A stretch of DNA of 64,000 nt, taken from positions 1 to 64,000 of the forward strand of contig NZ_LGTE01000013.1 of NCBI RefSeq assembly GCF_001263415.1, written 5' to 3'. Shown here in pieces: positions 1 to 64,000 of the stretch. How positions within the stretch are numbered: the stretch's first letter is position 1; each line of letters starts with the position of its first letter. The DNA comes from Thermincola ferriacetica. GTDB lineage: Bacteria; Bacillota; Thermincolia; Thermincolales; Thermincolaceae. The translations under genes and the position numbers were made by a program. The notes under the pieces were generated by a model. The model had not been told where the DNA came from. It saw only the letters and a program-made list of their open reading frames with translations, and made no database searches.

Positions 1-12
1 TTCTAATAAGTC

Positions 13-70
13 AGGCCGCCTCCCGTCCGGACACGCAATCTGCGTTGAGCGCCGGACTTCCCGGCGGCCT
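13..70. repeat. Imperfect inverted repeat (GC-rich hairpin)
   Basis: AGGCCGCC (13-20) pairs with GGCGGCCT (63-70) and, nested inside, GTCCGG (25-30) pairs with CCGGAC (52-57). A short internal loop separates the two stems. No T-tract follows, so it is not a classical terminator. It resembles the second palindrome at 223-333 in having an outer and an inner arm split by a mismatched block. Confidence 0.6.
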
Positions 71-222
71 TCGCCATCTGCAAACATGCGGGAACTTCCT
101 GCCTGCCCGGCTGCGGTTTTGCGGGCGCAGTCGCTCCCAAACGGTAGCCGGAGAACCCTGCCCACCCCTCCAATTGACTGGCATGGGAATTGGAACGGAG
201 GAATAATTTAAACTTCCCAGCA

Positions 223-333
223 GGGCACATTATTCTGGAGCGGGGACTTAAATCGTCCTCCGGCCCGCGACCCACGCAGTGGGAGCGGCTGCCGGAGGAC
301 GATTTCGTCCGTGAGCGGAAGAATAATGTGCCC
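223..333. repeat. Long two-armed inverted repeat (about 110 bp)
   Basis: The outer arms are GGGCACATTATTCT (223-236) and AGAATAATGTGCCC (320-333), a perfect 14 bp match. The inner arms are AAATCGTCCTCCGGC (250-264) and GCCGGAGGACGATTT (291-305), a perfect 15 bp match. Between outer and inner arms about 13 bases on each side do not pair. It could be a palindromic mobile relic (MITE/REP-like) or a large processing hairpin; no target duplication is obvious. Confidence 0.7.
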
Positions 334-421
334 TCCATTTCTTGAAAGGTTTATGTACTAACCTGACTGCCGGAGGCATAAGAATTAATTTAGATAAAAA
401 GGGACGACGAGGAGGAAAATT

Positions 422-1144
422 ATGAAGGTATACTTTTTCGAGTATTCCAGGATAGTGCGGAAATTGGCCTGGGTAGTGGGATTGTTCCTGGCCTTAACGC
501 TGTTATATAAGTTTGTGCAGTATAATTTTCTGTCTACTGTATCAACTCAGTTCAAGCCTATTTATCAGGGTGATAACGGTAAAAAACAGATTGCTCTGAC
601 CTGCAACGTGGTCTGGGGAGAAGAATTTGTACCGGAAATGTTAAAAATACTGGAAAAGAACAAAGTGCACATTACCTTTAACATGGGCGGGCAGTGGGCC
701 GAAAAGTTTCCTGAGCTGACCAGGCAAATAGCGGAGCAGGGGCACGAAATGGGAAACCATGGTTATTCACATCCTCACCCCACTTATCTGTCAAAAAAGC
801 AGAATATCGATGAAATAAAAAAAACCGAAAAGATAATTTATCAACTGACAGGGAAAAAAACGAACCTGTTTGCTCCGCCATATGGGGAATATAACGACAT
901 GGTGCTGGAGGCTGCCGGAAGCATTGGCTACAAAACTATTCTCTGGAGTATTGATACTATCGACTGGCAGCGGCCGGCTCCTCAAGTCATTGTAGACCGC
1001 GTCATGAGAAAAAGCCATAATGGGGCTATAGTTTTAATGCATCCAACAGCCCCTACTGTAAAAGCTTTGCCTGAAATAATTCGGCGGTTATCGGACGAGG
1101 GATATAAATTTGTAACGGTTTCAGAAATTATTGGTATAAAGTAA
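422..1144 (+). CDS. ylxY: YlxY-type polysaccharide deacetylase family protein (sporulation-associated)
   Basis: This 240-residue protein has an N-terminal membrane anchor (about residues 13-32) followed by a NodB-type deacetylase fold. The metal-binding motif NHGYSHPHP is present (His113, His117), as is a FAPPYGEYND segment. The usual TFDDG or TFDIS motif is replaced by CNVVWGEE, with Asn62 at the catalytic-Asp position, so deacetylase activity is doubtful. I believe YlxY proteins commonly deviate here, but cannot check. YlxY relatives are confined to endospore formers, and the position ahead of an M16 protease and ymxH matches the Bacillus pnpA-ylxY-mlpA order. A GAGGAGG site precedes the ATG. 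The dac gene follows after 13 bp. Confidence 0.85.
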   Translation: MKVYFFEYSRIVRKLAWVVGLFLALTLLYKFVQYNFLSTVSTQFKPIYQGDNGKKQIALTCNVVWGEEFVPEMLKILEKNKVHITFNMGGQWAEKFPELTRQIAEQGHEMGNHGYSHPHPTYLSKKQNIDEIKKTEKIIYQLTGKKTNLFAPPYGEYNDMVLEAAGSIGYKTILWSIDTIDWQRPAPQVIVDRVMRKSHNGAIVLMHPTAPTVKALPEIIRRLSDEGYKFVTVSEIIGIK

Positions 1145-1157
1145 ATGTGGAGGTAAT

Positions 1158-2276
1158 ATGAAAAGGTTTCGCGCAGGGATCATTTTTTTCACAATATTTT
1201 TGTTAAAAGCGAATACCTGCCTGGCCTGGCAACCGGCTGTTTCGGCCGATGCTGCCGTACTAATGGATGCCAATACCGGTCAGGTATTATATGCCAAAAA
1301 TGCTCATAAAAGAAGGCCGCCTGCCAGTACAACAAAAATTCTGACCGGCATTCTCGCTTTGGATATGGGAAACCCTGCAGAAACAGTGGTAGTGAGCCCC
1401 AGGGCGGCCGCCGTGGGAGAGTCAAGTATCTACCTCTCGGCAGGCGAAAAATTAACCCTGGATGAATTAATTCAGGGAGCTTTAATGAAATCAGGCAATG
1501 ATGCATGTGCAGCCATTGCAGAACATATAGGCGGCAGCATTGAGATGTTCAGCCAGCTTATGAATTTAAAAGCCAAAATGTTGGGGGCATGGAACTCAAA
1601 TTTTATTAATCCTCATGGCCTACCAGCTAAAAACCATTATTCTACGGCTTATGATTTGGCTCTCATTGCCAGATATGCTATGCAGAATCAGCGTTTTGCC
1701 GAAATAGTAGCCCAGAAAGAAAAAGAGATAGATTGGTATGGGCAGAGTTGGAACAGACATTTGAAGAATACAAATAAGTTATTATGGAGATATATATGGG
1801 CTGACGGTATCAAAACCGGCACCACCAAGGCGGCCGGACAGTGCCTTGTATCGTCTGCCAGCAAAGATTGTCGTAAGTTGATTGCTGTCGTTTTAAAAAG
1901 CGGTGACCGTTACGGTGATTCTATACAACTTTTTGAATATGGGTTCAATAATTATTATTACCAGCAGGTTGCTGTTGCCGGTGAATATTTTGGTTATGCC
2001 GATGTGCAAAACGGTTTATATCCCAAAGTGCAACTGGCTTTTAAATCTGACCTGGGCGTACTTGTACCTAAGGACCGGCCAGGCAGTTTAGAAAAGCGGC
2101 TGGTTCTTGAACGGAAACCGCAAGCCCCTGTGAAAGCCGGACAGACTTTGGGCTGGATGGAAGTAAACATTGACAGACAAAGGGTTGGCAGGGTAGAACT
2201 GGTTGCCTTAAATGAAGTACCGGAAAATTCACTGAAAAACCGGGTGCTTTCATGGATACAGAAGATTATTGGCTGA
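1158..2276 (+). CDS. dacF: Serine D-alanyl-D-alanine carboxypeptidase (DacF/PBP5 type)
   Basis: This protein trims the terminal D-Ala from peptidoglycan stem peptides on the outer face of the membrane. It has 372 residues: a signal peptide ending near the LAW boundary at about residue 23, then a penicillin-binding transpeptidase fold. All three active-site motifs are visible: SXXK as Ser57-Thr-Thr-Lys60, SGN at 112-114, and KTG at 219-221. A beta-rich PBP5_C domain follows (about 280-360) and ends in an amphipathic tail likely to touch the membrane. The start is supported by GGAGGT seven bases upstream. It sits in a sporulation block, which favours the DacF subfamily, although housekeeping DacA is possible. 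Confidence 0.88.
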   Translation: MKRFRAGIIFFTIFLLKANTCLAWQPAVSADAAVLMDANTGQVLYAKNAHKRRPPASTTKILTGILALDMGNPAETVVVSPRAAAVGESSIYLSAGEKLTLDELIQGALMKSGNDACAAIAEHIGGSIEMFSQLMNLKAKMLGAWNSNFINPHGLPAKNHYSTAYDLALIARYAMQNQRFAEIVAQKEKEIDWYGQSWNRHLKNTNKLLWRYIWADGIKTGTTKAAGQCLVSSASKDCRKLIAVVLKSGDRYGDSIQLFEYGFNNYYYQQVAVAGEYFGYADVQNGLYPKVQLAFKSDLGVLVPKDRPGSLEKRLVLERKPQAPVKAGQTLGWMEVNIDRQRVGRVELVALNEVPENSLKNRVLSWIQKIIG

Positions 2277-2393
2277 AGTCGGCCATAGTTTCGACATTTT
2301 AAAAAAAAATTAAAGGAATTTCGCTTGCTTTCGCGAATGTAATTTAGGTATTTTAAAAAGTCTTTTTCCACCTTACCTAAGGAGGATTTTTTA
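2277..2393. promoter_or_regulatory. Intergenic element with a motif shared with the dapB leader
   Basis: Bases 2279-2299 (TCGGCCATAGTTTCGACAT...) closely match 4976-4996 (TCGGCCATAACTTGACAT...), both upstream of genes of the same block. The match covers about 18 of 21 positions with one indel. The CATA-NNN-T core resembles the -10 of mother-cell sigma factors, but I find no convincing matching -35 in both copies. It could be a shared operator. Confidence 0.4.
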
Positions 2394-3638
2394 ATGTATA
2401 TTAAAGAACAATTGCCGAACGGTATCAGAGTTGTTACAGAAGAAATACCTCATGTGCGTTCAGTTTCCATAGGACTGTGGGTTGGCGTCGGTTCCCGTGA
2501 TGAAACAGATGAAAACAGTGGCATTGCTCATTTCATCGAGCACATGATGTTTAAAGGGACCAAGAACAGGTCTGCCAAACAAATAGCTGAGGAACTTGAC
2601 GCAATAGGCGGCCAGTTAAACGCTTTCACTGCCAAAGAGTATACCTGCTATTATGCCAAGACCCTGGACGAGCATTTTCCCAAATCACTGAATCTGCTGG
2701 CAGATATGTTTTTTAATTCTCTTTATGACCCTCAGGAAATAGATAAGGAAAGGAATGTTATTATTGAAGAAATCAATATGTATGAAGATGCTCCCGATGA
2801 GTTGATCCACGACCTTTTTGCCAGCACGCTTTGGAACAACCACCCCCTTGGCAGGTCAATAATAGGTACCAGGGAAGTGGTGGAAAAGATAAACCGGGCA
2901 GATATAATTTCCTTTTTAAAAACCTTTTATACCCCGGATCAATTGGTCATAGCTGTGGCAGGTAACGTGAAACATGACAGGGTAATGGAACTCATTACTC
3001 CTTTATTTGACCGGATGGAAGGAAAGAGCACGGCCCGTAATTATGCAAAGCCGGTCCCTGTATACCAGGTAGCCACGAAGAAAAAAGACACGGAGCAGGT
3101 TCACCTGTGTATTGGCGTCCCCGGACTGCCATTGGACCACGAACAGATATATTCCCTCTACGTGCTGAACAGTATTCTGGGCGGAGGGATTAGTTCCCGG
3201 CTGTTCCAGGAAATCAGAGAAGAACGAGGATTGGCTTATTCTGTTTATTCTTATCATAATTCCTACAAAGACGCTGGTCTGTTTTCCATTTACACTGGAC
3301 TGAGTCTGAAAAACATTGGGCCGGTAGTGGAACTGATTTCCAGAGAACTTAAACAGATTAAAGCAGGTAAGGTAACGGAAGAAGAAGTTTTTCGGGCCAA
3401 AGAACAACTGAAGGGAAGTCTGTACCTGGGCCTGGAAAACGTTAGCAACAGGATGAGCAGGATAGGAAAATCGGAGTTGTGCCTCGGTCGTATTATTACC
3501 CCTGAGGAAGCCGTGGAAAAAATCAACCGTGTCGGGATAAAAGATGTCCAGTTACTGGCTGAACAGCTTTTTGCCTCGGATAAAATGGTATTGACGTCTA
3601 TTGGCCCCATGGACCATAAAATTGATATTGTACTTTAG
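2394..3638 (+). CDS. mlpA: M16 family zinc peptidase (MlpA/YmxG type)
   Basis: This is a processing-protease-like metallopeptidase of 414 residues with no signal peptide, so probably cytoplasmic. The inverted zinc motif HXXEH is His46-Phe-Ile-Glu49-His50, and the downstream third ligand lies in the EEINMYED segment near Glu126, the usual spacing for M16 enzymes. The C-terminal half is the inactive M16 repeat containing the typical GGGISSRLFQEIRE segment. An AAGGAGG site sits just upstream of the ATG. It lies directly ahead of dut and ymxH, as mlpA does in Bacillus, where it is linked to protease regulation. The physiological substrate is unknown. Confidence 0.9.
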   Translation: MYIKEQLPNGIRVVTEEIPHVRSVSIGLWVGVGSRDETDENSGIAHFIEHMMFKGTKNRSAKQIAEELDAIGGQLNAFTAKEYTCYYAKTLDEHFPKSLNLLADMFFNSLYDPQEIDKERNVIIEEINMYEDAPDELIHDLFASTLWNNHPLGRSIIGTREVVEKINRADIISFLKTFYTPDQLVIAVAGNVKHDRVMELITPLFDRMEGKSTARNYAKPVPVYQVATKKKDTEQVHLCIGVPGLPLDHEQIYSLYVLNSILGGGISSRLFQEIREERGLAYSVYSYHNSYKDAGLFSIYTGLSLKNIGPVVELISRELKQIKAGKVTEEEVFRAKEQLKGSLYLGLENVSNRMSRIGKSELCLGRIITPEEAVEKINRVGIKDVQLLAEQLFASDKMVLTSIGPMDHKIDIVL

Positions 3639-3656
3639 TTTTTTGCGGAGGAAATT

Positions 3657-4106
3657 ATGAAAGAAATAAGGCTGGCGATAAAAAGACTGGAGCATGCCCG
3701 GGACCTGCCCCTGCCCAGGTATATGACAGAGGGTTCAGCGGGAATGGACTTATATGCGGCTGTTGAGGAAACTCTGGTACTTGAACCAGGGGAAATAAGG
3801 CTTATCCCTACGGGCATTGCTATTGAATTACCGCCCGGTTATGAGGCGCAGATCAGACCGCGAAGCGGTTTAGCCTTAAAATACGGCATTTCTTTTGTAA
3901 ATACTCCCGGAACTATCGATGCTGATTATCGGGGGGAGATAGGGCTCATTATGATTAATTTCGGTAACCGGCCTTTTACCATCAACCGTGGCGACCGGGT
4001 TGCCCAAATGGTCATTAATGAAATAGTGAAGGCTCATATAACGGAAGCGGAAGTACTGACTGAAACGGAAAGAAATGCCGGAGGTTTTGGACACACAGGA
4101 AAATAA
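3657..4106 (+). CDS. dut: Deoxyuridine 5'-triphosphate nucleotidohydrolase (dUTPase)
   Basis: It hydrolyses dUTP to dUMP and pyrophosphate, keeping uracil out of DNA and supplying dUMP for thymidylate synthesis. The 149-residue length is typical of the homotrimeric family. The conserved motifs are in order: motif I around GSAGMDLYA, motif II with PRSGLALK, motif III with [10 protein letters not shown], motif IV around GDRVAQMV, and the mobile glycine-rich C-terminal motif V GGFGHTGK that closes over the active site. It follows the M16 protease after 18 bp with a GCGGAGG site and is probably cotranscribed with it. Confidence 0.95.
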
Positions 4107-4158
4107 TAACGTCATAAATTACCACCCCTCACATATTATTTAGTGGGGGGTGTCCTAT

Positions 4159-4482
4159 TTGATTCAACTGGCTGTTATATTCGGCCTGATAGGGTTATCG
4201 GTTTATCAACGGGTTAAGATCAGGGCACAGTCACAAACAGGTATCGGTGAGATTCTCGGAAACAGCAAGGCTTCCATGCTTTCAGAAGCTATCGGTAATC
4301 TAATCGCCACAGCCGGTGGAATATACTTGTCATTGATACTGTTGGCGACTTTTCTTGGACTGGAGCTGCCTTCCACGGTGGAATTATACAGTATAAGATT
4401 TGAACCGGTAGCCGGCACCTCGTTAATGTTGGCCTTGATACAGCCCTTTATCCAGAGAATCTGGAGTTTGTTATTTAAATAA
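4159..4482 (+). CDS. Small membrane protein of unknown function
   Basis: I do not recognise this gene. It encodes about 107 residues with three likely membrane segments (roughly 2-18, 45-65 and 82-103) and no recognisable catalytic motif. I prefer the TTG at 4159 because a run of Gs (4145-4150) lies at ribosome-site distance; a GTG at 4150 in the same frame would have no site upstream. It lies between dut and the PRC-barrel gene ymxH and ends 15 bp before ymxH, suggesting one transcript. An inverted-repeat-like ACCACCCC...GGGGGG sequence just upstream could form a weak hairpin. Confidence 0.7.
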   Translation: MIQLAVIFGLIGLSVYQRVKIRAQSQTGIGEILGNSKASMLSEAIGNLIATAGGIYLSLILLATFLGLELPSTVELYSIRFEPVAGTSLMLALIQPFIQRIWSLLFK

Positions 4483-4497
4483 TTATGGGGTGTTAAT

Positions 4498-4767
4498 ATG
4501 AGGCTTAGTGATTTGGAAGGTAAAGAAATAATAAATATAAACGACGGCTCCAGATTGGGAGTCATCGGCGAAGCTGACTTGATCATTGACCCCCGGACGG
4601 GGTTAATTCAGTCAATCATCCTGCCGCAGAAAAATAACCTGATCAGTTTCTGGGTTGATAAGCAGAACATTATTATTCCCTGGGAAGCAGTGAGAAAGAT
4701 AGGCCAAGAGGTTATTATTGTAGACCTGGACAGCACAGTGCCGAATTTATCGAGCTATTTAGGGTAG
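4498..4767 (+). CDS. ymxH: YlmC/YmxH family PRC-barrel protein
   Basis: This 89-residue protein is a single PRC-barrel domain: two-stranded beta elements around DLEGKEIININDGSRLG and the closing IIPWEAVRKIG motif. YlmC/YmxH proteins are common in spore-forming Firmicutes and sit next to mlpA and dpaA in Bacillus. Their role is not established; PRC barrels usually bind RNA or partner proteins. A GGGGTG site precedes the ATG. It ends just before the structured intergenic region that separates it from dapB. Confidence 0.88.
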   Translation: MRLSDLEGKEIININDGSRLGVIGEADLIIDPRTGLIQSIILPQKNNLISFWVDKQNIIIPWEAVRKIGQEVIIVDLDSTVPNLSSYLG

Positions 4768-4774
4768 GAAGCTT

Positions 4775-4935
4775 TCTAAAAAGGCAGTCCCAATGTATTA
4801 CAGGTACAGGGATAGGTTAAACGCCTGTCCCTAGGATTGAAGAGAAAATTTTTCAGAACTGCCTTTGTCAACAGGATGAGGGATAGGTGTTAAATACCTA
4901 TCCTTTTATCTTTATGAAAGGACTGCCTTTTTAGA
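4775..4935. repeat. 161-bp structured element with 16-bp terminal inverted repeats
   Basis: A perfect 16-bp inverted repeat (TCTAAAAAGGCAGTCC at 4775-4790, its complement at 4920-4935) encloses two similar hairpins. Hairpin A (4808-4832) pairs AGGGATAGG with CCTGTCCCT around a TTAAACG loop. Hairpin B (4881-4903) pairs GGATAGGT with ACCTATCC around a GTTAAAT loop. Both share a GGGATAGG...TTAAA core, so one looks like a copy of the other. The second is followed by TTTTATCTTT and may act as a terminator for ymxH. The whole could be a small RNA, a dapB leader or a MITE. No known lysine-riboswitch core is visible. Confidence 0.6.
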
Positions 4936-4975
4936 GCCGGATCGGGCGCGAAAACTTGAGTATACATTATACCAA

Positions 4976-5015
4976 TCGGCCATAACTTGACATATTCAGC
5001 CATTTATAAGAAAAT
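4976..5015 (+). promoter_or_regulatory. Probable dapB promoter region overlapping a repeated motif
   Basis: TTGACA at 4987-4992 is followed after 17 bases by GAAAAT (5010-5015), four of six matches to the -10 consensus. The -35 box overlaps the TCGGCCATA-NN-TTGACAT motif that recurs at 2279. The overlap would let a factor bound to the motif block or aid transcription. Confidence 0.35.
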
Positions 5016-5062
5016 AAAATTTAAGGTATTATGAGGCATTAAAGTTTCAGACCATAAAGGGG

Positions 5063-5875
5063 TTGGTTTTTATCAACAAAATAAAGGTGGTTGTAAACGG
5101 AGCTTGCGGTCGGATGGGCCGGGAGGTTGTAGTAGCTATTCACAAGGAACCGGACATGGAATTGGTCGGTGCCATAGACATACGTAACAATGGTTTTGAT
5201 ATTGGCCCGTTAGTAGGATTGGAACCTACCGGAGTACTGGTAGTCCGCAACCTTAATAAACTGTTACAGGAAACAGATGTAGACGTAGTAGTGGATTTCA
5301 CCGGACCCGATACTGTATATAAAAATATGAAAACTGTTTTGGAGAACAAGGTAAATTTAGTAGTTGGTACAACGGGAATTTTACCTGAACAGCTTGAGGA
5401 AATCAAAAAAATAGCGGAAGCACAGGGGTTAGGCGTACTCATTGCCCCTAATTTTGCCATAGGCGCTGTATTAATGATGAAATTTGCTGCCCAGGCTGCA
5501 CGATATCTGCCTCATGTGGAGATAATTGAACTTCATCACGACCAGAAACTGGATGCACCCTCAGGGACAGCTTTAAAAACGGCAGAACTAATCCAGCAGA
5601 ACAGAGCTGTTTTCCGGCAAGGTCATATCAACGAATATGAAAAAATAAGCGGAGTCCGGGGCGGAGAATTTGAAGGTATGAGGATTCACAGCATTCGGCT
5701 CCCGGGCTTAATAGCCCACCAGGAAGTTATTTTCGGTGGGTTAGGACAAACCCTGACTATAAGGCATGATTCATTAAACAGGGAATCTTTTATGCCTGGA
5801 GTTATTCTTTCCATTAGAAAAGTAATGGATATGAAAGGAGTGATTTACGGCCTGGAAAATTTAATAACAGAATAA
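5063..5875 (+). CDS. dapB: 4-hydroxy-tetrahydrodipicolinate reductase
   Basis: It reduces the DapA product with NAD(P)H on the way to diaminopimelate and lysine. The 270-residue protein has the N-terminal Rossmann motif NGACGRMGREV, the LVVGTTG segment, and the catalytic and substrate-binding stretch ELHHDQKLDAPSGTA with the His-His and Lys residues. The start is uncertain. TTG at 5063 directly abuts the AAAGGGG site; the protein family would best fit a start about three codons later, where only ATC is available. Its place just before dpaA links the lysine branch with the spore dipicolinate branch, which share the same precursor. Confidence 0.92.
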   Translation: MVFINKIKVVVNGACGRMGREVVVAIHKEPDMELVGAIDIRNNGFDIGPLVGLEPTGVLVVRNLNKLLQETDVDVVVDFTGPDTVYKNMKTVLENKVNLVVGTTGILPEQLEEIKKIAEAQGLGVLIAPNFAIGAVLMMKFAAQAARYLPHVEIIELHHDQKLDAPSGTALKTAELIQQNRAVFRQGHINEYEKISGVRGGEFEGMRIHSIRLPGLIAHQEVIFGGLGQTLTIRHDSLNRESFMPGVILSIRKVMDMKGVIYGLENLITE

Positions 5876-5959
5876 CCGTAGTCTTTCAGACAAGCACCTC
5901 CCCATCGTATGATTCATATATTGAAAGTAGTTGGTCGTACGAAGGAGGTCGTCTACTGC

Positions 5960-6880
5960 ATGTGTTCAGAGCTTAAAGGGATACCCATAGCTGTAATCGG
6001 CGGGGATGACAGGGAATTGTATCTTGTTCCCGAATTGCTGAAACTTGGGGCCATTGTGAGGGTTATCGGCTTACCACAATTCGGACAACACTCTATGATT
6101 CAGAACTGCGAAAGTTTGCACGAGGCTGTCCGGGATGTAAGGTTTATCATTTTACCCATGCCGGGGATTGACGAAAACGGAAGGGTCAGAGCTCTTTATT
6201 CGCCTGTACCGCTGGTTCTCGATGAGAATGTGATGTCCGGCATATCGCCGGAAACCGTTATATTTGTAGGTGTGGCAAAGCCACGACTTAAGGAATTGGC
6301 GCAATATCGAAACTTAAAACTGATTGAACTGGCAGACATGGATGAGGTGGCCATTCTAAATTCCATTCCTTCTGCGGAAGGAGCAATTCAGATGGCCATG
6401 GAGGAATTGCCGATTACCATCCACGGCAGCCGTTCTGTAGTTTTAGGTTTCGGCAGGACCGGCATGACGTTGGCCCGTGTACTTGCAGCTATGGGGGCAA
6501 AAGTAAGTGTAGTGGCACGGAAAGCTTCTGACCGGGCCAGAGCTTATGAAATGGGATTTGAACCCCTGACGTGCCTCCAGCTTGGTGAGTGCCTTGCAGT
6601 AGCAGATGTAGTATATAACACAGTTCCGGCGATGGTTTTGGGTAGAGATGTTTTGGAATGTGCCAAACCTGGCCTACTGATTATTGACCTGGCTTCTGCA
6701 CCTGGCGGGACCGATTTTAGCGCCGCTGAAGAACTGGGTATCAAAGCAATCCTTGCGCCAGGATTACCGGGAAAGGTAGCGCCAAAAACCGCAGGGCTTA
6801 TTTTGGCTAAGGTTATACCGGATCTCATCAGGCAAGAAATGCTGACTGCTACAAAGGCCTGTAACGGCTCTGGAAATTAG
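5960..6880 (+). CDS. dpaA: Dipicolinate synthase subunit A (SpoVFA)
   Basis: Together with DpaB it makes dipicolinic acid, the spore-core calcium chelator, from the DapA product. From ATG 5960 the protein has 306 residues; an upstream in-frame ATG at 5909 lacks a ribosome site, while GAAGGAGG lies just ahead of 5960. Two nucleotide-binding regions are visible: AVIGGDDREL at the N-terminus and a second Rossmann fold with VLGFGRTGMTLARVLAAMGA near residue 160, followed by the APGLPGKVAPKTAG segment typical of SpoVFA. It is followed after 14 bp by dpaB. This is good evidence for endospore formation. Confidence 0.93.
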   Translation: MCSELKGIPIAVIGGDDRELYLVPELLKLGAIVRVIGLPQFGQHSMIQNCESLHEAVRDVRFIILPMPGIDENGRVRALYSPVPLVLDENVMSGISPETVIFVGVAKPRLKELAQYRNLKLIELADMDEVAILNSIPSAEGAIQMAMEELPITIHGSRSVVLGFGRTGMTLARVLAAMGAKVSVVARKASDRARAYEMGFEPLTCLQLGECLAVADVVYNTVPAMVLGRDVLECAKPGLLIIDLASAPGGTDFSAAEELGIKAILAPGLPGKVAPKTAGLILAKVIPDLIRQEMLTATKACNGSGN

Positions 6881-6894
6881 TCGGAGGTGCTAAT

Positions 6895-7485
6895 ATGCGT
6901 CTGAAAGATAAAAGGATTGGTTTTGCTGTCACAGGTTCTCACTGCACCTTAAAAGAAGCACTGGCACAGGTTGATGTTTTTATAAAAGAAGGAGCCACGG
7001 TTGTTCCCATCATTTCCAAAACGGTAGCCGAAGATGACACTAGATTTGGAACGGCTGAGCACTGGAAAGAATTCCTCAGAAAAACATGCCAAAAAGAACC
7101 AATAAATTCTATAACCGATGCTGAACCTATAGGTCCCCAAAGACTTCTTGATGTCCTCGTAGTAGCTCCCTGTACAGGTAATACCCTGGCTAAACTGGCT
7201 AATGGCATTACCGACGGCCCGGTACTTATGGCCATAAAGGCCCATTTACGTAACCAGCGGCCCGTCGTACTGGCTATAGCAACCAATGACGGATTGGGTA
7301 TGAATGCCAAAAATATTGGACTTTTGTTAAATATGAAAAACATTTATATGGTACCTTTCGGGCAGGATAATCCGAAGGCGAAGGAGAATTCTTTGGTTGC
7401 GCATATGGATTTGTTGCTGGACACAACCCTGGAGGCGCTGAAGGGTAAACAATATCAACCTGTTCTCATAGATTACCTGGATTAA
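6895..7485 (+). CDS. dpaB: Dipicolinate synthase subunit B (SpoVFB, flavoprotein)
   Basis: It is the flavin-binding partner of DpaA. The 196-residue protein belongs to the flavoprotein family (PF02441). It has the N-terminal GFAVTGSHCTLKEA segment, the flavin-site stretch VVAPCTGNTLAKLANGITDGP, and the C-terminal NDGLGMNAKNIGLLLNMKNI segment typical of SpoVFB. The start ATG has a CGGAGGTG site. Position immediately after dpaA and before asd follows the Bacillus dpaA-dpaB-asd-dapG-dapA order, so aspartate flux and dipicolinate synthesis are coupled in one block. Confidence 0.93.
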   Translation: MRLKDKRIGFAVTGSHCTLKEALAQVDVFIKEGATVVPIISKTVAEDDTRFGTAEHWKEFLRKTCQKEPINSITDAEPIGPQRLLDVLVVAPCTGNTLAKLANGITDGPVLMAIKAHLRNQRPVVLAIATNDGLGMNAKNIGLLLNMKNIYMVPFGQDNPKAKENSLVAHMDLLLDTTLEALKGKQYQPVLIDYLD

Positions 7486-7552
7486 AATGTAAAAGCTTGT
7501 GGTGCGGGTGTTAGCCTTAAAATAGATCTTGCAAAAAGACGGAGGGGAAGTT

Positions 7553-8563
7553 ATGAAAAAATTTAACGTAGCAGTTGTAGGCGCCACTGGCGCAGTAGGA
7601 CAAGAACTTCTTAAAATCCTGGCCGAACGCAATTTTCCGGTAAAAAGCCTGAAACCTCTGGCTACTCAGAGGTCAGCCGGAAAACAGATACCTTTTGGCG
7701 GAAATACTTATACTGTTGAAGCTACTACGGCCCAGGCTTTTGACGGCGTTGATATCGCCCTGTTTGCGGGCGGGTCGGCAAGCAAAGAGTTTGCTATTGA
7801 AGCCGCCAACCGAGGAGCTGTGGTTGTTGATAACAGCAGCGCCTTCAGAATGGACCCGAAAGTGCCTTTGGTAGTTCCGGAAGTAAACCCTGAAGATGTG
7901 AAAAACCATCAGGGGATAATTGCCAACCCGAACTGTTCAACCATTCAAATGGTTGTTGCCTTAAAGCCCATTCATGACGCAGCCAAAATCAAACGGGTTG
8001 TCGTATCTACTTACCAGGCTGTGTCGGGCGCCGGTAAAGAAGCCATCGATGAACTTACTGAACAGGTAAAAGAGTTGGCAGAAGGTAAGGAAGTTGTCCC
8101 GAAGGTTTTTCCGTACCAAATTGCCTTTAATCTGATTCCCCATATTGATGTGTTTGCTGATATGGATTATACAAAAGAAGAATGGAAAATGGTTAACGAA
8201 ACCAAAAAGATCATGCATGACGATTCTATTCAAGTAACTGCAACCACGGTACGGGTTCCTGTTTACCGCAGCCACTCTGAATCTGTCAATATAGAAACCG
8301 AACGAAAAATTACTGCCGAAGAAGCTAAAAAAGTACTGGCTTCTGCTCCTGGCATAATCGTATTGGATGACCCCCGGGAAAAAAAATATCCCATGCCACT
8401 GTTTACTTCTGACCGCGACGAGGTGTTTGTCGGGCGGATAAGAGAAGACAATTCTATAGAAAACGGCTTAAACATGTGGGTTGTAGCAGACCAGTTGAGG
8501 AAAGGGGCTGCAACAAACGCTGTCCAGATAGCTGAATTGTTAATCAAATATAACTGCCTGTAA
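7553..8563 (+). CDS. asd: Aspartate-semialdehyde dehydrogenase
   Basis: It converts aspartyl phosphate to aspartate semialdehyde with NADPH, the entry step to lysine, dipicolinate, threonine and methionine. The start is ATG 7553, preceded by GGAGGGGA, giving 336 residues. The Rossmann motif GATGAVGQE starts at about residue 8 and the catalytic cysteine is Cys128 in NPNCST. The later RVPVYRSHSE segment matches the substrate-binding histidine region. The gene is followed almost directly by dapG. Confidence 0.96.
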   Translation: MKKFNVAVVGATGAVGQELLKILAERNFPVKSLKPLATQRSAGKQIPFGGNTYTVEATTAQAFDGVDIALFAGGSASKEFAIEAANRGAVVVDNSSAFRMDPKVPLVVPEVNPEDVKNHQGIIANPNCSTIQMVVALKPIHDAAKIKRVVVSTYQAVSGAGKEAIDELTEQVKELAEGKEVVPKVFPYQIAFNLIPHIDVFADMDYTKEEWKMVNETKKIMHDDSIQVTATTVRVPVYRSHSESVNIETERKITAEEAKKVLASAPGIIVLDDPREKKYPMPLFTSDRDEVFVGRIREDNSIENGLNMWVVADQLRKGAATNAVQIAELLIKYNCL

Positions 8564-8575
8564 GAGGTGAATGAC

Positions 8576-9796
8576 TTGAAATACCTGGTCCAGAAATTTG
8601 GTGGCACATCTCTGGCAAACAGTGAGCTGCGCGAAATGGTGGCGCAAAAAATAATCCGTGCTAAAAACGAAGGTTATAGTCCGGTGGTAGTTGTTTCGGC
8701 AATTGGCCGGCAGGGAGACCCCTACGCAACAGATACCCTACTTGAATTTGTGGAAAACATTTCCCCGGATATTCCTCCCCGGGAATTGGATACACTGATG
8801 TCCTGCGGTGAAATCATTTCCGGAGTGGCTATGGTTGCCACCTTAAGGGCCAAGGGGTATAATGCCGTATTTCTGACCGGGTCCCAGGCAGGCATAATTA
8901 CTGACGACTGTTTTACCGACGCTCATATCCAGGAGATAAACCCGGCTTTGATCCACAAGTATGCCCACCAGGATACTATAGTTATTGTAGCAGGTTTTCA
9001 AGGAGTGACGAAGGACGGGGATGTCACAACTCTAGGCCGGGGCGGAAGTGACACCACTGCCGCTGCTTTGGGAGTCGCTTTAAATGCGGAAGCTGTTGAT
9101 ATTTATACCGATGTGGACGGTATTATGACAGCTGATCCACGCATAGTGGATGATGCCAAGACTCTCAATGTAGTTACCTATAATGAAATTGTCCAGCTTG
9201 CTCATGAGGGGGCCAAAGTAATTCACCCACGGGCAGTGGAAATCGCTATGCAAAAAAATATTCCCTTAAGGGTGAAATGTACTTTTTCCGATGCGCCCGG
9301 TACCTTAGTTACTGCCCAAAGCGAAAACGGCCCCATTGAAATACAAAAAGACAAGGTTATAACAGGCATTGCTCATATTCCCAACGTAACCCAACTGAAA
9401 ATTATTACGGCTAATTACCCGGAAATTGAGGATGCTCACCTGAAGATATTCAAGGCTATGGCTTTGGCCGGTATAAGTGTTGATTTTATTAATGTTTACC
9501 CGGAAGAGGTTATTTTTACCGTAAAGGACCAGGTCAGCGCCAAGGCTATAGAGATTCTGCAGAACATGGGGTTTGCCGTGGAGGCAGTTCCCGGTTGCGC
9601 CAAGGTATCGGCTGTCGGGGCAGGCATGGCCGGGGTTCCGGGAGTAATGGCCCGCATAGTGGAGGCATTAGCAGAAGAAAAAATTAAGATTTTGCAAACT
9701 GCTGACTCTCATTCTACCATCTGGTGTCTGGTAAAACAGGCAGATATGGAAAGAGCGATCCGGGCGTTGCACAAAAAATTTAAGTTAAACGAATAA
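8576..9796 (+). CDS. dapG: Aspartate kinase (DapG-type, ACT domains)
   Basis: It phosphorylates aspartate, the first committed step of the aspartate family. TTG 8576 is the likely start because AGAGGTG lies six bases upstream; the product then begins MKYLVQKFGGTS, matching the family. The 406 residues comprise an amino-acid kinase domain (KFGGTS at the N-terminus, GRGGSDTTA near residue 155) and two C-terminal ACT domains (about 265-400) that normally bind lysine or diaminopimelate for feedback control. The block position suggests the DapG isozyme, whose feedback ligand in Bacillus is meso-diaminopimelate. The gene lies 12 bp after asd. Confidence 0.93.
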   Translation: MKYLVQKFGGTSLANSELREMVAQKIIRAKNEGYSPVVVVSAIGRQGDPYATDTLLEFVENISPDIPPRELDTLMSCGEIISGVAMVATLRAKGYNAVFLTGSQAGIITDDCFTDAHIQEINPALIHKYAHQDTIVIVAGFQGVTKDGDVTTLGRGGSDTTAAALGVALNAEAVDIYTDVDGIMTADPRIVDDAKTLNVVTYNEIVQLAHEGAKVIHPRAVEIAMQKNIPLRVKCTFSDAPGTLVTAQSENGPIEIQKDKVITGIAHIPNVTQLKIITANYPEIEDAHLKIFKAMALAGISVDFINVYPEEVIFTVKDQVSAKAIEILQNMGFAVEAVPGCAKVSAVGAGMAGVPGVMARIVEALAEEKIKILQTADSHSTIWCLVKQADMERAIRALHKKFKLNE

Positions 9797-9838
9797 ATAA
9801 CAGTGGTGTATTTTAAAAAAGTAGGAAGGTGAAAGATT

Positions 9839-10723
9839 TTGGAGACATTCGGACGGGTTATGACAGCCATGATTACGCCTTTTGACAAGGATCTGGCTGT
9901 GAACTTCGGAGAGGTCAGAAAAATTGCCCGGTACCTGGCAGATAACGGTTCCGATGGCATTGTTGTCGCCGGCACAACGGGAGAATCGCCGACCTTGACT
10001 AAGGAAGAAAAGCTGCGACTTTTTGAAGTAGTTATGGAGGAAGTAGGAGACAGGGTTACAGTAATCGCCGGAACAGGATCTAATGTTACTGCTGATTCCG
10101 TTAAACTGACCAAAGAAGCCGAATCCATAGGTGTTCACGGGGTTATGCTGGTGACCCCTTATTATAATAAGCCCCCGCAAGATTGTCTGTATAACCACTT
10201 TAAAACCATTGCTGCGAATACAAGTCTTCCGGTGATGTTATATAATGTTCCCGGGAGGACTGGCTGCAACCTGCTTCCCGATACGGCAGCCAAACTTGCT
10301 AAGATAGATAATATAGTTGCTTTAAAAGAGGCCAGCGGTAGTTTGGACCAAGTAGGTGAAATAAGGCGGAAGACCCCTGACAATTTCATGATTTATAGCG
10401 GCGATGACGGGTTGACGCTTCCTCTTCTGGCTGTGGGATGTTGCGGTGTGGTAAGTGTAGCAGCTCATGTTGTCGGAAAGGAAATGAATGAGATGATTGC
10501 CGCTTTTCAAAGAGGAGATGTAGAAAAAGCCAAAAGTATTCACCTCGATTTATTACCGGTATTCAGAGCCATGTTTATCACCACCAGTCCTATACCGGTA
10601 AAGGCAGCCATGAATATGTTGGGCTTTGCCGCCGGCGAACTTCGGCCGCCACTGGGACCTGCGGGTCCTGCTGAAAGCGAGGTCATCAGAAAAACGCTGC
10701 TACAGAAGGGTATATTGAAGTAA
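9839..10723 (+). CDS. dapA: 4-hydroxy-tetrahydrodipicolinate synthase
   Basis: It condenses pyruvate with aspartate semialdehyde to the common precursor of lysine and dipicolinate. The 294-residue TIM barrel has AGTTGESPTLT, the tyrosine-containing YNVPGRTG stretch, and the Schiff-base lysine Lys163 in ALKEASGS. A TTG start at 9839 is supported by AGGAAGGTGA. It closes the asd-dapG-dapA run and ends at an intrinsic terminator. Confidence 0.96.
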   Translation: METFGRVMTAMITPFDKDLAVNFGEVRKIARYLADNGSDGIVVAGTTGESPTLTKEEKLRLFEVVMEEVGDRVTVIAGTGSNVTADSVKLTKEAESIGVHGVMLVTPYYNKPPQDCLYNHFKTIAANTSLPVMLYNVPGRTGCNLLPDTAAKLAKIDNIVALKEASGSLDQVGEIRRKTPDNFMIYSGDDGLTLPLLAVGCCGVVSVAAHVVGKEMNEMIAAFQRGDVEKAKSIHLDLLPVFRAMFITTSPIPVKAAMNMLGFAAGELRPPLGPAGPAESEVIRKTLLQKGILK

Positions 10724-10753
10724 AAAAAAGCGTACAACAGTGCGCTTTTTTAT
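10724..10753 (+). terminator. Intrinsic terminator after dapA
   Basis: AAAAAAGCG (10724-10732) pairs with CGCTTTTTT (10743-10751) around a ten-base loop and runs into a T-tract, just past the dapA stop codon. Confidence 0.8.
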
Positions 10754-11042
10754 TTAGGAAATTATGCTTTGATGCAATGGATGCTTTTGTTCATTAAGCC
10801 TGTGCTGTCTTTGTATTAAAATACCGGGACAAGGTTATAATATTTGATAGTCTTGGCGGGAATGTTAAGTAAAATTACCTTGTTAGTAATTAGGAAATCA
10901 ATTATAATATTAACAGGTGTTTATGGTCGGCTGTTATTATTAAAATCTGAATCCAGAACGGGTTGACAACCGGATATTTTCCTCTGCTTCTCCTGGTTTT
11001 CTCATGTTTTTTGTTTGATGTTTGCGAACAGGAGGTGTAGAG
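10754..11042. other. AT-rich intergenic region before RNase J
   Basis: No gene is visible in about 290 bases. It contains two TATAAT boxes (10836-10841 and 10903-10908); the second has a good -35 partner and is listed separately. The roughly 130-base leader between that promoter and the start codon could hold RNA structure, but I see no strong hairpin. Confidence 0.6.
10880..10908 (+). promoter_or_regulatory. Probable sigma-A promoter for RNase J
   Basis: TTGTTA (10880-10885) and a perfect TATAAT (10903-10908) are separated by 17 bases. It lies after the dapA terminator and ahead of rnj. Confidence 0.6.
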
Positions 11043-12707
11043 ATGGCCAAAGAATTGAAATTAAATTTGATACCACTAGGTGGTTTAGGTGAAATTGGTA
11101 AAAACATGATGGTGGTGAAGTACGGGGAAAATATTTTGGTCATTGATTCAGGTTTAATGTTTCCGGAAGAGGAAATGTTAGGGATTGACGTTGTAATTCC
11201 TGATATTACCTACTTGCTTGAGAATAAGGATATTGTTCGGGGAATAGTTCTAACTCATGGACACGAGGATCATATCGGGGCGTTACCCTATATTCTGAAG
11301 GATTTAGACGTTCCCGTATACGGTACCAAGTTAACATTGGGACTTTTACAGGGAAAACTGAAGGAAAACAATATGTCTAACTGCGTTACTCTTGTAACGG
11401 TTAAACCGCGTGACGTTGTCGATATCGGGCCGTTTAAAGTTGAATTTATAAGAGTTAGCCACAGTATTCCCGATGCAGTGGCTATTGCAATCCACACTCC
11501 GGTTGGAACGGTTTTACATACTGGAGACTTTAAACTGGATCAAACACCGGTAGACGGCGATGTAACGGATTTTCACAGGATTGCCGAGCTGGGACAAAAA
11601 GGTGTACTCGTACTGCTATCCGACAGTACGAATGTGGAAAGACCGGGTTATACTATGTCAGAGAGAGTAGTAGGCGCTACCTTTGACGAAACCTTCAGGA
11701 TGGCAAAAGACCGTATAATTATTGCCACCTTTGCATCTAATGTCCACAGGTTGCAGCAAGCCATTTCCACGGCTTATAAATACGGGCGGAAAGTAGCCAT
11801 AGTCGGCAGAAGTATGCTGAACGTGGTCAGTATAGCCAGTGAATTAGGTTATATTAAATTCCCCGAAGATATTTTAGTTGATTTAGATGAGATCAATCGT
11901 TTGCCAAGCAACCAGGTAACTATCCTTACGACCGGCAGTCAGGGTGAACCCATGTCTGCCCTGACCAGGATGGCATTAAATGACCATCGGCAGGTAGAAA
12001 TTATACCGGGAGATACAGTAATAATCTCAGCCACACCGATTCCGGGAAATGAAAAACTTGTTGCCCGAACCATAGACCACCTTTTTAAACAAGGCGCCAA
12101 TGTAATATACGAATCTTTTTCCGGCATTCATGTTTCCGGACACCCCAGTCAGGAAGAATTAAAAATGATGATCAACCTGGTAAAACCCAAATTTTTTGTC
12201 CCAGTGCATGGAGAATACAGGCATCTGATAAAACATGCGCAGTTGGCCGTGGATATGGGTATTCCCAGTTCAAACGTTTTTGTCGCGGAAAATGGACATG
12301 TTTTGGAATTTTCCAGGCATCGCGGCCGGATAAGCGGTAGGGTTACTGCCGGTAAAGTGCTTGTAGACGGTCTCGGGGTGGGGGATGTAGGAAATATAGT
12401 GTTACGTGACCGGAAACAACTGTCACAGGACGGTATATTAATTGTCGTTGTGACCATTGAGAAAGAAACGGGGGGAGTAGTTGCCGGCCCGGATATTGTA
12501 TCCAGGGGCTTTGTTTATGTAAGGGAATCCGAAAAGCTCATGGAAGAAGCCAAGGAAAAAGTAAAACTGGCGCTGGAAAAATGCGAGGAGAAAGGGATTA
12601 CCGAGTGGGCATCCATTAAGTCCAACGTGCGGGATGCCATCGGTAAATATCTGTACGAGAAAACCAGAAGAAGACCGATGATTTTGCCCATCATCATGGA
12701 AGTGTAA
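11043..12707 (+). CDS. rnj: Ribonuclease J
   Basis: This endo/5'-exoribonuclease matures and degrades mRNA and rRNA in Firmicutes. The 554-residue protein has a metallo-beta-lactamase domain with His72-Gly-His74-Glu-Asp76-His77 (HGHEDH), an inserted beta-CASP domain (about 210-350), the returning lactamase segment with SGHPSQEELK, and a C-terminal domain ending in the region around TRRRPMILPIIMEV. The start is ATG 11043 with AGGAGGTG upstream; an upstream in-frame TTG would put the site inside the coding region. By position it matches Bacillus rnjB; sequence alone does not let me separate rnjA from rnjB. Confidence 0.93.
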   Translation: MAKELKLNLIPLGGLGEIGKNMMVVKYGENILVIDSGLMFPEEEMLGIDVVIPDITYLLENKDIVRGIVLTHGHEDHIGALPYILKDLDVPVYGTKLTLGLLQGKLKENNMSNCVTLVTVKPRDVVDIGPFKVEFIRVSHSIPDAVAIAIHTPVGTVLHTGDFKLDQTPVDGDVTDFHRIAELGQKGVLVLLSDSTNVERPGYTMSERVVGATFDETFRMAKDRIIIATFASNVHRLQQAISTAYKYGRKVAIVGRSMLNVVSIASELGYIKFPEDILVDLDEINRLPSNQVTILTTGSQGEPMSALTRMALNDHRQVEIIPGDTVIISATPIPGNEKLVARTIDHLFKQGANVIYESFSGIHVSGHPSQEELKMMINLVKPKFFVPVHGEYRHLIKHAQLAVDMGIPSSNVFVAENGHVLEFSRHRGRISGRVTAGKVLVDGLGVGDVGNIVLRDRKQLSQDGILIVVVTIEKETGGVVAGPDIVSRGFVYVRESEKLMEEAKEKVKLALEKCEEKGITEWASIKSNVRDAIGKYLYEKTRRRPMILPIIMEV

Positions 12708-12738
12708 AATACGCAGCTTTGTGCTGCGTATTTTTTTT
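12708..12738 (+). terminator. Intrinsic terminator after RNase J
   Basis: AATACGCAGC pairs perfectly with GCTGCGTATT around a TTTGT loop, followed by eight Ts. It starts right at the rnj stop codon. Confidence 0.9.
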
Positions 12739-12769
12739 GGGGGTTTAAGCATACTAAAAAGGACAATTA

Positions 12770-13600
12770 ATGCGGGAGCGTGATTGCATGTCTAATCATG
12801 ACTGGGAAACAAACAGTGAAAGTACAACTATCCCCGATGAACCCTCTGTTTCTCCGGAAACTTTGCCGAATACTTCTCCCCAGTCTCCGCCAAGAACGAG
12901 AAAAACGATGGCAGGGACTGTCAAGGGAAATGACATTAACGCCATCAAGGAACTGGGGCAAATAAATGTACCGCAGATGAAAAGCAATATTCATGTGCTG
13001 CCCATCGTTGGGCAGGTAGAAGGGCATCTGGTATTGCCGCCGCAAAACAAAGCAACGAAGTATGAACATATTATCCCTCAATTGGTTGCTTTGGAGGAAA
13101 ACCCCGAAATAGAAGGCGTGCTTGTTGTCTTGAACACTATCGGTGGAGATGTGGAGGCCGGACTGGCTATAGCGGAAATGATTACCAGCATGTCAAAACC
13201 TACCGTTTCTCTTGTGCTGGGGGGTGGGCACAGTATAGGAGTACCTATAGCCGTAGCCACAAATTATTCCTTTATCGCCGAAACGGCGGGTATGACCGTG
13301 CATCCAATACGATTGACAGGTTTGGTCATAGGGGTACCTCAGACTTATGAATACCTTGATAAGATGCAGGACCGGGTGGTAAATTTTATCATCAAGCATT
13401 CGAAAATATCGGAAACCAAGCTGCGGGAACTGATGTTCAGAACAGGGGAATTAGCCAGAGATATCGGCGCTGTATTAATTGGTAAAGACGCCGTGGACGT
13501 GGGATTAATAGATGAAGTTGGCGGGGTCTCCCAGGCCATGAATAAGCTGAGGGAATTAATTGAAGCGCGTCGTAATAACCAGGGGAGGCCTCTGCAATGA
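12770..13600 (+). CDS. tepA: TepA/YmfB ClpP-like serine protease
   Basis: This is a ClpP-fold protease, in Bacillus called translocation-enhancing protein TepA and linked to protein secretion and spore functions. The 276 residues start with an acidic, Ser/Thr/Pro-rich, probably disordered segment (about 1-50), followed by the ClpP fold. Candidates for the triad are the Ser in GGHSIGVP, the His in MTVHPIR, and the Asp in the C-terminal [11 protein letters not shown] 12770 follows AAGGA at good spacing; ATG 12788 with GGGAG is an alternative. The last codons overlap ylzJ. Confidence 0.9.
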
Positions 13601-13821
13601 TAATTTATATGCCCTGGCCGGCCCAGGATATATTTAAACAAGATAATGAACAATATAAATATCAGGAGATTGAGGTGCAGGGAACTAAATTGCTTGTTGA
13701 ACCAATAGCTATGGACCAGTGCAGGGTAGTACGCGTACTAAGCACCGACCCACAGGATTACCTAAAAACCGAATTTCAGCCAGGCAGCGAATTAACCTTT
13801 ACCCCTGTACTCAAATCATGA
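13597..13821 (+). CDS. ylzJ: YlzJ-like protein
   Basis: This 74-residue protein has no catalytic motif I recognise. The start, length and position match YlzJ, which lies between tepA and spoIIIE in Bacillus and has no assigned function. Its ATGA start overlaps the tepA stop codon, so translation is probably coupled. The sequence begins with a short hydrophobic-aromatic stretch ([10 protein letters not shown]) and is otherwise a small beta-rich protein. Confidence 0.8.
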
Positions 13822-13953
13822 GCCGCTGTTTCTTCTCTTGAAGTCCTCATTGTTGACATTGGCAGGGAGCGGAGGAATCCTCTGCTCCTTCTCACCAAAT
13901 TAATCCTGACAGTACCCTCCGGAAAAACCATTGATGAAATTGATTTAAAACTG

Positions 13954-13962
13954 TGTTATAAT
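13954..13962 (+). promoter_or_regulatory. Candidate extended -10 promoter for uppP
   Basis: TG-T-TATAAT (13954-13962) forms an extended -10 box about 48 bases ahead of uppP. A -35 (TTGATG at 13931) sits 20 bases upstream, longer than ideal, which fits dependence on the extended -10. Confidence 0.4.
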
Positions 13963-14009
13963 AACATTGTTTGCACAGAATAATAATTTGTCTATAAGGA
14001 GATGTAAGC

Positions 14010-14789
14010 ATGACAGTTTTACAGGCTGCTATTCTCGGATTGATTCAGGGGTTAACCGAATTCCTGCCCATCAGCAGTTCCGGGCATTTGGTTTTATTTC
14101 AGAGATTCTTTGGGTTATCTAAAGGGGTACTTACCTTTGACGTCTTTGTTCATTTAGGAACTCTTGTAGCGGTATTTGCCGTCTTCTGGCAGGACATCCT
14201 GGCTTTACTGAAAAAACCTTGGCAGCGGTTGACCGCCCTAATTATTACAGGCACAATCCCGACAGGCATTATGGGACTGGGCTTGAAAGATTTTTTCGAA
14301 AAAATATTTGCTTCCGGCAGTACACTGGGTGTTGAATTTATTGCCACAGGGGTAATCCTCTGGTGGGCAGAATCTATTCGCCAAAGAAATAAAGGGGTTG
14401 ACCAAATTACATATGCAGATGCAGCTTTTGTCGGATTTATGCAAGGTGTGGCTATTCTTCCGGCAATTTCCAGGTCCGGGCTTACCATAGCCGGGGCATT
14501 ATTTAGGGGAATAGATAGGGATACAGCTGCCCGGTTTTCTTTTCTGATTTCCATTCCTGCCATATTGGGCGCTGCTCTTGTTGACGGCAAAGATGTTATC
14601 CAAGCCGGAACGGTAGGAGTGGGGACCATACCGCTTATAGTGGGCACTGTTGTCTCGGCAGTAGCCGGATACTTTGCGATTAGAATTATGCTTCGTATCT
14701 TACGGCAGGGAACCTTGAAGGTTTTTTCTTACTATGTATGGGCTCTGGGCATTTTGGTGATTATCTTGCAACTAACAGGTATTTTGTAA
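14010..14789 (+). CDS. uppP: Undecaprenyl-diphosphatase (BacA/UppP)
   Basis: It dephosphorylates undecaprenyl pyrophosphate on the outer membrane face so that the lipid carrier can be reused for peptidoglycan and wall polymers; overproduction gives bacitracin resistance. The 259-residue polytopic protein has the family motifs near residue 15 (LTEFLPISSSGHL) and near 160 (ILPAISRSGLTIAGAL), with seven to eight membrane segments. AAGGAGATG precedes the ATG. It may serve the downstream surface-polymer genes as well as general wall synthesis. Confidence 0.95.
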   Translation: MTVLQAAILGLIQGLTEFLPISSSGHLVLFQRFFGLSKGVLTFDVFVHLGTLVAVFAVFWQDILALLKKPWQRLTALIITGTIPTGIMGLGLKDFFEKIFASGSTLGVEFIATGVILWWAESIRQRNKGVDQITYADAAFVGFMQGVAILPAISRSGLTIAGALFRGIDRDTAARFSFLISIPAILGAALVDGKDVIQAGTVGVGTIPLIVGTVVSAVAGYFAIRIMLRILRQGTLKVFSYYVWALGILVIILQLTGIL

Positions 14790-14813
14790 AAATATCATTA
14801 ATTTTATTTCCGG

Positions 14814-14840
14814 CCCTTGCTTTGCAAGGGTTTCTTTGTT
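14814..14840 (+). terminator. Intrinsic terminator after uppP
   Basis: CCCTTGC pairs with GCAAGGG around a TTT loop, followed by TTTCTTTG. Confidence 0.7.
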
Positions 14841-14933
14841 GATGAAGAACTGAGGCCGGCGGACCTAAGGCCTGAAATTTAACAAAGGAATTTACCGAAA
14901 AACGTAGAACATATATTTGGGGAAGGTGAGAAA

Positions 14934-17264
14934 ATGGCCAAAAATAAGGTAGCTGTAAACGAGGAAATAAAATTCGAAATAATGGGTATTTCTTTTCTGG
15001 CTTTTTCTGTTCTTTGCCTGGTAAGTCTGTTTTCCAAAACGACCGGAGCCGTGGGTGAGTTTGTTGATATGGCGCTACAGCGGTTGGCCGGTGAAGGCAA
15101 GTACATATTTCCTTTTATAGTTGCCTTTTATGGCTTTAAACTAATCAAAGAAAGAAGAAAGACAAAGTTTAGCCACCAGTTACTGGGCGCTGCTGCGCTG
15201 CTGGCCATGGTATTGACATTCATACATATCCAGTCGGAAGAAAAAAGCCTTTTTCAGGCCGGTTGGGAAGGGCGCGGCGGCGGTATTATCGGAGGCGCTT
15301 TCAGTGCCGTGTTCATTAACCTGTTTGGTAAAACCGGTACATATATAGTATTAATTACCTTGTTTATTATTAATGTGATCCTGATTACCAATATATCGGC
15401 AATTACCCTTTTTAAACGTTTTACGGCCAATGTGCTGGCGTTTATGCAGCGGCTTAAGGAAGGCATTGCTGATTTTATTTTTACTGAAGAGGAAGAGGTG
15501 GAAGTACCCGACCAATCACCGGTCGGCGAGCCGCAACTGCCTATTTTTGCGAACAAGAAAAAGGCGCCTTTATTTCTGGATAACGGAGTGCTCCAATACG
15601 AAGACGGCGTTTCCGGACAGGGCAGGGAAATTAAGTTTGCTGACTATGCAGATGACGGTGATGAACCACAGGTTAATATTTATTCCGAGCCAATTGAAAA
15701 ACTGGCGGAAAGCGGCAGCGAACTGGCGCGGATTGACGCCATTATTGAAAAAAGAGGGAAAGGGAAAAACAAGGTAAATGCTGAACTGGAAACACCTGAG
15801 CTAAAGGTGGGGGGAGGCGGCGAAGACGGGTATAACCTACCTCCTCTAAGCCTATTGACCAAAAATGTAAAACTAAAAAGTACAAGGATGAGTAAGGATA
15901 TTACCGACAATGTCAGAATTCTGGAAGAAACGTTGGCCAACTTTGGAGTCAAGGCCCGGGTTACACAGGTTTCCAGGGGACCGGCTATTACCAGGTACGA
16001 ACTGCAGCCAGCGCCGGGCGTGAAAGTAAGCAGAATTGTCAGCTTAGCTGATGATATCGCCCTGAGTATGGCTGCTTCTGATGTCCGTATAGAGGCGCCG
16101 ATACCAGGCAAAGCGGCGGTAGGGATTGAAGTGCCCAACAAAGAAATATCCATGGTCCATGTACGGGAGCTTTTTGAAAGCCCTGAATTTATGAATTCCT
16201 CTTCCAAACTTACTGTTGCATTGGGTAAGGATATAGCCGGCAACACTATTATAGGCGACCTGGCCAGCATGCCGCACCTCCTGATTGCGGGCGCTACCGG
16301 GTCAGGAAAAAGCGTTTGTATGAATACTTTAATTGCCAGTATTTTGTATAAGGCCAAACCTAACGAAGTCAAGCTGATTATGATCGACCCTAAAATGGTT
16401 GAACTAACTACATATAACGGGATTCCCCACCTGATTGCGCCGGTGGTTACAGAAGCAAAGAAAGCTGCCGGTTCGCTCCGCTGGGTGGTCAGAGAGATGG
16501 AGAAGAGGTATGAAAAATTTGCTCAAGCTGGAGTAAAAGATATAAAGAGATATAATAACCTGATTCAGGGTGAAGGTTATGAAGGAGAAAAGGAGCCGTT
16601 ACCTTTTATTGTAGTAGTCATAGACGAGCTGGCAGATTTAATGATGGTGGCTCCGGCCGATGTGGAAGACGCTATCTGTCGGCTGGCCCAGATGGCCAGG
16701 GCTGCGGGCATCCACCTGGTTGTGGCCACCCAGCGCCCGTCGGTTGACGTTATTACGGGCCTAATTAAAGCCAATATTCCTTCCCGTATCGCTTTCGCTG
16801 TTTCTTCTTCGACGGATTCCCGGACTATCCTTGATATGAGCGGTGCCGAGAAGCTCCTGGGTAAGGGGGACATGCTGTTTTTCCCTGTTGGGGCACCGAA
16901 GCCTGTCAGAGTACAGGGAGCTTACTTATCAGACAAAGAAGTGGAAGCCCTGGTTGATTACCTGAAGAAACAGGGACAGCCGGAGTTTGCCGAAGGTGTT
17001 ATCCAGAGCGATACCAGCGGCAGTGCACCTAATATGGAGGAGGATGAACTTTTTATTGATGCCGTAAAAGTACTGCTGGAAAGTGGACAGGCTTCTATTT
17101 CCATGCTGCAGAGACGTCTGAGAATAGGTTATGCCAGGGCGGCAAGGTTGATCGACATGATGGAAGAACGGGGCATTGTCGGTGGTTATGAAGGGTCCAA
17201 GCCCCGAAATATCCTGATTACTATGGAGCAGTTTCAACGCATGTTGGAAAACAAAAAGTCATAA
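14934..17264 (+). CDS. spoIIIE: FtsK/SpoIIIE DNA translocase
   Basis: It pumps chromosomal DNA across a closing septum, into the forespore in sporulating cells. The 776-residue protein has four N-terminal membrane segments (about 20-180), an acidic linker, the alpha-beta RecA-like motor with Walker A GATGSGKS (Lys459) and Walker B VVIDELADLM, and a C-terminal winged-helix gamma domain (about 705-770) that reads polar DNA sequences. Gene order after tepA-ylzJ supports the spoIIIE name, but it could equally be the single housekeeping FtsK. An AAGGTGA site precedes the ATG. Confidence 0.95.
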   Translation: MAKNKVAVNEEIKFEIMGISFLAFSVLCLVSLFSKTTGAVGEFVDMALQRLAGEGKYIFPFIVAFYGFKLIKERRKTKFSHQLLGAAALLAMVLTFIHIQSEEKSLFQAGWEGRGGGIIGGAFSAVFINLFGKTGTYIVLITLFIINVILITNISAITLFKRFTANVLAFMQRLKEGIADFIFTEEEEVEVPDQSPVGEPQLPIFANKKKAPLFLDNGVLQYEDGVSGQGREIKFADYADDGDEPQVNIYSEPIEKLAESGSELARIDAIIEKRGKGKNKVNAELETPELKVGGGGEDGYNLPPLSLLTKNVKLKSTRMSKDITDNVRILEETLANFGVKARVTQVSRGPAITRYELQPAPGVKVSRIVSLADDIALSMAASDVRIEAPIPGKAAVGIEVPNKEISMVHVRELFESPEFMNSSSKLTVALGKDIAGNTIIGDLASMPHLLIAGATGSGKSVCMNTLIASILYKAKPNEVKLIMIDPKMVELTTYNGIPHLIAPVVTEAKKAAGSLRWVVREMEKRYEKFAQAGVKDIKRYNNLIQGEGYEGEKEPLPFIVVVIDELADLMMVAPADVEDAICRLAQMARAAGIHLVVATQRPSVDVITGLIKANIPSRIAFAVSSSTDSRTILDMSGAEKLLGKGDMLFFPVGAPKPVRVQGAYLSDKEVEALVDYLKKQGQPEFAEGVIQSDTSGSAPNMEEDELFIDAVKVLLESGQASISMLQRRLRIGYARAARLIDMMEERGIVGGYEGSKPRNILITMEQFQRMLENKKS

Positions 17265-17305
17265 TTCACCGGTTCCCTGACAAAGTAAAGATGTGGAGGT
17301 TTATA

Positions 17306-18712
17306 ATGGGAAAAAAGATTTGCACTGTATTAGTTTTCACTTTACTGGCGATTTTAATTACCGGTTGTGTCAGAAACGGTGAAAAAATGCCTGCATCGCT
17401 GGGAAGCAAGGGAACCCCGAAAAGCTTCAAAGTAGGCGTTGTATTGGGTATGCCCGGCAGGGGAGGCCAGTGGCCTGGAAGTAGTGCCGCAGCCGGTATG
17501 AAAAAAGCTGAGGAAGAACTGGGTATTGAATATAAGGTGCTGAACCAGGGCGATTTGGTTGATGATGTGGAGTCCTTGCGTTATTTTGCTGAAAACGAGT
17601 ACGATCTGGTAATTGCGGTAGGACCGCAGATGGCCAAGTCTTTAAACCAGGTGGCCGAACAGTTCAAAGATATCCGCTTTGTAATAATAGATGATGTGGT
17701 AAACCAACCTAATGTAACCAGCGTTATCTTCAATGAAGAGCATGGCGGTTTCCTGGCCGGTGCTGCCGCAGCGAGTCTGACCAAAACAAATCGTGTGGGT
17801 TTTATCGGCGGTTCCCAGATGGATGAAGAAGAAACCAGGTATCAGGCAGGGTTTCTGAAAGGAATACAGTATATAAATAGCTCCGAAGGTAAAAGTGTCA
17901 AAGCATACGTTTCCTACGCCGGGGTTTTTGCCGATGCCCTGGTAAATCCCGAAAAAGGTAAGCAGCTTGCTTATCTCCAATACAGTAATGGAGCTGATAT
18001 AATATTCCAGGTGGCAGGGCAGACCGGTAACGGGGTTTACACGGCTGCCAAAGAAGCCAGAAAATTTGTTATCGGCAACGATGCCAAACAGGCGGAAGCA
18101 GCCCCCTGGAACAGTTACGGCGTTACGGCTAAGAGGGTAGATTACGCTGTTTACAGCATTGTGAAAGCGGCATATGCCCAAAAACTGAAACCAGGTGTGG
18201 TAATTTACGGAATGAATAACCAGGGGATGGATTACGTAAACAGTTCCGCGGTGCCACCGGAAGTAGCCGGTAAGATTAACCTTGTCAAGGCTGGGTTGGC
18301 TAAAGGCAGTATTAATTTGGAAAAAATAGTCGTGGCCGGCGATTTACAGTTAAAATTACCAGAGCCGGGCGCTGCACCGCAGAAATTGCCGCCTGTCCAG
18401 GGGCAGCCGGGCCTCGGTTCAAGCGGCAATGGTCAAAGCAGGACAAAGGCAAATTCGGGAACGGGTAGGAACCAAAAAACAAAACCGGAAAGGAACGGTG
18501 GTAACGGCAGCAATAGCGGTCAGCCTGCCGGAGGTGGCGCTCTTCCAACGGGTCAGAAACAGCCCGTTACTCCCAACCAGAGTCAGACCAGTACTCCCGG
18601 CCAGAGTCAGACCGGCACTCCAAACCAGTCCGGAGGGTTAACAGGGGAAGCAAGCCAACCTTCCACCGACAATCAGACCGGTGGAGGAACGGAGGCAGGT
18701 ATTTATCGATAA
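17306..18712 (+). CDS. BMP/Med-family lipoprotein with repetitive C-terminal tail
   Basis: The protein has 468 residues from ATG 17306, which follows GTGGAGGT. It starts with a lipoprotein signal (lipobox LITGC, Cys at about 21), followed by a periplasmic-binding BMP/PnrA fold (about 40-340) of the type that binds nucleosides in ABC importers or, as Med, influences competence in Bacillus. No transporter genes lie nearby. The last 100 residues are low-complexity Gly/Gln/Asn/Ser/Thr/Pro, with repeats of the type SQTxTPxQ and NQSQT, likely a wall-spanning or disordered linker. Whether the binding pocket is functional cannot be told. Confidence 0.8.
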   Translation: MGKKICTVLVFTLLAILITGCVRNGEKMPASLGSKGTPKSFKVGVVLGMPGRGGQWPGSSAAAGMKKAEEELGIEYKVLNQGDLVDDVESLRYFAENEYDLVIAVGPQMAKSLNQVAEQFKDIRFVIIDDVVNQPNVTSVIFNEEHGGFLAGAAAASLTKTNRVGFIGGSQMDEEETRYQAGFLKGIQYINSSEGKSVKAYVSYAGVFADALVNPEKGKQLAYLQYSNGADIIFQVAGQTGNGVYTAAKEARKFVIGNDAKQAEAAPWNSYGVTAKRVDYAVYSIVKAAYAQKLKPGVVIYGMNNQGMDYVNSSAVPPEVAGKINLVKAGLAKGSINLEKIVVAGDLQLKLPEPGAAPQKLPPVQGQPGLGSSGNGQSRTKANSGTGRNQKTKPERNGGNGSNSGQPAGGGALPTGQKQPVTPNQSQTSTPGQSQTGTPNQSGGLTGEASQPSTDNQTGGGTEAGIYR

Positions 18713-18754
18713 GTGGCCAAATATACCAAAGGAGAAAATCATCGGAGGATTGGC

Positions 18755-20239
18755 ATGGGCAAAAGGGTGGAATTACAACATGTTATATTTGCTGTCATCT
18801 TCCTGCTATTTGTTATGGTCAATGGGCAGCCTGTCAATGATACGGATTTCTGGTGGCACCTGAAGGCTGGAGAGTATATCTGGCAGACCAAAACAGTTCC
18901 CCATGCGGATGTTTTTTCTTATACCATGTCCGACAAACCCTGGATAGCTCATGAGTGGCTGGCGGAGGTTATTTACTACCTCGCGTACAGCCTGGGTAAT
19001 TTTCGGGGATTATTTGTACTGAATTTATTGTTGCTGGCTTTAACTTATTATTTTTATTATCAATTGCTGCAGTTGAGAACGGGAAAAAACTCTATCCTTT
19101 CGGCTTTGCTCATGCTGGCAGGGGCCTTTTTTACCTATTTCTTCTGGGGTTTTCGACCTCACATGTTCCTGCACCTGTTATTTGTTATCTTTCTTTATGT
19201 TATGGAATGTTTTTACCGGAACAGGGATTACCTTTGGATATTGCCTTTGCTTATTATCGCCTGGGTTAACCTGCACGGTTCTTTTATCATGGGGCCGGTA
19301 ATTATAGGCTTGTACCTGATTAGCGGGATTTTTGCGATTCAATTGCCTACCCTTGTTAATAGATTATGGACACCGGCCCAAAAAAGAAAACTTCTGGCTG
19401 TTTTATTAATGTCGTTTTTAGCTACCCTTATTAACCCCAATTCGTACCACATGCTGTTCTATCCGTTACAAACAGTAAATAGTGATTTTATTGTAAACCA
19501 GATAAATGAATGGGCTTCGCCTGATTTTCATGAACCATATTTCATGGTTTATCTGGGTTACGTTCTGGCGGGTTTCGCGCTCATGGGCCTGGGGCAAAGG
19601 AAACACAGGGCGGTAGACCTCCTGTTGGTGGGTACATTTTTCCTTATGAGCCTGTATGCCGTTCGCCACATTGCTCTTTTTGTTTACGGCGCCGGGCCTG
19701 TGTTTGGTTACTATCTGGCCGCTTTGCTGCCGAAAAATTCGCTATATAAACATGAACATATTTTTAACGGAGTTTCGGCTGTAAAACATTTGTTAAACGG
19801 AGTTTTGGTCGTAGGGACGTTAATTGCAGCATTCCTGGTGTGGCCGCCGGAAGTACCTTTGGAAAAACATGTTGAAGCGCGGGTTTTGCCTGTTGGCGCT
19901 GTCAACTACATGAAACAACACCGCCTCTATGGGAAAGTTTTGAATGATTACAACTGGGGTGGGTATATTCTCTGGACTCTTTATCCTGATGTTCGCGTTA
20001 TGATCGATGGACGAACAGATTTATATGCGGCAAAGGTATTTCCCGATTATCTGAAAATCGCTAATTTGCTGCCCCAAACTCCGCAATTACTGCAAAAATA
20101 CTATCCCGATGCCATCATCATCAGGGAAGGAACTTCGCTGGATGCCTATTTAAGCAAATATCGTCACTGGCAAAAGGTATATGCCGATGAAACGGCCGTA
20201 ATCTACACCCCGGTTGTAAAGGGGAGACATGGGACATGA
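18755..20239 (+). CDS. Polytopic membrane protein, GT-C-like, unknown function (paralog A)
   Basis: I do not recognise a named family. From ATG 18755 (CGGAGGA upstream) it has 494 residues with about ten membrane helices. Distinctive motifs are NDTDFWWHLKAGEYI near the first helix, IAHEWLAEVIYY, GFRPHMFLH, WVNLHGSFIMGP, and a soluble C-terminal part with NDYNWGGYILW and DGRTDLY. An acidic motif in the first extracytoplasmic loop is a hallmark of GT-C glycosyltransferases, so a polyprenyl-phosphate-sugar-dependent transferase is plausible. It is a tandem paralog of the next gene. Confidence 0.75.
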   Translation: MGKRVELQHVIFAVIFLLFVMVNGQPVNDTDFWWHLKAGEYIWQTKTVPHADVFSYTMSDKPWIAHEWLAEVIYYLAYSLGNFRGLFVLNLLLLALTYYFYYQLLQLRTGKNSILSALLMLAGAFFTYFFWGFRPHMFLHLLFVIFLYVMECFYRNRDYLWILPLLIIAWVNLHGSFIMGPVIIGLYLISGIFAIQLPTLVNRLWTPAQKRKLLAVLLMSFLATLINPNSYHMLFYPLQTVNSDFIVNQINEWASPDFHEPYFMVYLGYVLAGFALMGLGQRKHRAVDLLLVGTFFLMSLYAVRHIALFVYGAGPVFGYYLAALLPKNSLYKHEHIFNGVSAVKHLLNGVLVVGTLIAAFLVWPPEVPLEKHVEARVLPVGAVNYMKQHRLYGKVLNDYNWGGYILWTLYPDVRVMIDGRTDLYAAKVFPDYLKIANLLPQTPQLLQKYYPDAIIIREGTSLDAYLSKYRHWQKVYADETAVIYTPVVKGRHGT

Positions 20240-21681
20240 GCTGGATTAAAAAGTTGCAGATACAGCATGTGGCCCTTATTGCCTTGCTGATAATGTTTAT
20301 CGTTGGGCATGCCAAACCTATTGCCGACCCCGACGTTTGGTGGCATTTAAAAACAGGGTTAGATATCATCGACACGGGCCAAGTACCCCGTGAGGACAGG
20401 TATACTTTTTCCAATATGGGACATGAATGGATAGCCCACGAATGGCTGGCCGAGGTTATTTATGCTTTTCTATATAAAGCCGGCGGTTATCACGGGCTGG
20501 TCGTAATAAATATAATTGTGCTCGGTCTAATTTCAACGATGGCTTTCCATGTGTGTTACCGGCGAACAAAGGGCAACCTTACCTGGAGTGTTATTGCCGT
20601 CCTTTTCATCGCCGTTATCCTTTCGAATTTTTGGACCTTCAGGCCACATATGTTCGGGTACCTGTTTTTTACCGCCTATCTGTTTATTCTATACCAATAT
20701 GAAAAAGGGCAGGATTACCTGATATTCTTGCCGTTACTAATGCTGCTCTGGGTTAATTCCCACGGTTCCTACATCATCGGAATAATTCTCATGGGTTTTC
20801 ACCTGGTGGCCCACCTGGTAGACTTCCATTTAGGCAGGTATCGAGGGAAAAAATGGCCTGCCGGAAAAAGAAAAAAGTTTTTGTTTGTATTGGGGACAGT
20901 AGTGCTAGCCACTTTGCTAAACCCCAATACTTACCATATATGGCTCTATCCTTTTACTACCGTTGACGCAAAAATGATAGTGGAAAATATCGAGGAATGG
21001 ATGGCCCCCAATTTTCACCATATCCGTTTTCAGGTGTTTGCTCTGCTGTTGGCAGGGGTCATTTTCAGTCTGCTGTTATCCTCGAAGAAAATTTCTGTAA
21101 ACGACGGAGTTTACCTGCTTGCTTTTACGGCGTTGACCATGTTCGGCGGGCGCAACATGGCCCTCTTTGCTTTGGCTTGTTTTCCTATAGGGGTAGAGCA
21201 TGCTTCTGAAATATGGCCTTTCGAGGGACTGAAGACGGTGAAATTTGCCGCTTTAAACTGGGTCCTGGTGGCTGTATTGCTGGTGGTGGGTATTCTTAAT
21301 TGGCCTGTTTTTGCCTCCATCGAAGATTATGGCGACCCGCTGGAATATCCTGTCGGGGCGGTGGAATTTATCATCCAACATCAGTTAAATGGCCGAATTT
21401 TTAACGACTATAACTGGGGCGGATACATACTATGGAAGTGTTTTCCGGAAAACCGGCCCTTTGTTGACGGCCGGACCGATATTTTCGTGGACAGGGTTTT
21501 ACCCGATTACGTGAAAATAATTGAGGCCCGCCAGGGAGCCTATGAAACACTTATGGATTACGACCCGGATTATATTCTCGTTCCGCCTGATGTTCCACTC
21601 AATACCCTGCTGAAGGATAAAGAGGATTGGCGGCTTATTTATCATGACCCGGTAGCAAATCTATTTGCGCAAGGGAGATGA
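20236..21681 (+). CDS. Polytopic membrane protein, GT-C-like, unknown function (paralog B)
   Basis: This 481-residue paralog of the preceding protein starts at an ATGA overlapping its neighbour's stop. The same motifs recur in the same order: DPDVWWHLKTG, IAHEWLAEVIY, TFRPHMFGY, WVNSHGSYIIG, LLNPNTYHIWLYP, NDYNWGGYILW and DGRTDIFVDRVLPDYVKI. Conservation of the acidic loop and the C-terminal soluble motif in both copies argues that both are functional. The strict coupling suggests they work together or on successive sugars. The family resembles GT-C membrane transferases only by topology and the loop acids. Confidence 0.75.
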   Translation: MSWIKKLQIQHVALIALLIMFIVGHAKPIADPDVWWHLKTGLDIIDTGQVPREDRYTFSNMGHEWIAHEWLAEVIYAFLYKAGGYHGLVVINIIVLGLISTMAFHVCYRRTKGNLTWSVIAVLFIAVILSNFWTFRPHMFGYLFFTAYLFILYQYEKGQDYLIFLPLLMLLWVNSHGSYIIGIILMGFHLVAHLVDFHLGRYRGKKWPAGKRKKFLFVLGTVVLATLLNPNTYHIWLYPFTTVDAKMIVENIEEWMAPNFHHIRFQVFALLLAGVIFSLLLSSKKISVNDGVYLLAFTALTMFGGRNMALFALACFPIGVEHASEIWPFEGLKTVKFAALNWVLVAVLLVVGILNWPVFASIEDYGDPLEYPVGAVEFIIQHQLNGRIFNDYNWGGYILWKCFPENRPFVDGRTDIFVDRVLPDYVKIIEARQGAYETLMDYDPDYILVPPDVPLNTLLKDKEDWRLIYHDPVANLFAQGR

Positions 21682-21685
21682 GGTT

Positions 21686-22690
21686 TTGGAAGTAGGTATT
21701 AACCTGCGGGAAAAGTTTTTTTCCTGGCGCACCCTGGCATCATTTGGCTTGGCTTTTGCACTTATTTACCTCATGGTCACCAGGATGGAGCCTGACAGGG
21801 TATGGTCGGCCCTGAAAAACACGCAACCTGGCTGGTATGCAACAGCTTTTCTGGTGTATTATACCGCATTTCCCTTAAGGGCATTGCGGTTTCGGTTGAT
21901 GTTGAAAAATAACGGCCTTGCAACCAAAACGCCGGACTTATTGAATATTATACTTATATCCTGGTTTGCTAATTGTTTGGTACCTGCCAAGATCGGAGAT
22001 TTGTACAGAGGATACCTGGTTAAAGTACGGTACTGCTTGTCTTTACCGAAAACCATAGGCGTTATTTTCGTGGAAAGGGTTTATGACCTGTTTATTTTGT
22101 ACCTGCTCATCGGCGCTACCGGGATTGCGAGTTTTCAGGGCCGTATTCCTGGCAAGCTGATGCTTGTTATGGAAACAGGCTTTATCGTGATATTAATTTT
22201 GATAATCCTTACCTTTGGTTTAAAACGTTTCGGTCAACGGGTGGCAAGGTTGCTGCCGGTTAAGTTTGCCGAATTGTACAGCAAGTTTCATACGGGAGCT
22301 GTGGATTCTTTGCAAGACCATGGCCCGGTAGCCCTGTTCACCGTTGGCATTTGGTTGTTAGAAGGGATGAGTTTTTTCTTTGTCTGCCGAGCTATGGGCC
22401 TGGGCATACCCACCGTTACAGTGGTGTTTATAGCGTTGGTGTCGGCGCTGATGACGGCGCTGCCTGTTACCCCTGCGGGTCTGGGCCTCGTGGAAGCCAC
22501 CAAGGTGGGCGTACTTTTGTTCTTTGGACAACCTGAGGGTGTGGCAGTTACGGCGGCTATACTGGATAGGATAATCAACTACTGGAGCCTGTTAGTGCTG
22601 GGGTTTGCTGTTTACCTGAAAACGGGCAGGACATGCAAAAGGGGAGGGGTTACCGGTGAAGGCGCTGGTTGTGATACCGACTTACAATGA
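21686..22690 (+). CDS. Lysylphosphatidylglycerol synthase TM-region / UPF0104 flippase-like protein
   Basis: This 334-residue protein has about eight membrane helices and matches the integral-membrane part of MprF-like proteins (UPF0104, AglD-type), which act as lipid flippases or polyprenyl-linked glycan carriers. Recognisable family features are the central WFANCLVPAKIGDLYRGYLVK stretch and the GLGLVEATKVGVL stretch near the C-terminus. There is no aminoacyl-transferase domain. TTG 21686 with an AAGGGAG site is preferred over an in-frame TTG at 21665. It overlaps the next gene by 35 bases. In context it may move the sugar lipid made by the neighbouring GT2 protein. Confidence 0.8.
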   Translation: MEVGINLREKFFSWRTLASFGLAFALIYLMVTRMEPDRVWSALKNTQPGWYATAFLVYYTAFPLRALRFRLMLKNNGLATKTPDLLNIILISWFANCLVPAKIGDLYRGYLVKVRYCLSLPKTIGVIFVERVYDLFILYLLIGATGIASFQGRIPGKLMLVMETGFIVILILIILTFGLKRFGQRVARLLPVKFAELYSKFHTGAVDSLQDHGPVALFTVGIWLLEGMSFFFVCRAMGLGIPTVTVVFIALVSALMTALPVTPAGLGLVEATKVGVLLFFGQPEGVAVTAAILDRIINYWSLLVLGFAVYLKTGRTCKRGGVTGEGAGCDTDLQ

Positions 22691-23411
22691 AAAAGAGAAC
22701 ATAGCAAAACTAATCGGCGAATTGATGAAGGTTAACGGGGAGTTGGAAGTACTGGTCGTAGACGACGGTTCTCCTGACGGCACCGGCGAAATTGTCCGGG
22801 CCCTGGCCAGGGAAAATGAACGGGTCCATGTCATACATCGCCCGGGCAAGATGGGGCTGGGTACCGCCTACATTGCGGGGTTTCGTTACGCTTTGAGCCG
22901 GTCTGATATCGAATGCATTCTGGAAATGGATGCCGATTTTTCACACCAGCCAAAGTATATCAAGGATTTTCTGCGAGAGATAAAGGAACATGACGTGGTT
23001 TTGGGGTCGCGTTATATTCCGGGTGGCGGGGTGGAAAACTGGGGCTGGCCGCGGCGACTCCTGAGCAAGGGTGGCAGTTTGTTTGCGAGGCTTGTCCTGG
23101 GTTTGCCGTACCGCGACTGCACAGGCGGGTTTCGTTGTTACAGGCGGCAGGTTCTGGAACAAATTGACCTGAATACCATTACTTCTGAAGGTTTCGGCTT
23201 CCAGGTGGAAATGCTTTATGCTTGCCACCAAAACAAATTCCGCATCAAAGAAATTCCGATTATTTTTCCGGACCGCCGGGAAGGAACCTCTAAAATATCC
23301 AGAAAAATTGTGCTTGAGGCTTTTTGCATGGTGTTAAAACTGCGTGTCTTGCACAAACAGTCCTTTCGGAAGACTTTGCCGGAATCGCCGGTTCAGGCAA
23401 GGGGGAAATAA
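22656..23411 (+). CDS. Polyprenol monophosphomannose synthase-like GT2 glycosyltransferase
   Basis: This 251-residue family-2 glycosyltransferase resembles dolichyl-phosphate mannose synthase (DPM1/Ppm1): VIPTYNEKENI at the N-terminus, the nucleotide-binding VVDDGSPDGTG, the DXD-like EMDADFSHQP, GSRYIPGG and DCTGGFRCY. It has no membrane helices, so it is a soluble or peripheral DPM-type enzyme that would charge undecaprenyl phosphate with mannose, glucose or another sugar. A GGGGAGGGG site precedes GTG 22656. The likely acceptors are the GT-C-like proteins around it. Confidence 0.88.
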   Translation: MKALVVIPTYNEKENIAKLIGELMKVNGELEVLVVDDGSPDGTGEIVRALARENERVHVIHRPGKMGLGTAYIAGFRYALSRSDIECILEMDADFSHQPKYIKDFLREIKEHDVVLGSRYIPGGGVENWGWPRRLLSKGGSLFARLVLGLPYRDCTGGFRCYRRQVLEQIDLNTITSEGFGFQVEMLYACHQNKFRIKEIPIIFPDRREGTSKISRKIVLEAFCMVLKLRVLHKQSFRKTLPESPVQARGK

Positions 23412-23417
23412 ATTCGG

Positions 23418-25214
23418 ATGATGAAACAGTTTTCTGTACATATTGTTCCCTATTTGGTAACCGCTCTTAGCCTGACGGCGAAGTTTTTGTACTTGAATTG
23501 GGTTACAGGTTCTTACGTGGACATACCCTGGACAATTTCCCTGGGAACTTTATTGATGTTAACCGCCCCCAGCATTGCCTTAAATTCGGGGAAGCGGTTG
23601 TGGGTATTAATTGTTTTTGATTTGATTATCTCTGTTGTATTGTTTGCTGATATTCTTTATTACCGTTACTACGGCGATATAATTTCAGCGCCGGTGTTGG
23701 TTCAGATAGGTTTGGTGGGGCCGGTGCTGAGTTCAGTGATAGGTCTCATAAAGTTTTCTGATTTGTTGTTATTTCTTGACTTAGCGATTTTTTTGCCGTT
23801 TTTTGGCCTAATTTCCACAGGTGCTGATAATAAATCCTGCCGAGATATCTGTATGAGGACTGTAGCGGCTGTTGCCGTGATGTCAATCGGTTATTCAGTC
23901 ATTTTTTTCTCCGGGAATAAGTTTGATGCCAATAACAGATTGCAGGTAATCAATCGGGCCGGCTTGCTTTATTACCATTTCGCGGATATCAGCAATTACT
24001 TGGATGGAGTGGTGTTGGGTGAAGAACCCATGCAAAAAGGCGACATGGCCATGATTGAGAAAAGGTTTGCCGGGAGGAAAATGACAGAGGGAAGACTTAC
24101 CGGTTATGCCAAAGGAGCCAATGTGTTGGTATTGCAGGTGGAAGCCCTGCAAAGCTTTGTTCTGAACCTTAACATCAACGGTCAGGAAATCACGCCAAAT
24201 CTCAATAAACTGATGAAAGAAAGCCTGTATTTTCCCAACTTCTACAGCCAAACCGCCCAGGGCAACACTTCAGATGCCGAATTTCTGGCCAATGTATCTC
24301 TTTATCCTCTGCAGAAAGGGTCAGTATATTTTTTGTATACTAAAAACGACTACCGGTCATTACCCCAGGTTTTGCGGGAAATGGGTTATTCAACACTGGT
24401 AATGCATGCCAACGAACCGGAGTACTGGAACAGGAAATACATGTATCCTTCACTTCATTTTGCTACCTTTTACAGTGGAGAAAGTTACCTTTTAGACGAA
24501 AAAATCGGTCTGGGGTTGGGCGACAGATCGTTTTTGCATCAATCGGTAGAAAAGATCAAGCAAGCCAGACAGCCTTTTTACAGTTATTTGATTACCCTGA
24601 CAAGCCATTTTCCATATAATTTTCCCGACAAATTAAAGGTATTAAATCTTTCTCCCTATGAAGGGACAATGGCAGCGAACTATCTTCATGCCATTCATTA
24701 TGTCGACCAGGCTATTGGTTCTTTTCTGGCTGAAATGCGAGAACAGGGCCTGTTGGACAAGACCCTGGTAGTCATCTTTGGGGACCATTTTGCTTTGCCT
24801 GAAAACGAACTGGCCCGATTTGGCAAACTGCCGGATGTGAAACAGGCTTTGCAGGTTGAAAAAAACCGGGTTCCTTTAATTATCCGGGTTCCCGGGGGAA
24901 AACAGGCTGGAGTAATAAATACCCCCGGGGGCCAAATAGATATATTTCCCACACTGGCTAACCTTTTGAATCTCAACCCCGGTGACTTACTTACAATGGG
25001 GCGTGACCTGGTCAATGCCAGGGAGGGGTTTGTAGTGTTTCGTGACGGTTCTTATATAGATAAAACTAATAACTACCACAATATAGCGAAAGAACCTCAA
25101 ACTCCTGAAGCTGCGTTGGCTCTGCAGGAACTTCGGATCTCCGACCTGCTAATCAGGTACAACCTGACTGACCGGTTGCTGAACAAAAAGGGTGTCAGGC
25201 CTTCAAATCGGTGA
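23418..25214 (+). CDS. LTA synthase family phosphotransferase/sulfatase
   Basis: This 598-residue protein has five N-terminal membrane helices (about 8-170) and an extracytoplasmic alkaline-phosphatase-superfamily domain. The catalytic threonine is Thr284 in GNTSDAEF, and further metal motifs are VEALQS, TLTSHFPY and FGDHFAL. LtaS enzymes transfer glycerol phosphate from phosphatidylglycerol to build lipoteichoic acid. A narrower role, such as phosphoglycerol decoration of another glycan, is possible. It follows the GT2 gene after 6 bp. Together with the GT-C-like proteins this suggests synthesis of a glycerol-phosphate-containing wall polymer. Confidence 0.85.
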   Translation: MMKQFSVHIVPYLVTALSLTAKFLYLNWVTGSYVDIPWTISLGTLLMLTAPSIALNSGKRLWVLIVFDLIISVVLFADILYYRYYGDIISAPVLVQIGLVGPVLSSVIGLIKFSDLLLFLDLAIFLPFFGLISTGADNKSCRDICMRTVAAVAVMSIGYSVIFFSGNKFDANNRLQVINRAGLLYYHFADISNYLDGVVLGEEPMQKGDMAMIEKRFAGRKMTEGRLTGYAKGANVLVLQVEALQSFVLNLNINGQEITPNLNKLMKESLYFPNFYSQTAQGNTSDAEFLANVSLYPLQKGSVYFLYTKNDYRSLPQVLREMGYSTLVMHANEPEYWNRKYMYPSLHFATFYSGESYLLDEKIGLGLGDRSFLHQSVEKIKQARQPFYSYLITLTSHFPYNFPDKLKVLNLSPYEGTMAANYLHAIHYVDQAIGSFLAEMREQGLLDKTLVVIFGDHFALPENELARFGKLPDVKQALQVEKNRVPLIIRVPGGKQAGVINTPGGQIDIFPTLANLLNLNPGDLLTMGRDLVNAREGFVVFRDGSYIDKTNNYHNIAKEPQTPEAALALQELRISDLLIRYNLTDRLLNKKGVRPSNR

Positions 25215-25238
25215 AACCATGACGAGAGAAGTGGAAAC

Positions 25239-26504
25239 ATGAAGGAAATGAGAGCTAAAATCCTATTGTTTGTGTTTTGCGTTTTGCTGGGCTGTGTTAT
25301 ATTATTTTTCGGTTCTAAGCAGGAGGCTGTTCAGTGGGATTTTAATACTTACTACTATGCGGGAAAAGCCTGGTCAGAAGGTTTCAATCCTTATAATAAA
25401 GACGTGTTGTCAATGGTATCAAAAGGTGCAGATGTCTTTGATTATGTTTATTCTCCCATAACACTGCCGGTGTTTAGCCTGATAGCTTTAATAGACTTCA
25501 GACAGGCCTTCATCTTTTACCTGGTGCTGAAAATAGCTGCCTGGGTTGCCCTGAACAGGATATGGGTAAATGCTTTTCTTGGCAGGGACACGAACTTTCT
25601 TTTTTATTTATTTGGACTGGTGGCTTTTAACTGCTCCTTTCTTGCTGATTTACTGGCCGGGAACATTGCCGTTTTTGAGCAGCTTTTACTATGGGTGGCC
25701 TTTTTCTGTTATTTACAGGGATGGTTAATGTTGTTCTGTTTATTTATTGTGGTGGTTTCTCTTTTTAAAATCACACCTCTGTTTTTTCTGGTCCTACTCC
25801 TGTTTGTGCCTGACAGGAGGAAATATCTTTACTTGGTCGGGTCCCTGGCAGGTTTTGCTTTGGTCATGGCTTCGTCGTACGCTGTACAACCATGGCTTTT
25901 CCAGGGATTTCTCGACAACATGCAGAAACTTAATAACTTGGCTTATGAGAGAGGCCTGGTTAACCCTGCTGTTTTGCCTTTGCTCAAAGACATTGTTAGG
26001 GTATGGGAACAGAAATTAAATATCTCAATACCTGGCCAGGTTAGCTGGCTATTGTATTTCTTTTTTGTGTCAACAGTATTGTACATTAGCTGGCGGTCAA
26101 TTGTCCTGTTGCTGAAAGACGAACAGATTGGGAATGAACAGAAAGGTCTGGTTTATATTTTCCTGGCCTGTTTTGTTTTTGCCTTGATTGCCCCCCGATT
26201 TAAAAATTACTCCTATATTATGCTGATTCTGCCGGCTTATTATGTGCTGAAAAATATCGGGCAATCTATAAAGGTCACTTTCCTTTTCATCATAACCTTG
26301 GTTCCCTCTTTTTCCGTAACACCGCTATATTCCGGTCTCCTGTCGGAATACTACGTATTCTTTGTAGCTTGTCTATACTGGTTTTTATACATCAGACTGA
26401 TAACAGAAAAGAGCCCTTCTTGGCAGAATCGTCAATTTCTTTTAAAGGGCCTGGTAAACAAAGCGACCAGGAAAATCAGTGACACATACCCAAACAATGG
26501 ATAA
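25239..26504 (+). CDS. GT87-like membrane glycosyltransferase (DUF2029)
   Basis: This 421-residue polytopic protein has about ten membrane helices. The first outer loop carries the motif QWDFNTYYYAGKAW with an acidic residue and the following DVFDYVYSPIT segment, as in GT87 (PimE-like) polyprenyl-phosphate-mannose-dependent transferases. It starts at ATG 25239 just after the LTA-synthase-like gene. Its last 73 bases overlap, tail to tail, the end of the minus-strand YkvI gene, so the two coding regions share sequence in opposite directions. Confidence 0.78.
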   Translation: MKEMRAKILLFVFCVLLGCVILFFGSKQEAVQWDFNTYYYAGKAWSEGFNPYNKDVLSMVSKGADVFDYVYSPITLPVFSLIALIDFRQAFIFYLVLKIAAWVALNRIWVNAFLGRDTNFLFYLFGLVAFNCSFLADLLAGNIAVFEQLLLWVAFFCYLQGWLMLFCLFIVVVSLFKITPLFFLVLLLFVPDRRKYLYLVGSLAGFALVMASSYAVQPWLFQGFLDNMQKLNNLAYERGLVNPAVLPLLKDIVRVWEQKLNISIPGQVSWLLYFFFVSTVLYISWRSIVLLLKDEQIGNEQKGLVYIFLACFVFALIAPRFKNYSYIMLILPAYYVLKNIGQSIKVTFLFIITLVPSFSVTPLYSGLLSEYYVFFVACLYWFLYIRLITEKSPSWQNRQFLLKGLVNKATRKISDTYPNNG

Positions 26505-27487
26505 AGAAAACCTACTAACCGGGAAAAGCCCACCTGGCTAAAACATACAGCCAACAGCATTATTACTGTTAAAGTTCTTTTGTAAGAGAGATTAAATCCC
26601 TCGACAATGCGGGTTGTTACGCCATAAACATTGCCGATGATGGTGGTAAAAATCTCTGCCCACAGGATGATTGCATAAAATAACTGGAATGGTCTCCCCA
26701 CAGACGCTGCCAGTTGCAGCATAGGTACTTCTGGCAGCTTGGCCAAGGAGCCCGCCAGATTGGATAATATAGCCAGGTTGATAAGGGAAGCCAGGGCGCC
26801 TAAAAGCAAGCCACCAATTAGCCCTCCGGCCAGGAGAGCATTCTTTTTGCCAATCTCATGCCCGAGAGGGGCCAGTACTCCAGTGGAGAGGGTGAGGTTA
26901 TAGGCAACATAGGTGAAAGCTGACAAAAGCCAGTGAGGGGTCGAGGAAGCGGGTACGGCTATTTGGTTGACATTAAGACAAATAAGTGAACTTATGCTGA
27001 TGGTGGAAAAGCCGACTATGAGGCAGCCGACAGTGAGCAGCGGCACAATAATGCTGTTGGCCCGGATTATGCCCTTTATTCCGGAGAGAACGGTGATAAT
27101 GGTCAGGACTACCGTCAATAAAGTTCCCAGCAGGTAGGGCACATTCAACTGCTGAGCCAAAACAGCTCCGGAACCGGCCAGCAATACACTTAAAGTGGCG
27201 AAAAGAAAAAGGGTAATTAATTTTTCTAAAATAAATCCCAGCGGCCGGCCGCATATGTATTCAAAGATCTCTTTGTAGGATACCGCCCGTAGGGCCCTTC
27301 CACTGCCGAGGACCAGAATACCGCTGACAGAAAAAAGCAAGGCGCTTAGGCAAACGCCGGCGATACCGGGTAAACCGTGGCTGCTGAAAAACTTCAGCAC
27401 TTCCTGGCCCGATGCAAAACCGGCGCCCACAACTGTGCCAATATAAGTAACAGCCACTTTCCAAGAGTCCTTCGGAACAAAGTTCAT
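26432..27487 (-). CDS. ykvI: YkvI family membrane protein (APC-type transporter-like)
   Basis: This 351-residue protein has about ten membrane helices and the N-terminal TYIGTVVGAGFASGQEVLKFF motif of the YkvI family, which is distantly related to amino-acid/branched-chain transporters (LeuT/APC fold). The substrate is not known. An AAGGAGG site lies just before the ATG on the minus strand. Its 3' end runs 73 bases into the GT87-like gene. It is transcribed away from the selenoprotein gene that follows. Confidence 0.82.
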   Translation of the reverse strand: MNFVPKDSWKVAVTYIGTVVGAGFASGQEVLKFFSSHGLPGIAGVCLSALLFSVSGILVLGSGRALRAVSYKEIFEYICGRPLGFILEKLITLFLFATLSVLLAGSGAVLAQQLNVPYLLGTLLTVVLTIITVLSGIKGIIRANSIIVPLLTVGCLIVGFSTISISSLICLNVNQIAVPASSTPHWLLSAFTYVAYNLTLSTGVLAPLGHEIGKKNALLAGGLIGGLLLGALASLINLAILSNLAGSLAKLPEVPMLQLAASVGRPFQLFYAIILWAEIFTTIIGNVYGVTTRIVEGFNLSYKRTLTVIMLLAVCFSQVGFSRLVGFLYPLFGYVSLIFLVALFTRPFKRN

Positions 27488-27591
27488 GGAGTTCCTCCTT
27501 ATGTAATAGCCTTTGAAATTATTTATTCTATAATCAAATTAAGTTGTTTAAGAATTACAAAAATGATGAGGAAATTGTGGGCTTGATGTTG

Positions 27592-27597
27592 TATAAT
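27592..27597 (+). promoter_or_regulatory. Candidate -10 box for the selenoprotein gene
   Basis: A perfect TATAAT lies 50 bases before the start. No good -35 is at the right spacing, so this is tentative. Confidence 0.3.
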
Positions 27598-27647
27598 AGT
27601 TGTTAGATTCAGTATTAAATCAGGGAACAAAGGAGGGCTGAACAAAG

Positions 27648-27845
27648 ATGACTATCACTAAAGATATGAGTATCATGGAAATAGTGATGAAATACCCAAA
27701 GACTATTCCGGTATTTCAATCCTATGGCATGGGATGTTTCGGTTGAGGCGTCGCCAAGTTTGAAAATGTTGCCGCAGGTGCGGCCGCTCATGGCATCGAT
27801 ATAGACAGTCTGATTAAAGATCTGAATGATGCAATAAAAGAATAA
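27648..27845 (+). CDS. Probable selenoprotein: DUF1858 redox-disulfide protein with in-frame TGA (Sec33)
   Basis: From ATG 27648 (AAAGGAGGG upstream) the frame reads 65 residues to TAA 27843-27845 with a single TGA at codon 33 (27744-27746). The sequence matches the DUF1858 / hybrid-cluster-associated redox-disulfide family, whose hallmark is GMxCLGC. Here Cys30-Phe-Gly is followed by TGA exactly where the second Cys should be, giving CxxU. The reading frame after the TGA continues with family-like sequence (AAHGIDIDSLIKDLN). A hairpin with an AGGU loop lies 24 bases downstream. A tRNA 2-selenouridine synthase gene is 1.3 kb away. A thiol-redox role is inferred; a nonsense mutation is the alternative. 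Confidence 0.85.
27771..27784 (+). promoter_or_regulatory. Candidate bacterial SECIS hairpin
   Basis: GCCGC (27771-27775) pairs with GCGGC (27780-27784) around the tetraloop AGGT. The loop begins 29 bases after the TGA, within the distance usual for bacterial SECIS elements, and contains the GGU expected for SelB recognition. GCCA and TGGC further out may extend the stem. It is inside the coding region, as required. Confidence 0.65.
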
Positions 27846-27904
27846 CAATATTTAGCTAACCAAAGGGGTCTAAAACATTGATCGGCTGCGATTTGATTGC
27901 CTGG

Positions 27905-28834
27905 TTAATGGTTTAGACCCTGTTTATGTTTTTCTACCCATTCCTCAAAATAGAATTTTGTGTTGATTAAGTTTTTCCCATATATGTTTATGAATTTTAC
28001 AGGGTTAAAATGCGGTCCGTTGACCAGGTAAACCCTTTGTTTTTTTCCGTTCATACGAAATGCTGTATCAAGCATTTGATATGTTAATAGGTCATTGTCG
28101 GGCAGAGAATACCCGATGAAACAAATTTGTTCACTACTGATAAGCCTTATTAAGGCCGCATACCAAATATCCCTGATGGCAGGTAATTCGTAGGCTTTAA
28201 AAAGGGTCGGGGCCACCAAAAAATTATTTAACAGGCTTCCGCAATCAAGGCAGTATTGGTCTTTTGCATAAATGTGCATGAAACGAAAAATAGTTTTACA
28301 TTGTGGGCAAAATTTGAGATTTATACTGCCATGCAATTTTAACAAGGTCCGCGATGATTTGGCTTCTCTACGGACTGAAACTGGATGATCAGTTAAATCA
28401 AGGTGTAGGTCAATTGTTTCCCCAAGGTCCGCCAAAACTTGTTCCAGGACCAGGTCATAATTAAAAGATAAAAAATCGGCATTGCCGGCCAAATCATGCA
28501 CAAAAAGACGATATAAATCCTGGTTTAAACCTGTATTATCGGGGTGCAGTATCCCTACCATCTCTTGCAAAAGGCGGTTTTCACATTGGTCAATCAAATT
28601 GTAATCTATATTGGGATATGGCTGGTAATAACGGATAAGATCCAGCCGGCTTATTACTTCTTGAAAGGAGACTTTGGCAGGCCAATCAGCCGTATCAGGA
28701 TAGAGAACCTCAGTCAGAATTTTCGCCAATGGCTTGTTTTTTGGCTGGGAAAATATTCTCGGCAGTATTTCTGTCTCTCTGGGAGCACCACTTGCTGCGG
28801 AAAAACCTGCCCCTACGACATAAAGGTCGAACAT
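27905..28834 (-). CDS. SIR2-like domain protein with a zinc ribbon
   Basis: This 309-residue protein has the NAD-binding signature VGAGFSAASGAP at residues 7-18, a central LSFNYDLVLEQ stretch, the KLHGSIN motif and IGYSLPDNDLL. Two CxxC pairs (Cys176/Cys179 and Cys195/Cys198) form a probable zinc ribbon. This is the pattern of SIR2-like proteins, some of which act as NAD-degrading phage-defence effectors, while others have unknown roles. Classical sirtuin deacetylation is less likely because the architecture is divergent. GGAGGT precedes the ATG. No partner gene of a known defence system is adjacent. Confidence 0.75.
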   Translation of the reverse strand: MFDLYVVGAGFSAASGAPRETEILPRIFSQPKNKPLAKILTEVLYPDTADWPAKVSFQEVISRLDLIRYYQPYPNIDYNLIDQCENRLLQEMVGILHPDNTGLNQDLYRLFVHDLAGNADFLSFNYDLVLEQVLADLGETIDLHLDLTDHPVSVRREAKSSRTLLKLHGSINLKFCPQCKTIFRFMHIYAKDQYCLDCGSLLNNFLVAPTLFKAYELPAIRDIWYAALIRLISSEQICFIGYSLPDNDLLTYQMLDTAFRMNGKKQRVYLVNGPHFNPVKFINIYGKNLINTKFYFEEWVEKHKQGLNH

Positions 28835-28942
28835 TGCTCAATACCTCCGGCAAAGATTAGGATAAAGTATTTAAACAAATTTTATACTAAAAGAGTGGTT
28901 TTGATAGAAAATTTTGTTCATATGTGGTTGAAAAGGGGCTGT

Positions 28943-28966
28943 TTTTGGGGAAACTTGACCCCAAAA
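28943..28966. other. Hairpin in the intergenic region before mnmH
   Basis: TTTTGGGG pairs perfectly with CCCCAAAA around an eight-base loop. It overlaps the -35 box of the mnmH promoter. No T-tract follows on either strand. It could be an operator or just a small palindrome. Confidence 0.35.
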
Positions 28967-28983
28967 TATGTCAATGATATACT
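28955..28983 (+). promoter_or_regulatory. Sigma-A promoter for mnmH
   Basis: TTGACC (28955-28960) and TATACT (28978-28983) are separated by 17 bases, a strong vegetative promoter. It lies about 115 bases before the mnmH start. Confidence 0.7.
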
Positions 28984-29098
28984 GAGGTTGGCGTGAGTCA
29001 AACAATAAAAGGCAGTTGTCCTAAAATGAGGTTGTCAGGACCAAGCAGGAAGAATTACAGTTTATGTCGAATGTTTTCATATTGGAAAGGTGACCAAA

Positions 29099-30145
29099 AT
29101 GCAGAAAGAAATTAATATAGAAGAAGCATTAAAACTGCCCAATGTACAGTTTGTTGACGTGAGGTCTCCGCAGGAATACGCCGAAGCATGCATTCCGGGC
29201 GCTATTAATATACCTGTTTTTAATGACCGGGAAAGAGAAATAATCGGTACCATATATAAGCAACAATCGCCTGAAAAGGCCAAGATAGAAGCTCTGCGTC
29301 TTGTCAGCCCCAAGTTGACTGATATTGTTGAACGATGTCAGGACATGGCCAGGGACAGCAACCTAGTACTATATTGCTGGCGAGGTGGCATGAGGAGTAA
29401 ATCTATTGCTACTGTGCTGGACATTATGGGTATTCCGGCCTTGCGTTTGACGGGAGGTTTTAAGGCTTACAGGAGGTATGTGAACAGCTACCTGGCCCGG
29501 GAACTGAAGCATAAGGTAGCTGTCCTCCATGGTTTAACGGGTGTTGGGAAGACAGATGTCATTAATATTCTACGCCAAATGAGTGTGCCGGCTATCGATT
29601 TGGAAGGTTTGGCCAATAACCGGGGTTCTGTTTTTGGCAACGTTGGTATGGAACCCCAGCCTTCGCAAAAGATGTTTGAAGGAATGCTTGTTGATGAGCT
29701 AAAAAGGTTTGAACCTCTGGGATATATTGTAGTAGAAGGGGAAAGCAGGCGGATTGGCCGGATAATTTTGCCGGAAGTATTGTTTAAGGCTATGAATGAG
29801 GGAATAAACATATTATTATACTGTCCTCTAGAATGCCGAGTTGAGAGGATTAAGCGCATTTATACCGAAGGTCCGAACCAAAATATTGAATCATTAACTG
29901 GCTCGCTGCAGTCTTTAACAAAAAGGCTCGGCAAAAACAAAGTTGCTGAATTAACCAGGCTGATTGAAAACAAACAATTTGACGAGGTTATAACGACTTT
30001 GCTGGTGGATTATTATGACCCGTTATACAGGTATCCTGAAAAACCTGATGATAACTTTGATTTAAGTATTGACAGCAGTGATCCTGTACAGGCGGCCAAA
30101 AAAATCAAAAAATTCCTGGCGGTCCAAAAATTAGGCGGGAGGTGA
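29099..30145 (+). CDS. mnmH: tRNA 2-selenouridine synthase (MnmH/SelU)
   Basis: It replaces sulfur with selenium in 2-thiouridine at the wobble position of certain tRNAs, using selenophosphate. From ATG 29099 (GGAAAGGTG upstream; an in-frame GTG at 29090 is too close) it has 348 residues. An N-terminal rhodanese domain carries the catalytic Cys93 in LYCWRGGMRS, and a P-loop domain begins with GLTGVGKT (Lys151). Presence of MnmH is a marker of a selenium-using organism and supports the nearby in-frame TGA being selenocysteine. selA, selB, selC and selD are not in the window. It is followed by rodZ after 6 bp. Confidence 0.93.
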   Translation: MQKEINIEEALKLPNVQFVDVRSPQEYAEACIPGAINIPVFNDREREIIGTIYKQQSPEKAKIEALRLVSPKLTDIVERCQDMARDSNLVLYCWRGGMRSKSIATVLDIMGIPALRLTGGFKAYRRYVNSYLARELKHKVAVLHGLTGVGKTDVINILRQMSVPAIDLEGLANNRGSVFGNVGMEPQPSQKMFEGMLVDELKRFEPLGYIVVEGESRRIGRIILPEVLFKAMNEGINILLYCPLECRVERIKRIYTEGPNQNIESLTGSLQSLTKRLGKNKVAELTRLIENKQFDEVITTLLVDYYDPLYRYPEKPDDNFDLSIDSSDPVQAAKKIKKFLAVQKLGGR

Positions 30146-30151
30146 TCGAAC

Positions 30152-31045
30152 TTGGCAAATACCGGAGAGATGCTTAGAGAGGCCAGGGAACGAAAAGGTG
30201 TCAGCCTTGAAGAGGCAGAAGAGGAAACCAAAGTTCGAGCCAGGTATCTGGCTGCTTTGGAAAACGAAGAATATGACGTGATACCGGGAAAAGCATACGT
30301 GAAAGGATTTTTAAAAATTTATGCTAATTACCTTGGTTTAAATCCGGATGAGGTTATTTTGCAATACAAGTCTTCCCAATTTGCTTTGTCAGACCAGGCG
30401 GTACCGGAGCAGCCACCTCAACGAAAAAAATATAAAAGAACGGGTAACTATGTAAAAAAGAGAACAGCTCCGAAGTGGAAGACCTATACTGTCACAGCTC
30501 TTTTAGCTATGGCCGCTATTGTTACTCTGGTGGTATTTAACGGCCAGTGGAGTAAACAGCGGGTGGGAGGAGAAAATAATTCGGCCCTGCAGGAAAATAA
30601 CATTAATTTAGGCAATGACCAGGGGAAAAACGCTTCTCACCAAAAACCGGGTGAAAAAAGCGCTACACCGCAACCTAATCATGCCGCTAACAATACGCCG
30701 GCCGGCAATCCGGGCAACAAAACGAACAACCAGATACAGAAGAACTACCCCCAGGTAAGTCAAAATCAGCCGAACAAAAACAATAACGGACAAGCTACCG
30801 ACGGAGTGAATGTTGTTCTTAAAACAAAAGACCAGAATTGCTGGGTAAAGGTTGTTATTGACGGACAGACGGCTTATACAGGAACATTGATGCCGGGGCA
30901 AATAAAATCCTTTGACGGAAAAGAAGAAATTCGTCTGGTATTAGGTAATGCCGGCGCTGTGGAAGTGATATATAATGGTCAGAACCTTGGTACCCTTGGG
31001 CCAATCGGTCAAGTTGTCAAAGATAAATTCCCCAGAAGTATGTAA
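30152..31045 (+). CDS. rodZ: RodZ-like cytoskeleton/HTH membrane protein
   Basis: The 297-residue protein has an N-terminal helix-turn-helix of the XRE type (about 6-65; LREARERKGVSLEEAEE), a basic juxtamembrane segment, one membrane helix (about 117-136), an Asn/Gln/Pro/Gly-rich linker, and a C-terminal DUF4115 beta domain (about 215-297). RodZ links MreB to the wall-elongation machinery. In Bacillus the homolog (YmfM) lies next to pgsA and cinA, which here are 20 kb away, suggesting that the intervening block was inserted or rearranged. TTG start with GGGAGGTGA. Confidence 0.88.
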   Translation: MANTGEMLREARERKGVSLEEAEEETKVRARYLAALENEEYDVIPGKAYVKGFLKIYANYLGLNPDEVILQYKSSQFALSDQAVPEQPPQRKKYKRTGNYVKKRTAPKWKTYTVTALLAMAAIVTLVVFNGQWSKQRVGGENNSALQENNINLGNDQGKNASHQKPGEKSATPQPNHAANNTPAGNPGNKTNNQIQKNYPQVSQNQPNKNNNGQATDGVNVVLKTKDQNCWVKVVIDGQTAYTGTLMPGQIKSFDGKEEIRLVLGNAGAVEVIYNGQNLGTLGPIGQVVKDKFPRSM

Positions 31046-31053
31046 AATATTAT

Positions 31054-31080
31054 GGGATCCCTTACCAGGGATTCTTTTTT
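31054..31080 (+). terminator. Intrinsic terminator after rodZ
   Basis: GGGATCCCT (31054-31062) pairs with AGGGATTCT (31067-31075), with two G-U pairs and a TACC loop, followed by TTTTTT. Confidence 0.75.
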
Positions 31081-31283
31081 GTATATGGTAAACAATAACA
31101 AAAAAATTGCGAAAAGTTAAAATATCTGTAATCCTTTTGTAATGGTAAAAAAATGGTTTCAATGGTACAATAAACATAACGAAGAGTGATTATGTATACT
31201 TATAAATTTTTATATTCGTGAGTGAGTTGCCGGCAACATAAAAGATACTGCAATTAATTAAAATGTAGAAAACAGAAGCAAAT
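31081..31283. other. AT-rich intergenic region upstream of the leader RNA
   Basis: About 200 bases without a gene. It contains AT-rich segments, a TACAAT box (31166-31171) and a TATACT box (31195-31200), and a 10-bp palindrome TTGCCGGCAA (31227-31236). None of the -10 boxes has a convincing -35. The transcription start for the cytochrome module probably lies here. Confidence 0.45.
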
Positions 31284-31400
31284 ATAACAGTATTTGTAAG
31301 GAATGCATTGGGTAGCACCTGATGCTCCCCGGGGCAACGCATCTGTTATTGTTATTAAGTAGGCTAAGGCTTGGGATAACCCGGTTCTTAGCATATTATT
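31284..31400 (+). promoter_or_regulatory. Structured leader with terminator (candidate riboswitch/attenuator) upstream of the cytochrome module
   Basis: A multi-stem fold lies directly before a terminator. ATAACAG (31284-31290) pairs with CTGTTAT (31343-31349), and ATGC (31303-31306) pairs with GCAT (31339-31342) immediately inside, leaving a 12-base bulge on one side. Inner stems are AGCA/TGCT (31314-31317 with 31323-31326) and CCCC/GGGG (31327-31334). Then comes a 13-position terminator stem. I compared it by eye with GEMM-I, GEMM-II, SAM, TPP, cobalamin, purine, lysine and T-box cores and found no match. The ligand, if any, is unknown. Confidence 0.6.
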
Positions 31401-31408
31401 TTTTGGGG
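31363..31408 (+). terminator. Attenuator terminator before the TPR gene
   Basis: GCTAAGGCTTGGG (31363-31375) pairs with CCCGGTTCTTAGC (31380-31392) with one mismatch and a few G-U pairs around an ATAA loop, followed by ATATTATTTTTT. It stands between the leader fold and the start codon at 31433, so read-through would be required for expression of the module. Confidence 0.75.
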
Positions 31409-31432
31409 CTAAAAATTTATGGAGTGACACTT

Positions 31433-32101
31433 ATGAGCAGGCTAAGGGAGGTACTGGATGCCAAGATTACAGTTAACCTTGATGCTGAAATAGATAGACA
31501 TAAAGCGCTTATCTCACTGGTACTTATAACTTTGCTGATATTTTTCGTGGGTTACGGGTTTTTACGTTATTTGTCCGGAGCACAGGACAGCTATTATAAA
31601 GAACGGGTGGAAGAACTAAGATTAAAACTGCAGTTTCACCCCGATGATCGGATATCGGCGCTGGAACTGGCTCTAAACTTATACTTGAGTGGAAATGAGG
31701 GAAAAGGCATCAATCTGGCCCAAAAAATTTATAAAGAGCAACCTGATGACCCCAATGCCATGTTTTACCTTGGTGTTATGTTGTCTGACAAGGGGGCTTA
31801 TGCAGAATCGACAAAGTTGCTGGAAAAACTGAGTTATAAGTTTTCCGGATTCGAACCGGCTCGGGTGAACTACTTTTTAGGTATAAATTATTTACAGCTA
31901 AAAAACTATAAAGCGGCTGAACGGCGTTTGCAAAAATCTGTAAGTATTGATGGGAGTTATCCGGTTGCTTACTATAATTTGGGTTTGGCTCGTGAGAAAC
32001 TGGGTAAAGTGCAACAGGCTTTGGATGCCTACCATAAAGCTCTAAAGTTAAATGGAAATTACCCTGAGGCAAAGGAAGCAATAGATCGTTTAACCAATTG
32101 A
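31433..32101 (+). CDS. Membrane-anchored TPR protein at the head of the cytochrome module
   Basis: From ATG 31433 (GGAGTGAC upstream) it has 222 residues: a short cytoplasmic head, one membrane helix (about 25-45), and at least three tetratricopeptide repeats (about 65-215), of which the last, with PVAYYNLGLAREKLGKVQQALDAY, is classical. The TPR part would face outside the membrane. TPR proteins scaffold multiprotein complexes and cytochrome maturation proteins (CcmH/NrfG-like) also carry TPRs, so it may assist assembly of the cytochromes. It precedes the first NHL gene by 27 bases. Confidence 0.8.
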   Translation: MSRLREVLDAKITVNLDAEIDRHKALISLVLITLLIFFVGYGFLRYLSGAQDSYYKERVEELRLKLQFHPDDRISALELALNLYLSGNEGKGINLAQKIYKEQPDDPNAMFYLGVMLSDKGAYAESTKLLEKLSYKFSGFEPARVNYFLGINYLQLKNYKAAERRLQKSVSIDGSYPVAYYNLGLAREKLGKVQQALDAYHKALKLNGNYPEAKEAIDRLTN

Positions 32102-32128
32102 GATGCAGTACAGATTCAGGTGATTAAT

Positions 32129-33097
32129 TTGTCTGAACGAAAAAAAGTTACAATTAACTTAAGAACTTATCTGGCTTTATTGACTGTTATAGTGATTATT
32201 ACTGCCGCGCTTTTTACATATCTCTTTTATAATCGCCGTAGTACCCTGCCTGCAATTTCTGTAGGACCAATACCCGGCAATTTTAATTTTGTCTATAACA
32301 TCTATGGTTCAAAGGACAGAAAACTGCTTCGCCCTATGAGTGCGTTTTTTGAGCATAACTCCCAAAAGATATATGTTGCCAATACTGAGGGTCATTCCAT
32401 AGATGTGTTTGATAATAAGGGAAAATACCTGTATTCATTTGGCGGTTTTGGTAGCATACCGGGGAAGCTTTCGTATCCTTACGGTGTTGCCAGGCTTTCC
32501 GACGGCAACATTGTGGTAACAGAGGCGGGAAACCGCCGGGTGCAGAAGTTTTCGCCCCAAGGGGACTTTTTGGGTTTTATTGTACCGACTGATAATGCTG
32601 TGGGGCTGGATAAGCCTGGACCAGTGCGTGTTGATGCAAGGGGTAATATTTATATAGGTGATTTATCGGGCAACAAAGTTATTGTTTTAGATGCGACGGG
32701 AAAGCTGATCAGGACAGTTGGGAATGTACAATACCCCCATGGAATAGCTCTTGATGAGAAGAATAACCGATTATATGTAGCCAGCGCCGGGACCGGAAAT
32801 ATAAAGGTATTTCCATTAACCGAGAACAAAAAAGAAGATAACAATGCGCCTGAATTTTCCGGATTGGGTTTAGTCAGGGGGATAGATGTGGACGAGCACG
32901 GAAACCTTTATGTGGTAGACAGTATTGCAGGTATGGTGAGGACCTTTGATTTTAACGGCAAACCAGGGTTGTCATTTGGGGGGAGCGGTAATGACGATGG
33001 CAGTATGTTGTACCCTAACGGAATAGATGTCGGTGAAGACGGCAGAGTATATGTTGCTGATTGGGGGAACAACAGGATTGTTGTTTGGGGTAATTAA
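32129..33097 (+). CDS. Membrane-anchored NHL-repeat beta-propeller protein 1
   Basis: From TTG 32129 (AGGTGA upstream) it has 322 residues: an N-terminal anchor helix (about 11-32) and a six-bladed NHL-type propeller outside the membrane. Repeats show the pattern of VANTEGHSIDVFDNKGKYL, TEAGNRRVQKFSPQGDFL and VADWGNNRIVVW. NHL propellers bind proteins or small ligands and show no catalytic residues. It lies 27 bp after the TPR gene and 20 bp before the first multihaem cytochrome. The pairing NHL then cytochrome is repeated three times in this block. Confidence 0.85.
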   Translation: MSERKKVTINLRTYLALLTVIVIITAALFTYLFYNRRSTLPAISVGPIPGNFNFVYNIYGSKDRKLLRPMSAFFEHNSQKIYVANTEGHSIDVFDNKGKYLYSFGGFGSIPGKLSYPYGVARLSDGNIVVTEAGNRRVQKFSPQGDFLGFIVPTDNAVGLDKPGPVRVDARGNIYIGDLSGNKVIVLDATGKLIRTVGNVQYPHGIALDEKNNRLYVASAGTGNIKVFPLTENKKEDNNAPEFSGLGLVRGIDVDEHGNLYVVDSIAGMVRTFDFNGKPGLSFGGSGNDDGSMLYPNGIDVGEDGRVYVADWGNNRIVVWGN

Positions 33098-33117
33098 ATC
33101 TAAAGTGGGTCGGTATT

Positions 33118-34446
33118 ATGCTTGGGAGCACGGAGCAAAACGTAAATTTAAGCAAAACTCCAGTAAAAGGGATAAAAATAGACTTGCTGAAGGCAGTTCT
33201 ATCGGTTGCCGGATTGCTCTTTGGAATTTTTGGCATGATTGGCCTGAGTATACACAGTGCATATGCTGGTGCAGATTCGCCGGAGGCCTATGTGCGATAT
33301 GAAAACAATGGTTCTTTTGTAGCCATTACCGTCTACTGGGATGATACGGGCGGTGGGTCCTCAATTTCATGGGCGAACGATGTGACTGTCAGCGGGACGG
33401 CCCTGAACTGGCAGACCGGACTGACATTAAGGGGACAGGGGACAGCCGCTGCCTCTGCCACGCTTAGTAACGGGGAAAAGTATAAGAACTATTATTTTAA
33501 ATTAACTAAAGGTGGCAAGTCTTCCATCATCCGGGCTTTTCCCGTTGATTTCGATGCAAGCGCCGGCCCCCGTTACCAAAATGATTATGCGCACGGGAAT
33601 TATCAACCTGGAACGGCCATGTGCGCAGCCTGCCATGTCACTCACGCCGGGTTAAAGGCATATCTGTTAACACAAGCCACCTATTATGAACTTTGCCTTT
33701 TCTGTCACGGCACGGCAGCCACACAAAGCAAATATGATGTGCAGTCAGGAAAGGTAAAAACTGCAGACGGTTGGAAAGATTCTTTGGCCGGGCCCATCGG
33801 AACCGATTATGGCACATCCAAGCATAATGTCGATGACCGGTCCAATGTAGACACGACCGTGTACGGCAGTGCGCCCGGAAAAATCCTGACTTTTACATGC
33901 CTATCATGTCATAAAGCACATGGCGGTACAAATGATAATTATCGCTTGCTGCGCGATGTCATCTACCCATCCAACGATAAGTTTATAGCTACTACTGTCA
34001 GTTATACGGCATATGCTGTAGTGAAGGATCAGACTGTCGGAGAAGAGGTTTATATGGTGTCGGGGAATACGGAATTTTGTACTGCCTGCCACCTGGATTA
34101 TGATGACGGCAATGCAAAAGAGCGGGGCGGAACTTATTCCATGTATTACCGGCACCCGGTGACGGTTGGCAGTAAAGTTTACAGTGTTTACAGTACCTCC
34201 CCCCCAAAAAACCTTTATCCTAAACCGGGGGATAAACTTCCCCTGCAAGCCAGTGCCTCCAGCGAGAGCATTGGCGCAGATAAACGAACTGCAGTAGTTT
34301 GCAGTACCTGCCATTATGCACACGGTACATACAAACAGTTCAACGTGGGTTATCCCAGACCGGGCAGCACAAGGGAATGGGTGACCAATCAGAAAATGCT
34401 GCGATTGGATAATTATGCGGTTTGTGAATCCTGCCACAAAAAATAG
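33118..34446 (+). CDS. Six-haem c-type cytochrome (MHC1)
   Basis: The 442-residue protein begins with a basic head and a hydrophobic segment (about 25-48), ending in SAYAG, consistent with a signal peptide or anchor. A beta-rich domain (about 55-160) precedes six CXXCH haem sites: C169-H173, C193-H197, C261-H265, C321-H325, C395-H399 and C436-H440. The last is CESCHKK, two residues from the C-terminus. The final motifs CSTCHYAHG and CESCHKK recur in the second cytochrome of the block, so both share a six-haem module. An extracytoplasmic electron carrier is inferred. The ribosome site is weak. Confidence 0.92.
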   Translation: MLGSTEQNVNLSKTPVKGIKIDLLKAVLSVAGLLFGIFGMIGLSIHSAYAGADSPEAYVRYENNGSFVAITVYWDDTGGGSSISWANDVTVSGTALNWQTGLTLRGQGTAAASATLSNGEKYKNYYFKLTKGGKSSIIRAFPVDFDASAGPRYQNDYAHGNYQPGTAMCAACHVTHAGLKAYLLTQATYYELCLFCHGTAATQSKYDVQSGKVKTADGWKDSLAGPIGTDYGTSKHNVDDRSNVDTTVYGSAPGKILTFTCLSCHKAHGGTNDNYRLLRDVIYPSNDKFIATTVSYTAYAVVKDQTVGEEVYMVSGNTEFCTACHLDYDDGNAKERGGTYSMYYRHPVTVGSKVYSVYSTSPPKNLYPKPGDKLPLQASASSESIGADKRTAVVCSTCHYAHGTYKQFNVGYPRPGSTREWVTNQKMLRLDNYAVCESCHKK

Positions 34447-34526
34447 GCGTTGTGGAATTTTCACTCTTTGCCGGGCTGAAAAGAAAATGGAGGAGAGAAC
34501 GGGTTGCAGCAGGGCAGGTGATAAAG

Positions 34527-35468
34527 ATGAAGGTCAAACATTTGTTGCTTATAATACTGGTATTATTGATTGTTGCGTTTTTGGGCTTTGCTTACCTGTT
34601 TTACAGGGAGCAGCAGGATAACCTGAAGTTTCAGTCGGTGGCTGTAAACCAGGAGAATAAAATAATCTATTATGGCCCACAGGAGGACCCCTTTTCGTGG
34701 CCGGTGGGAATCGCAGTTCATAAAGGCCAAATTTATATAGCCGATGCTAACCGGCACAGGATCAGGATTTTTACACCTGAGTGGCGTCTGGTCAAAAATA
34801 TCGGACATTATGGAAAGAAAAAAGGGGAACTGGGCTATCCCGTAGGGATTGCTGTAAATTCTGAAGGAGAAATATTTGTATCAGAAGTTGTTAATAACCG
34901 AATTCAGGTATTTTCACCGGAGGGCGCTTTCAAATCATTTTTCCCGCAAAGGAAAGTAGATATCAAGAGCCCAACGGCTATTGCTATAGATAAGAGTGAT
35001 AATGTGCTGGTCTTTGACCGGGGAGATCACTTTATCAAGGTCTTCGACCGGACCGGAAAACTGCTTTTCAAATTCGGCGGCCCGGGCAGCAGTCCGGGTC
35101 AACTTAAGTTTGCCATGGGGATTGCTGTTTTGCCCAATGGGAATATTTGCGTTTCGGATTCCGGTAACCGGCGCATACAATTTTTTGACAAGCAAGGCAA
35201 GTTCCTGGCTCAGTTCGCAGGTGGAACGGATGGCCTTAACGGGTTTGCCTTACCAAGGGGCATAGCCGCCATAAATAATGAAAAGGTAGCGGTTGTAGAT
35301 GCCCTTGCACGGCGTGTATTAGAAATAAGCCGTAAAAAAGATGCCTGGGAATCAAAAATTTTAGGAAAGGACTTTGTAGTACCTGATGGGGCGTTTTATG
35401 CCGATGGCAGATTATATGTTGCCGACCGCGGCGATAACAGTGTTGCTGTAATTGGGAGAGTCAGATAG
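34527..35468 (+). CDS. Membrane-anchored NHL-repeat beta-propeller protein 2
   Basis: ATG 34527, with CAGGTGATA upstream, gives 313 residues; an in-frame GTG at 34452 lacks a good site. One membrane helix (about 5-25) is followed by an NHL propeller: IADANRHRIRIFTPEWRLV, VSEVVNNRIQVFSPEGAF, VFDRGDHFIKVFDRTGKL, VSDSGNRRIQFFDKQGKF and a closing VADRGDNSVAVIG. It is a clear paralog of NHL1, with the same size and topology, and lies between MHC1 and MHC2. Confidence 0.85.
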   Translation: MKVKHLLLIILVLLIVAFLGFAYLFYREQQDNLKFQSVAVNQENKIIYYGPQEDPFSWPVGIAVHKGQIYIADANRHRIRIFTPEWRLVKNIGHYGKKKGELGYPVGIAVNSEGEIFVSEVVNNRIQVFSPEGAFKSFFPQRKVDIKSPTAIAIDKSDNVLVFDRGDHFIKVFDRTGKLLFKFGGPGSSPGQLKFAMGIAVLPNGNICVSDSGNRRIQFFDKQGKFLAQFAGGTDGLNGFALPRGIAAINNEKVAVVDALARRVLEISRKKDAWESKILGKDFVVPDGAFYADGRLYVADRGDNSVAVIGRVR

Positions 35469-35488
35469 ACTGGCAAGGCGGGATACTT

Positions 35489-38400
35489 ATGAGAATAACG
35501 GTAACGACAACCGGGAAAAAATTAAACTACCGCAAGTTTGGCAAGCGTATTGGATTATTGGCCTTAGTTATCGTCACTGCCGTTGCTGCCTTTTTCTATT
35601 TCAACAGCAGCACCGTAGCTGTAACATCGAAGCCAACAGTATATATTGTAGATGTAGATTACGCTGCTAATTCTTCCGGCGACCGTATGAGAAGCTACCT
35701 TACCAGTCAGGGATATACTGTTAACTGGGTGAATGCAACTACTACTTTACCTTCTCATGCAGAGGCTAATGGCTATGATGTCATTATCTTTAGCACAGGC
35801 GATTTAGGTACAACTAGTTTGAACGATACAGATTTGCAGTGGGTTTATGACCAGTTGAACGACCCGGCCAACAATCACAGGGTTATTGTGGAGGGTGATG
35901 CTCTGCCCTCGGAAATAAATGGCAGTGCTAACTCCGCAACATTTCGTGCCGGTATTTTACATGCTACTGCCATTGGATCACTTCAGACCAATTCAACCTA
36001 TACTTTTAACAGACTGAACAGTACTCATTATGTGGTTTCAGGCGGCGGTGCCGGAGGCACGGGAATTAACATTTCTGGTACCAACCCAACTTATTCTAAT
36101 TTTACAACTAATGATTTCAGACCTATTACGGAAGATGCTAACAGTACACCCCTTTACAAATATTCTACAACCACAACGCAGCCATATACCGTTCTGTCCG
36201 CCTGGGAGGGAACCAACAGGGCTTCAAGGTCTGTTGTCATGAGCTTTCTTTGGTATAACGGCACCCAGGGAATCACCACCCAGTCATGGCGTGAAGGTTT
36301 GCTCAAAAATTCCGTGGACTGGGTCGGCGAGTTTATGGAGGCGTCTTTTACATCGATGGCGCCTGCGAATGTCAACCCCGGTACAACGGGGGTACAAATG
36401 GGTCGCTTGTTTTTACAGAACAATATTAGCGGGGAAAACACGACCCTGACAGGTTTCAGCGTGCAGCAGACGGGAACGGCGACCAAAGACAGCAATGTAA
36501 CTACCGTGAAAATATACGCTGACGCCAATAATGATGGAACTATTGATACCCCGTCCACTCCTTTGGCAACGGCCAATTTTTCCGGTGGTACTGCTACCTT
36601 CAGCGGCCTTAATTTTACCGTGGATTCAACAGGGAAATCTATAATCATAACCTATGATGTTGCTGCTGGGGCCGAACAGACCAAGAGTCTGCGGTTAAAG
36701 GTACTTACCAATACATTTACAAACCAGGAAGGATCTTTGATCAAGACAATAGGTACCTTTGAATCCAATGCCACCCTTATCAACGATATTACTCCTCCTT
36801 CCGTACCCCAGGGAGTCTATACTACCAATCTGGGAACGGGAACCGGTCTAAAAATCAGTTGGAGCCCCAATACTGAACCAGACCTGTCCGGCTATAAAAT
36901 TTATAGAGACACTTCCCCTACAGGAAGTTTCAATACCCTGGTGGGGAGCGTACCTGCCGGGACTACAAATATTACCGATAGTGGGCTTACGGAGTTTACC
37001 CGTTATTATTATAAAGTTACTGCTTATGATACCAGCAGCAACGAATCTGATAAAGCCAGTTCCACGGCTGTAGTCGGTATACCGAACAGACCGCCGGCTA
37101 CTCCGGCGGGTTTAAATGTAACAGATCCTGCCGTTGGCCGGACCCTGATAGTTTCCTGGAGCGCTGTTACGGACGAACCGCTTGATCCTTTCAACGGCAA
37201 TACTCCGGATTTAGCGGGATATAACCTTTATGTTGCCGGCGATCCGGCCGGGCCTTACGGAAAAGTTAATGCTACTCCGATTACTGATACTACATACACC
37301 CATATAGGTTTAAAGGATGGAAACACCTATTATTATAAGGTAGCTGCCGTGGACCGGTATGGGGCGGAGTCTGTTTTATCGGCAGCAGTTAGCGGTACCC
37401 CATCGGATAGCACACCGCCGCAGATAACAAGTGTATATCCGGCGGAAGGCCAGGATTTGGTGCCGCGGAACATAATTGTTAAAGTAACTTTTGATGATCC
37501 CCTGGACCCGGCTTCAGTCAATTCGGCAGTTTTAAGGATTGTCGATCAAAATAACCTGCCCGTTCCGGGCACAGTTTCTTATGATGCCATTAACGGGCAG
37601 ATTAGGTTTACTTTTGATTCCGTACTTCCGGCAGCCGGTTCATTCAAGGCAATTCTTGACGGAACTGCGCCTGACGGAGTTAAAAATGCCGCCGGTCTGT
37701 ATCTTGGTTTTGATAAGGAATGGACATTTGGCACTTTAATTAACCCGCATGCTAATTTTACAACAAATACAACATTGTGCGGTTATTGTCATTCGGCCCA
37801 TTCAGCGACAGGCGTAAATATTATCCGGGCGCCGAAGATTATTGATTTGTGCCTTTTATGCCACGATGGTACGGGTAGCAGTTACGATGTTAAAGCAGGC
37901 ATCTATTTTAACGGGGATGTACCAACTCCTTTGTTATCGGGCGGGTATGACCTGGCTATGGGCAGCACATCTACCCACTTTACCGATTTGGCCAACTCCG
38001 TATTCGGCGGTTCGGCTGACCCGATGACCGTTGACTGCAACAACTGCCATGAACCGCACGGTACATCTAATTACCGCAACTTACGGACGACCGTGAACGG
38101 CCGGCAGGTTACCGTTACCGGTGTTGTTTACGGTCCGGCTTATGCCGTCAAAACAACTTCCGGTCGGGAAGTGGCCACTTACGTGTATGGCTTTAACGAT
38201 TTTTGCGGCGCCTGTCACTTTGATTACCTTGTCTACAACTCAGAAAATACAGCCGACAAGGTAATCAACTGGCGCCACAGGGTAGGCGTAGGTATGACAG
38301 GCGGGTCGCCGGGAGGGGATTTTGTGGTCAGTTACCCGGCGCCGGGGCTTTATACCACGTTGCCTACCGAAGGCGCGCCTACAGGAGCGAATTTGACCAA

Positions 38401-38845
38401 TTATGAAATTTTAGACGGCGGGTCCCTGGGACCGGCTACCTATAATTATATTGTGACAGCCAGGAATGCAGTCGGGGAATCGGTTTACGGCAGCATATTA
38501 CAAGTAACAAACGGTGCAGCCGGGCAAAAAATCAAGATTTTCTGGGAGCCTATTACCAATGCATACAAATACAGAATATACCGGTATGTTGGGCCATTAG
38601 ATGTGAAAAAAGCTGATGTCAGCAAGTTTAGCTTCCTGGCCGAAGTAGGGGATGCCCCCACCAGTTTCGTTGATGATGGCAGTTATACACCCGATGTGGC
38701 CGTACATCCGCCTACTACCTCCAATGCAAAAATAAACTGCCTTACCTGTCATTACTCCCATGGAACAACGGCTGTAGCAGACGGACCTACCCGGTTAAGG
38801 AGGCTGGATTACAATGGAGTCTGTGAGGATTGCCATAAAAAATAA
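35489..38845 (+). CDS. Six-haem cytochrome with GATase-like, FN3 and Ig-like domains (MHC2)
   Basis: This 1118-residue protein is built from an N-terminal anchor (about 21-40), a ~270-residue Rossmann-like module (VYIVDVDYAANSSG...DVIIFSTGDLG; ends in WREGLLKNSVDWVGE), a ~150-residue beta domain, two fibronectin type III repeats (about 430-630), a Big_5-type Ig domain (about 640-745), and six haem sites: C764, C788, C850, C906, C1084 and C1112. About 170 residues separate haem 4 from haem 5 and contain another FN3-like insertion. The last motif CEDCHKK ends the protein, as in MHC1. Wall-spanning electron transfer is inferred. Confidence 0.92.
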   Translation: MRITVTTTGKKLNYRKFGKRIGLLALVIVTAVAAFFYFNSSTVAVTSKPTVYIVDVDYAANSSGDRMRSYLTSQGYTVNWVNATTTLPSHAEANGYDVIIFSTGDLGTTSLNDTDLQWVYDQLNDPANNHRVIVEGDALPSEINGSANSATFRAGILHATAIGSLQTNSTYTFNRLNSTHYVVSGGGAGGTGINISGTNPTYSNFTTNDFRPITEDANSTPLYKYSTTTTQPYTVLSAWEGTNRASRSVVMSFLWYNGTQGITTQSWREGLLKNSVDWVGEFMEASFTSMAPANVNPGTTGVQMGRLFLQNNISGENTTLTGFSVQQTGTATKDSNVTTVKIYADANNDGTIDTPSTPLATANFSGGTATFSGLNFTVDSTGKSIIITYDVAAGAEQTKSLRLKVLTNTFTNQEGSLIKTIGTFESNATLINDITPPSVPQGVYTTNLGTGTGLKISWSPNTEPDLSGYKIYRDTSPTGSFNTLVGSVPAGTTNITDSGLTEFTRYYYKVTAYDTSSNESDKASSTAVVGIPNRPPATPAGLNVTDPAVGRTLIVSWSAVTDEPLDPFNGNTPDLAGYNLYVAGDPAGPYGKVNATPITDTTYTHIGLKDGNTYYYKVAAVDRYGAESVLSAAVSGTPSDSTPPQITSVYPAEGQDLVPRNIIVKVTFDDPLDPASVNSAVLRIVDQNNLPVPGTVSYDAINGQIRFTFDSVLPAAGSFKAILDGTAPDGVKNAAGLYLGFDKEWTFGTLINPHANFTTNTTLCGYCHSAHSATGVNIIRAPKIIDLCLLCHDGTGSSYDVKAGIYFNGDVPTPLLSGGYDLAMGSTSTHFTDLANSVFGGSADPMTVDCNNCHEPHGTSNYRNLRTTVNGRQVTVTGVVYGPAYAVKTTSGREVATYVYGFNDFCGACHFDYLVYNSENTADKVINWRHRVGVGMTGGSPGGDFVVSYPAPGLYTTLPTEGAPTGANLTNYEILDGGSLGPATYNYIVTARNAVGESVYGSILQVTNGAAGQKIKIFWEPITNAYKYRIYRYVGPLDVKKADVSKFSFLAEVGDAPTSFVDDGSYTPDVAVHPPTTSNAKINCLTCHYSHGTTAVADGPTRLRRLDYNGVCEDCHKK

Positions 38846-38852
38846 GGCATAT

Positions 38853-39776
38853 ATGACAAGAAATTTCCTGTTTATCCTGACTGTCATGTTGCTGTCATTT
38901 CTTTTTACTATTGCTTACTGGGCTTATTCCAGCCATATCGCCAGGGGAGCGCGGCTATCCACGGCCAAGGTGGTAAGCACCTCGGGCAAATATCGCCTGA
39001 ACCGGCCGATGGGGATAACGGTAGACAAGGAGGGCAGGATATTTGTCGCCGATAGCGGCAACAACCGGGTTGTTGTATATAAGTTGGGGAGCTGGTTCAA
39101 AAAGATAATCGGTGGCCCTGACGGGAAAATGAAAACCCCGACTTCTGTGGCTTTATATAAAAACAGGCTTTATGTGGGAAGTTACGGGACCGGTGAAATA
39201 CAGGTATACGACAAATCCGGCGAGTTGAAAGATTCTCTGCCGCACCAAAAAGACAGATTGAACCTGCCCGATATCAGAACGCTGGCCTTGACCGTTGATT
39301 CGCAGGGCAACCTTTATGCCAGTGATGCCAAGAGACAGCAAATCGCTGTTTTCGACCAGGAAGGGAATTTAAAGCTGATTTTTGGCAGACCCGGCTATTT
39401 TCCCGGAGAGCTGAGCTATGTTAACGGCCTGGCAGTGGATGAAGAAAACCGGCGCATTATAGCCTTGGATTCTAATAATTTACGATTGCTGTATTTTAAT
39501 TTTGAAGGTAAGTTTCTTGATTACCTGCAACTGGACAAGATTGCGAAAGAGTTGTTCGTCGCGCCCAGGGGCTTAGCTTATGACCCCGAAAAAAAAGCGA
39601 TTTACATAGCTGATACCCTGTCCGATAATGTGGTTATTTTGAGCGAGCAGGGGAAGATTTTGGATAAATCAGGGAAAATAGGCTTGTCCTATCCTCATGG
39701 TCTTTTCCTGGGGCCGGATAAGTTTCTTTATATTACCAATAGGGAAAACTCTGATATTTACTTGCTGAATTCATAG
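38853..39776 (+). CDS. Membrane-anchored NHL-repeat beta-propeller protein 3
   Basis: The start is ATG 38853; an in-frame ATG at 38814 lies inside the end of MHC2 and would prepend a basic segment. It has 307 residues: anchor helix (about 5-25), then NHL blades such as VADSGNNRVVVYKLG, VGSYGTGEIQVYDKSGEL, ASDAKRQQIAVFDQEGNL and IADTLSDNVVILSEQGKIL. It is the third paralog of NHL1 and NHL2. It precedes the 15-haem cytochrome by 17 bases. The ribosome site is weak, so coupling to upstream translation is possible. Confidence 0.82.
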   Translation: MTRNFLFILTVMLLSFLFTIAYWAYSSHIARGARLSTAKVVSTSGKYRLNRPMGITVDKEGRIFVADSGNNRVVVYKLGSWFKKIIGGPDGKMKTPTSVALYKNRLYVGSYGTGEIQVYDKSGELKDSLPHQKDRLNLPDIRTLALTVDSQGNLYASDAKRQQIAVFDQEGNLKLIFGRPGYFPGELSYVNGLAVDEENRRIIALDSNNLRLLYFNFEGKFLDYLQLDKIAKELFVAPRGLAYDPEKKAIYIADTLSDNVVILSEQGKILDKSGKIGLSYPHGLFLGPDKFLYITNRENSDIYLLNS

Positions 39777-39793
39777 TAAAGGAGGAAGCTGCT

Positions 39794-42700
39794 ATGGCCA
39801 TGGTAACAATTACCCCAAATCGGGTCGGAAAAAAGAGAATCAGATATGGCATTAAAGCTACAGTGATTGTTCTAGCTGTTATTTTGGCTGTTTTTGGGGT
39901 AGTTTTCTCCTTTTTCTATGGCGAAAGCCAGGAAGTGAGGGCCGGTGTGACTGCTTCCAAAATACTGATTATTTCCAATGATGATACCTATTTACCGAGC
40001 AGTTACACCAAAGGGACGTCGGCAACGAACATGCAAAGCTTTTTGCAGGGACAGGGTTTTGTTGTTGATGTACACAGTGAAAAACTGAACGGGGCAGTAA
40101 ACGCAAACTTTGTCACTATTGCTGATAATTATGACCTGGTAATTTTTACTCAGGGTGTCGGTTACAGGTCCACGTCGAACAACGCTCCCGGTCTGGATGG
40201 AAACGATATAGCATTTTTAAAGGAATATCTGAACCTGACCAATACGGTACCCGGTACAAGCAAAGCGAACCTGATTATTGAGGGTGAAGACATACTATAT
40301 GATATGGGTCGGTCCGGTACATCAACAGACCAAAGGGATATTCTCGAAATCAACACATCCAGTTCCCGCGGCGACCGGGGCAGGATCACAGAGCTGCGGG
40401 TTTTGGATACCAACCATCCGGTCAACCAAGGGTTGGCCTCCTCAGCAACAACCAGTTATCAGACCAACTGGCAGGATTCCCTGGTGGCCACTACCGGGGC
40501 CAAAATAATCACCAACAGTATTATAGGCGGTAATACTTACGGCGCTATTAATACTTATGACGATGGAAAGGGAAACCGCCGGGTTTTTATGCCTTTTGCC
40601 TGGTATGCCAACAATAACAACCGGATTAATGACCAAACATGGCGTGAGATGTTATTGTTAAATGCCGTGAAATGGGTCGGGGAAAGAAAGGTGACTGTGA
40701 CCAGTACAAATTTGGCCCCGGCGGACGTAATGCCGGGAGCTACCCAGGAGATGCTGAAGGTAACCCTTACCGCCGCCTGGGGAGATCCGGGAATCAGTGG
40801 TTTAACTATCAATGAAACGGGTTCGGCTGTGGCGGCCAGCGCTATTGCCAAGGTCATGGTTTATGATGATGCCAATAATAACGGGGTAATAGATACAGGG
40901 GAACAAAAACTAGGTGAGACAACAACCTGGACCGGCGAAAGTGCTACTGTGAATTTTTCCTCTCCTCTTGCTGTTGCTGACGGCACAAGTAAAAACCTGA
41001 TCGTGGCTTATCAATTAAACAGTGGCAACGTGGGTACTACTGTCGGAGCAAGCCTGGCTGACAGTAATGCAATTATCTTATACGCGCAGGATATACTGGC
41101 TAAAACTTACGGTACGTTTCCCCAGAGTTCCGGCAATACGTTAATTACCAGCGCCGGCACAGCGCAGATTATCTCTCCTTCCAACAATGCAACAATACAC
41201 GGGAGTTACAATGTTATAGGTGTAACTTCCGGTGAATATTACCTGGAGTATTCGCCAGGATACAACAGCGCCGGGCCGTGGACCCAGATTAATTATGGCG
41301 CGGCTGCTGTCAATCACGGCAGCGTGGGTACGTGGAACACGACCGGTGTTACTGACGGAGCCTATACTTTAAGGCTTAGGGTAACTACAGGTACAGAAAC
41401 AACGGTAAATGTAACGGTAGACAATACAGCTCCGACTGTAACTTCCGGTCCTTCCGTTTCTGTTGGCAGCACCACCGCTACGGTGACATGGACAACTGAC
41501 GAATCCTCGACTTCAGAAGTCGTCTATAAACCGTTTTCCAGCGGCACATGGAGCACTATTACCAACAGCGCTTACGTATTGAACCATTCCGTTCAGTTAA
41601 CGGGTCTGAACAGTGCCACTCAGTATGATTTTTACATTAAATCTACCGATGCTACCGAAAACACTGTCACCACTCCCACCCAGAACTTTACCACCGAACA
41701 ATTGGGTGCCATAGCGACCATAACTTCACCGGCCATTGTGGGAGAGGTTATACCGCGTGTAGGCGGGATATTTGACATTACCGGTACCGCCAGAACAGAC
41801 AGGCCTGGCGGGCGTGTGCAATGGTCTGTATATTATGGGGCAGGAACCAGCAGAAATTCTGTGACAACCTGGAACCTGCTGCATAATTCCACTACGCCTG
41901 TTACTAATGGGACGCTTTATTCCTGGGACACAAATTCGCTGGCCAACGGTTCCTATGTGTTAAAACTGGTAACTGTAGACCCCGACTTGACAGGAAGCAC
42001 AGCTTCCATGGAGGCCTATGTGGAGGTAATTGTTGATAATACGCCCCCTGTTATTTCCAATGTACATGTGATAAGTGTAAGTAATATTTCTGCCGATATA
42101 GCGTGGAGCGTCAATAAAAGTACCAATGGACAGGTATCATATGGCAAATCACCGGGAGCTTATTCAAATACAGTACAGGATGATAATAATGATAACCAGG
42201 TCTTTTTATCCGGTTTAACACCGAACACAACCTATTACTTCAGGGTAACAGTAAATGATACGGCAGGGCATGTAGTGAATTCCGGTGAATATACTTTTAC
42301 CACTTCCAATGTTAATGACACCACTGTGCCGGCTACTGTATATAACTTACGGGCTACTGGGCGTACTGATACAACAGTGGACCTCGCATGGAGTGCGGCA
42401 GTCGATAACACCGGTATTTCTTCGTATAATATTTACCGCAGTATCGATGGTACCAACTTTACAAAAGTGGCAACCATATCCGGAGCCGTAACGCATTATA
42501 CCGATACGGGTTTAAATGCCAGTACTGAATACTGGTACAGGGCTACAGCCACTGACCTGGCAGGTAATGAGTCACTGCCTTCCGAATCTATCAAAGTTCC
42601 CACGGTTGCTCAGTTCCGGGTCAACCCCCATGGCTCTTACCCGAAACTGACCAATATGTGCAGCAAATGCCATACCACGCACCGGGGAAAAAAATCCATG

Positions 42701-44566
42701 CTGTTCAATGACACCCAGGAGCAGAAGGTTTGTTTCTCTTGCCATAATGGCACGGGCAGCAAATATGACATTCAGAACGAATACAATGTGGACCCGAATA
42801 ACCCGGACAAGTCACGGCATCCGCTGCCCATGAGCCATACGCAGAAAGAGTGTGCCAGTTGCCATAACCCCCATTTAAGCGACTCCGGGACACCGTCCCT
42901 GTTAGCAGCGGCACAATATGATGCCAACGGCAATCTTATTGGCTACGCCTCTTCGGGCAACCAGTTCTGTTACGCCTGCCACGGCGATGTGGAGGTCAGC
43001 AAGGTCATTTATGCCATTGGCGGGTCCCATGCACCTTTTGAGAACTCTGTACATAACGGCAGCAACTTTCCGCTGCCTGAGTCGGGCAGTAAGATAAAAT
43101 GCGTCATGTGCCATAACAACCATGCCAGCCCCTATGTCCGGCTGACCAAGGCCAAGGAGGAAGAAAACTGCTACCACTGCCATGGGGATACCGCTAATTC
43201 GGGCACTTACGGACTGACTGTAAATATTAAAAGCTTGTTCCAAAAAAGCTCTCATCATAAAGTGGAAAGCAACGGAGTAAATGATACACGCGTGGAGTGT
43301 GTAAACTGCCATAACCCCCATTATATTACCAAAACAAATATTGTATCGAACCCTTACGATACTAATGATAACTGGAACTGGAGCGTGACACCGGAAAAGA
43401 GCAAGTTCTGTATACAGTGCCATGACGGGGATGCGCCGCCTGCGAAAATGGTCAACGATACAACGGTGGTTCCCTATTCCGTCTATTTCCCGGCTTTTTC
43501 AAACCAGACCACGGCTGATTATAGCGGTCCCAACGGCTCCTGGAACAAGTCTGGCTTTACTGCCAACGGTCACTATAATGCCGGGGTACAATGTACAAAC
43601 TGTCATGACCCGCATGGTTCAGACAATTCGTGGATGCTTAAGTATCCGGAAGACCCCAACAGTACCCCCGGCAGTACCAGTGGAGTATGTTTACGGTGCC
43701 ATGGCGGAGGAGCCACACCTGCCGGCCCTGATGTGTGGACAAACGGTTTCAGCCAGTCAAACAGTCACCCCACCCTGGCGATGACCGGAAAACACAGTAA
43801 TACGGAAAACTATAGCAGCATTTCTATAGCTGATCGCCATGCCGAATGTTACGACTGCCATGACCCGCATTCAGTAAAAAATACGCCAACCGGTAATTTA
43901 GCAGGAGCCCTAAATAATGTTTCCGGGGTGACCAGGTCTGGCGGTAGCCTGGTATGGAAACAAAAAGCTACCGAGGAATGGGAAATCTGCTACAAATGCC
44001 ATTCCAGTTACTGGAATAATCTCAGTGCAGCAGGAAAAAGGGATATTGCTGCCGAATTTTACAGAACTACGGGGACTTACTCCTACCATTACGTGGAGTT
44101 GTCTAACAACCCAAACCTTGACACTACTCGGGTTAACGCTCACTTAATTAACGGATGGACTGCTACCAGTAAAATGAAATGCACAGATTGTCATGGCAGT
44201 CCCACCGGAGCAAAAGGTCCGCATGGATCTCCTTATCCAAATATTCTCAAAGGAAGTTATGATACTTCTATTAATACGAGAACTGGACTTCCCTCGGATT
44301 TTATTTGCTTCAGGTGCCACGAGGAAAACTACTATAAGACCCAACACATGAACAACAAATCCGATCATATGCAGGTATCCTGCAAAAGGTGCCATGGTAC
44401 CAGGTTCCACGGTTCTAACAGAGCGCATTTTATAGCGGTTAATGACGGCGGCGGCCCGGATGTGGACCCGGAATCTTATTTAAACAGTGGGACTTACGCA
44501 CACCCTCAATATAACAGCAAAAGCAGTTGCAGTTCCACTGTTAGTCAGTGTTCTGACCATCGATAA
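39794..44566 (+). CDS. Fifteen-haem giant cytochrome with FN3 domains (MHC3)
   Basis: At 1590 residues this is the largest protein of the window. It has an anchor or signal segment (about 20-43, ending EVRAG), a Rossmann-like module related to that in MHC2 (KILIISNDDTYLPSS; ending TWREMLLLNAVKWVGE), a beta domain, and three FN3-type repeats (about 545-635, 748-838 and 840-935). The haem part runs from residue 956 to 1534 with fifteen CXXCH sites, mostly followed by NPH or DPH motifs. No LPXTG or SLH anchor is visible; the end is Ser/Cys-rich. AAAGGAGGAAG precedes the ATG. Long-range electron transfer across the wall is inferred. Confidence 0.93.
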   Translation: MAMVTITPNRVGKKRIRYGIKATVIVLAVILAVFGVVFSFFYGESQEVRAGVTASKILIISNDDTYLPSSYTKGTSATNMQSFLQGQGFVVDVHSEKLNGAVNANFVTIADNYDLVIFTQGVGYRSTSNNAPGLDGNDIAFLKEYLNLTNTVPGTSKANLIIEGEDILYDMGRSGTSTDQRDILEINTSSSRGDRGRITELRVLDTNHPVNQGLASSATTSYQTNWQDSLVATTGAKIITNSIIGGNTYGAINTYDDGKGNRRVFMPFAWYANNNNRINDQTWREMLLLNAVKWVGERKVTVTSTNLAPADVMPGATQEMLKVTLTAAWGDPGISGLTINETGSAVAASAIAKVMVYDDANNNGVIDTGEQKLGETTTWTGESATVNFSSPLAVADGTSKNLIVAYQLNSGNVGTTVGASLADSNAIILYAQDILAKTYGTFPQSSGNTLITSAGTAQIISPSNNATIHGSYNVIGVTSGEYYLEYSPGYNSAGPWTQINYGAAAVNHGSVGTWNTTGVTDGAYTLRLRVTTGTETTVNVTVDNTAPTVTSGPSVSVGSTTATVTWTTDESSTSEVVYKPFSSGTWSTITNSAYVLNHSVQLTGLNSATQYDFYIKSTDATENTVTTPTQNFTTEQLGAIATITSPAIVGEVIPRVGGIFDITGTARTDRPGGRVQWSVYYGAGTSRNSVTTWNLLHNSTTPVTNGTLYSWDTNSLANGSYVLKLVTVDPDLTGSTASMEAYVEVIVDNTPPVISNVHVISVSNISADIAWSVNKSTNGQVSYGKSPGAYSNTVQDDNNDNQVFLSGLTPNTTYYFRVTVNDTAGHVVNSGEYTFTTSNVNDTTVPATVYNLRATGRTDTTVDLAWSAAVDNTGISSYNIYRSIDGTNFTKVATISGAVTHYTDTGLNASTEYWYRATATDLAGNESLPSESIKVPTVAQFRVNPHGSYPKLTNMCSKCHTTHRGKKSMLFNDTQEQKVCFSCHNGTGSKYDIQNEYNVDPNNPDKSRHPLPMSHTQKECASCHNPHLSDSGTPSLLAAAQYDANGNLIGYASSGNQFCYACHGDVEVSKVIYAIGGSHAPFENSVHNGSNFPLPESGSKIKCVMCHNNHASPYVRLTKAKEEENCYHCHGDTANSGTYGLTVNIKSLFQKSSHHKVESNGVNDTRVECVNCHNPHYITKTNIVSNPYDTNDNWNWSVTPEKSKFCIQCHDGDAPPAKMVNDTTVVPYSVYFPAFSNQTTADYSGPNGSWNKSGFTANGHYNAGVQCTNCHDPHGSDNSWMLKYPEDPNSTPGSTSGVCLRCHGGGATPAGPDVWTNGFSQSNSHPTLAMTGKHSNTENYSSISIADRHAECYDCHDPHSVKNTPTGNLAGALNNVSGVTRSGGSLVWKQKATEEWEICYKCHSSYWNNLSAAGKRDIAAEFYRTTGTYSYHYVELSNNPNLDTTRVNAHLINGWTATSKMKCTDCHGSPTGAKGPHGSPYPNILKGSYDTSINTRTGLPSDFICFRCHEENYYKTQHMNNKSDHMQVSCKRCHGTRFHGSNRAHFIAVNDGGGPDVDPESYLNSGTYAHPQYNSKSSCSSTVSQCSDHR

Positions 44567-44569
44567 GTT

Positions 44570-44603
44570 GGACCCTTTAACCCGTTATAGGGTTAAAGGG
44601 TCC
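44570..44603 (+). terminator. Strong intrinsic hairpin after MHC3
   Basis: GGACCCTTTAACCC pairs perfectly with GGGTTAAAGGGTCC (14 bp) around a six-base loop. The following tract (TGAAATTTTATTTAATTTTATTT) is only moderately T-rich, so termination before resB may be partial. Confidence 0.7.
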
Positions 44604-44656
44604 TGAAATTTTATTTAATTTTATTTCATGTTTATTAAGGCGGGGGGAGGGGTTAA

Positions 44657-45964
44657 GTGATTAAGAAACTGTATCAAAGTCTTTTATCTCCTTTTTTAAC
44701 TATAATTATCTTTGTGATATTGACAGTTGCCATATCTGTCGGAACTATCCTGGACTCTTCTCTTGTCAGGGTTCAAGCCCCTCGTATGAATTCCGGTCAG
44801 GTCTTTTCCAGTACATGGTTCCTGGTATTAAACATTTTTTTGTTGGCAGTTACAATGTTATGTACGGCAAGGCAATTTATCATCAGCAAAAAGAGGTGGC
44901 ATAAATACCGGAAAATTTTTAGCGCAGGCATTTCACAACAGGTGCAAAATTTACCGGGCATATTTAATTTGGCAAAAAAATACAAGTACCGAATTTGGCA
45001 ATTATCAGATGAAACCCTGGCGGGACAAAAAAACAGGATTGGGTTCTGGGGCGCCCCTTTATTTCATTTGGGTATAGTAATTTCGATGTTTGGTATTATG
45101 GTAGATATTTTTGCCGGTTTTACGGGCTACCTGATTTTGCCGCCCGGCAAAATTATTGATGACCGGCGCCATAATTACGCCATTATTGATGAGAGACCTT
45201 TGCATCCTAGCAAATATAACCGTTTTCAGCTATTACTGGATAAAGTTGAAATGAAATATGAAAAGGATGGGGTAAGCGCTTCAGGTAAGGTTAGTATAAT
45301 TAAAGACGGACAGGTGATAAGCGAGGGTATTCTTGATAGGGATTCTCAAATGAATATGGGACTGCTGTCTTTGGTTCGAGATACCTACGGATATTATGTT
45401 AAATTCAGGATTAGAGACCAAAAGAATAAAGTTATTATTGACCATCTACAGGGATTGAACACTTTAGACCACGGGACAAGTACGGAGTATTCATTCAAAA
45501 ACTTTGTTCAAAAGGGGACGCCGTACCGGTTGACCTTTAATTATTACCCCGATGTGAGGAAAAAGGAGGGAAGGTATTTTACTGCCACCTATCAAGAGAA
45601 AAACCCGGCTCTTCACCTGGTAGCCCGGTATGAAAATAAGGTAGTATATAACGGGCTGGTAAAAGCCAGACAGGAAGTAACCATGCAAAACGGGCATAAG
45701 TTCCGGTTCGTTGGAACCATACCTTATCTAATGGTACGGGTGCAGTGGATGACAGGGGCTTATATATTGGCAGGAGGATTCCTTTTGTTTTTACTGGGCC
45801 TAATCATATACTACCTGTTTCCTCCTGTGGTAATTTTTATAAAAAATACTGAAAGGGGATACCGGGTAGATTATCTGGCCTGGACAGGCAAAGAAGTTGT
45901 CAAACGGGAAGTAGCCAGTATTTCCCAAACATTGTCCGGAGAATTTAGATTTAAAGGGAGATGA
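44657..45964 (+). CDS. resB: Cytochrome c biogenesis protein ResB/CcsB
   Basis: System II cytochrome c maturation: ResB with CcsA exports haem and joins it to CXXCH motifs outside the membrane. The 435-residue protein has membrane segments at about 8-30, 50-70, 127-155 and 365-392 with a large outer domain (about 160-360). The segment APLFHLGIVISMFG carries the conserved histidine seen in ResB. It starts at GTG 44657 after a GGGGGAGGGG site. It follows the cytochrome terminator by 50 bases and is likely a dedicated maturation protein. Confidence 0.9.
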   Translation: MIKKLYQSLLSPFLTIIIFVILTVAISVGTILDSSLVRVQAPRMNSGQVFSSTWFLVLNIFLLAVTMLCTARQFIISKKRWHKYRKIFSAGISQQVQNLPGIFNLAKKYKYRIWQLSDETLAGQKNRIGFWGAPLFHLGIVISMFGIMVDIFAGFTGYLILPPGKIIDDRRHNYAIIDERPLHPSKYNRFQLLLDKVEMKYEKDGVSASGKVSIIKDGQVISEGILDRDSQMNMGLLSLVRDTYGYYVKFRIRDQKNKVIIDHLQGLNTLDHGTSTEYSFKNFVQKGTPYRLTFNYYPDVRKKEGRYFTATYQEKNPALHLVARYENKVVYNGLVKARQEVTMQNGHKFRFVGTIPYLMVRVQWMTGAYILAGGFLLFLLGLIIYYLFPPVVIFIKNTERGYRVDYLAWTGKEVVKREVASISQTLSGEFRFKGR

Positions 45965-45971
45965 TATAACC

Positions 45972-46811
45972 TTGGATGCAATAAAAGTTCAGGTAATTTT
46001 ATTCTGGGCGGCAGTTACCGTTTATGTTGCAGCTACTTGTCTCAACCTTATCGCAATAATTTTTAGAAAACCAAATCTTACCAATTTTTCTCCTTATCTG
46101 GCCGTAATTGGTTTTTTGCCTCATACAGCCGGGATAATATTGCGTTGGATGCAAACTGGGCACTTTCCTTACTGGGGGAAGTACGAAGTTTTTAACAGCT
46201 ATGCTTGGGCGTTTATATTACTGTACCTGGTATTGTTTTTGATAAAAAGGGAATTGAAGGTAACGGGAACAGTTTTGTTTCCAGTGGCCTTTTTTATGAT
46301 AGGGATTGCTTTAACAGGGTCAAAAGAAACTACTGAAATCCCGTCTACCTTTTTGACTTACTGGTTGGGGGTACATGTGGCCTTTGCCAAGCTAGCTTAC
46401 GGTTCGGGATTGATTTCGGCTTTTTTTGGAGGGTTGTACCTGTGGCGGGCCGGTAAATCCAACACTGATTCAGGCGAAGATGTGCCCGGGTGGGTACCTT
46501 CTCTGGATTTTTGTGATTTTTATACTTACCGGTTTGCTGTCTTTGCATTCATCTGTATGAGCATCATGATTGGTGCGGGAGCTGTGTGGGCCTATAAGGC
46601 CTGGGGTCGCTACTGGGGTTGGGACCCTGTAGAAACATGGTCATTGGTTAGTTGGTTTGTTTACGGCACCTTATTGCATCTCCGGGTAACTATGGGGTGG
46701 CGGGGAAAACGAGGCGCCTGGTTATCTATCATTGCTGTCTTTATAGTTCTCTTTTCGTATTTCGGCATGCCTTTAATCTATGATACGGTTCATGAACACC
46801 TAGAGCTGTAG
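45972..46811 (+). CDS. ccsA: Cytochrome c biogenesis protein CcsA/ResC
   Basis: This is the haem-handling partner of ResB. The 279-residue polytopic protein has about eight membrane helices and the tryptophan-rich haem motif WGRYWGWDPVETWSL (Trp215-Asp218 core) near the C-terminus, with conserved flanking histidines at HTAG, HVAFAK and LLHLRV. A TTG start at 45972 follows GGGAGATGA, seven bases after resB ends. Coupling to resB indicates one functional unit for the 27 haem sites upstream. Confidence 0.93.
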   Translation: MDAIKVQVILFWAAVTVYVAATCLNLIAIIFRKPNLTNFSPYLAVIGFLPHTAGIILRWMQTGHFPYWGKYEVFNSYAWAFILLYLVLFLIKRELKVTGTVLFPVAFFMIGIALTGSKETTEIPSTFLTYWLGVHVAFAKLAYGSGLISAFFGGLYLWRAGKSNTDSGEDVPGWVPSLDFCDFYTYRFAVFAFICMSIMIGAGAVWAYKAWGRYWGWDPVETWSLVSWFVYGTLLHLRVTMGWRGKRGAWLSIIAVFIVLFSYFGMPLIYDTVHEHLEL

Positions 46812-46844
46812 TTTTTCCAAAATAATAATGACTTGGTGGTAAGA

Positions 46845-47402
46845 ATGTTGGTAAGAAGGGTAATAATTATATTGAATATTTTCATAATGACATTCCTGAC
46901 AGGTGGCTGCACCGGCAAAACGGAAGAGAAGGCTCTGCAGGATGCCGTAAATAACTATAACCGCACTCTTAAGGTTGTATTGCGTACGGGAGATGTTAGC
47001 TTACTCAACAATGTAGCATTGGAGAATGAAGTTCGCCGGATGGAACTTTTCCTAACTTATATGAACGAAGAAAAAAAGGTTTTATCGGCAGAACTGGATA
47101 GCATAAAGTTTATTTCCGCACAGGTGGACAACGACCAAGGAAAGGCTGTGGCTGACGAATCGCCAAATAAAGGGAATAAACAGGCCAAACAGGCTGCAAC
47201 CGCAAAAAAGCAGCGTGCCAAAGAACCCACTGCTCAGGTGAAGACAGAAGAGATATGGACGTATGAATATCTTCACCCAGAAACGGGGGCCAAGATTGAA
47301 GGACCCTTCCTTATAAAGTACAATACCACTTATAAGCTGATAAAGCGGGATAGGTGGAAGGTTTATGAGGTGAGTTTTAAGGAACAGGTCTTAAAGAGAT
47401 AA
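46845..47402 (+). CDS. Lipoprotein of unknown function in the cytochrome block
   Basis: I do not recognise a family. From ATG 46845 (GGTGG upstream; TTG 46833 is an alternative) it has 185 residues: a hydrophobic segment and lipobox LTGGC near residue 20, a coiled-coil-like acidic part (about 25-80), a Lys/Ala/Gln-rich linker, and a C-terminal WTYEYLHPETGAKIEGPFLI stretch that resembles the NTF2/ARC6-IMS-like domains used in secreted Firmicutes proteins. It ends at a bidirectional terminator. It closes the cytochrome module, so an assembly or attachment role is possible but unproven. Confidence 0.7.
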   Translation: MLVRRVIIILNIFIMTFLTGGCTGKTEEKALQDAVNNYNRTLKVVLRTGDVSLLNNVALENEVRRMELFLTYMNEEKKVLSAELDSIKFISAQVDNDQGKAVADESPNKGNKQAKQAATAKKQRAKEPTAQVKTEEIWTYEYLHPETGAKIEGPFLIKYNTTYKLIKRDRWKVYEVSFKEQVLKR

Positions 47403-47430
47403 AAACCTCTCCGGCAGGGAGAGGTTTTTT
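47401..47430. terminator. Bidirectional terminator between the cytochrome block and yajQ
   Basis: AAAAACCTCTCC pairs with GGAGAGGTTTTT (12 bp) around a GGCAG loop; T-rich on both strands. It lies between convergent genes and would stop both. Confidence 0.88.
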
Positions 47431-47920
47431 ACCTATAATTTGTAAACTGCAGGGGAATGCCAAAGTCGTGTTCCCGTACGGCCTTGATAACAGCCTGTAG
47501 ATCGTCGCGGCTCTTGCCGGAAACCCGGACCTGGTCTTCCTGGATTTGGGCCTGTACCTTGAGCTTGGTGTTTTTAATGAACTTAACGATTTCCTTAGCT
47601 GTTTCTTTGTCAATACCCTGTTGGATAGTGACCACCTGCCTGACGGTATCACCGGCTGCCGGTTCAATCCTGCCGTACTTCAGAGCCTTTAAATCTACGT
47701 TCCTTTTTACCATTTTCGATTCCAATATGTCAACCACGTTTTTTAACTTAAATTCATCGTCGGAAATCAGGGTGATGGTATTGCCGTCATGCCTGACTTC
47801 ACTTTTACTGCCCTTAAAGTCGAAACGGTTTTCAATCTCTCTCATGGCCTGGTTGACGGCGTTATCTATTTCCTGCTTATCCACCACGGAAACGATATCA
47901 AAACTGTTGTCCTTGGCCAA
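47429..47920 (-). CDS. yajQ: YajQ family nucleotide-binding protein
   Basis: This 163-residue UPF0234 protein binds nucleotides (in some bacteria cyclic di-GMP) and is involved in RNA-linked or regulatory roles. The start is TTG 47920 on the minus strand after GGGAGGTATGGAAA; the longer frame upstream is not supported. Family motifs are [18 protein letters not shown] at the N-terminus, [11 protein letters not shown], and [14 protein letters not shown] near the end. It is divergent from the HepT gene and convergent with the lipoprotein gene. Confidence 0.93.
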
Positions 47921-48074
47921 TTTCCATACCTCCCATGCGTATTTTTCTATTATTATACAACAATGGCCAGTCGAGAGCAAACAGAAATGGTGGCCAGAAG
48001 CCAATGGCCAGTTAATCCCAATCGGTCTCCGGCAATGATAAAACAACCATGCCAGTATCCGACAATTTTTATTT

Positions 48075-48103
48075 TTGCCCGGCGCTGTGATATTTGATAT
48101 AAT
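48075..48103 (+). promoter_or_regulatory. Probable promoter of the HepT/MntA pair
   Basis: TTGCCC (48075-48080), 17 bases, TATAAT (48098-48103), about 47 bases before the first start codon. Confidence 0.55.
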
Positions 48104-48149
48104 TTCATTAAAGGTTTGTTCCGGAAGGCTAATGAGAGGGGGTATTTTT

Positions 48150-48632
48150 ATGACCGGGACCTTATCAGTGGCTGTAGCCAGAATTAAAAAGGAATTAGTA
48201 AATTTGGAGGAGCTTGAAAAAGAACTCGTAGCAATGATAGAACGTGGGCCAGCGGAAGATGATTTTGAGAGAAAAAGGGCATTCGCCTCATTGCTGCACG
48301 ATTTTTATACCTGTACAGAAAAAATATTTCAAACGGTTGCCAAAAACATTGATCAATATGTGCCGGAAGGTGAAAACTGGCATAAGGCGCTGCTTGAGCA
48401 GATGGCTTTGTCTCTGGATGATAAACGGCCCCCTGTCATAAGTGAAAAACTTATGCATGTTTTAACAGGTTATCTTGTCTTCAGGTACAGAGTGCGCAAT
48501 ATTTATGGTTTTCAACTTGAATGGGAAAGAATGGAACATTTAATCAGGGGTCTACCCGGTACTGTCCACAATATTAAAACAGAAATTAACCTTTTTATTA
48601 AAATAATTGAGGAAATTGCTTTATCCGGTTAA
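48150..48632 (+). CDS. HepT-like HEPN protein (putative toxin)
   Basis: This 160-residue all-helical protein is immediately upstream of a minimal nucleotidyltransferase, the arrangement of HEPN/MNT toxin-antitoxin modules. Its C-terminal half matches the HepT-like pattern with Arg112-Tyr-Arg-Val-Arg-Asn-Ile-Tyr around the position of the RX4-6H RNase motif, where Tyr replaces His in the usual place. That may mean reduced nuclease activity or a family variant. ATG 48150 has an AGAGGGGG site. Confidence 0.7.
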
Positions 48633-48702
48633 TTTGTGGATATGTTGCCTGGTGTTGTAATGATTGGTATTATATAGTAAGTTGTTTGCTGGAGGTACTG
48701 CT

Positions 48703-49068
48703 ATGCTTTTAACCCCTGAGGAAAGAAAAAAATATGTTACCGGCTGGCGCCGGCGGGAAGAGGCCAGAAGAGAGGCCTTGGAAAAAAGAAAGTTGGACGC
48801 CCTGGATAAAACAAAGAAAGCTGCGGGATTTCTCAAAGAAAAATACGGGGTAAAGGTATTTTTGTTTGGTTCTTTGGCCTGGGGTGGTTTCTGGGAAAGG
48901 TCAGATATTGACCTTGCGGTTGAAGGTTTTAGCGATACAAAAAACTACTTCAAGGTACTCGGAGAAGTTTGGGATATAGTTTCACCTTTTAATGTGGATC
49001 TGGTTTTACTTCAGGATATTGATGAATCATTCAGAAAAAAAATTCAGGCCGATGGGATTATCTTGTAA
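48703..49068 (+). CDS. MntA-like minimal nucleotidyltransferase (putative antitoxin)
   Basis: In characterised pairs MntA AMPylates and silences HepT. From ATG 48703 (GGAGGTACT upstream) it has 121 residues with a basic helical N-terminal segment (about 5-45) and the complete catalytic core: Gly56-Ser57, Ser67-Asp68-Ile-Asp70 and Asp99. It follows the HepT-like gene by 70 bases and is followed by a terminator. The long basic head is more than most MntA proteins have. Confidence 0.8.
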   Translation: MLLTPEERKKYVTGWRRREEARREALEKRKLDALDKTKKAAGFLKEKYGVKVFLFGSLAWGGFWERSDIDLAVEGFSDTKNYFKVLGEVWDIVSPFNVDLVLLQDIDESFRKKIQADGIIL

Positions 49069-49104
49069 GCACCGGTAAGGCCAGCGCTTCGCCGGTGTTT
49101 TTAC
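49069..49104 (+). terminator. Terminator after the MntA-like gene
   Basis: CACCGG and CCGGTG enclose a shorter inner loop region; TTTTTAC follows. Confidence 0.55.
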
Positions 49105-49166
49105 ATGCGAAATTGCGGGAAATACAGCTTGATGTTCGGAATAATTAGGCTAAAGCCCGTTCACCG

Positions 49167-49175
49167 TGTTATAAT
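49167..49175 (+). promoter_or_regulatory. Candidate extended -10 promoter for ygiQ
   Basis: TG-T-TATAAT at 49167-49175 is an extended -10 box 33 bases before the ygiQ start. There is no good -35. Confidence 0.4.
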
Positions 49176-49207
49176 TAAGAAGCTAACTATAATGTGGGGG
49201 TATTTAT

Positions 49208-51148
49208 TTGAAGGACTTTTTGCCTGTGTCAAAAGAAGATATGGAAGCGCGAGGGTGGTATTATCTTGACTATATCATTGTTACGGGCGATGCCTATGTG
49301 GACCACCCCAGTTTTGGGGCGGCTTTAATAGGCAGACTACTGGAAAGCAGAGGGTATAGGGTCGGCATAGTTGCCCAGCCCGACTGGAAAAACACCATGG
49401 ACTTTGCGGCGCTGGGCAGGCCCCGGTATGCTTTTTTAATAACAGCCGGAAACCTTGATTCCATGGTAGCTAATTATACGGCAGGTAAACACAAGAGGAC
49501 AGAAGACGATTACTCACCGGGCGGCAAAGCGGGACTCAGACCGGACCGGGCCTGTATAGTATATGCCAATCGTGTGCGAGAGGCATTTCCCGATGTCCCC
49601 GTTGTCCTTGGGGGTATAGAAGCCAGCTTGCGGCGGCTTGCTCATTACGATTACTGGGATGACAAGGTGCGCCGCTCCATACTTATTGATGCCCGGGCCC
49701 CGCTGCTGGTTTACGGAATGGGTGAACAACAGATTCTGGAAATTGCCGAACGCCTGAAAAAAGGTGAGGCCATAGAGGAACTTAATGATATCAGAGGTAC
49801 TGCTTTTGTGACCAGGGATTTGAGCGGAGAAAAAAACATGCTCTTTTCATATAAAACACTGCCGTCTTTTCAAGAAATGGCTGAAAATAAGTTAAAATAC
49901 GCTGAGGCTTTCAGAATTCAGTATCTTAACCAGAATCCCTACACAGGGCAGGCTCTGGTACAGGAACATGACGGAGGTTACGTGGTACAGAACCCGCCCG
50001 CCAGACCTCTTTCGGAAAAGGAAATGGATGAGCTATACAGCCTGCCCTTTATGCGTGCAGCTCATCCAAAATATGCGAAGCAGGGTGGAGTGCCGGCCCT
50101 GCAAGAGGTGGAATTCAGTATCACCAGCCACCGCGGTTGTTTTGGCGGTTGTGCCTTTTGTGCCCTCAATTTCCACCAGGGCCGCCTTATTCAAAAAAGG
50201 TCCGCAGAATCCATTCTGACGGAAATAAGGCAAATGACCAAAAGCGAAAATTTTAAAGGTATAATTCACGACATTGGCGGGCCGACGGCCAATTTCCGCA
50301 ACCCTGCCTGCCGGGGCAAAAGGTGTACCGAACGACTCTGCCTGTATCCTGAAAAGTGTAATAATCTGCAGGTTGACCATGCAGAATATATTGACCTGCT
50401 CAGGAAAGCCAGAAGCATACCCGGTGTTAAAAAGGTTTTTGTCCGGTCGGGAGTCAGGTTTGATTATCTGATGGCTGACAGGAAACGAAAGGAAATCCTA
50501 AAAGAGCTATGTGAACACCATGTCAGCGGCTTGCTGAAGGTTGCGCCCGAGCATGTTGCTGCCGGAACGTTACAGGCCATGCGGAAACCGCCGAAACAGG
50601 TTTTTACTGCTTTCAGGCAACTTTTTTATGGTGTGAACAAGTCTATCGGTAAAGAACAATACCTGGTTCCTTATTTTATCGCCGGCCACCCGGGAACAAC
50701 CTTAAAAGATGCAGTGGAACTGGCTGAGTATGTGCGCGACCTGGGGTATAATCCGGAACAAGTCCAGGATTTTACGCCTACCCCGGGAAGCCTGGCAACC
50801 TGCATGTATTATACGGGAATTGACCCGCTGACAGGCAAAAAAGTCTATGTCCCGAAGAGTGAAAAGGAACGAAGGATGCAGCGGGCTTTGCTGCAATACA
50901 GAGACCCGAAAAACCACCCTTTGGTCCGGGAAGCCTTACGGAGAGCAGGCCGGGAAGACCTGATCGGATACGGGCCAAAGGCTTTGGTGAGGCCGGCCAA
51001 AGATACGGCAAAGGAGAAAGCCATTCAAAAAAGAAAAGGCAAGGGACGGGAAGGCAAAAAGGCCTTTAGCGGCGTCGGCAAAAGGACGGAGGGTAAGCGG
51101 AACGGACACCGGGAAAGGGCTACCGGCAGGGGAAAAGGCAGAAAATAA
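49208..51148 (+). CDS. YgiQ family radical SAM protein
   Basis: The 646-residue protein has an N-terminal cobalamin-binding-like region (about 20-170; the GDAYVDHPSFGAALIGRLLE segment is a YgiQ hallmark), a radical SAM domain with CFGGCAFC (Cys311, Cys315, Cys318), and a very basic, Gly/Lys/Arg-rich tail (about 595-646) with repeats such as KGKGREGKK. YgiQ proteins are conserved but the reaction is unknown. The basic tail suggests nucleic-acid binding. TTG start at 49208, after GTGGGGG. Confidence 0.88.
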   Translation: MKDFLPVSKEDMEARGWYYLDYIIVTGDAYVDHPSFGAALIGRLLESRGYRVGIVAQPDWKNTMDFAALGRPRYAFLITAGNLDSMVANYTAGKHKRTEDDYSPGGKAGLRPDRACIVYANRVREAFPDVPVVLGGIEASLRRLAHYDYWDDKVRRSILIDARAPLLVYGMGEQQILEIAERLKKGEAIEELNDIRGTAFVTRDLSGEKNMLFSYKTLPSFQEMAENKLKYAEAFRIQYLNQNPYTGQALVQEHDGGYVVQNPPARPLSEKEMDELYSLPFMRAAHPKYAKQGGVPALQEVEFSITSHRGCFGGCAFCALNFHQGRLIQKRSAESILTEIRQMTKSENFKGIIHDIGGPTANFRNPACRGKRCTERLCLYPEKCNNLQVDHAEYIDLLRKARSIPGVKKVFVRSGVRFDYLMADRKRKEILKELCEHHVSGLLKVAPEHVAAGTLQAMRKPPKQVFTAFRQLFYGVNKSIGKEQYLVPYFIAGHPGTTLKDAVELAEYVRDLGYNPEQVQDFTPTPGSLATCMYYTGIDPLTGKKVYVPKSEKERRMQRALLQYRDPKNHPLVREALRRAGREDLIGYGPKALVRPAKDTAKEKAIQKRKGKGREGKKAFSGVGKRTEGKRNGHRERATGRGKGRK

Positions 51149-51175
51149 ACGGTTATCTGCCGTTTATTTGTTTTG
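51145..51175 (+). terminator. Intrinsic terminator after the YgiQ gene
   Basis: ATAAACGG pairs perfectly with CCGTTTAT (8 bp) around TTATCTG, followed by TTGTTTT. Its T-tract overlaps the -35 of the next promoter. Confidence 0.8.
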
Positions 51176-51201
51176 ACACTGTTGTAAGCATAAATTATAC
51201 T
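51173..51201 (+). promoter_or_regulatory. Sigma-A promoter for rimO
   Basis: A perfect TTGACA (51173-51178), 17 bases, TATACT (51196-51201). The start codon follows 46 bases later. Confidence 0.8.
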
Positions 51202-51246
51202 AAAATTTAGAGTTTTACAGTAGAAGTTAGTATGGGAGGAATAGAA

Positions 51247-52566
51247 TTGCTGAAGGTGGGATTTACCAGTTTAGGGTGCAACAAAAATTTGGTAGATACC
51301 GAAGTAATGATGGGTCTCCTGGCAGAAGCAGGGTTCAAAATAGTCGAGGAAGAAAAATCTGCCGATATTCTTATAGTAAACACCTGCGGCTTTATCGATG
51401 AGGCAAAAGAGGAATCCATTAATGCGGTTTTGGAATTAGCCCGGTATAAAGAGGAAGGTAACTGTAAAGCCCTCATTGTTGCCGGTTGTCTGGCCCAACG
51501 TTATAAAGACGAACTGCTGAAAGAAATGCCGGAAATAGATGGTATAATCGGCACCGGAGAAATTGATAAAATTGTGCAGGTGGTCAGGGATGCTGCGGCA
51601 GGCATGCGCCCGGAACTGGTTACTGACCGGGAATTCATATATGATCATACGCTGCCCAGATGGCAGTCAACGCCACCTTATACGGCTTATGTAAAGATTG
51701 CCGAAGGGTGTGACAATAGGTGTTCTTATTGTGCCATACCCGGTATTCGCGGCGGATACCGCAGCCGTCCCAAAGAGTCCATTCTGCAGGAAGTAAATGA
51801 TTTAGTCCGACGCGGGGTAAAAGAAGTTATTCTGATTGCTCAGGATACTACCAGGTATGGAACCGACATATATGGCAGATATGCCCTGACCGAATTAATA
51901 CAGGAAATTGCCAGTCTACCGGTTCATTGGATCCGGATACTGTACGCTTATCCAACCAGGATCACTGATGACTTGATTCAAATTATAAGGGGTGAACCCA
52001 AGGTTTGCAAGTACTTGGATATGCCCATACAGCATGTCGATAAAGACATAATTAAGGCCATGAATAGGCAGGGCGACCGGGAAGAGATAATGAAACTAAT
52101 TAACCGTCTAAGAAAAGAAGTTCCCGGTATTACTCTGCGTACTACACTGATAGTCGGTTTTCCCGGTGAAACAGAAGCCCAGTTCCAAAACCTGCTTGAG
52201 TTTGTGCGGGAGGCCAAGTTCGATCGCCTCGGCGTATTTACATATTCGAGGGAAGAAAGCACTCCAGCGGGGATGCTGGCAAACCAGGTGCCGGAAGAGG
52301 TAAAAATTAAACGCCGGGATATTATTATGCGGGAACAGCAGAAGATTTCTCTGCAAAAAAACCGGCAAAAGATTGGTTCGACTATTTTAGTCATGGTAGA
52401 AGGAATTTCTGCAGATAATCCAGAAATATATGTGGGCAGAAGTGATGCCGATGCTCCGGAAATTGACGGTTTGGTCTATTTTTCCGGCCCCGCTCTGAAC
52501 CCGGGTGATATTGTGCAGGTCAAGATAACAGATGCCAGTGAATATGATTTGATAGGAGAGGTATGA
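51247..52566 (+). CDS. rimO: Ribosomal protein S12 methylthiotransferase RimO
   Basis: It methylthiolates an aspartate of ribosomal protein S12 using two 4Fe-4S clusters. From TTG 51247 (GGGAGGA upstream; ATG 51232 is too close to its own site) it has 439 residues: an N-terminal UPF0004 domain with cysteines in SLGCNKN, NTCGF and AGCLAQR, a radical SAM core with Cys155, Cys159 and Cys162 (CDNRCSYC), and a C-terminal TRAM domain. It heads the rimO-pgsA pair: ATG of pgsA follows the stop by one base. Confidence 0.94.
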   Translation: MLKVGFTSLGCNKNLVDTEVMMGLLAEAGFKIVEEEKSADILIVNTCGFIDEAKEESINAVLELARYKEEGNCKALIVAGCLAQRYKDELLKEMPEIDGIIGTGEIDKIVQVVRDAAAGMRPELVTDREFIYDHTLPRWQSTPPYTAYVKIAEGCDNRCSYCAIPGIRGGYRSRPKESILQEVNDLVRRGVKEVILIAQDTTRYGTDIYGRYALTELIQEIASLPVHWIRILYAYPTRITDDLIQIIRGEPKVCKYLDMPIQHVDKDIIKAMNRQGDREEIMKLINRLRKEVPGITLRTTLIVGFPGETEAQFQNLLEFVREAKFDRLGVFTYSREESTPAGMLANQVPEEVKIKRRDIIMREQQKISLQKNRQKIGSTILVMVEGISADNPEIYVGRSDADAPEIDGLVYFSGPALNPGDIVQVKITDASEYDLIGEV

Positions 52567-52567
52567 G

Positions 52568-53119
52568 ATGAACCTGGCCAACCGCCTGACATTGGCGAGA
52601 ATTATTTTGGTACCCGTTTTCCTTTTGATATTGTCAATTAAAGTAAAATACGGGCAGTATATAGCTGCGGGAGTTTTTATTTTGGCAGCCAGTACCGACG
52701 GGCTCGATGGGTATATAGCCCGTAAGAGAAATCAGGTTACCCGGCTGGGTAAGTTCATGGATCCTCTTGCCGATAAGCTCATGGTGTCTGCCGCCCTGAT
52801 TTCCCTGGTTGAATTGCGCATGATATCTGCTTGGGTGGCTTTTATCATTATTGCCCGTGAATTCGCCGTAACCGGCCTACGGGCGGTAGTAGCCGCCGAT
52901 GGAGTGGTTATATCGGCAAGTTGGCTGGGTAAGATAAAGACCGTTTCGCAGATTATCGCCATCGTCTTTTTATTTATCCACGATTTTCCCTTCAACTTAT
53001 TAAAACTTAATGTTTCCATCGGCCGGTTGGCTATGGGGGTAGCTGTATTCTTTACCGTCTGGTCGGGCCTTGACTACTTCAGAAGAGCCCGTCATTTGTT
53101 GAAAACATCACAGAAATGA
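52568..53119 (+). CDS. pgsA: CDP-diacylglycerol-glycerol-3-phosphate phosphatidyltransferase
   Basis: It makes phosphatidylglycerol phosphate, the precursor of phosphatidylglycerol and thus of the glycerol phosphate donor for LTA-type polymers. The 183-residue polytopic protein has the complete CDP-alcohol phosphotransferase signature: Asp44, Asp47-Gly48, Ala51-Arg52, Gly61, Asp65 and Asp69. Four to five membrane helices are expected. It is in the usual Firmicutes neighbourhood, one gene group away from cinA. Confidence 0.95.
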   Translation: MNLANRLTLARIILVPVFLLILSIKVKYGQYIAAGVFILAASTDGLDGYIARKRNQVTRLGKFMDPLADKLMVSAALISLVELRMISAWVAFIIIAREFAVTGLRAVVAADGVVISASWLGKIKTVSQIIAIVFLFIHDFPFNLLKLNVSIGRLAMGVAVFFTVWSGLDYFRRARHLLKTSQK

Positions 53120-53125
53120 CTTTTT

Positions 53126-53149
53126 CAGTGGCGGAAGCCACTTTTTTTA
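53126..53149 (+). terminator. Intrinsic terminator after pgsA
   Basis: AGTGGC pairs with GCCACT around a GGAA tetraloop and is followed by TTTTTTTAT. Confidence 0.85.
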
Positions 53150-53225
53150 TACCAATCATTACATAAGGAAAGGTATAAAAGACTATGTTATAATGACCCT
53201 AGCAGAAAGAAAGGAGGAGGAAAAA

Positions 53226-53798
53226 GTGCAGATAAAAGGATTCAGAGTAATAGTCATAGCAACAGCCATAATTGTCACACTAGCCCTCCTTTTTGGCATT
53301 AAATATGTCAATGAAAGGTTTAATATTGAAAAACCTCTTTTTAAAATGTATTCCGAGACCAAGCTGGTGCTCAAACCGAGCATTGATAAAGAGGGAGATA
53401 CTACCACCATTACCCTGACTTTGAAGAAAACCGACAACCTGTACAGCGCTTATCAGGATATTAAAAGTGACACAGAAAAGGTGCTGGGAGATAAAAAGTT
53501 TCAAATCAAGATTTTGGACAAGCGCTCTCCGGAATTAGAAGAAGCTTACAGAGACAGCCAGTTTGTGGTTTATGAGGCTTTGGCCAAGGGCAACTATACC
53601 AGTATCCCTGCCGAGGTAGCCAGGTATGCCGCGGCCAAAGGGGCGAAAGCCAAAGTTTATATTGACGGGGAAAATATCTATGTATCTTTGTATAAAGGCG
53701 ATAACTACCTTTATGAGATTATTTCGCGCAGGAATTATCAGATGAGCGGAGATGTTGCCGATACGATGGGAAGTGATAATAATGCTCAAAGAAATTAG
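53226..53798 (+). CDS. Membrane-anchored protein of unknown function
   Basis: I do not recognise this 190-residue protein. It has an N-terminal anchor helix (about 5-27) and an extracytoplasmic alpha/beta region of about 160 residues. The GTG start at 53226 has an AAAGGAGGAGG site. Its 3' end overlaps the next gene, the FtsH-like protease, by 17 bases, so the two are probably translated together. It may be a partner or substrate adaptor of that protease, whose own extracytoplasmic part is missing. Confidence 0.7.
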   Translation: MQIKGFRVIVIATAIIVTLALLFGIKYVNERFNIEKPLFKMYSETKLVLKPSIDKEGDTTTITLTLKKTDNLYSAYQDIKSDTEKVLGDKKFQIKILDKRSPELEEAYRDSQFVVYEALAKGNYTSIPAEVARYAAAKGAKAKVYIDGENIYVSLYKGDNYLYEIISRRNYQMSGDVADTMGSDNNAQRN

Positions 53799-55281
53799 TA
53801 TAGGAGCTGTCATCGCTGTTCTTATATTTCTGGGCATACAGGGATATGATATAGTACCTTTTATATTTTTGATTATGTTCGCCGGAGCCATGTACTTTTT
53901 AGTCGGGGCCAGAGGGTTGGTGAAACCTTTGGCTCTTCATAACGGTGGAACTTCAGTTAACAGCGACAGAATTACCTTTGATGATATTGGGGGGCAGGAG
54001 ACTGCCATCAATGAGTTAAAAGAAGCCTTGGATTTTATCAAGAGTTACGAGAAGATCAAAGAACTGGGAATAAGGCCTCTCAAAGGTATTCTTCTGACCG
54101 GGCCGCCGGGTACGGGAAAAACCATGATGGCAAAGGCAGCGGCCACATATACCGACGCTGAGTTCCTTGCTACCAGCGGGTCGGAATTTATCGAGATGTA
54201 TGCCGGTGTCGGAGCGCAGCGGGTCAGGAGATTATTTGCCGCAGCAAGAGAGAAGGCGAACAAAAATAACAAGTCCAATGCCATTATTTTCATTGACGAA
54301 ATAGATGTCCTTGGCGGCAAAAGAGGCCAGACAACCAGCCACATGGAGTATGACCAAACCCTTAACCAGCTTTTGGTGGAAATGGATGGCATGAAAACCG
54401 ATGATTCCGTGCGAATTCTACTGGTTGCTGCCACCAACAGGATAGACATGCTGGATCCAGCCCTTTTAAGACCCGGTAGGTTTGACCGGCATGTGAAGGT
54501 AGACCTGCCAAGTCGCGAAGGAAGAAAGCAGATTCTGCAGATCCACACCCGTAACAAACCCTTAGCCGGCGATGTTGACCTGGATGAACTGGCCAGGGAA
54601 ACCTTTGGTTTTTCCGGCGCTCACCTGGAAAGTTTGGCTAATGAAGCAGCTATTTATGCTTTCCGCCAGGGTGCATCAAAAATAAGCATGGCACATTTTA
54701 AGGAAGCTATAGACAAGGTAATTATGGGTGAGAAACTGGACAAGAGGCCGAATAATGAAGAGCTATACCGGGTTGCCGTTCATGAAACGGGCCATGCCCT
54801 GGTCAGCGAGATTCTGCGTCCCGGTTCCGTATCGACTCTTACCATCACTCCACGGGGAAATGCCCTTGGTTACATCAGGCAGACTCCTGAAGATGATGCT
54901 TACTTGTACACCAAGGAGTACCTGGAAAAACAGATTAGCATCATGCTGGGCGGCGCTATAGCCGAAGAACTTGTTTTGGGCGGCAGAAGTACCGGCGCGG
55001 CCAACGATTTTCAACAGGCTGTTAATGTGGCCAAGAAAATTGTCTATTCAGGACTGTCGTCACTGGGCGTTGTTTCTGAAGACAGTATTCCCAAGGACTT
55101 GCTGCATAATGAAATTTCCTCCATCATTGGTTTGCAGGAACAAAAGGTGAAACAGATTCTCAGTTCTTACCGGGAAAAGATCAAAGAAGTGGTGGAAATC
55201 GTCCTGGATAAGGAACGATTATCCGGAGAAGAATTCAGAAAACTGATGTTTACAATGGAAAGTACAGCAGTGTCAATATAA
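53782..55281 (+). CDS. FtsH-like AAA+ zinc metalloprotease without extracytoplasmic domain
   Basis: The 499-residue protein starts with two closely spaced membrane helices (about 5-45), lacking the ~70-residue outer domain of standard FtsH. Then come the AAA+ module with Walker A GPPGTGKT (Lys113), Walker B IIFIDEID and the arginine-finger region RPGRFDRHV, and an M41 protease domain with the zinc site His334-Glu335-Thr-Gly-His338. All catalytic motifs are intact. It overlaps the preceding membrane protein gene. It may degrade membrane or wall-synthesis proteins. Standard FtsH is presumably encoded elsewhere. Confidence 0.88.
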   Translation: MLKEISIGAVIAVLIFLGIQGYDIVPFIFLIMFAGAMYFLVGARGLVKPLALHNGGTSVNSDRITFDDIGGQETAINELKEALDFIKSYEKIKELGIRPLKGILLTGPPGTGKTMMAKAAATYTDAEFLATSGSEFIEMYAGVGAQRVRRLFAAAREKANKNNKSNAIIFIDEIDVLGGKRGQTTSHMEYDQTLNQLLVEMDGMKTDDSVRILLVAATNRIDMLDPALLRPGRFDRHVKVDLPSREGRKQILQIHTRNKPLAGDVDLDELARETFGFSGAHLESLANEAAIYAFRQGASKISMAHFKEAIDKVIMGEKLDKRPNNEELYRVAVHETGHALVSEILRPGSVSTLTITPRGNALGYIRQTPEDDAYLYTKEYLEKQISIMLGGAIAEELVLGGRSTGAANDFQQAVNVAKKIVYSGLSSLGVVSEDSIPKDLLHNEISSIIGLQEQKVKQILSSYREKIKEVVEIVLDKERLSGEEFRKLMFTMESTAVSI

Positions 55282-55308
55282 GGGCAGCGTTAGGTTGCCC
55301 TTTTTTTA
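55281..55308 (+). terminator. Terminator after the FtsH-like gene
   Basis: AGGGCAGC pairs with GTTGCCCT (including a G-U pair) around GTTAG, followed by a T-run. Confidence 0.75.
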
Positions 55309-55316
55309 AATAAAAT

Positions 55317-55345
55317 TTGCGGGTTATTGAATTTTCTACTATAAT
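55317..55345 (+). promoter_or_regulatory. Probable promoter of cinA
   Basis: TTGCGG (55317-55322), 17 bases, TATAAT (55340-55345); the start codon follows about 66 bases later. Confidence 0.5.
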
Positions 55346-55411
55346 AAAAAGGGTTATGCTTAAATTTTCCCGCACGGGTTGAAATTCTATTAATATCACA
55401 GATGGTGAAAT

Positions 55412-56656
55412 ATGAAAACAGAAATCATTAATACAGGCACGGAATTGTTGACCGGTCGTACCCGGAACGCTAATGCCCATTATCTGGCCAGGGAGTTAAT
55501 GCTATTGGGTATTCGGACCTGGCGGCAGACAACAATTGGAGATTATGAGAAAAACCTTAAAGATGCACTTAAATCAGCTTTGGCTGAATCAGACCTGATT
55601 TTTGTCACCGGAGGTTTGGGCCCTACGGTAGATGACATTACAAAAGAGTCCCTGGCCGCTGTACTGGGGCTGGAAATGCAGTTGCACGAAGCATCTCTGG
55701 AAAGGATCAGGGCTTTTTTCGCCGCCCGGGGTGTGGACATGCCGGAGGCTAACAGGAAACAGGCCCTCCTGCCAGTGAGCGCTCTGGCTTTGACGAATGA
55801 AGTGGGGACAGCGCCGGGATTTATCCTGGAGGCCAGAGACAAGATTTTTGTAGTCTTGCCCGGCCCTCCCTGGGAATTGCAGCCCATGTTTGAACAATAC
55901 GTAAAACCCTATTTGCAGAAAAAAGGGTTGACAGGCGCAGACCGGTTAAAGCAAAAAACCATTAAGTTATGGGGGATAGGCGAGTCTGCGGTACAGGATT
56001 TGCTGGCAGACCTGCACCGGAAGAACGGGAATGTGGAAATAGCCTACCAGGCTCAGCGCGGAGAAGTATGGGTTAAGCTGTTGACTGAAAACGACGCGGC
56101 AGACGGGGATGAGCTGGAGCAAATCACCTGTGAAATAACCACGCGTTTGGGCAACAAAGTATTTGGTTTTGATGAAGATACCATGGAGATGACGGTGGCG
56201 CGTCTCCTGGTAAAACATAACCTGACTGTATCTCTGGCTGAATCTTGTACCGGAGGCCTTATTGCCAAGAAGTTGACGGACCTGCCGGGAAGTTCGGAAT
56301 ACCTGATGTATGGTGTGGTATCTTACAGCAACGAGGCCAAAGAAAAAATATTAGGGGTGTCCCCTGAGACCCTGAAGCAATTTGGCGCCGTTAGCAGTGA
56401 AACAGCCCTGGAAATGGCCAGGGGTGTAAAAAAACTTGGTAATACAGATGTGGCAGTTTCAGTTACGGGAATTGCGGGGCCGGGCGGTGGGAGTCCGGAA
56501 AAACCTGTGGGCCTTGTTTATACCGGTTTGGCACACAAAGACGGAGCCTTTTCCCAAAAACACCTGTTTTACGGAGACAGGGAAAACATCCGGGAACTTT
56601 CAGCACGCGCAGCACTTAACATGCTCAGATTGTACATACTGGAAAACTACTCTTAG
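55412..56656 (+). CDS. cinA: CinA, competence/damage-inducible protein with NMN deamidase domain
   Basis: The 414-residue protein has an N-terminal MoaB/MogA-type domain (EIINTGTELLTGRTRNANAHYLA and VTGGLGPTVDD) and a C-terminal CinA domain (about 250-410) that carries nicotinamide mononucleotide deamidase activity (SLAESCTGGLI, SVTGIAGPGGG). It supports pyridine nucleotide recycling and, in some Firmicutes, transformation with RecA, which is absent here within view. ATG 55412 has a weak site (GATGGTG). Confidence 0.93.
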   Translation: MKTEIINTGTELLTGRTRNANAHYLARELMLLGIRTWRQTTIGDYEKNLKDALKSALAESDLIFVTGGLGPTVDDITKESLAAVLGLEMQLHEASLERIRAFFAARGVDMPEANRKQALLPVSALALTNEVGTAPGFILEARDKIFVVLPGPPWELQPMFEQYVKPYLQKKGLTGADRLKQKTIKLWGIGESAVQDLLADLHRKNGNVEIAYQAQRGEVWVKLLTENDAADGDELEQITCEITTRLGNKVFGFDEDTMEMTVARLLVKHNLTVSLAESCTGGLIAKKLTDLPGSSEYLMYGVVSYSNEAKEKILGVSPETLKQFGAVSSETALEMARGVKKLGNTDVAVSVTGIAGPGGGSPEKPVGLVYTGLAHKDGAFSQKHLFYGDRENIRELSARAALNMLRLYILENYS

Positions 56657-56670
56657 AGAGGGTGTTGGCG

Positions 56671-58077
56671 ATGAAAAGGTTCCTGGCGTTTCTTCTGGTT
56701 TCTTTCGCAATAATAGTCGGTGCTGCTTTTGCCCTTTATGCTTTTGGAAATACTGAGTTCCGGATTGCCGCATTACAGGCTCAGTTAAAACTGGACCTGA
56801 CCAAACCAGGAGTGACGGAGATCCAGGTTCCCCCGCTGGGAAAAATTAAAGCGTACACCCATAAATCACCGGTGGGCATTGTCATTACCCTGGAGAGTAT
56901 TGACTTAAACCAACTGAAAAAGATGGTAGAAGACACTCCCAAAACCACGGAATTACTGAATGAAGTCCGTCGGAATGTAGAGAAAAATTTTCAGGCCCTT
57001 ATTTACAAATCCCTTTTATTAGGTGGGTGTGGCGGTTTGCTGGGGGTTCTTCTGCTACAGAGAAAAAAATGGTATGAGTATCTGTATGGGGCCCTGTTAG
57101 GGCTGGTTATAGTGACCCTGGCCCTGAGCTTTACCTATAAATCATACAATTTTCAAGCCTTTGAGAACCCCGAGTATGAAGGTATGTTAAAAACAGCTCC
57201 CTGGATGATCGGGTTGGTGCAAAACGGTATTACCAAATTTGATTTATGGAGCAAACAGTTGCAAACCGTTGCCGACAACCTGTACGATATGTTCCGTCGG
57301 GTAGACACTCTTGAGGCTATGGGACCGGCAGCCAATGGGGACCTACGGGTCCTGCATGTCTCCGACCTCCACAACAACCCGGCTGCTTTTGATTTTATTG
57401 AACAGGTTGCTACTACTTTTAAGGTTGATTTGGTTATTGACACGGGCGATATTTCTGATTTCGGCACACCGGTAGAAACTGTGCTGCTGGACCGGCTAAA
57501 ACGGATGGGAATACCTTACGTGTTTGTACCGGGGAATCATGAAACAAGAGAGGTTATTAATGAATTGAGAGGCCTTCCCAACGTAACTGTTTTGGAAGGA
57601 CAGCCGGTCAACGTCAAAGGGTTAAAAATCATCGGCTTTCCTGACCCGTCTGCCTATGAACAGTCAATAACAGCTCCGGATGACAAAACAGCCGGCCTTT
57701 TAGCCCAAAAGTTCACAAAATCATTAACTAAAATGCCTGAAAAACCCGATATACTTGCCGTGCATAACAATAGAATCGCGCTGCGCATGGCAGGAAAAGT
57801 CCCGGTAATTTTACACGGACATGACCATGCTTACAAAATAAACATCAGAAACAAATCAGTGATTATTGATGCCGGGACTACGGGTGCCGCAGGTATAGGC
57901 GGGTTTAAGTCAAAAAACGATATTCCATATTCCTTGGTGGTGCTGCAATTGAAAAAAGAGCTATCGGATTACCATCTGATTGCCGCAGATACGATCAAGG
58001 TTTCCAATCTGCAGAGCGGATACAGTTTGGAGCGCAGGATATTTCCCGAAATTTATCAACAGGTTAAAAAAGAATAA
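56671..58077 (+). CDS. Membrane-anchored metallophosphoesterase
   Basis: From ATG 56671 (AGAGAGGG upstream) it has 468 residues: an N-terminal membrane helix (about 4-26), a short outer domain, two further helices (about 110-155), and a calcineurin-like phosphoesterase domain on the far side with all metal motifs: HVSDLH (His229-), DTGDISD, GNHE (about 288), an HNNR stretch and HGHDH. The substrate is unknown; phospholipid head groups, polyprenyl phosphates or nucleotides are possible. The topology resembles YkuE/UDP-diacylglucosamine hydrolases only in the catalytic domain. Confidence 0.82.
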   Translation: MKRFLAFLLVSFAIIVGAAFALYAFGNTEFRIAALQAQLKLDLTKPGVTEIQVPPLGKIKAYTHKSPVGIVITLESIDLNQLKKMVEDTPKTTELLNEVRRNVEKNFQALIYKSLLLGGCGGLLGVLLLQRKKWYEYLYGALLGLVIVTLALSFTYKSYNFQAFENPEYEGMLKTAPWMIGLVQNGITKFDLWSKQLQTVADNLYDMFRRVDTLEAMGPAANGDLRVLHVSDLHNNPAAFDFIEQVATTFKVDLVIDTGDISDFGTPVETVLLDRLKRMGIPYVFVPGNHETREVINELRGLPNVTVLEGQPVNVKGLKIIGFPDPSAYEQSITAPDDKTAGLLAQKFTKSLTKMPEKPDILAVHNNRIALRMAGKVPVILHGHDHAYKINIRNKSVIIDAGTTGAAGIGGFKSKNDIPYSLVVLQLKKELSDYHLIAADTIKVSNLQSGYSLERRIFPEIYQQVKKE

Positions 58078-58116
58078 AAATCATAACAGAATAGGGTAGA
58101 GGAGAGAAAAAGATTG

Positions 58117-59706
58117 ATGCTGGAAACGAAGACTTTCGAGAGTCTCAACTTAAGCAGGAGAATTTTACAGGCCGTTAAAGAAATGGGGTTTGAAGAACCG
58201 ACACCGATTCAGGCAGAGGCTATTCCTGTTCTATTGAACGGCCATGATGTAATTGGTCAAGCCCAGACGGGCACAGGTAAGACGGCAGCTTTCGGCATTC
58301 CTATTTTAGAAAAGTTAAATCCCAGGTACAGGGCCGTCCAGGCGCTGGTGGTCACTCCCACCAGAGAACTGGCTATCCAGGTGGCCGAAGAAATAATGAA
58401 ACTGGGTAAGTTCAAAGATGTAAGAACTTTAGCTGTCTACGGCGGACAGTCCATTGACCGGCAAATAGGGGCTCTCAAACGGGGAGTGCAGGTAGTAGTT
58501 GGAACGCCGGGACGCCTGTTGGACCATATAAACAGGGGAACGCTGCGGCTGCAGCACTTAAAGATGCTGGTTTTGGACGAAGCTGATGAAATGTTGGATA
58601 TGGGCTTCATCGATGATATAGAAGCCATAATCAAAGAGACTCCTGAGACCAGGCAGACCTTACTGTTTTCGGCCACTATGCCGCATGAGATTCAGCAACT
58701 GGCCAGGAAATATTTAAAGAACCCCAGGTTGGTCGCTGTCAGTAAAGACGAACTCACCGTTCCTTCCATTGAACAGGTATATTATGAGGTCAGAGAAAAG
58801 ACCAAGCTGGAAAGCCTGTGCCGGGTCCTGGAAACCATCGATGTAACCCTTGCTATTATATTCTGTAAAACCAAAAGAGGTGTGGATGAGTTGGTCGCCA
58901 GCCTGGAAACAAGGGGATACCAGGCAGAAGGGCTGCATGGCGATTTAACCCAGGCCCAAAGGAATAAGGTGATGCGAAAGTTTAAAAATGGGCAGGTTGA
59001 TTACCTGGTAGCTACCGATGTGGCGGCCAGGGGTCTGGACATTGAAAATGTCAGCCATGTTATAAACTACGATATTCCGCAGGATCCGGAGGTTTACGTC
59101 CACAGGATAGGGCGTACGGGCCGGGCCGGTAGGAGTGGTAAAGCTATTACCTTCATAGTCCCCGAAGAATACAGGCAGTTAAGGTTGATTGAAAAAATTA
59201 TTGGGGCCAGGATAGCCCGAAAAAACCTGCCTTCTATTGCCGATATATTTGAACGGCAAAAGGTGCAAATGATTGACAAGGTGGCCAACACCATAAACGG
59301 CGGACAGTTGGACATTTACCGGGACATTGTGCAGGAATTGGCTGCAGATTATAATCTCATAGACATAGCCAGCGCAGCCTTGAAACTGGCTTTGGATCTG
59401 GAACTGCCCGCCAAGGAAATTGAAATAGACGAGGCAGACTTTGGTGAGACAGGAGCCCGCCCGGGGATGGTCAGGTTGTTTATGAACATAGGACGACAGG
59501 AGGAAATGAACCCGCCGGAAATTATCAAACTTATAGCGGAAGAAGCTGCTATTCCCGGCAAATCAATCGGGGCCATCAGGATATTCGACAGGTTTTCTTT
59601 TGTGGAAGTTCCCCAACAGGTAGCAGAACAGGTGATGTATTCGCTGCACAAAACCGAAGTCAAGGGGAAGAAGCTTTTTGTTGAACCGGCAAAGGTGCGC
59701 AAGTAA
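58117..59706 (+). CDS. DEAD-box ATP-dependent RNA helicase with DbpA-type C-terminal domain
   Basis: The 529-residue protein has the nine helicase motifs, including the Q motif (FEEPTPIQAEAIP), AQTGTGKT (about 50), PTRELAIQV, DEADEML, SAT and HRIGRTGRAGRSG. Residues about 450-525 form the RNA-binding domain of the DbpA/YxiN type, with MVRLFMNIGRQEEM and the IRIFDRFSFVEVP segment. It is probably a ribosome-assembly or mRNA-turnover helicase (DeaD/CshA). ATG 58117 is preferred; TTG 58114 is adjacent. The gene stands alone between the phosphoesterase and a terminator. Confidence 0.9.
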   Translation: MLETKTFESLNLSRRILQAVKEMGFEEPTPIQAEAIPVLLNGHDVIGQAQTGTGKTAAFGIPILEKLNPRYRAVQALVVTPTRELAIQVAEEIMKLGKFKDVRTLAVYGGQSIDRQIGALKRGVQVVVGTPGRLLDHINRGTLRLQHLKMLVLDEADEMLDMGFIDDIEAIIKETPETRQTLLFSATMPHEIQQLARKYLKNPRLVAVSKDELTVPSIEQVYYEVREKTKLESLCRVLETIDVTLAIIFCKTKRGVDELVASLETRGYQAEGLHGDLTQAQRNKVMRKFKNGQVDYLVATDVAARGLDIENVSHVINYDIPQDPEVYVHRIGRTGRAGRSGKAITFIVPEEYRQLRLIEKIIGARIARKNLPSIADIFERQKVQMIDKVANTINGGQLDIYRDIVQELAADYNLIDIASAALKLALDLELPAKEIEIDEADFGETGARPGMVRLFMNIGRQEEMNPPEIIKLIAEEAAIPGKSIGAIRIFDRFSFVEVPQQVAEQVMYSLHKTEVKGKKLFVEPAKVRK

Positions 59707-59782
59707 AAGACAATTCTTAATTTGCAAACCTTATTTTGCAAAAAACGCTCGCTTAAAATTTACGGACGGGAAAGCTACAATG

Positions 59783-59828
59783 GAGGTGAGACTGTTTTTA
59801 CCTTGAAAACAGTCTAACCTTTTTTTAT
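59783..59828 (+). terminator. Terminator between the helicase and HD-GYP genes
   Basis: AGACTGTTTT pairs with AAAACAGTCT around TACCTTG, with AGGT/ACCT extending the stem, followed by TTTTTTTATTG. A tiny eight-codon frame (ATG 59779) runs into the stem but is probably chance. Confidence 0.7.
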
Positions 59829-59859
59829 TGCGGGGAATATCAGTGGCCAGAGGCAGTAG

Positions 59860-59889
59860 TTGACAACAAGCGGATTTTCGTTATAGAAT
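59860..59889 (+). promoter_or_regulatory. Probable promoter of the HD-GYP gene
   Basis: A perfect TTGACA (59860-59865) is followed by overlapping -10 options: TATAGA at 16 bases or TAGAAT at 18. Confidence 0.6.
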
Positions 59890-59951
59890 ATTAACAAATA
59901 CCCACTGGGGGTATGAGTGCTCGTTATCAGATATACTGGGGAGGGGGACCA

Positions 59952-60884
59952 ATGGTAAAGAAAACTGAATCAGCAATTATGATAGACCTGACTCAGTTTA
60001 ACAAGGACTTGGCAACCCTGGGAATAAAAGTTACATATACCATGGTAGTCTACATTGGTGATACTTACCGGATAATAACTTCCAAGGGTGAAGAAATAGG
60101 AGGCAGCCGGGAGGAAAAAGAAAAAATTATAGCCCACCTTTTATCAAAGCAGCCTTTTTTACCAATAACCGGGGAAGAAATGAACCATGGTTATTTGTTC
60201 ATCGAAACAGGGCTGGCGGCGGACGTTATGGAAAAACTAAAAATACTGCTGCGGTCAATATCATTCAGTATGGACAAATATATGCTGGAAGAACGTATGC
60301 AAAGTTGTTCCTTGGGTATACTGGACAGCGCCGTAAATGCCATTGAAGCTAAAGACGTGTATACTAAGGGCCATTCTGACCGGGTGGCCGGGTTGGCCCA
60401 ATTAATAGCCGAACGCATGGATTTACCATATAGCGAAAAAGAAGTTGCCCAGGCGGGACTGCTGCACGACATAGGTAAGATCGGGATCAGTGAACGGATA
60501 CTGACCAAGCCGGGCAGTTTAACTGATGAAGAGTATCAAATAATAAAAAGCCATCCCGAAAAAGGGGCGCAGATATTGGAACCGCTGGTTATGTTTAAAA
60601 AATCAGCGGCGGCTGTGCGCCATCATCATGAAAGATATGACGGAAAAGGGTATCCTGACGGGCTGGCCGGAGAGGAAATACCGCTCCTGGCCCGGGTTAT
60701 TGCTGTTTCCGATGCCTTTGACGCAATGACTTCCGATAGGCCTTACCGGAAAGCCTTTTCATATGATATTGCCCGGCAAAAAATACTTAGTGCGTCAGGC
60801 ACGCAGTTTGACCCCACCGTTGTCGAGGCTTTTAACAGCATTGAAGAGAAAAAAATATCATCTGTCATCGGATCAAGAGCATAG
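59952..60884 (+). CDS. HD-GYP domain protein (putative cyclic di-GMP phosphodiesterase)
   Basis: From ATG 59952 (GAGGGGGACC upstream) it has 310 residues: an unassigned N-terminal alpha/beta sensor-like region (about 1-115) and an HD-GYP domain with the catalytic LLHDIGKIGI (His172-Asp173), a metal-binding HHHERYDGKGYPDGL and SDAFDAM motifs. All key residues are present. Cyclic di-GMP breakdown is inferred. The next gene, a small ferredoxin-like protein, starts 18 bp later. Confidence 0.9.
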   Translation: MVKKTESAIMIDLTQFNKDLATLGIKVTYTMVVYIGDTYRIITSKGEEIGGSREEKEKIIAHLLSKQPFLPITGEEMNHGYLFIETGLAADVMEKLKILLRSISFSMDKYMLEERMQSCSLGILDSAVNAIEAKDVYTKGHSDRVAGLAQLIAERMDLPYSEKEVAQAGLLHDIGKIGISERILTKPGSLTDEEYQIIKSHPEKGAQILEPLVMFKKSAAAVRHHHERYDGKGYPDGLAGEEIPLLARVIAVSDAFDAMTSDRPYRKAFSYDIARQKILSASGTQFDPTVVEAFNSIEEKKISSVIGSRA

Positions 60885-60902
60885 GAGGTGGTGACCATCA
60901 AT

Positions 60903-61121
60903 TTGCTGCCATCAGTTAAAGCCAGAGTTAACCTGGATATATGCCGAAATGACCACAGGTGTTTGCCCCGCATGCATTGCCCGGCGGCAGCCATATCACC
61001 GGCGGAAGGCAAAATATCTATGAAAATTGACGAAGAAAAATGTATCGGCTGCGGTAAATGTATAAAGGTCTGCAAAAACAACGCTCTGTTTTTGGTACGA
61101 CAGGAAGTAAAATTTGGTTAA
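60903..61121 (+). CDS. Small ferredoxin-like 4Fe-4S protein
   Basis: About 72 residues. The C-terminal half has a complete 4Fe-4S site, CIGCGKCIKVCKNNA. The N-terminal half has an unusual Cys pattern, C-x5-C-x4-CPAAAI (CRNDHRCLPRMHC), as in a two-cluster ferredoxin whose first site has diverged. The start is uncertain: TTG 60903 has a GGTGGTGA site, while GTG codons at 60888 and 60891 overlap the GGAGG sequence. It lies between the HD-GYP and thiamine genes. A redox role is clear; a partner is not. Confidence 0.75.
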   Translation: MLPSVKARVNLDICRNDHRCLPRMHCPAAAISPAEGKISMKIDEEKCIGCGKCIKVCKNNALFLVRQEVKFG

Positions 61122-61127
61122 CCGGAC

Positions 61128-61157
61128 TTTACAAGAAGTGGTTTGACATCTTATAAT
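61128..61157 (+). promoter_or_regulatory. Sigma-A promoter of the thiamine operon
   Basis: TTTACA (61128-61133, five of six matches), 18 bases, TATAAT (61152-61157). The transcript would start about 50 bases before the riboswitch. Confidence 0.65.
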
Positions 61158-61212
61158 TGAATTTGAGAACAGAAATCACTTTAACAGAAGTCAAAACCGA
61201 ATACAGCAGTAT

Positions 61213-61308
61213 GCATTCGCCTGGGGGTGCTTCTGGAAGAAGCTGAGAAAAAGGCTGCAGCCTTTTACCCTTATGACCTGATCTGGGTAATACCAGCGGA
61301 GGGAAGGT
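61213..61308 (+). promoter_or_regulatory. TPP riboswitch (THI element)
   Basis: The conserved core is visible in order: CTGGGGGTGCTTCT, CTGAGAAA, then TACCC, ACCTGATCTGGGTAATACCAGCG and GGGAAGG closing helix P1. This binds thiamine pyrophosphate and turns off downstream thiamine genes. A terminator follows at 61343. The regulated genes are thi4 and tenI/thiE. Confidence 0.95.
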
Positions 61309-61342
61309 AGAATCAACTGGGGGTTTTTCCTTAGTGGTATTC

Positions 61343-61377
61343 ACGGTTCCGTTTCCGTAGGGACCGTTTTTGTTTTT
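61343..61377 (+). terminator. Riboswitch-controlled terminator before thi4
   Basis: ACGGTTCC pairs with GGGACCGT (one G-U pair) around a nine-base loop, followed by TTTTTGTTTTT. It lies between the TPP aptamer and the thi4 start codon. Confidence 0.8.
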
Positions 61378-61404
61378 CTAACATACACAAGGAGGAATGG
61401 GTAA

Positions 61405-62184
61405 ATGCATCTGGATGAAACAGTTATTTCGCGGGGAATTGTACAGAAGTACATGGAAGAACTGATGGATTACATGAATACAGAAGTAGCCATTGTGGGT
61501 GGAGGTCCTTCAGGGATGGTAGCTGCATACTACCTGGTCAAGAGAGGATGTAAAGTGGCGCTTTTTGACAGGAAGCTGGCCGTTGGCGGTGGCATGTGGG
61601 GTGGCGCCATGATGTTTAATAAGATTGTGGTACAGTCTGCCGGCAAAAGGATTTTGGACGAATTCGCCATAAGTTGCGAGGAATATGAACGGGGATACTA
61701 TGTGGCAGATGCGGTAGAATCAGTTACAACTATCGCGTCCATGACAGTGAAAGCGGGCTGCAAAATCTTTAACCTCATAGGTGCCGAAGACGTTATGGTG
61801 GAAGATGGCAGGGTGACGGGTTTAGTACTGAACTGGACTCCTGTTCAGGTGAACAACTATCACGTGGATCCGCTGGTAGTCAGGGCTAAATATGTTATTG
61901 ACGGAACCGGACATCCGGCAGAAGTGACGCAAACCCTGACGCGCAAAATGGGGGTGCGCCTGAACACTCCGACAGGGGGAGTAGCCGGCGAAAAACCGAT
62001 GAATGCATTAAAGGGCGAACTGGACGTAGTTGAGAATACCAGGGAAGTATTTCCCGGCTTGTACGTGACGGGGATGGCGGCGAATGCCGCCTTTGGCAGC
62101 CACCGGATGGGCCCTGTATTTGGGGGTATGTTGCTGTCTGGAGAAAAGGCGGCCATGGAGATTGCTGCCAGGTTGGGGAAATGA
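61405..62184 (+). CDS. thi4: Thiazole synthase Thi4 (sulfide-dependent type)
   Basis: It builds the thiazole ring of thiamine from NAD and glycine. The 259-residue protein has the FAD/NAD-binding [13 protein letters not shown] motif (near 32), the Thi4-typical [14 protein letters not shown], and the C-terminal [15 protein letters not shown]. The suicidal-enzyme cysteine of yeast is replaced by His170 (GTGHPAEV), as in archaeal and anaerobic bacterial Thi4 enzymes that use free sulfide. It replaces the ThiG/ThiS route. An AAGGAGGA site precedes the ATG. Regulated by the TPP riboswitch. Confidence 0.92.
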
Positions 62185-62185
62185 T

Positions 62186-62797
62186 ATGGCCGAAGTATGG
62201 CTGGTGACCAACCGGAAACTGGTGAAAAACCGGTGTTTGCTGAAAAAGGTGGAGTCCCTGTGCCGACGGGGTATTGACGGCGTAATACTCAGAGAAAAAG
62301 ACCTGCCAACGAAAGAGCTTTATCATCTGGCCAGAGAAATAAGGGCCGTTACAAAACAATACGGGGTAAAACTGATTGTGAACAAGAGTATAGAAACTGC
62401 CCTGGCCGTAGAAGCGGAAGGGATACATCTGGGGAGTGATGCCTTGCCTCTGCACAATGCGCGGCTAATTGTTCCGGCTTATATGAAAATCGGAGTTTCC
62501 GTGCATTCTGCGGAGGAAGCAAAGACAGCCGCCGCAGAAAGAGCAGATTATATCCTGGCCGGCAATGTATATGCTACCGCAAGCAAACCTAACCTGGCAG
62601 GCCGCGGGACGGCGTGGCTTTCCCGTGTTGTGCAGACGGTTTATCCTTTGCCTGTATTGGCTATCGGCGGCATAAATGAAAGCAATGCTGGAGAGGTTTT
62701 AAAAGCGGGGGCAGCAGGAGTCGCTGCGATATCCGGTCTGCTGGTAAACAACAATCCCGGAAAATTAATAGAAATAATCAAAGGTCAAAGGACCTGA
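62186..62797 (+). CDS. TenI/ThiE family protein (thiamine phosphate synthase or thiazole tautomerase)
   Basis: This 203-residue TIM-barrel protein starts at ATG 62186, one base after the thi4 stop codon. Family motifs are LREKDLP at the N-terminus, VSVHSAEEA and the loop LAGNVYATASKPNLAGRG. The last differs from the ThiE pattern (GPxxPTxTK) and resembles TenI thiazole tautomerase. Conversion of the thiazole tautomer or joining of pyrimidine and thiazole are both possible. It is cotranscribed with thi4 under TPP control. A hairpin follows. Confidence 0.88.
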   Translation: MAEVWLVTNRKLVKNRCLLKKVESLCRRGIDGVILREKDLPTKELYHLAREIRAVTKQYGVKLIVNKSIETALAVEAEGIHLGSDALPLHNARLIVPAYMKIGVSVHSAEEAKTAAAERADYILAGNVYATASKPNLAGRGTAWLSRVVQTVYPLPVLAIGGINESNAGEVLKAGAAGVAAISGLLVNNNPGKLIEIIKGQRT

Positions 62798-62819
62798 TAT
62801 TTAGAAGCAGAGTTACTTT

Positions 62820-62848
62820 AAACCGGTTGTTATGACAACCGGTTTTGT
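62820..62848 (+). terminator. Terminator after the thiamine genes
   Basis: AAACCGGTTGT pairs perfectly with ACAACCGGTTT (11 bp) around a TATG tetraloop. The T-tract is short (TTTTGTG). Confidence 0.7.
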
Positions 62849-62953
62849 GCGTTATGTCACACTTTTTTGTTAGGCAGGTCATGGCAAGAACAGGCATAAC
62901 AGGGTAAAATGTTCAAAAAGGTTAAAATGTACGACTTGAAAGGTGGAGATATT

Positions 62954-63991
62954 ATGACTTTAAAGGGAAATTTACAAACAACAGCCATGGGAATATTGCC
63001 GCATACCGATATTGACGAGGCAATGCGGCTGGCCTTGTCGGTGGATATTCCTTTTTGGCCCCAACTGCCGAAGATGAGTTTCTTTGAGGACATGTATGCC
63101 CAGGCTACGGAACACTTCCCGGGAATTACCGTTGATGAAGCCGCCCAAAAGATTTACTTTGAATTTGAACAGTTTATGGAAGAACTACCGGAATTTTTGG
63201 AAAAAGCCGAAGAGAAAGCCACTTTTGCATTAACGGAACAGTACTCTCTTGTATACAGGAGCTTTTTGCAGCAACCGGGACTGGAGAAATACAGCGCTAT
63301 CAGGGGCCAATTTATCGGTCCGGTCAGCTTCGGGATGAAAATCACCGATAAAGATAAAAAACCGATTATCTATAACGACGAAGTCAAAGTGTTTTTATAT
63401 GACTTTATGGCCAGAAAAATCAACATACAGTATGAAGAATTAAGGGAGAGAAACAAAAATGCTTTTGTATGGGTTGATGAGCCGGGTCTGGAAATAATTT
63501 TCGGTTCCTTTACGGGTTACTCCAGTGAAGTGGCCAAGAATGACTATGCCGCTTTTTTGAGCCAACTGGAGGGACCCAAAGGGGTACACCTGTGCGGTAA
63601 TCCGGATTGGTCCTTTCTCTTGAACCAGAACCTTGATATATTATCTGTGGATGCCCTCGGGGTGGGCCATATCTTTTCCAGGTTTACCGCCGAAATAAAG
63701 GCATTTCTTGACCGCGGAGGTATTATCGCCTGGGGGATTGTGCCTACCCTGACGGAAGAGGTGAACAGGGAATCGGTGCAATCGCTGGTAGACCACCTGG
63801 AGAAACTGTGGAACCACCTTGAGCAATACGGAATAGAGAAAAAACAGGTTCTGCAGCAGGCATGGCTGGCGCCCGCCCGGTGCTGTTTGGTCAACACGGA
63901 TGGGGCAAAATCGGTGGAAAAAGCATTTGATATATTGAAAAAAGCAGCCGATGAACTGAAAGACCGATATGCCAAATTTTTTACTGAATAA
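62954..63991 (+). CDS. MetE/UROD-like protein (core methionine synthase-type)
   Basis: The 345-residue protein has the UROD/MetE TIM-barrel fold with the zinc site motif HLCGNPDW (His-x-Cys) and a second Cys pair in APARCCLV. It is half the length of cobalamin-independent methionine synthase and resembles the core-MetE proteins of anaerobes that may take methyl groups from corrinoid proteins. The substrate is not evident. ATG 62954 with GGTGGAGAT upstream is preferred over an in-frame ATG at 62909. It lies at the window's end and is complete. Confidence 0.8.
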   Translation: MTLKGNLQTTAMGILPHTDIDEAMRLALSVDIPFWPQLPKMSFFEDMYAQATEHFPGITVDEAAQKIYFEFEQFMEELPEFLEKAEEKATFALTEQYSLVYRSFLQQPGLEKYSAIRGQFIGPVSFGMKITDKDKKPIIYNDEVKVFLYDFMARKINIQYEELRERNKNAFVWVDEPGLEIIFGSFTGYSSEVAKNDYAAFLSQLEGPKGVHLCGNPDWSFLLNQNLDILSVDALGVGHIFSRFTAEIKAFLDRGGIIAWGIVPTLTEEVNRESVQSLVDHLEKLWNHLEQYGIEKKQVLQQAWLAPARCCLVNTDGAKSVEKAFDILKKAADELKDRYAKFFTE

Positions 63992-64000
63992 GCCGGTTGC

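Follow-up and report, generated by a model that had tools for sequence, protein, structure and literature searches.

The cytochrome CwcA of Thermincola (Tfer_0075 / TherJR_1122) has been proposed as a cell-wall nanowire cytochrome (PMC7911101); the literature found on CwcA holds this proposal and, as far as I could find, nothing on how such a wire is built. For Geobacter, the osc genes have been put forward as factors that fold and secrete OmcS nanowires and give them their shape (PMC13194489, citing Shen et al. 2025). In an operon of Deltaproteobacteria, namely ANME-partner sulfate reducers and Desulfuromonadales, large cytochromes are accompanied by a six-bladed beta-propeller and a prolyl isomerase (PMC5539420). 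In Dethiobacter alkaliphilus, NHL and TPR proteins are encoded beside EET multihaem genes, with a suggested role in complex assembly (extract of PMC10376724), and in Geoalkalibacter NHL genes adjoin an OmcE homologue (PMC12016550). The wider question is how Gram-positive bacteria move respiratory electrons across a thick wall.

The window analysed here is a stretch of 64,000 nucleotides from Thermincola ferriacetica (contig NZ_LGTE01000013.1), and all positions refer to it. The locus runs on the + strand in the order TPR, three pairs of NHL and multihaem cytochrome (MHC), ResB, CcsA and a small predicted lipoprotein, with intergenic gaps of -32 to +90 nt. A preliminary description, made from the letters of the window, had listed the TPR gene, the three pairs, ResB and CcsA on one strand with small gaps and with 6, 6 and 15 haems. 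Every gene was recovered at the same positions and the CXXCH counts of MHC1, MHC2 and MHC3 are exactly 6, 6 and 15, although the unit extends one gene further, to the lipoprotein (46833..47402), and is closed by a terminator near 47401-47429. The electron-transfer reading given there holds, and its comparison with Thermincola was apt, as the genome belongs to that genus; it had not noticed that the hexahaem partners are of the OmcS/CwcA type. The same genome encodes an OcwA that differs at three residues from the T. potens structure, and the published difference between the T. ferriacetica and T. potens proteins is also three residues (PMC7911101).

MHC1 (33118..34446) is a predicted secreted hexahaem cytochrome, and MHC2 (35489..38845) carries extracellular domains in its N-terminal part (Pfam Big_5 and fn3), with haems beginning at residue 764 in a C-terminal hexahaem domain. 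Searched against the PDB as a single protein, MHC1 gave no useful match and a profile of paralogues was needed. The best match of a profile of MHC1 with its paralogues (eight rows) was OmcS (6ef8, E = 2.6e-14, 56.5 bits; next 6r2q, 34.3 bits), bearing in mind that CXXCH-rich proteins align partly through the CXXCH motif itself. The matched region covers five haems, with haem order and four distal histidines in register. Furthermore, 12 invariant histidines are common to all 37 hexahaem cores, including MHC1 (residues 159, 173, 176, 197, 236, 265, 268, 325, 346, 399, 402 and 440) and MHC2 (within residues 754-1116), and suffice for six bis-His haems; the MHC1 core has no histidine beyond them. 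Six CXXCH motifs, the profile match and 12 axial histidines mark MHC1 and the C-terminus of MHC2 as OmcS homologues and CwcA paralogues. Because the AlphaFold2 model of the MHC1 core is of low confidence (pLDDT 54) and found no fold match in the PDB, the OmcS fold of MHC1 rests on sequence.

Membership of the OmcS family is no proof of filaments. It is quite possible, if not the reading I would choose, that the hexahaem proteins act in the wall as ordinary monomers, OmcS-like by descent and non-polymerising, which pass electrons by diffusion or contact; this would be compatible with NHL proteins acting in either assembly or docking. In OmcS, His16 ligates haem 5 of the next subunit. The MHC1 residue aligned with it, H176, is invariant, but it lies in the motif CXXCHxxH, which is common in non-polymerising cytochromes and does not by itself assign a ligand. 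The large additional N-terminal domains of some members also suit monomers. Polymerisation is favoured by the number of invariant histidines, exactly the 12 that OmcS uses, and by the behaviour of CwcA, which could not be stabilised in solution, in agreement, according to its authors, with wall insertion and polymer formation (PMC7911101).

Each cytochrome gene of the locus is preceded by an NHL gene: NHL1 (32120..33097; Pfam NHL 2.1e-26) by position partners MHC1, NHL2 (34452..35468; 6.6e-35) MHC2 and NHL3 (38814..39776; 2.8e-24) MHC3. The start of NHL3 lies inside the end of MHC2, with an overlap of 32 nt, and its ribosome-binding site, a good one, is also within MHC2. The propellers had been described as membrane-anchored, which is borne out by one hydrophobic N-terminal segment in each of NHL1-3 and by an AlphaFold2 model of NHL1 (pLDDT 88.9) with a helix at residues 14-40 followed by six blades. 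The best PDB fold matches of this model are NHL propellers of the TRIM type; together with the Pfam NHL repeats in all three proteins, this assigns them to the six-bladed NHL propellers, the blade count being that of the NHL1 model. NHL1 and NHL3 contain no cysteine and NHL1-3 no haem motif, which favours a helper role over electron carriage. The unit begins with the TPR protein (31433..32101; Pfam TPR_2 4.4e-14), for which a longer reading frame from 31322 is possible, but the ribosome-binding site is at 31433. It has one N-terminal hydrophobic segment, a predicted membrane anchor, with the TPR repeats predicted outside. Across the class, 49/79 NHL genes are preceded by a TPR gene. A literature search found no experiments on NHL or TPR proteins from such loci.

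The pairing extends far beyond the window. Counted from searches plus the regions retrieved, 12 of the 13 NHL genes in the genome are followed directly, on their own strand, by a multihaem gene, which is far beyond chance. In ten related genomes of the class, an MHC gene lies directly downstream of 62/75 NHL genes with a readable neighbour (median gap 35 nt), and an NHL gene directly upstream of 42/44 hexahaem genes. Outside the class, an MHC gene follows 38/47 NHL genes that have a readable neighbour, and the pairing occurs in another phylum, at an Acidobacteria locus (L087). A search with a single protein in named genomes had given ten loci, of which two were close. Another family preserves the three-pair order on two contigs, where every NHL protein best matches its own positional orthologue; identities are 47% for NHL1 and 45% for NHL2 (locus L128), and 46% for NHL3, 60% for MHC2 and 44% for MHC3 (locus L138), the last also with 15 haems. 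The alternation that the preliminary description proposed to look for in other genomes is therefore found genome-wide, class-wide and phylum-wide. It had called this a new element; the pairing proved stronger than claimed, but NHL or propeller genes near cytochromes were already published. That the locus is a unique invention is ruled out by the same pairing elsewhere in the genome, in the class and outside it.

Among 300 genomes of the phylum, the NHL family is present in 25/26 that bear a hexahaem cytochrome versus 8/274 that do not. Linkage might nevertheless mark a shared operon only, with the NHL and TPR proteins doing other wall work such as polymer or mineral binding or enzyme activity. 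NHL propellers are diverse in function, and some members of this NHL family stand without a cytochrome gene beside them. Against this, the phylogenetic profile, and a pairing kept at many separate loci of one genome and even in Acidobacteria, make such hitch-hiking improbable.

The NHL and TPR lineages also each co-vary with their own cytochrome. NHL distances correlate with hexahaem distances at r=0.836 (0.03, sd 0.05, when partners are shuffled within each genome, with 0/2000 shuffles as high). In 222/254 comparisons, against an expected 19%, the closest NHL was the one paired with the closest hexahaem; for TPR and hexahaem distances r=0.87. Such co-variation is also expected from mere joint duplication and inheritance. 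The propellers might be docking adapters, as first suggested, each staying on the finished cytochrome and fixing it at the membrane, with electrons passing from membrane cytochromes to the wall conductor. The predicted anchor on all three NHL proteins, the one-to-one pairing and the co-variation agree with docking, as does the 12-haem cytochrome gene that often lies directly before TPR-NHL-hexahaem and may encode an electron donor that docking would bring to the hexahaem protein. However, a permanent dock on its own offers no reason for the TPR link, which is just as tight, and the propeller of the Deltaproteobacteria operon is reported, in the extract of PMC5539420, with a signal peptide and without a transmembrane helix. 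I consider docking rather unlikely but a serious rival; the comparative evidence agrees at least equally well with a role in assembly.

The last cytochrome of the locus belongs to a different arrangement. MHC3 (39794..44566; Paired_CXXCH_1 5.2e-39), predicted to be a large 15-haem surface cytochrome, has N-terminal fn3-like extracellular domains and a C-terminal tail with two cysteines. It is followed by ResB (44657..45964; Pfam ResB 6.1e-14) and CcsA (45972..46811; Pfam Cytochrom_C_asm 2.6e-35), the haem lyase subunit, whose WWD motif WGRYWGWDPVETW reads WGRYWGWD in translation. These matches assign both to System II cytochrome c maturation, although both are divergent and CcsA scores 168.8 bits against NCBIfam CcsB, under the cut-off of 187.6. 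The small lipoprotein that follows has no family match in Pfam or NCBIfam, and in sister genomes (L121, L125, L129) its relatives are encoded between ResB and CcsA. A perfect 14-bp stem-loop, found by sequence reading and RNA folding, separates MHC3 from ResB (44571..44604), so that the maturation genes may not match the cytochrome's expression level; a strong stem-loop also occurs at 3 of the 4 other MHC-ResB junctions of the genome. The locus had been called self-contained, with its own maturation pair: the pair is there, but self-contained is an overstatement, as this is one of five ResB-CcsA pairs in the genome, all of them 3' of a multihaem gene. Nor is the pair a general part of the NHL-cytochrome module. 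It lies directly after the gene of the giant cytochrome, and loci with only TPR-NHL-hexahaem lack it, so its role, shared with the small lipoprotein, would be to attach haem mainly to the giant cytochrome. Thus the locus is two modules joined, TPR-NHL-hexahaem and NHL-giant cytochrome-ResB-CcsA, each also found separately.

A propeller gene before nearly every OmcS-type gene suggests that the propeller helps to build or place an electron-carrying wire in the wall. I give a probability of roughly 55% to the reading that the propellers and the TPR protein, tethered to the membrane, are devoted to assembling OmcS-type wall cytochromes. On this assembly reading, a heat-loving, metal-respiring Gram-positive organism would use the locus to make electron conductors of its cell wall and surface, for respiration on metals or electrodes, and MHC1 and the C-terminal domain of MHC2 might form haem-to-haem stacks that cross the wall. 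The three propellers and the TPR protein would sit on the outside of the cell membrane, held by their anchors. Each propeller would most probably serve its adjacent cytochrome alone, holding the secreted chain during haem attachment and then passing the cytochrome on for stacking or wall placement. The osc genes of Geobacter and the propeller and isomerase of the Deltaproteobacteria speak for this reading. Against it count one conserved NHL lineage, located after CcsA, that no cytochrome gene follows, and the absence from the locus of a recognised prolyl isomerase and of channel genes of the osc kind. A bolder extension, which I regard as doubtful, is that TPR-NHL serves cells without an outer membrane as a general machine, specific to each cytochrome, for assembling OmcS-type filaments, with one set per filament type, and that Thermincola thus builds several different nanowires across its wall.

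The phylum-wide pairing names NHL and TPR proteins as candidate assembly partners of OmcS-type cytochromes in organisms without Geobacter's outer-membrane machinery, and the question thereby becomes amenable to simple co-expression and deletion tests. One close counterpart, CwcA, is a hexahaem OmcS homologue encoded at locus L041 of this genome. The gene order there, 10-haem, 12-haem, 17-haem, TPR, NHL, 6-haem, fits Tfer_0070 to Tfer_0075 and includes the same TPR-NHL-hexahaem trio as the window; the CwcA paper (PMC7911101), as far as could be found, does not refer to NHL. MHC1 and MHC2 are nevertheless separate paralogues, MHC1 being 28% identical to CwcA in alignment. OmcS of Geobacter sulfurreducens (PDB 6ef8/6nef) shares the six haems and the 12 histidines for bis-His haems, whereas the host here is Gram-positive without an outer membrane and has several paralogues per genome, MHC2 has added N-terminal domains, and filaments are a prediction for the cytochromes of this locus. 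The osc (OmcS-companion) cluster likewise encodes accessory proteins beside an OmcS-type cytochrome, and its OscD is beta-propeller-like, but no prolyl isomerase (OscH) or channel genes (OscEFG) were recognised among the locus proteins with Pfam and NCBIfam. The Deltaproteobacteria operon, as extracted from PMC5539420, combines cytochromes of 16 and 26 haems with a prolyl isomerase, where the present locus has 6, 6 and 15 haems and no recognised isomerase; the propeller of that operon is reported without the membrane helix predicted for NHL1-3, and the extract describes no TPR-NHL-hexahaem trio. The extract on the Dethiobacter clusters (PMC10376724) reports neither one-to-one pairing, nor the partner's OmcS identity, nor co-variation.

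The unit opens with a TPR gene (31433-32101, + strand), and the order TPR, NHL1, MHC1, NHL2, MHC2, NHL3, MHC3, ResB, CcsA runs along this strand from 31433 to 46811, with 6, 6 and 15 CXXCH motifs in the multihaem cytochromes MHC1, MHC2 and MHC3. Every gene listed in the preliminary description is present. A gene for a predicted small lipoprotein (46833-47402, +), with a terminator 3' of it near 47401-47429, is counted in the unit because sister genomes carry its relatives between their ResB and CcsA genes. A good ribosome-binding site serves NHL3, whose start lies within MHC2. A single hydrophobic segment is present at the N-terminus of each of NHL1-3, the TPR protein and the cytochromes.

The alternation of NHL and MHC genes is a rule, not a peculiarity of this locus. 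Searches for NHL and MHC genes, combined with fetched regions, show that 12 of the genome's 13 NHL genes lie directly 5' of an MHC gene on the same strand, the sole exception following CcsA at the end of the cluster on contig C14. The preliminary description had suggested looking for the alternation in other genomes, and it proved general: across ten genomes of the class, 62 of 75 NHL genes (79, less four at contig ends) directly precede an MHC gene at a median distance of 35 nt, a TPR gene directly precedes 49 of all 79, and 42 of the 44 hexahaem genes (OmcS/CwcA-type) have an NHL gene directly upstream. The only class genome without a hexahaem also lacks the NHL family of the locus. Beyond the class, an MHC gene comes next after 38 of the 47 NHL genes whose neighbour is readable. 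Across 300 phylum genomes, the 26 that bear the hexahaem (E <= 1e-25) include 25 with the NHL family (E <= 1e-50), versus 8 of the 274 others. In other phyla, among loci reached by the hexahaem query, an NHL gene stands directly before an MHC gene in Acidobacteria (L087), Deferribacterales (L088), Cyclobacteriaceae (L091) and Nitrospiraceae (L092), as a simple NHL-hexahaem pair only in L087.

A distinct NHL lineage, conserved across genomes, stands after CcsA and before a gene for a non-cytochrome protein of ~420-490 residues (L094, C14:11417-12343; L108, L110, L141, L142, L143, L145). Inside and outside the class, a 12-haem cytochrome gene very often lies directly before TPR-NHL-hexahaem (L044, L046, L095-L106 and others); its product is a candidate for supplying the hexahaem with electrons.

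All five ResB genes of the genome stand behind an MHC gene (15, 42, 58, 11 and 16 haems), and the order MHC, ResB-like, CcsA holds at all readable CcsA genes in relatives, some of which have a lipoprotein gene between the latter two. TPR-NHL-hexahaem loci occur without ResB-CcsA (L040, L044, L046), NHL-giant MHC-ResB-CcsA loci occur without TPR (L042, L045), and the window combines both modules. Since the modules also occur apart and ResB is always behind an MHC gene, the maturation pair, which the preliminary description saw as the module's own, is indeed present but belongs to the giant cytochrome, not to the alternation. In four of the genome's five clusters, giant cytochrome gene and ResB are separated by a strong stem-loop (44571-44604 in the window; also L039, L041, L042), which may give the maturation genes lower or separate expression. 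Two more Cytochrom_C_asm proteins, distinct from the five CcsA genes, are encoded at G000:C3:169553-175069 (open frames 227 and 669 residues long); their sizes would suit CcmC- and CcmF-like proteins, and the genome may hold a second haem-attachment system.

Giant cytochromes adjoining ResB-CcsA carry a tail of ~55-78 residues past the last CXXCH, and two cysteines lie near its end. In MHC3 this C-terminus (44399-44566, +; SSCSSTVSQCSDHR) showed no Pfam or NCBIfam match; the tail recurs in the 58-haem (L041), 42-haem (L039) and 16-haem (L045) cytochromes and at L120, L121, L125, L129, L138 and L185. Of 19 cytochromes with ResB/CcsA <=2 genes away, 14 have the tail, versus 8 of 128 others; it may serve for sorting, form a disulfide or be an unusual haem site. 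The cytochrome with 42 haem motifs (L039, contig C14) is 3051 aa long and the one with 58 (L041, C1) 2115 aa, both in this genome.

A profile built from the genome's eight hexahaem cores, including MHC1 and MHC2, matched OmcS (6ef8) best among PDB entries (E=2.6e-14, 56.5 bits); the second entry, 6r2q, scored 34.3 bits via several short stretches, and OmcE (7tfs) gave E=0.003. Exactly 12 histidines are invariant over 37 class hexahaem cores, six of CXXCH and six others, and the MHC1 core has none beyond these. The invariant H176 of MHC1 aligns with OmcS His16, the inter-subunit ligand; because CXXCHxxH is a common motif, this invariance is compatible with polymer formation but is no proof of it. 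In OmcS itself, 12 histidines act as ligands, of which a neighbouring subunit supplies one (PMC6584659). AlphaFold2 modelled MHC1 too poorly for the fold to be judged, and the likeness of MHC1 to OmcS is one of sequence.

NHL and hexahaem distance matrices correlate at r=0.836 (42 pairs), versus 0.03 (sd 0.05) after partners are shuffled within genomes, with 0 of 2000 shuffles reaching 0.836; linked co-inheritance accounts for part of this correlation. Partner class changes 14 times on the NHL tree versus 31.9 with shuffled labels, and the NHLs of heptahaem partners form one starred group. The window's three-pair order is conserved, on two contigs, in a genome of another family, where the best match of each NHL is its own positional orthologue. 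Partners are hardly ever swapped. The TPR protein co-varies equally (TPR-hexahaem r=0.87, TPR-NHL r=0.87; 35 sets). Pairing, co-variation and modules together suggest that the TPR and NHL proteins most likely work in assembly. Tethered at the membrane's outer face, they would receive the secreted hexahaem chain, keep it during haem attachment and pass it on for stacking or wall placement, every NHL working for its neighbouring cytochrome; the 15-haem MHC3, which has extracellular domains, would be the terminus at the surface. Propellers acting as docking adapters for the cytochromes, as first proposed, would also account for the pairing, but the equally strong TPR co-variation tips the balance, only slightly, towards assembly. 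Because cysteine is absent from NHL1 and NHL3, and a haem motif from all the NHL proteins, these are unlikely to be electron carriers.

I found no earlier report, in the literature searched, of the one-to-one NHL-MHC rule, the partner's OmcS identity or the co-variation. Three papers (PMC10376724, PMC12016550, PMC9769857) already note NHL or TPR proteins beside EET cytochromes; PMC5539420 describes an operon of propeller, cytochrome and isomerase, and PMC13194489 (citing Shen et al. 2025) gives folding, secretion and shaping of OmcS nanowires as the proposed roles of the Geobacter osc genes. A nine-haem cytochrome of the genome and Thermincola potens OcwA (PDB 6i5b) differ by three residues; since three differences are reported for T. 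ferriacetica OcwA (PMC7911101), the window almost certainly comes from this species or one nearly identical to it. For CwcA, a role as a nanowire of the wall has been put forward (PMC7911101). L041 (10-, 12-, 17-haem, TPR, NHL, 6-haem) agrees with the published EET genes Tfer_0070 to Tfer_0075, and because this order fits, the L041 hexahaem should be CwcA. L041 shares its run of TPR, NHL and 6-haem genes with the window (TPR, NHL1, MHC1).
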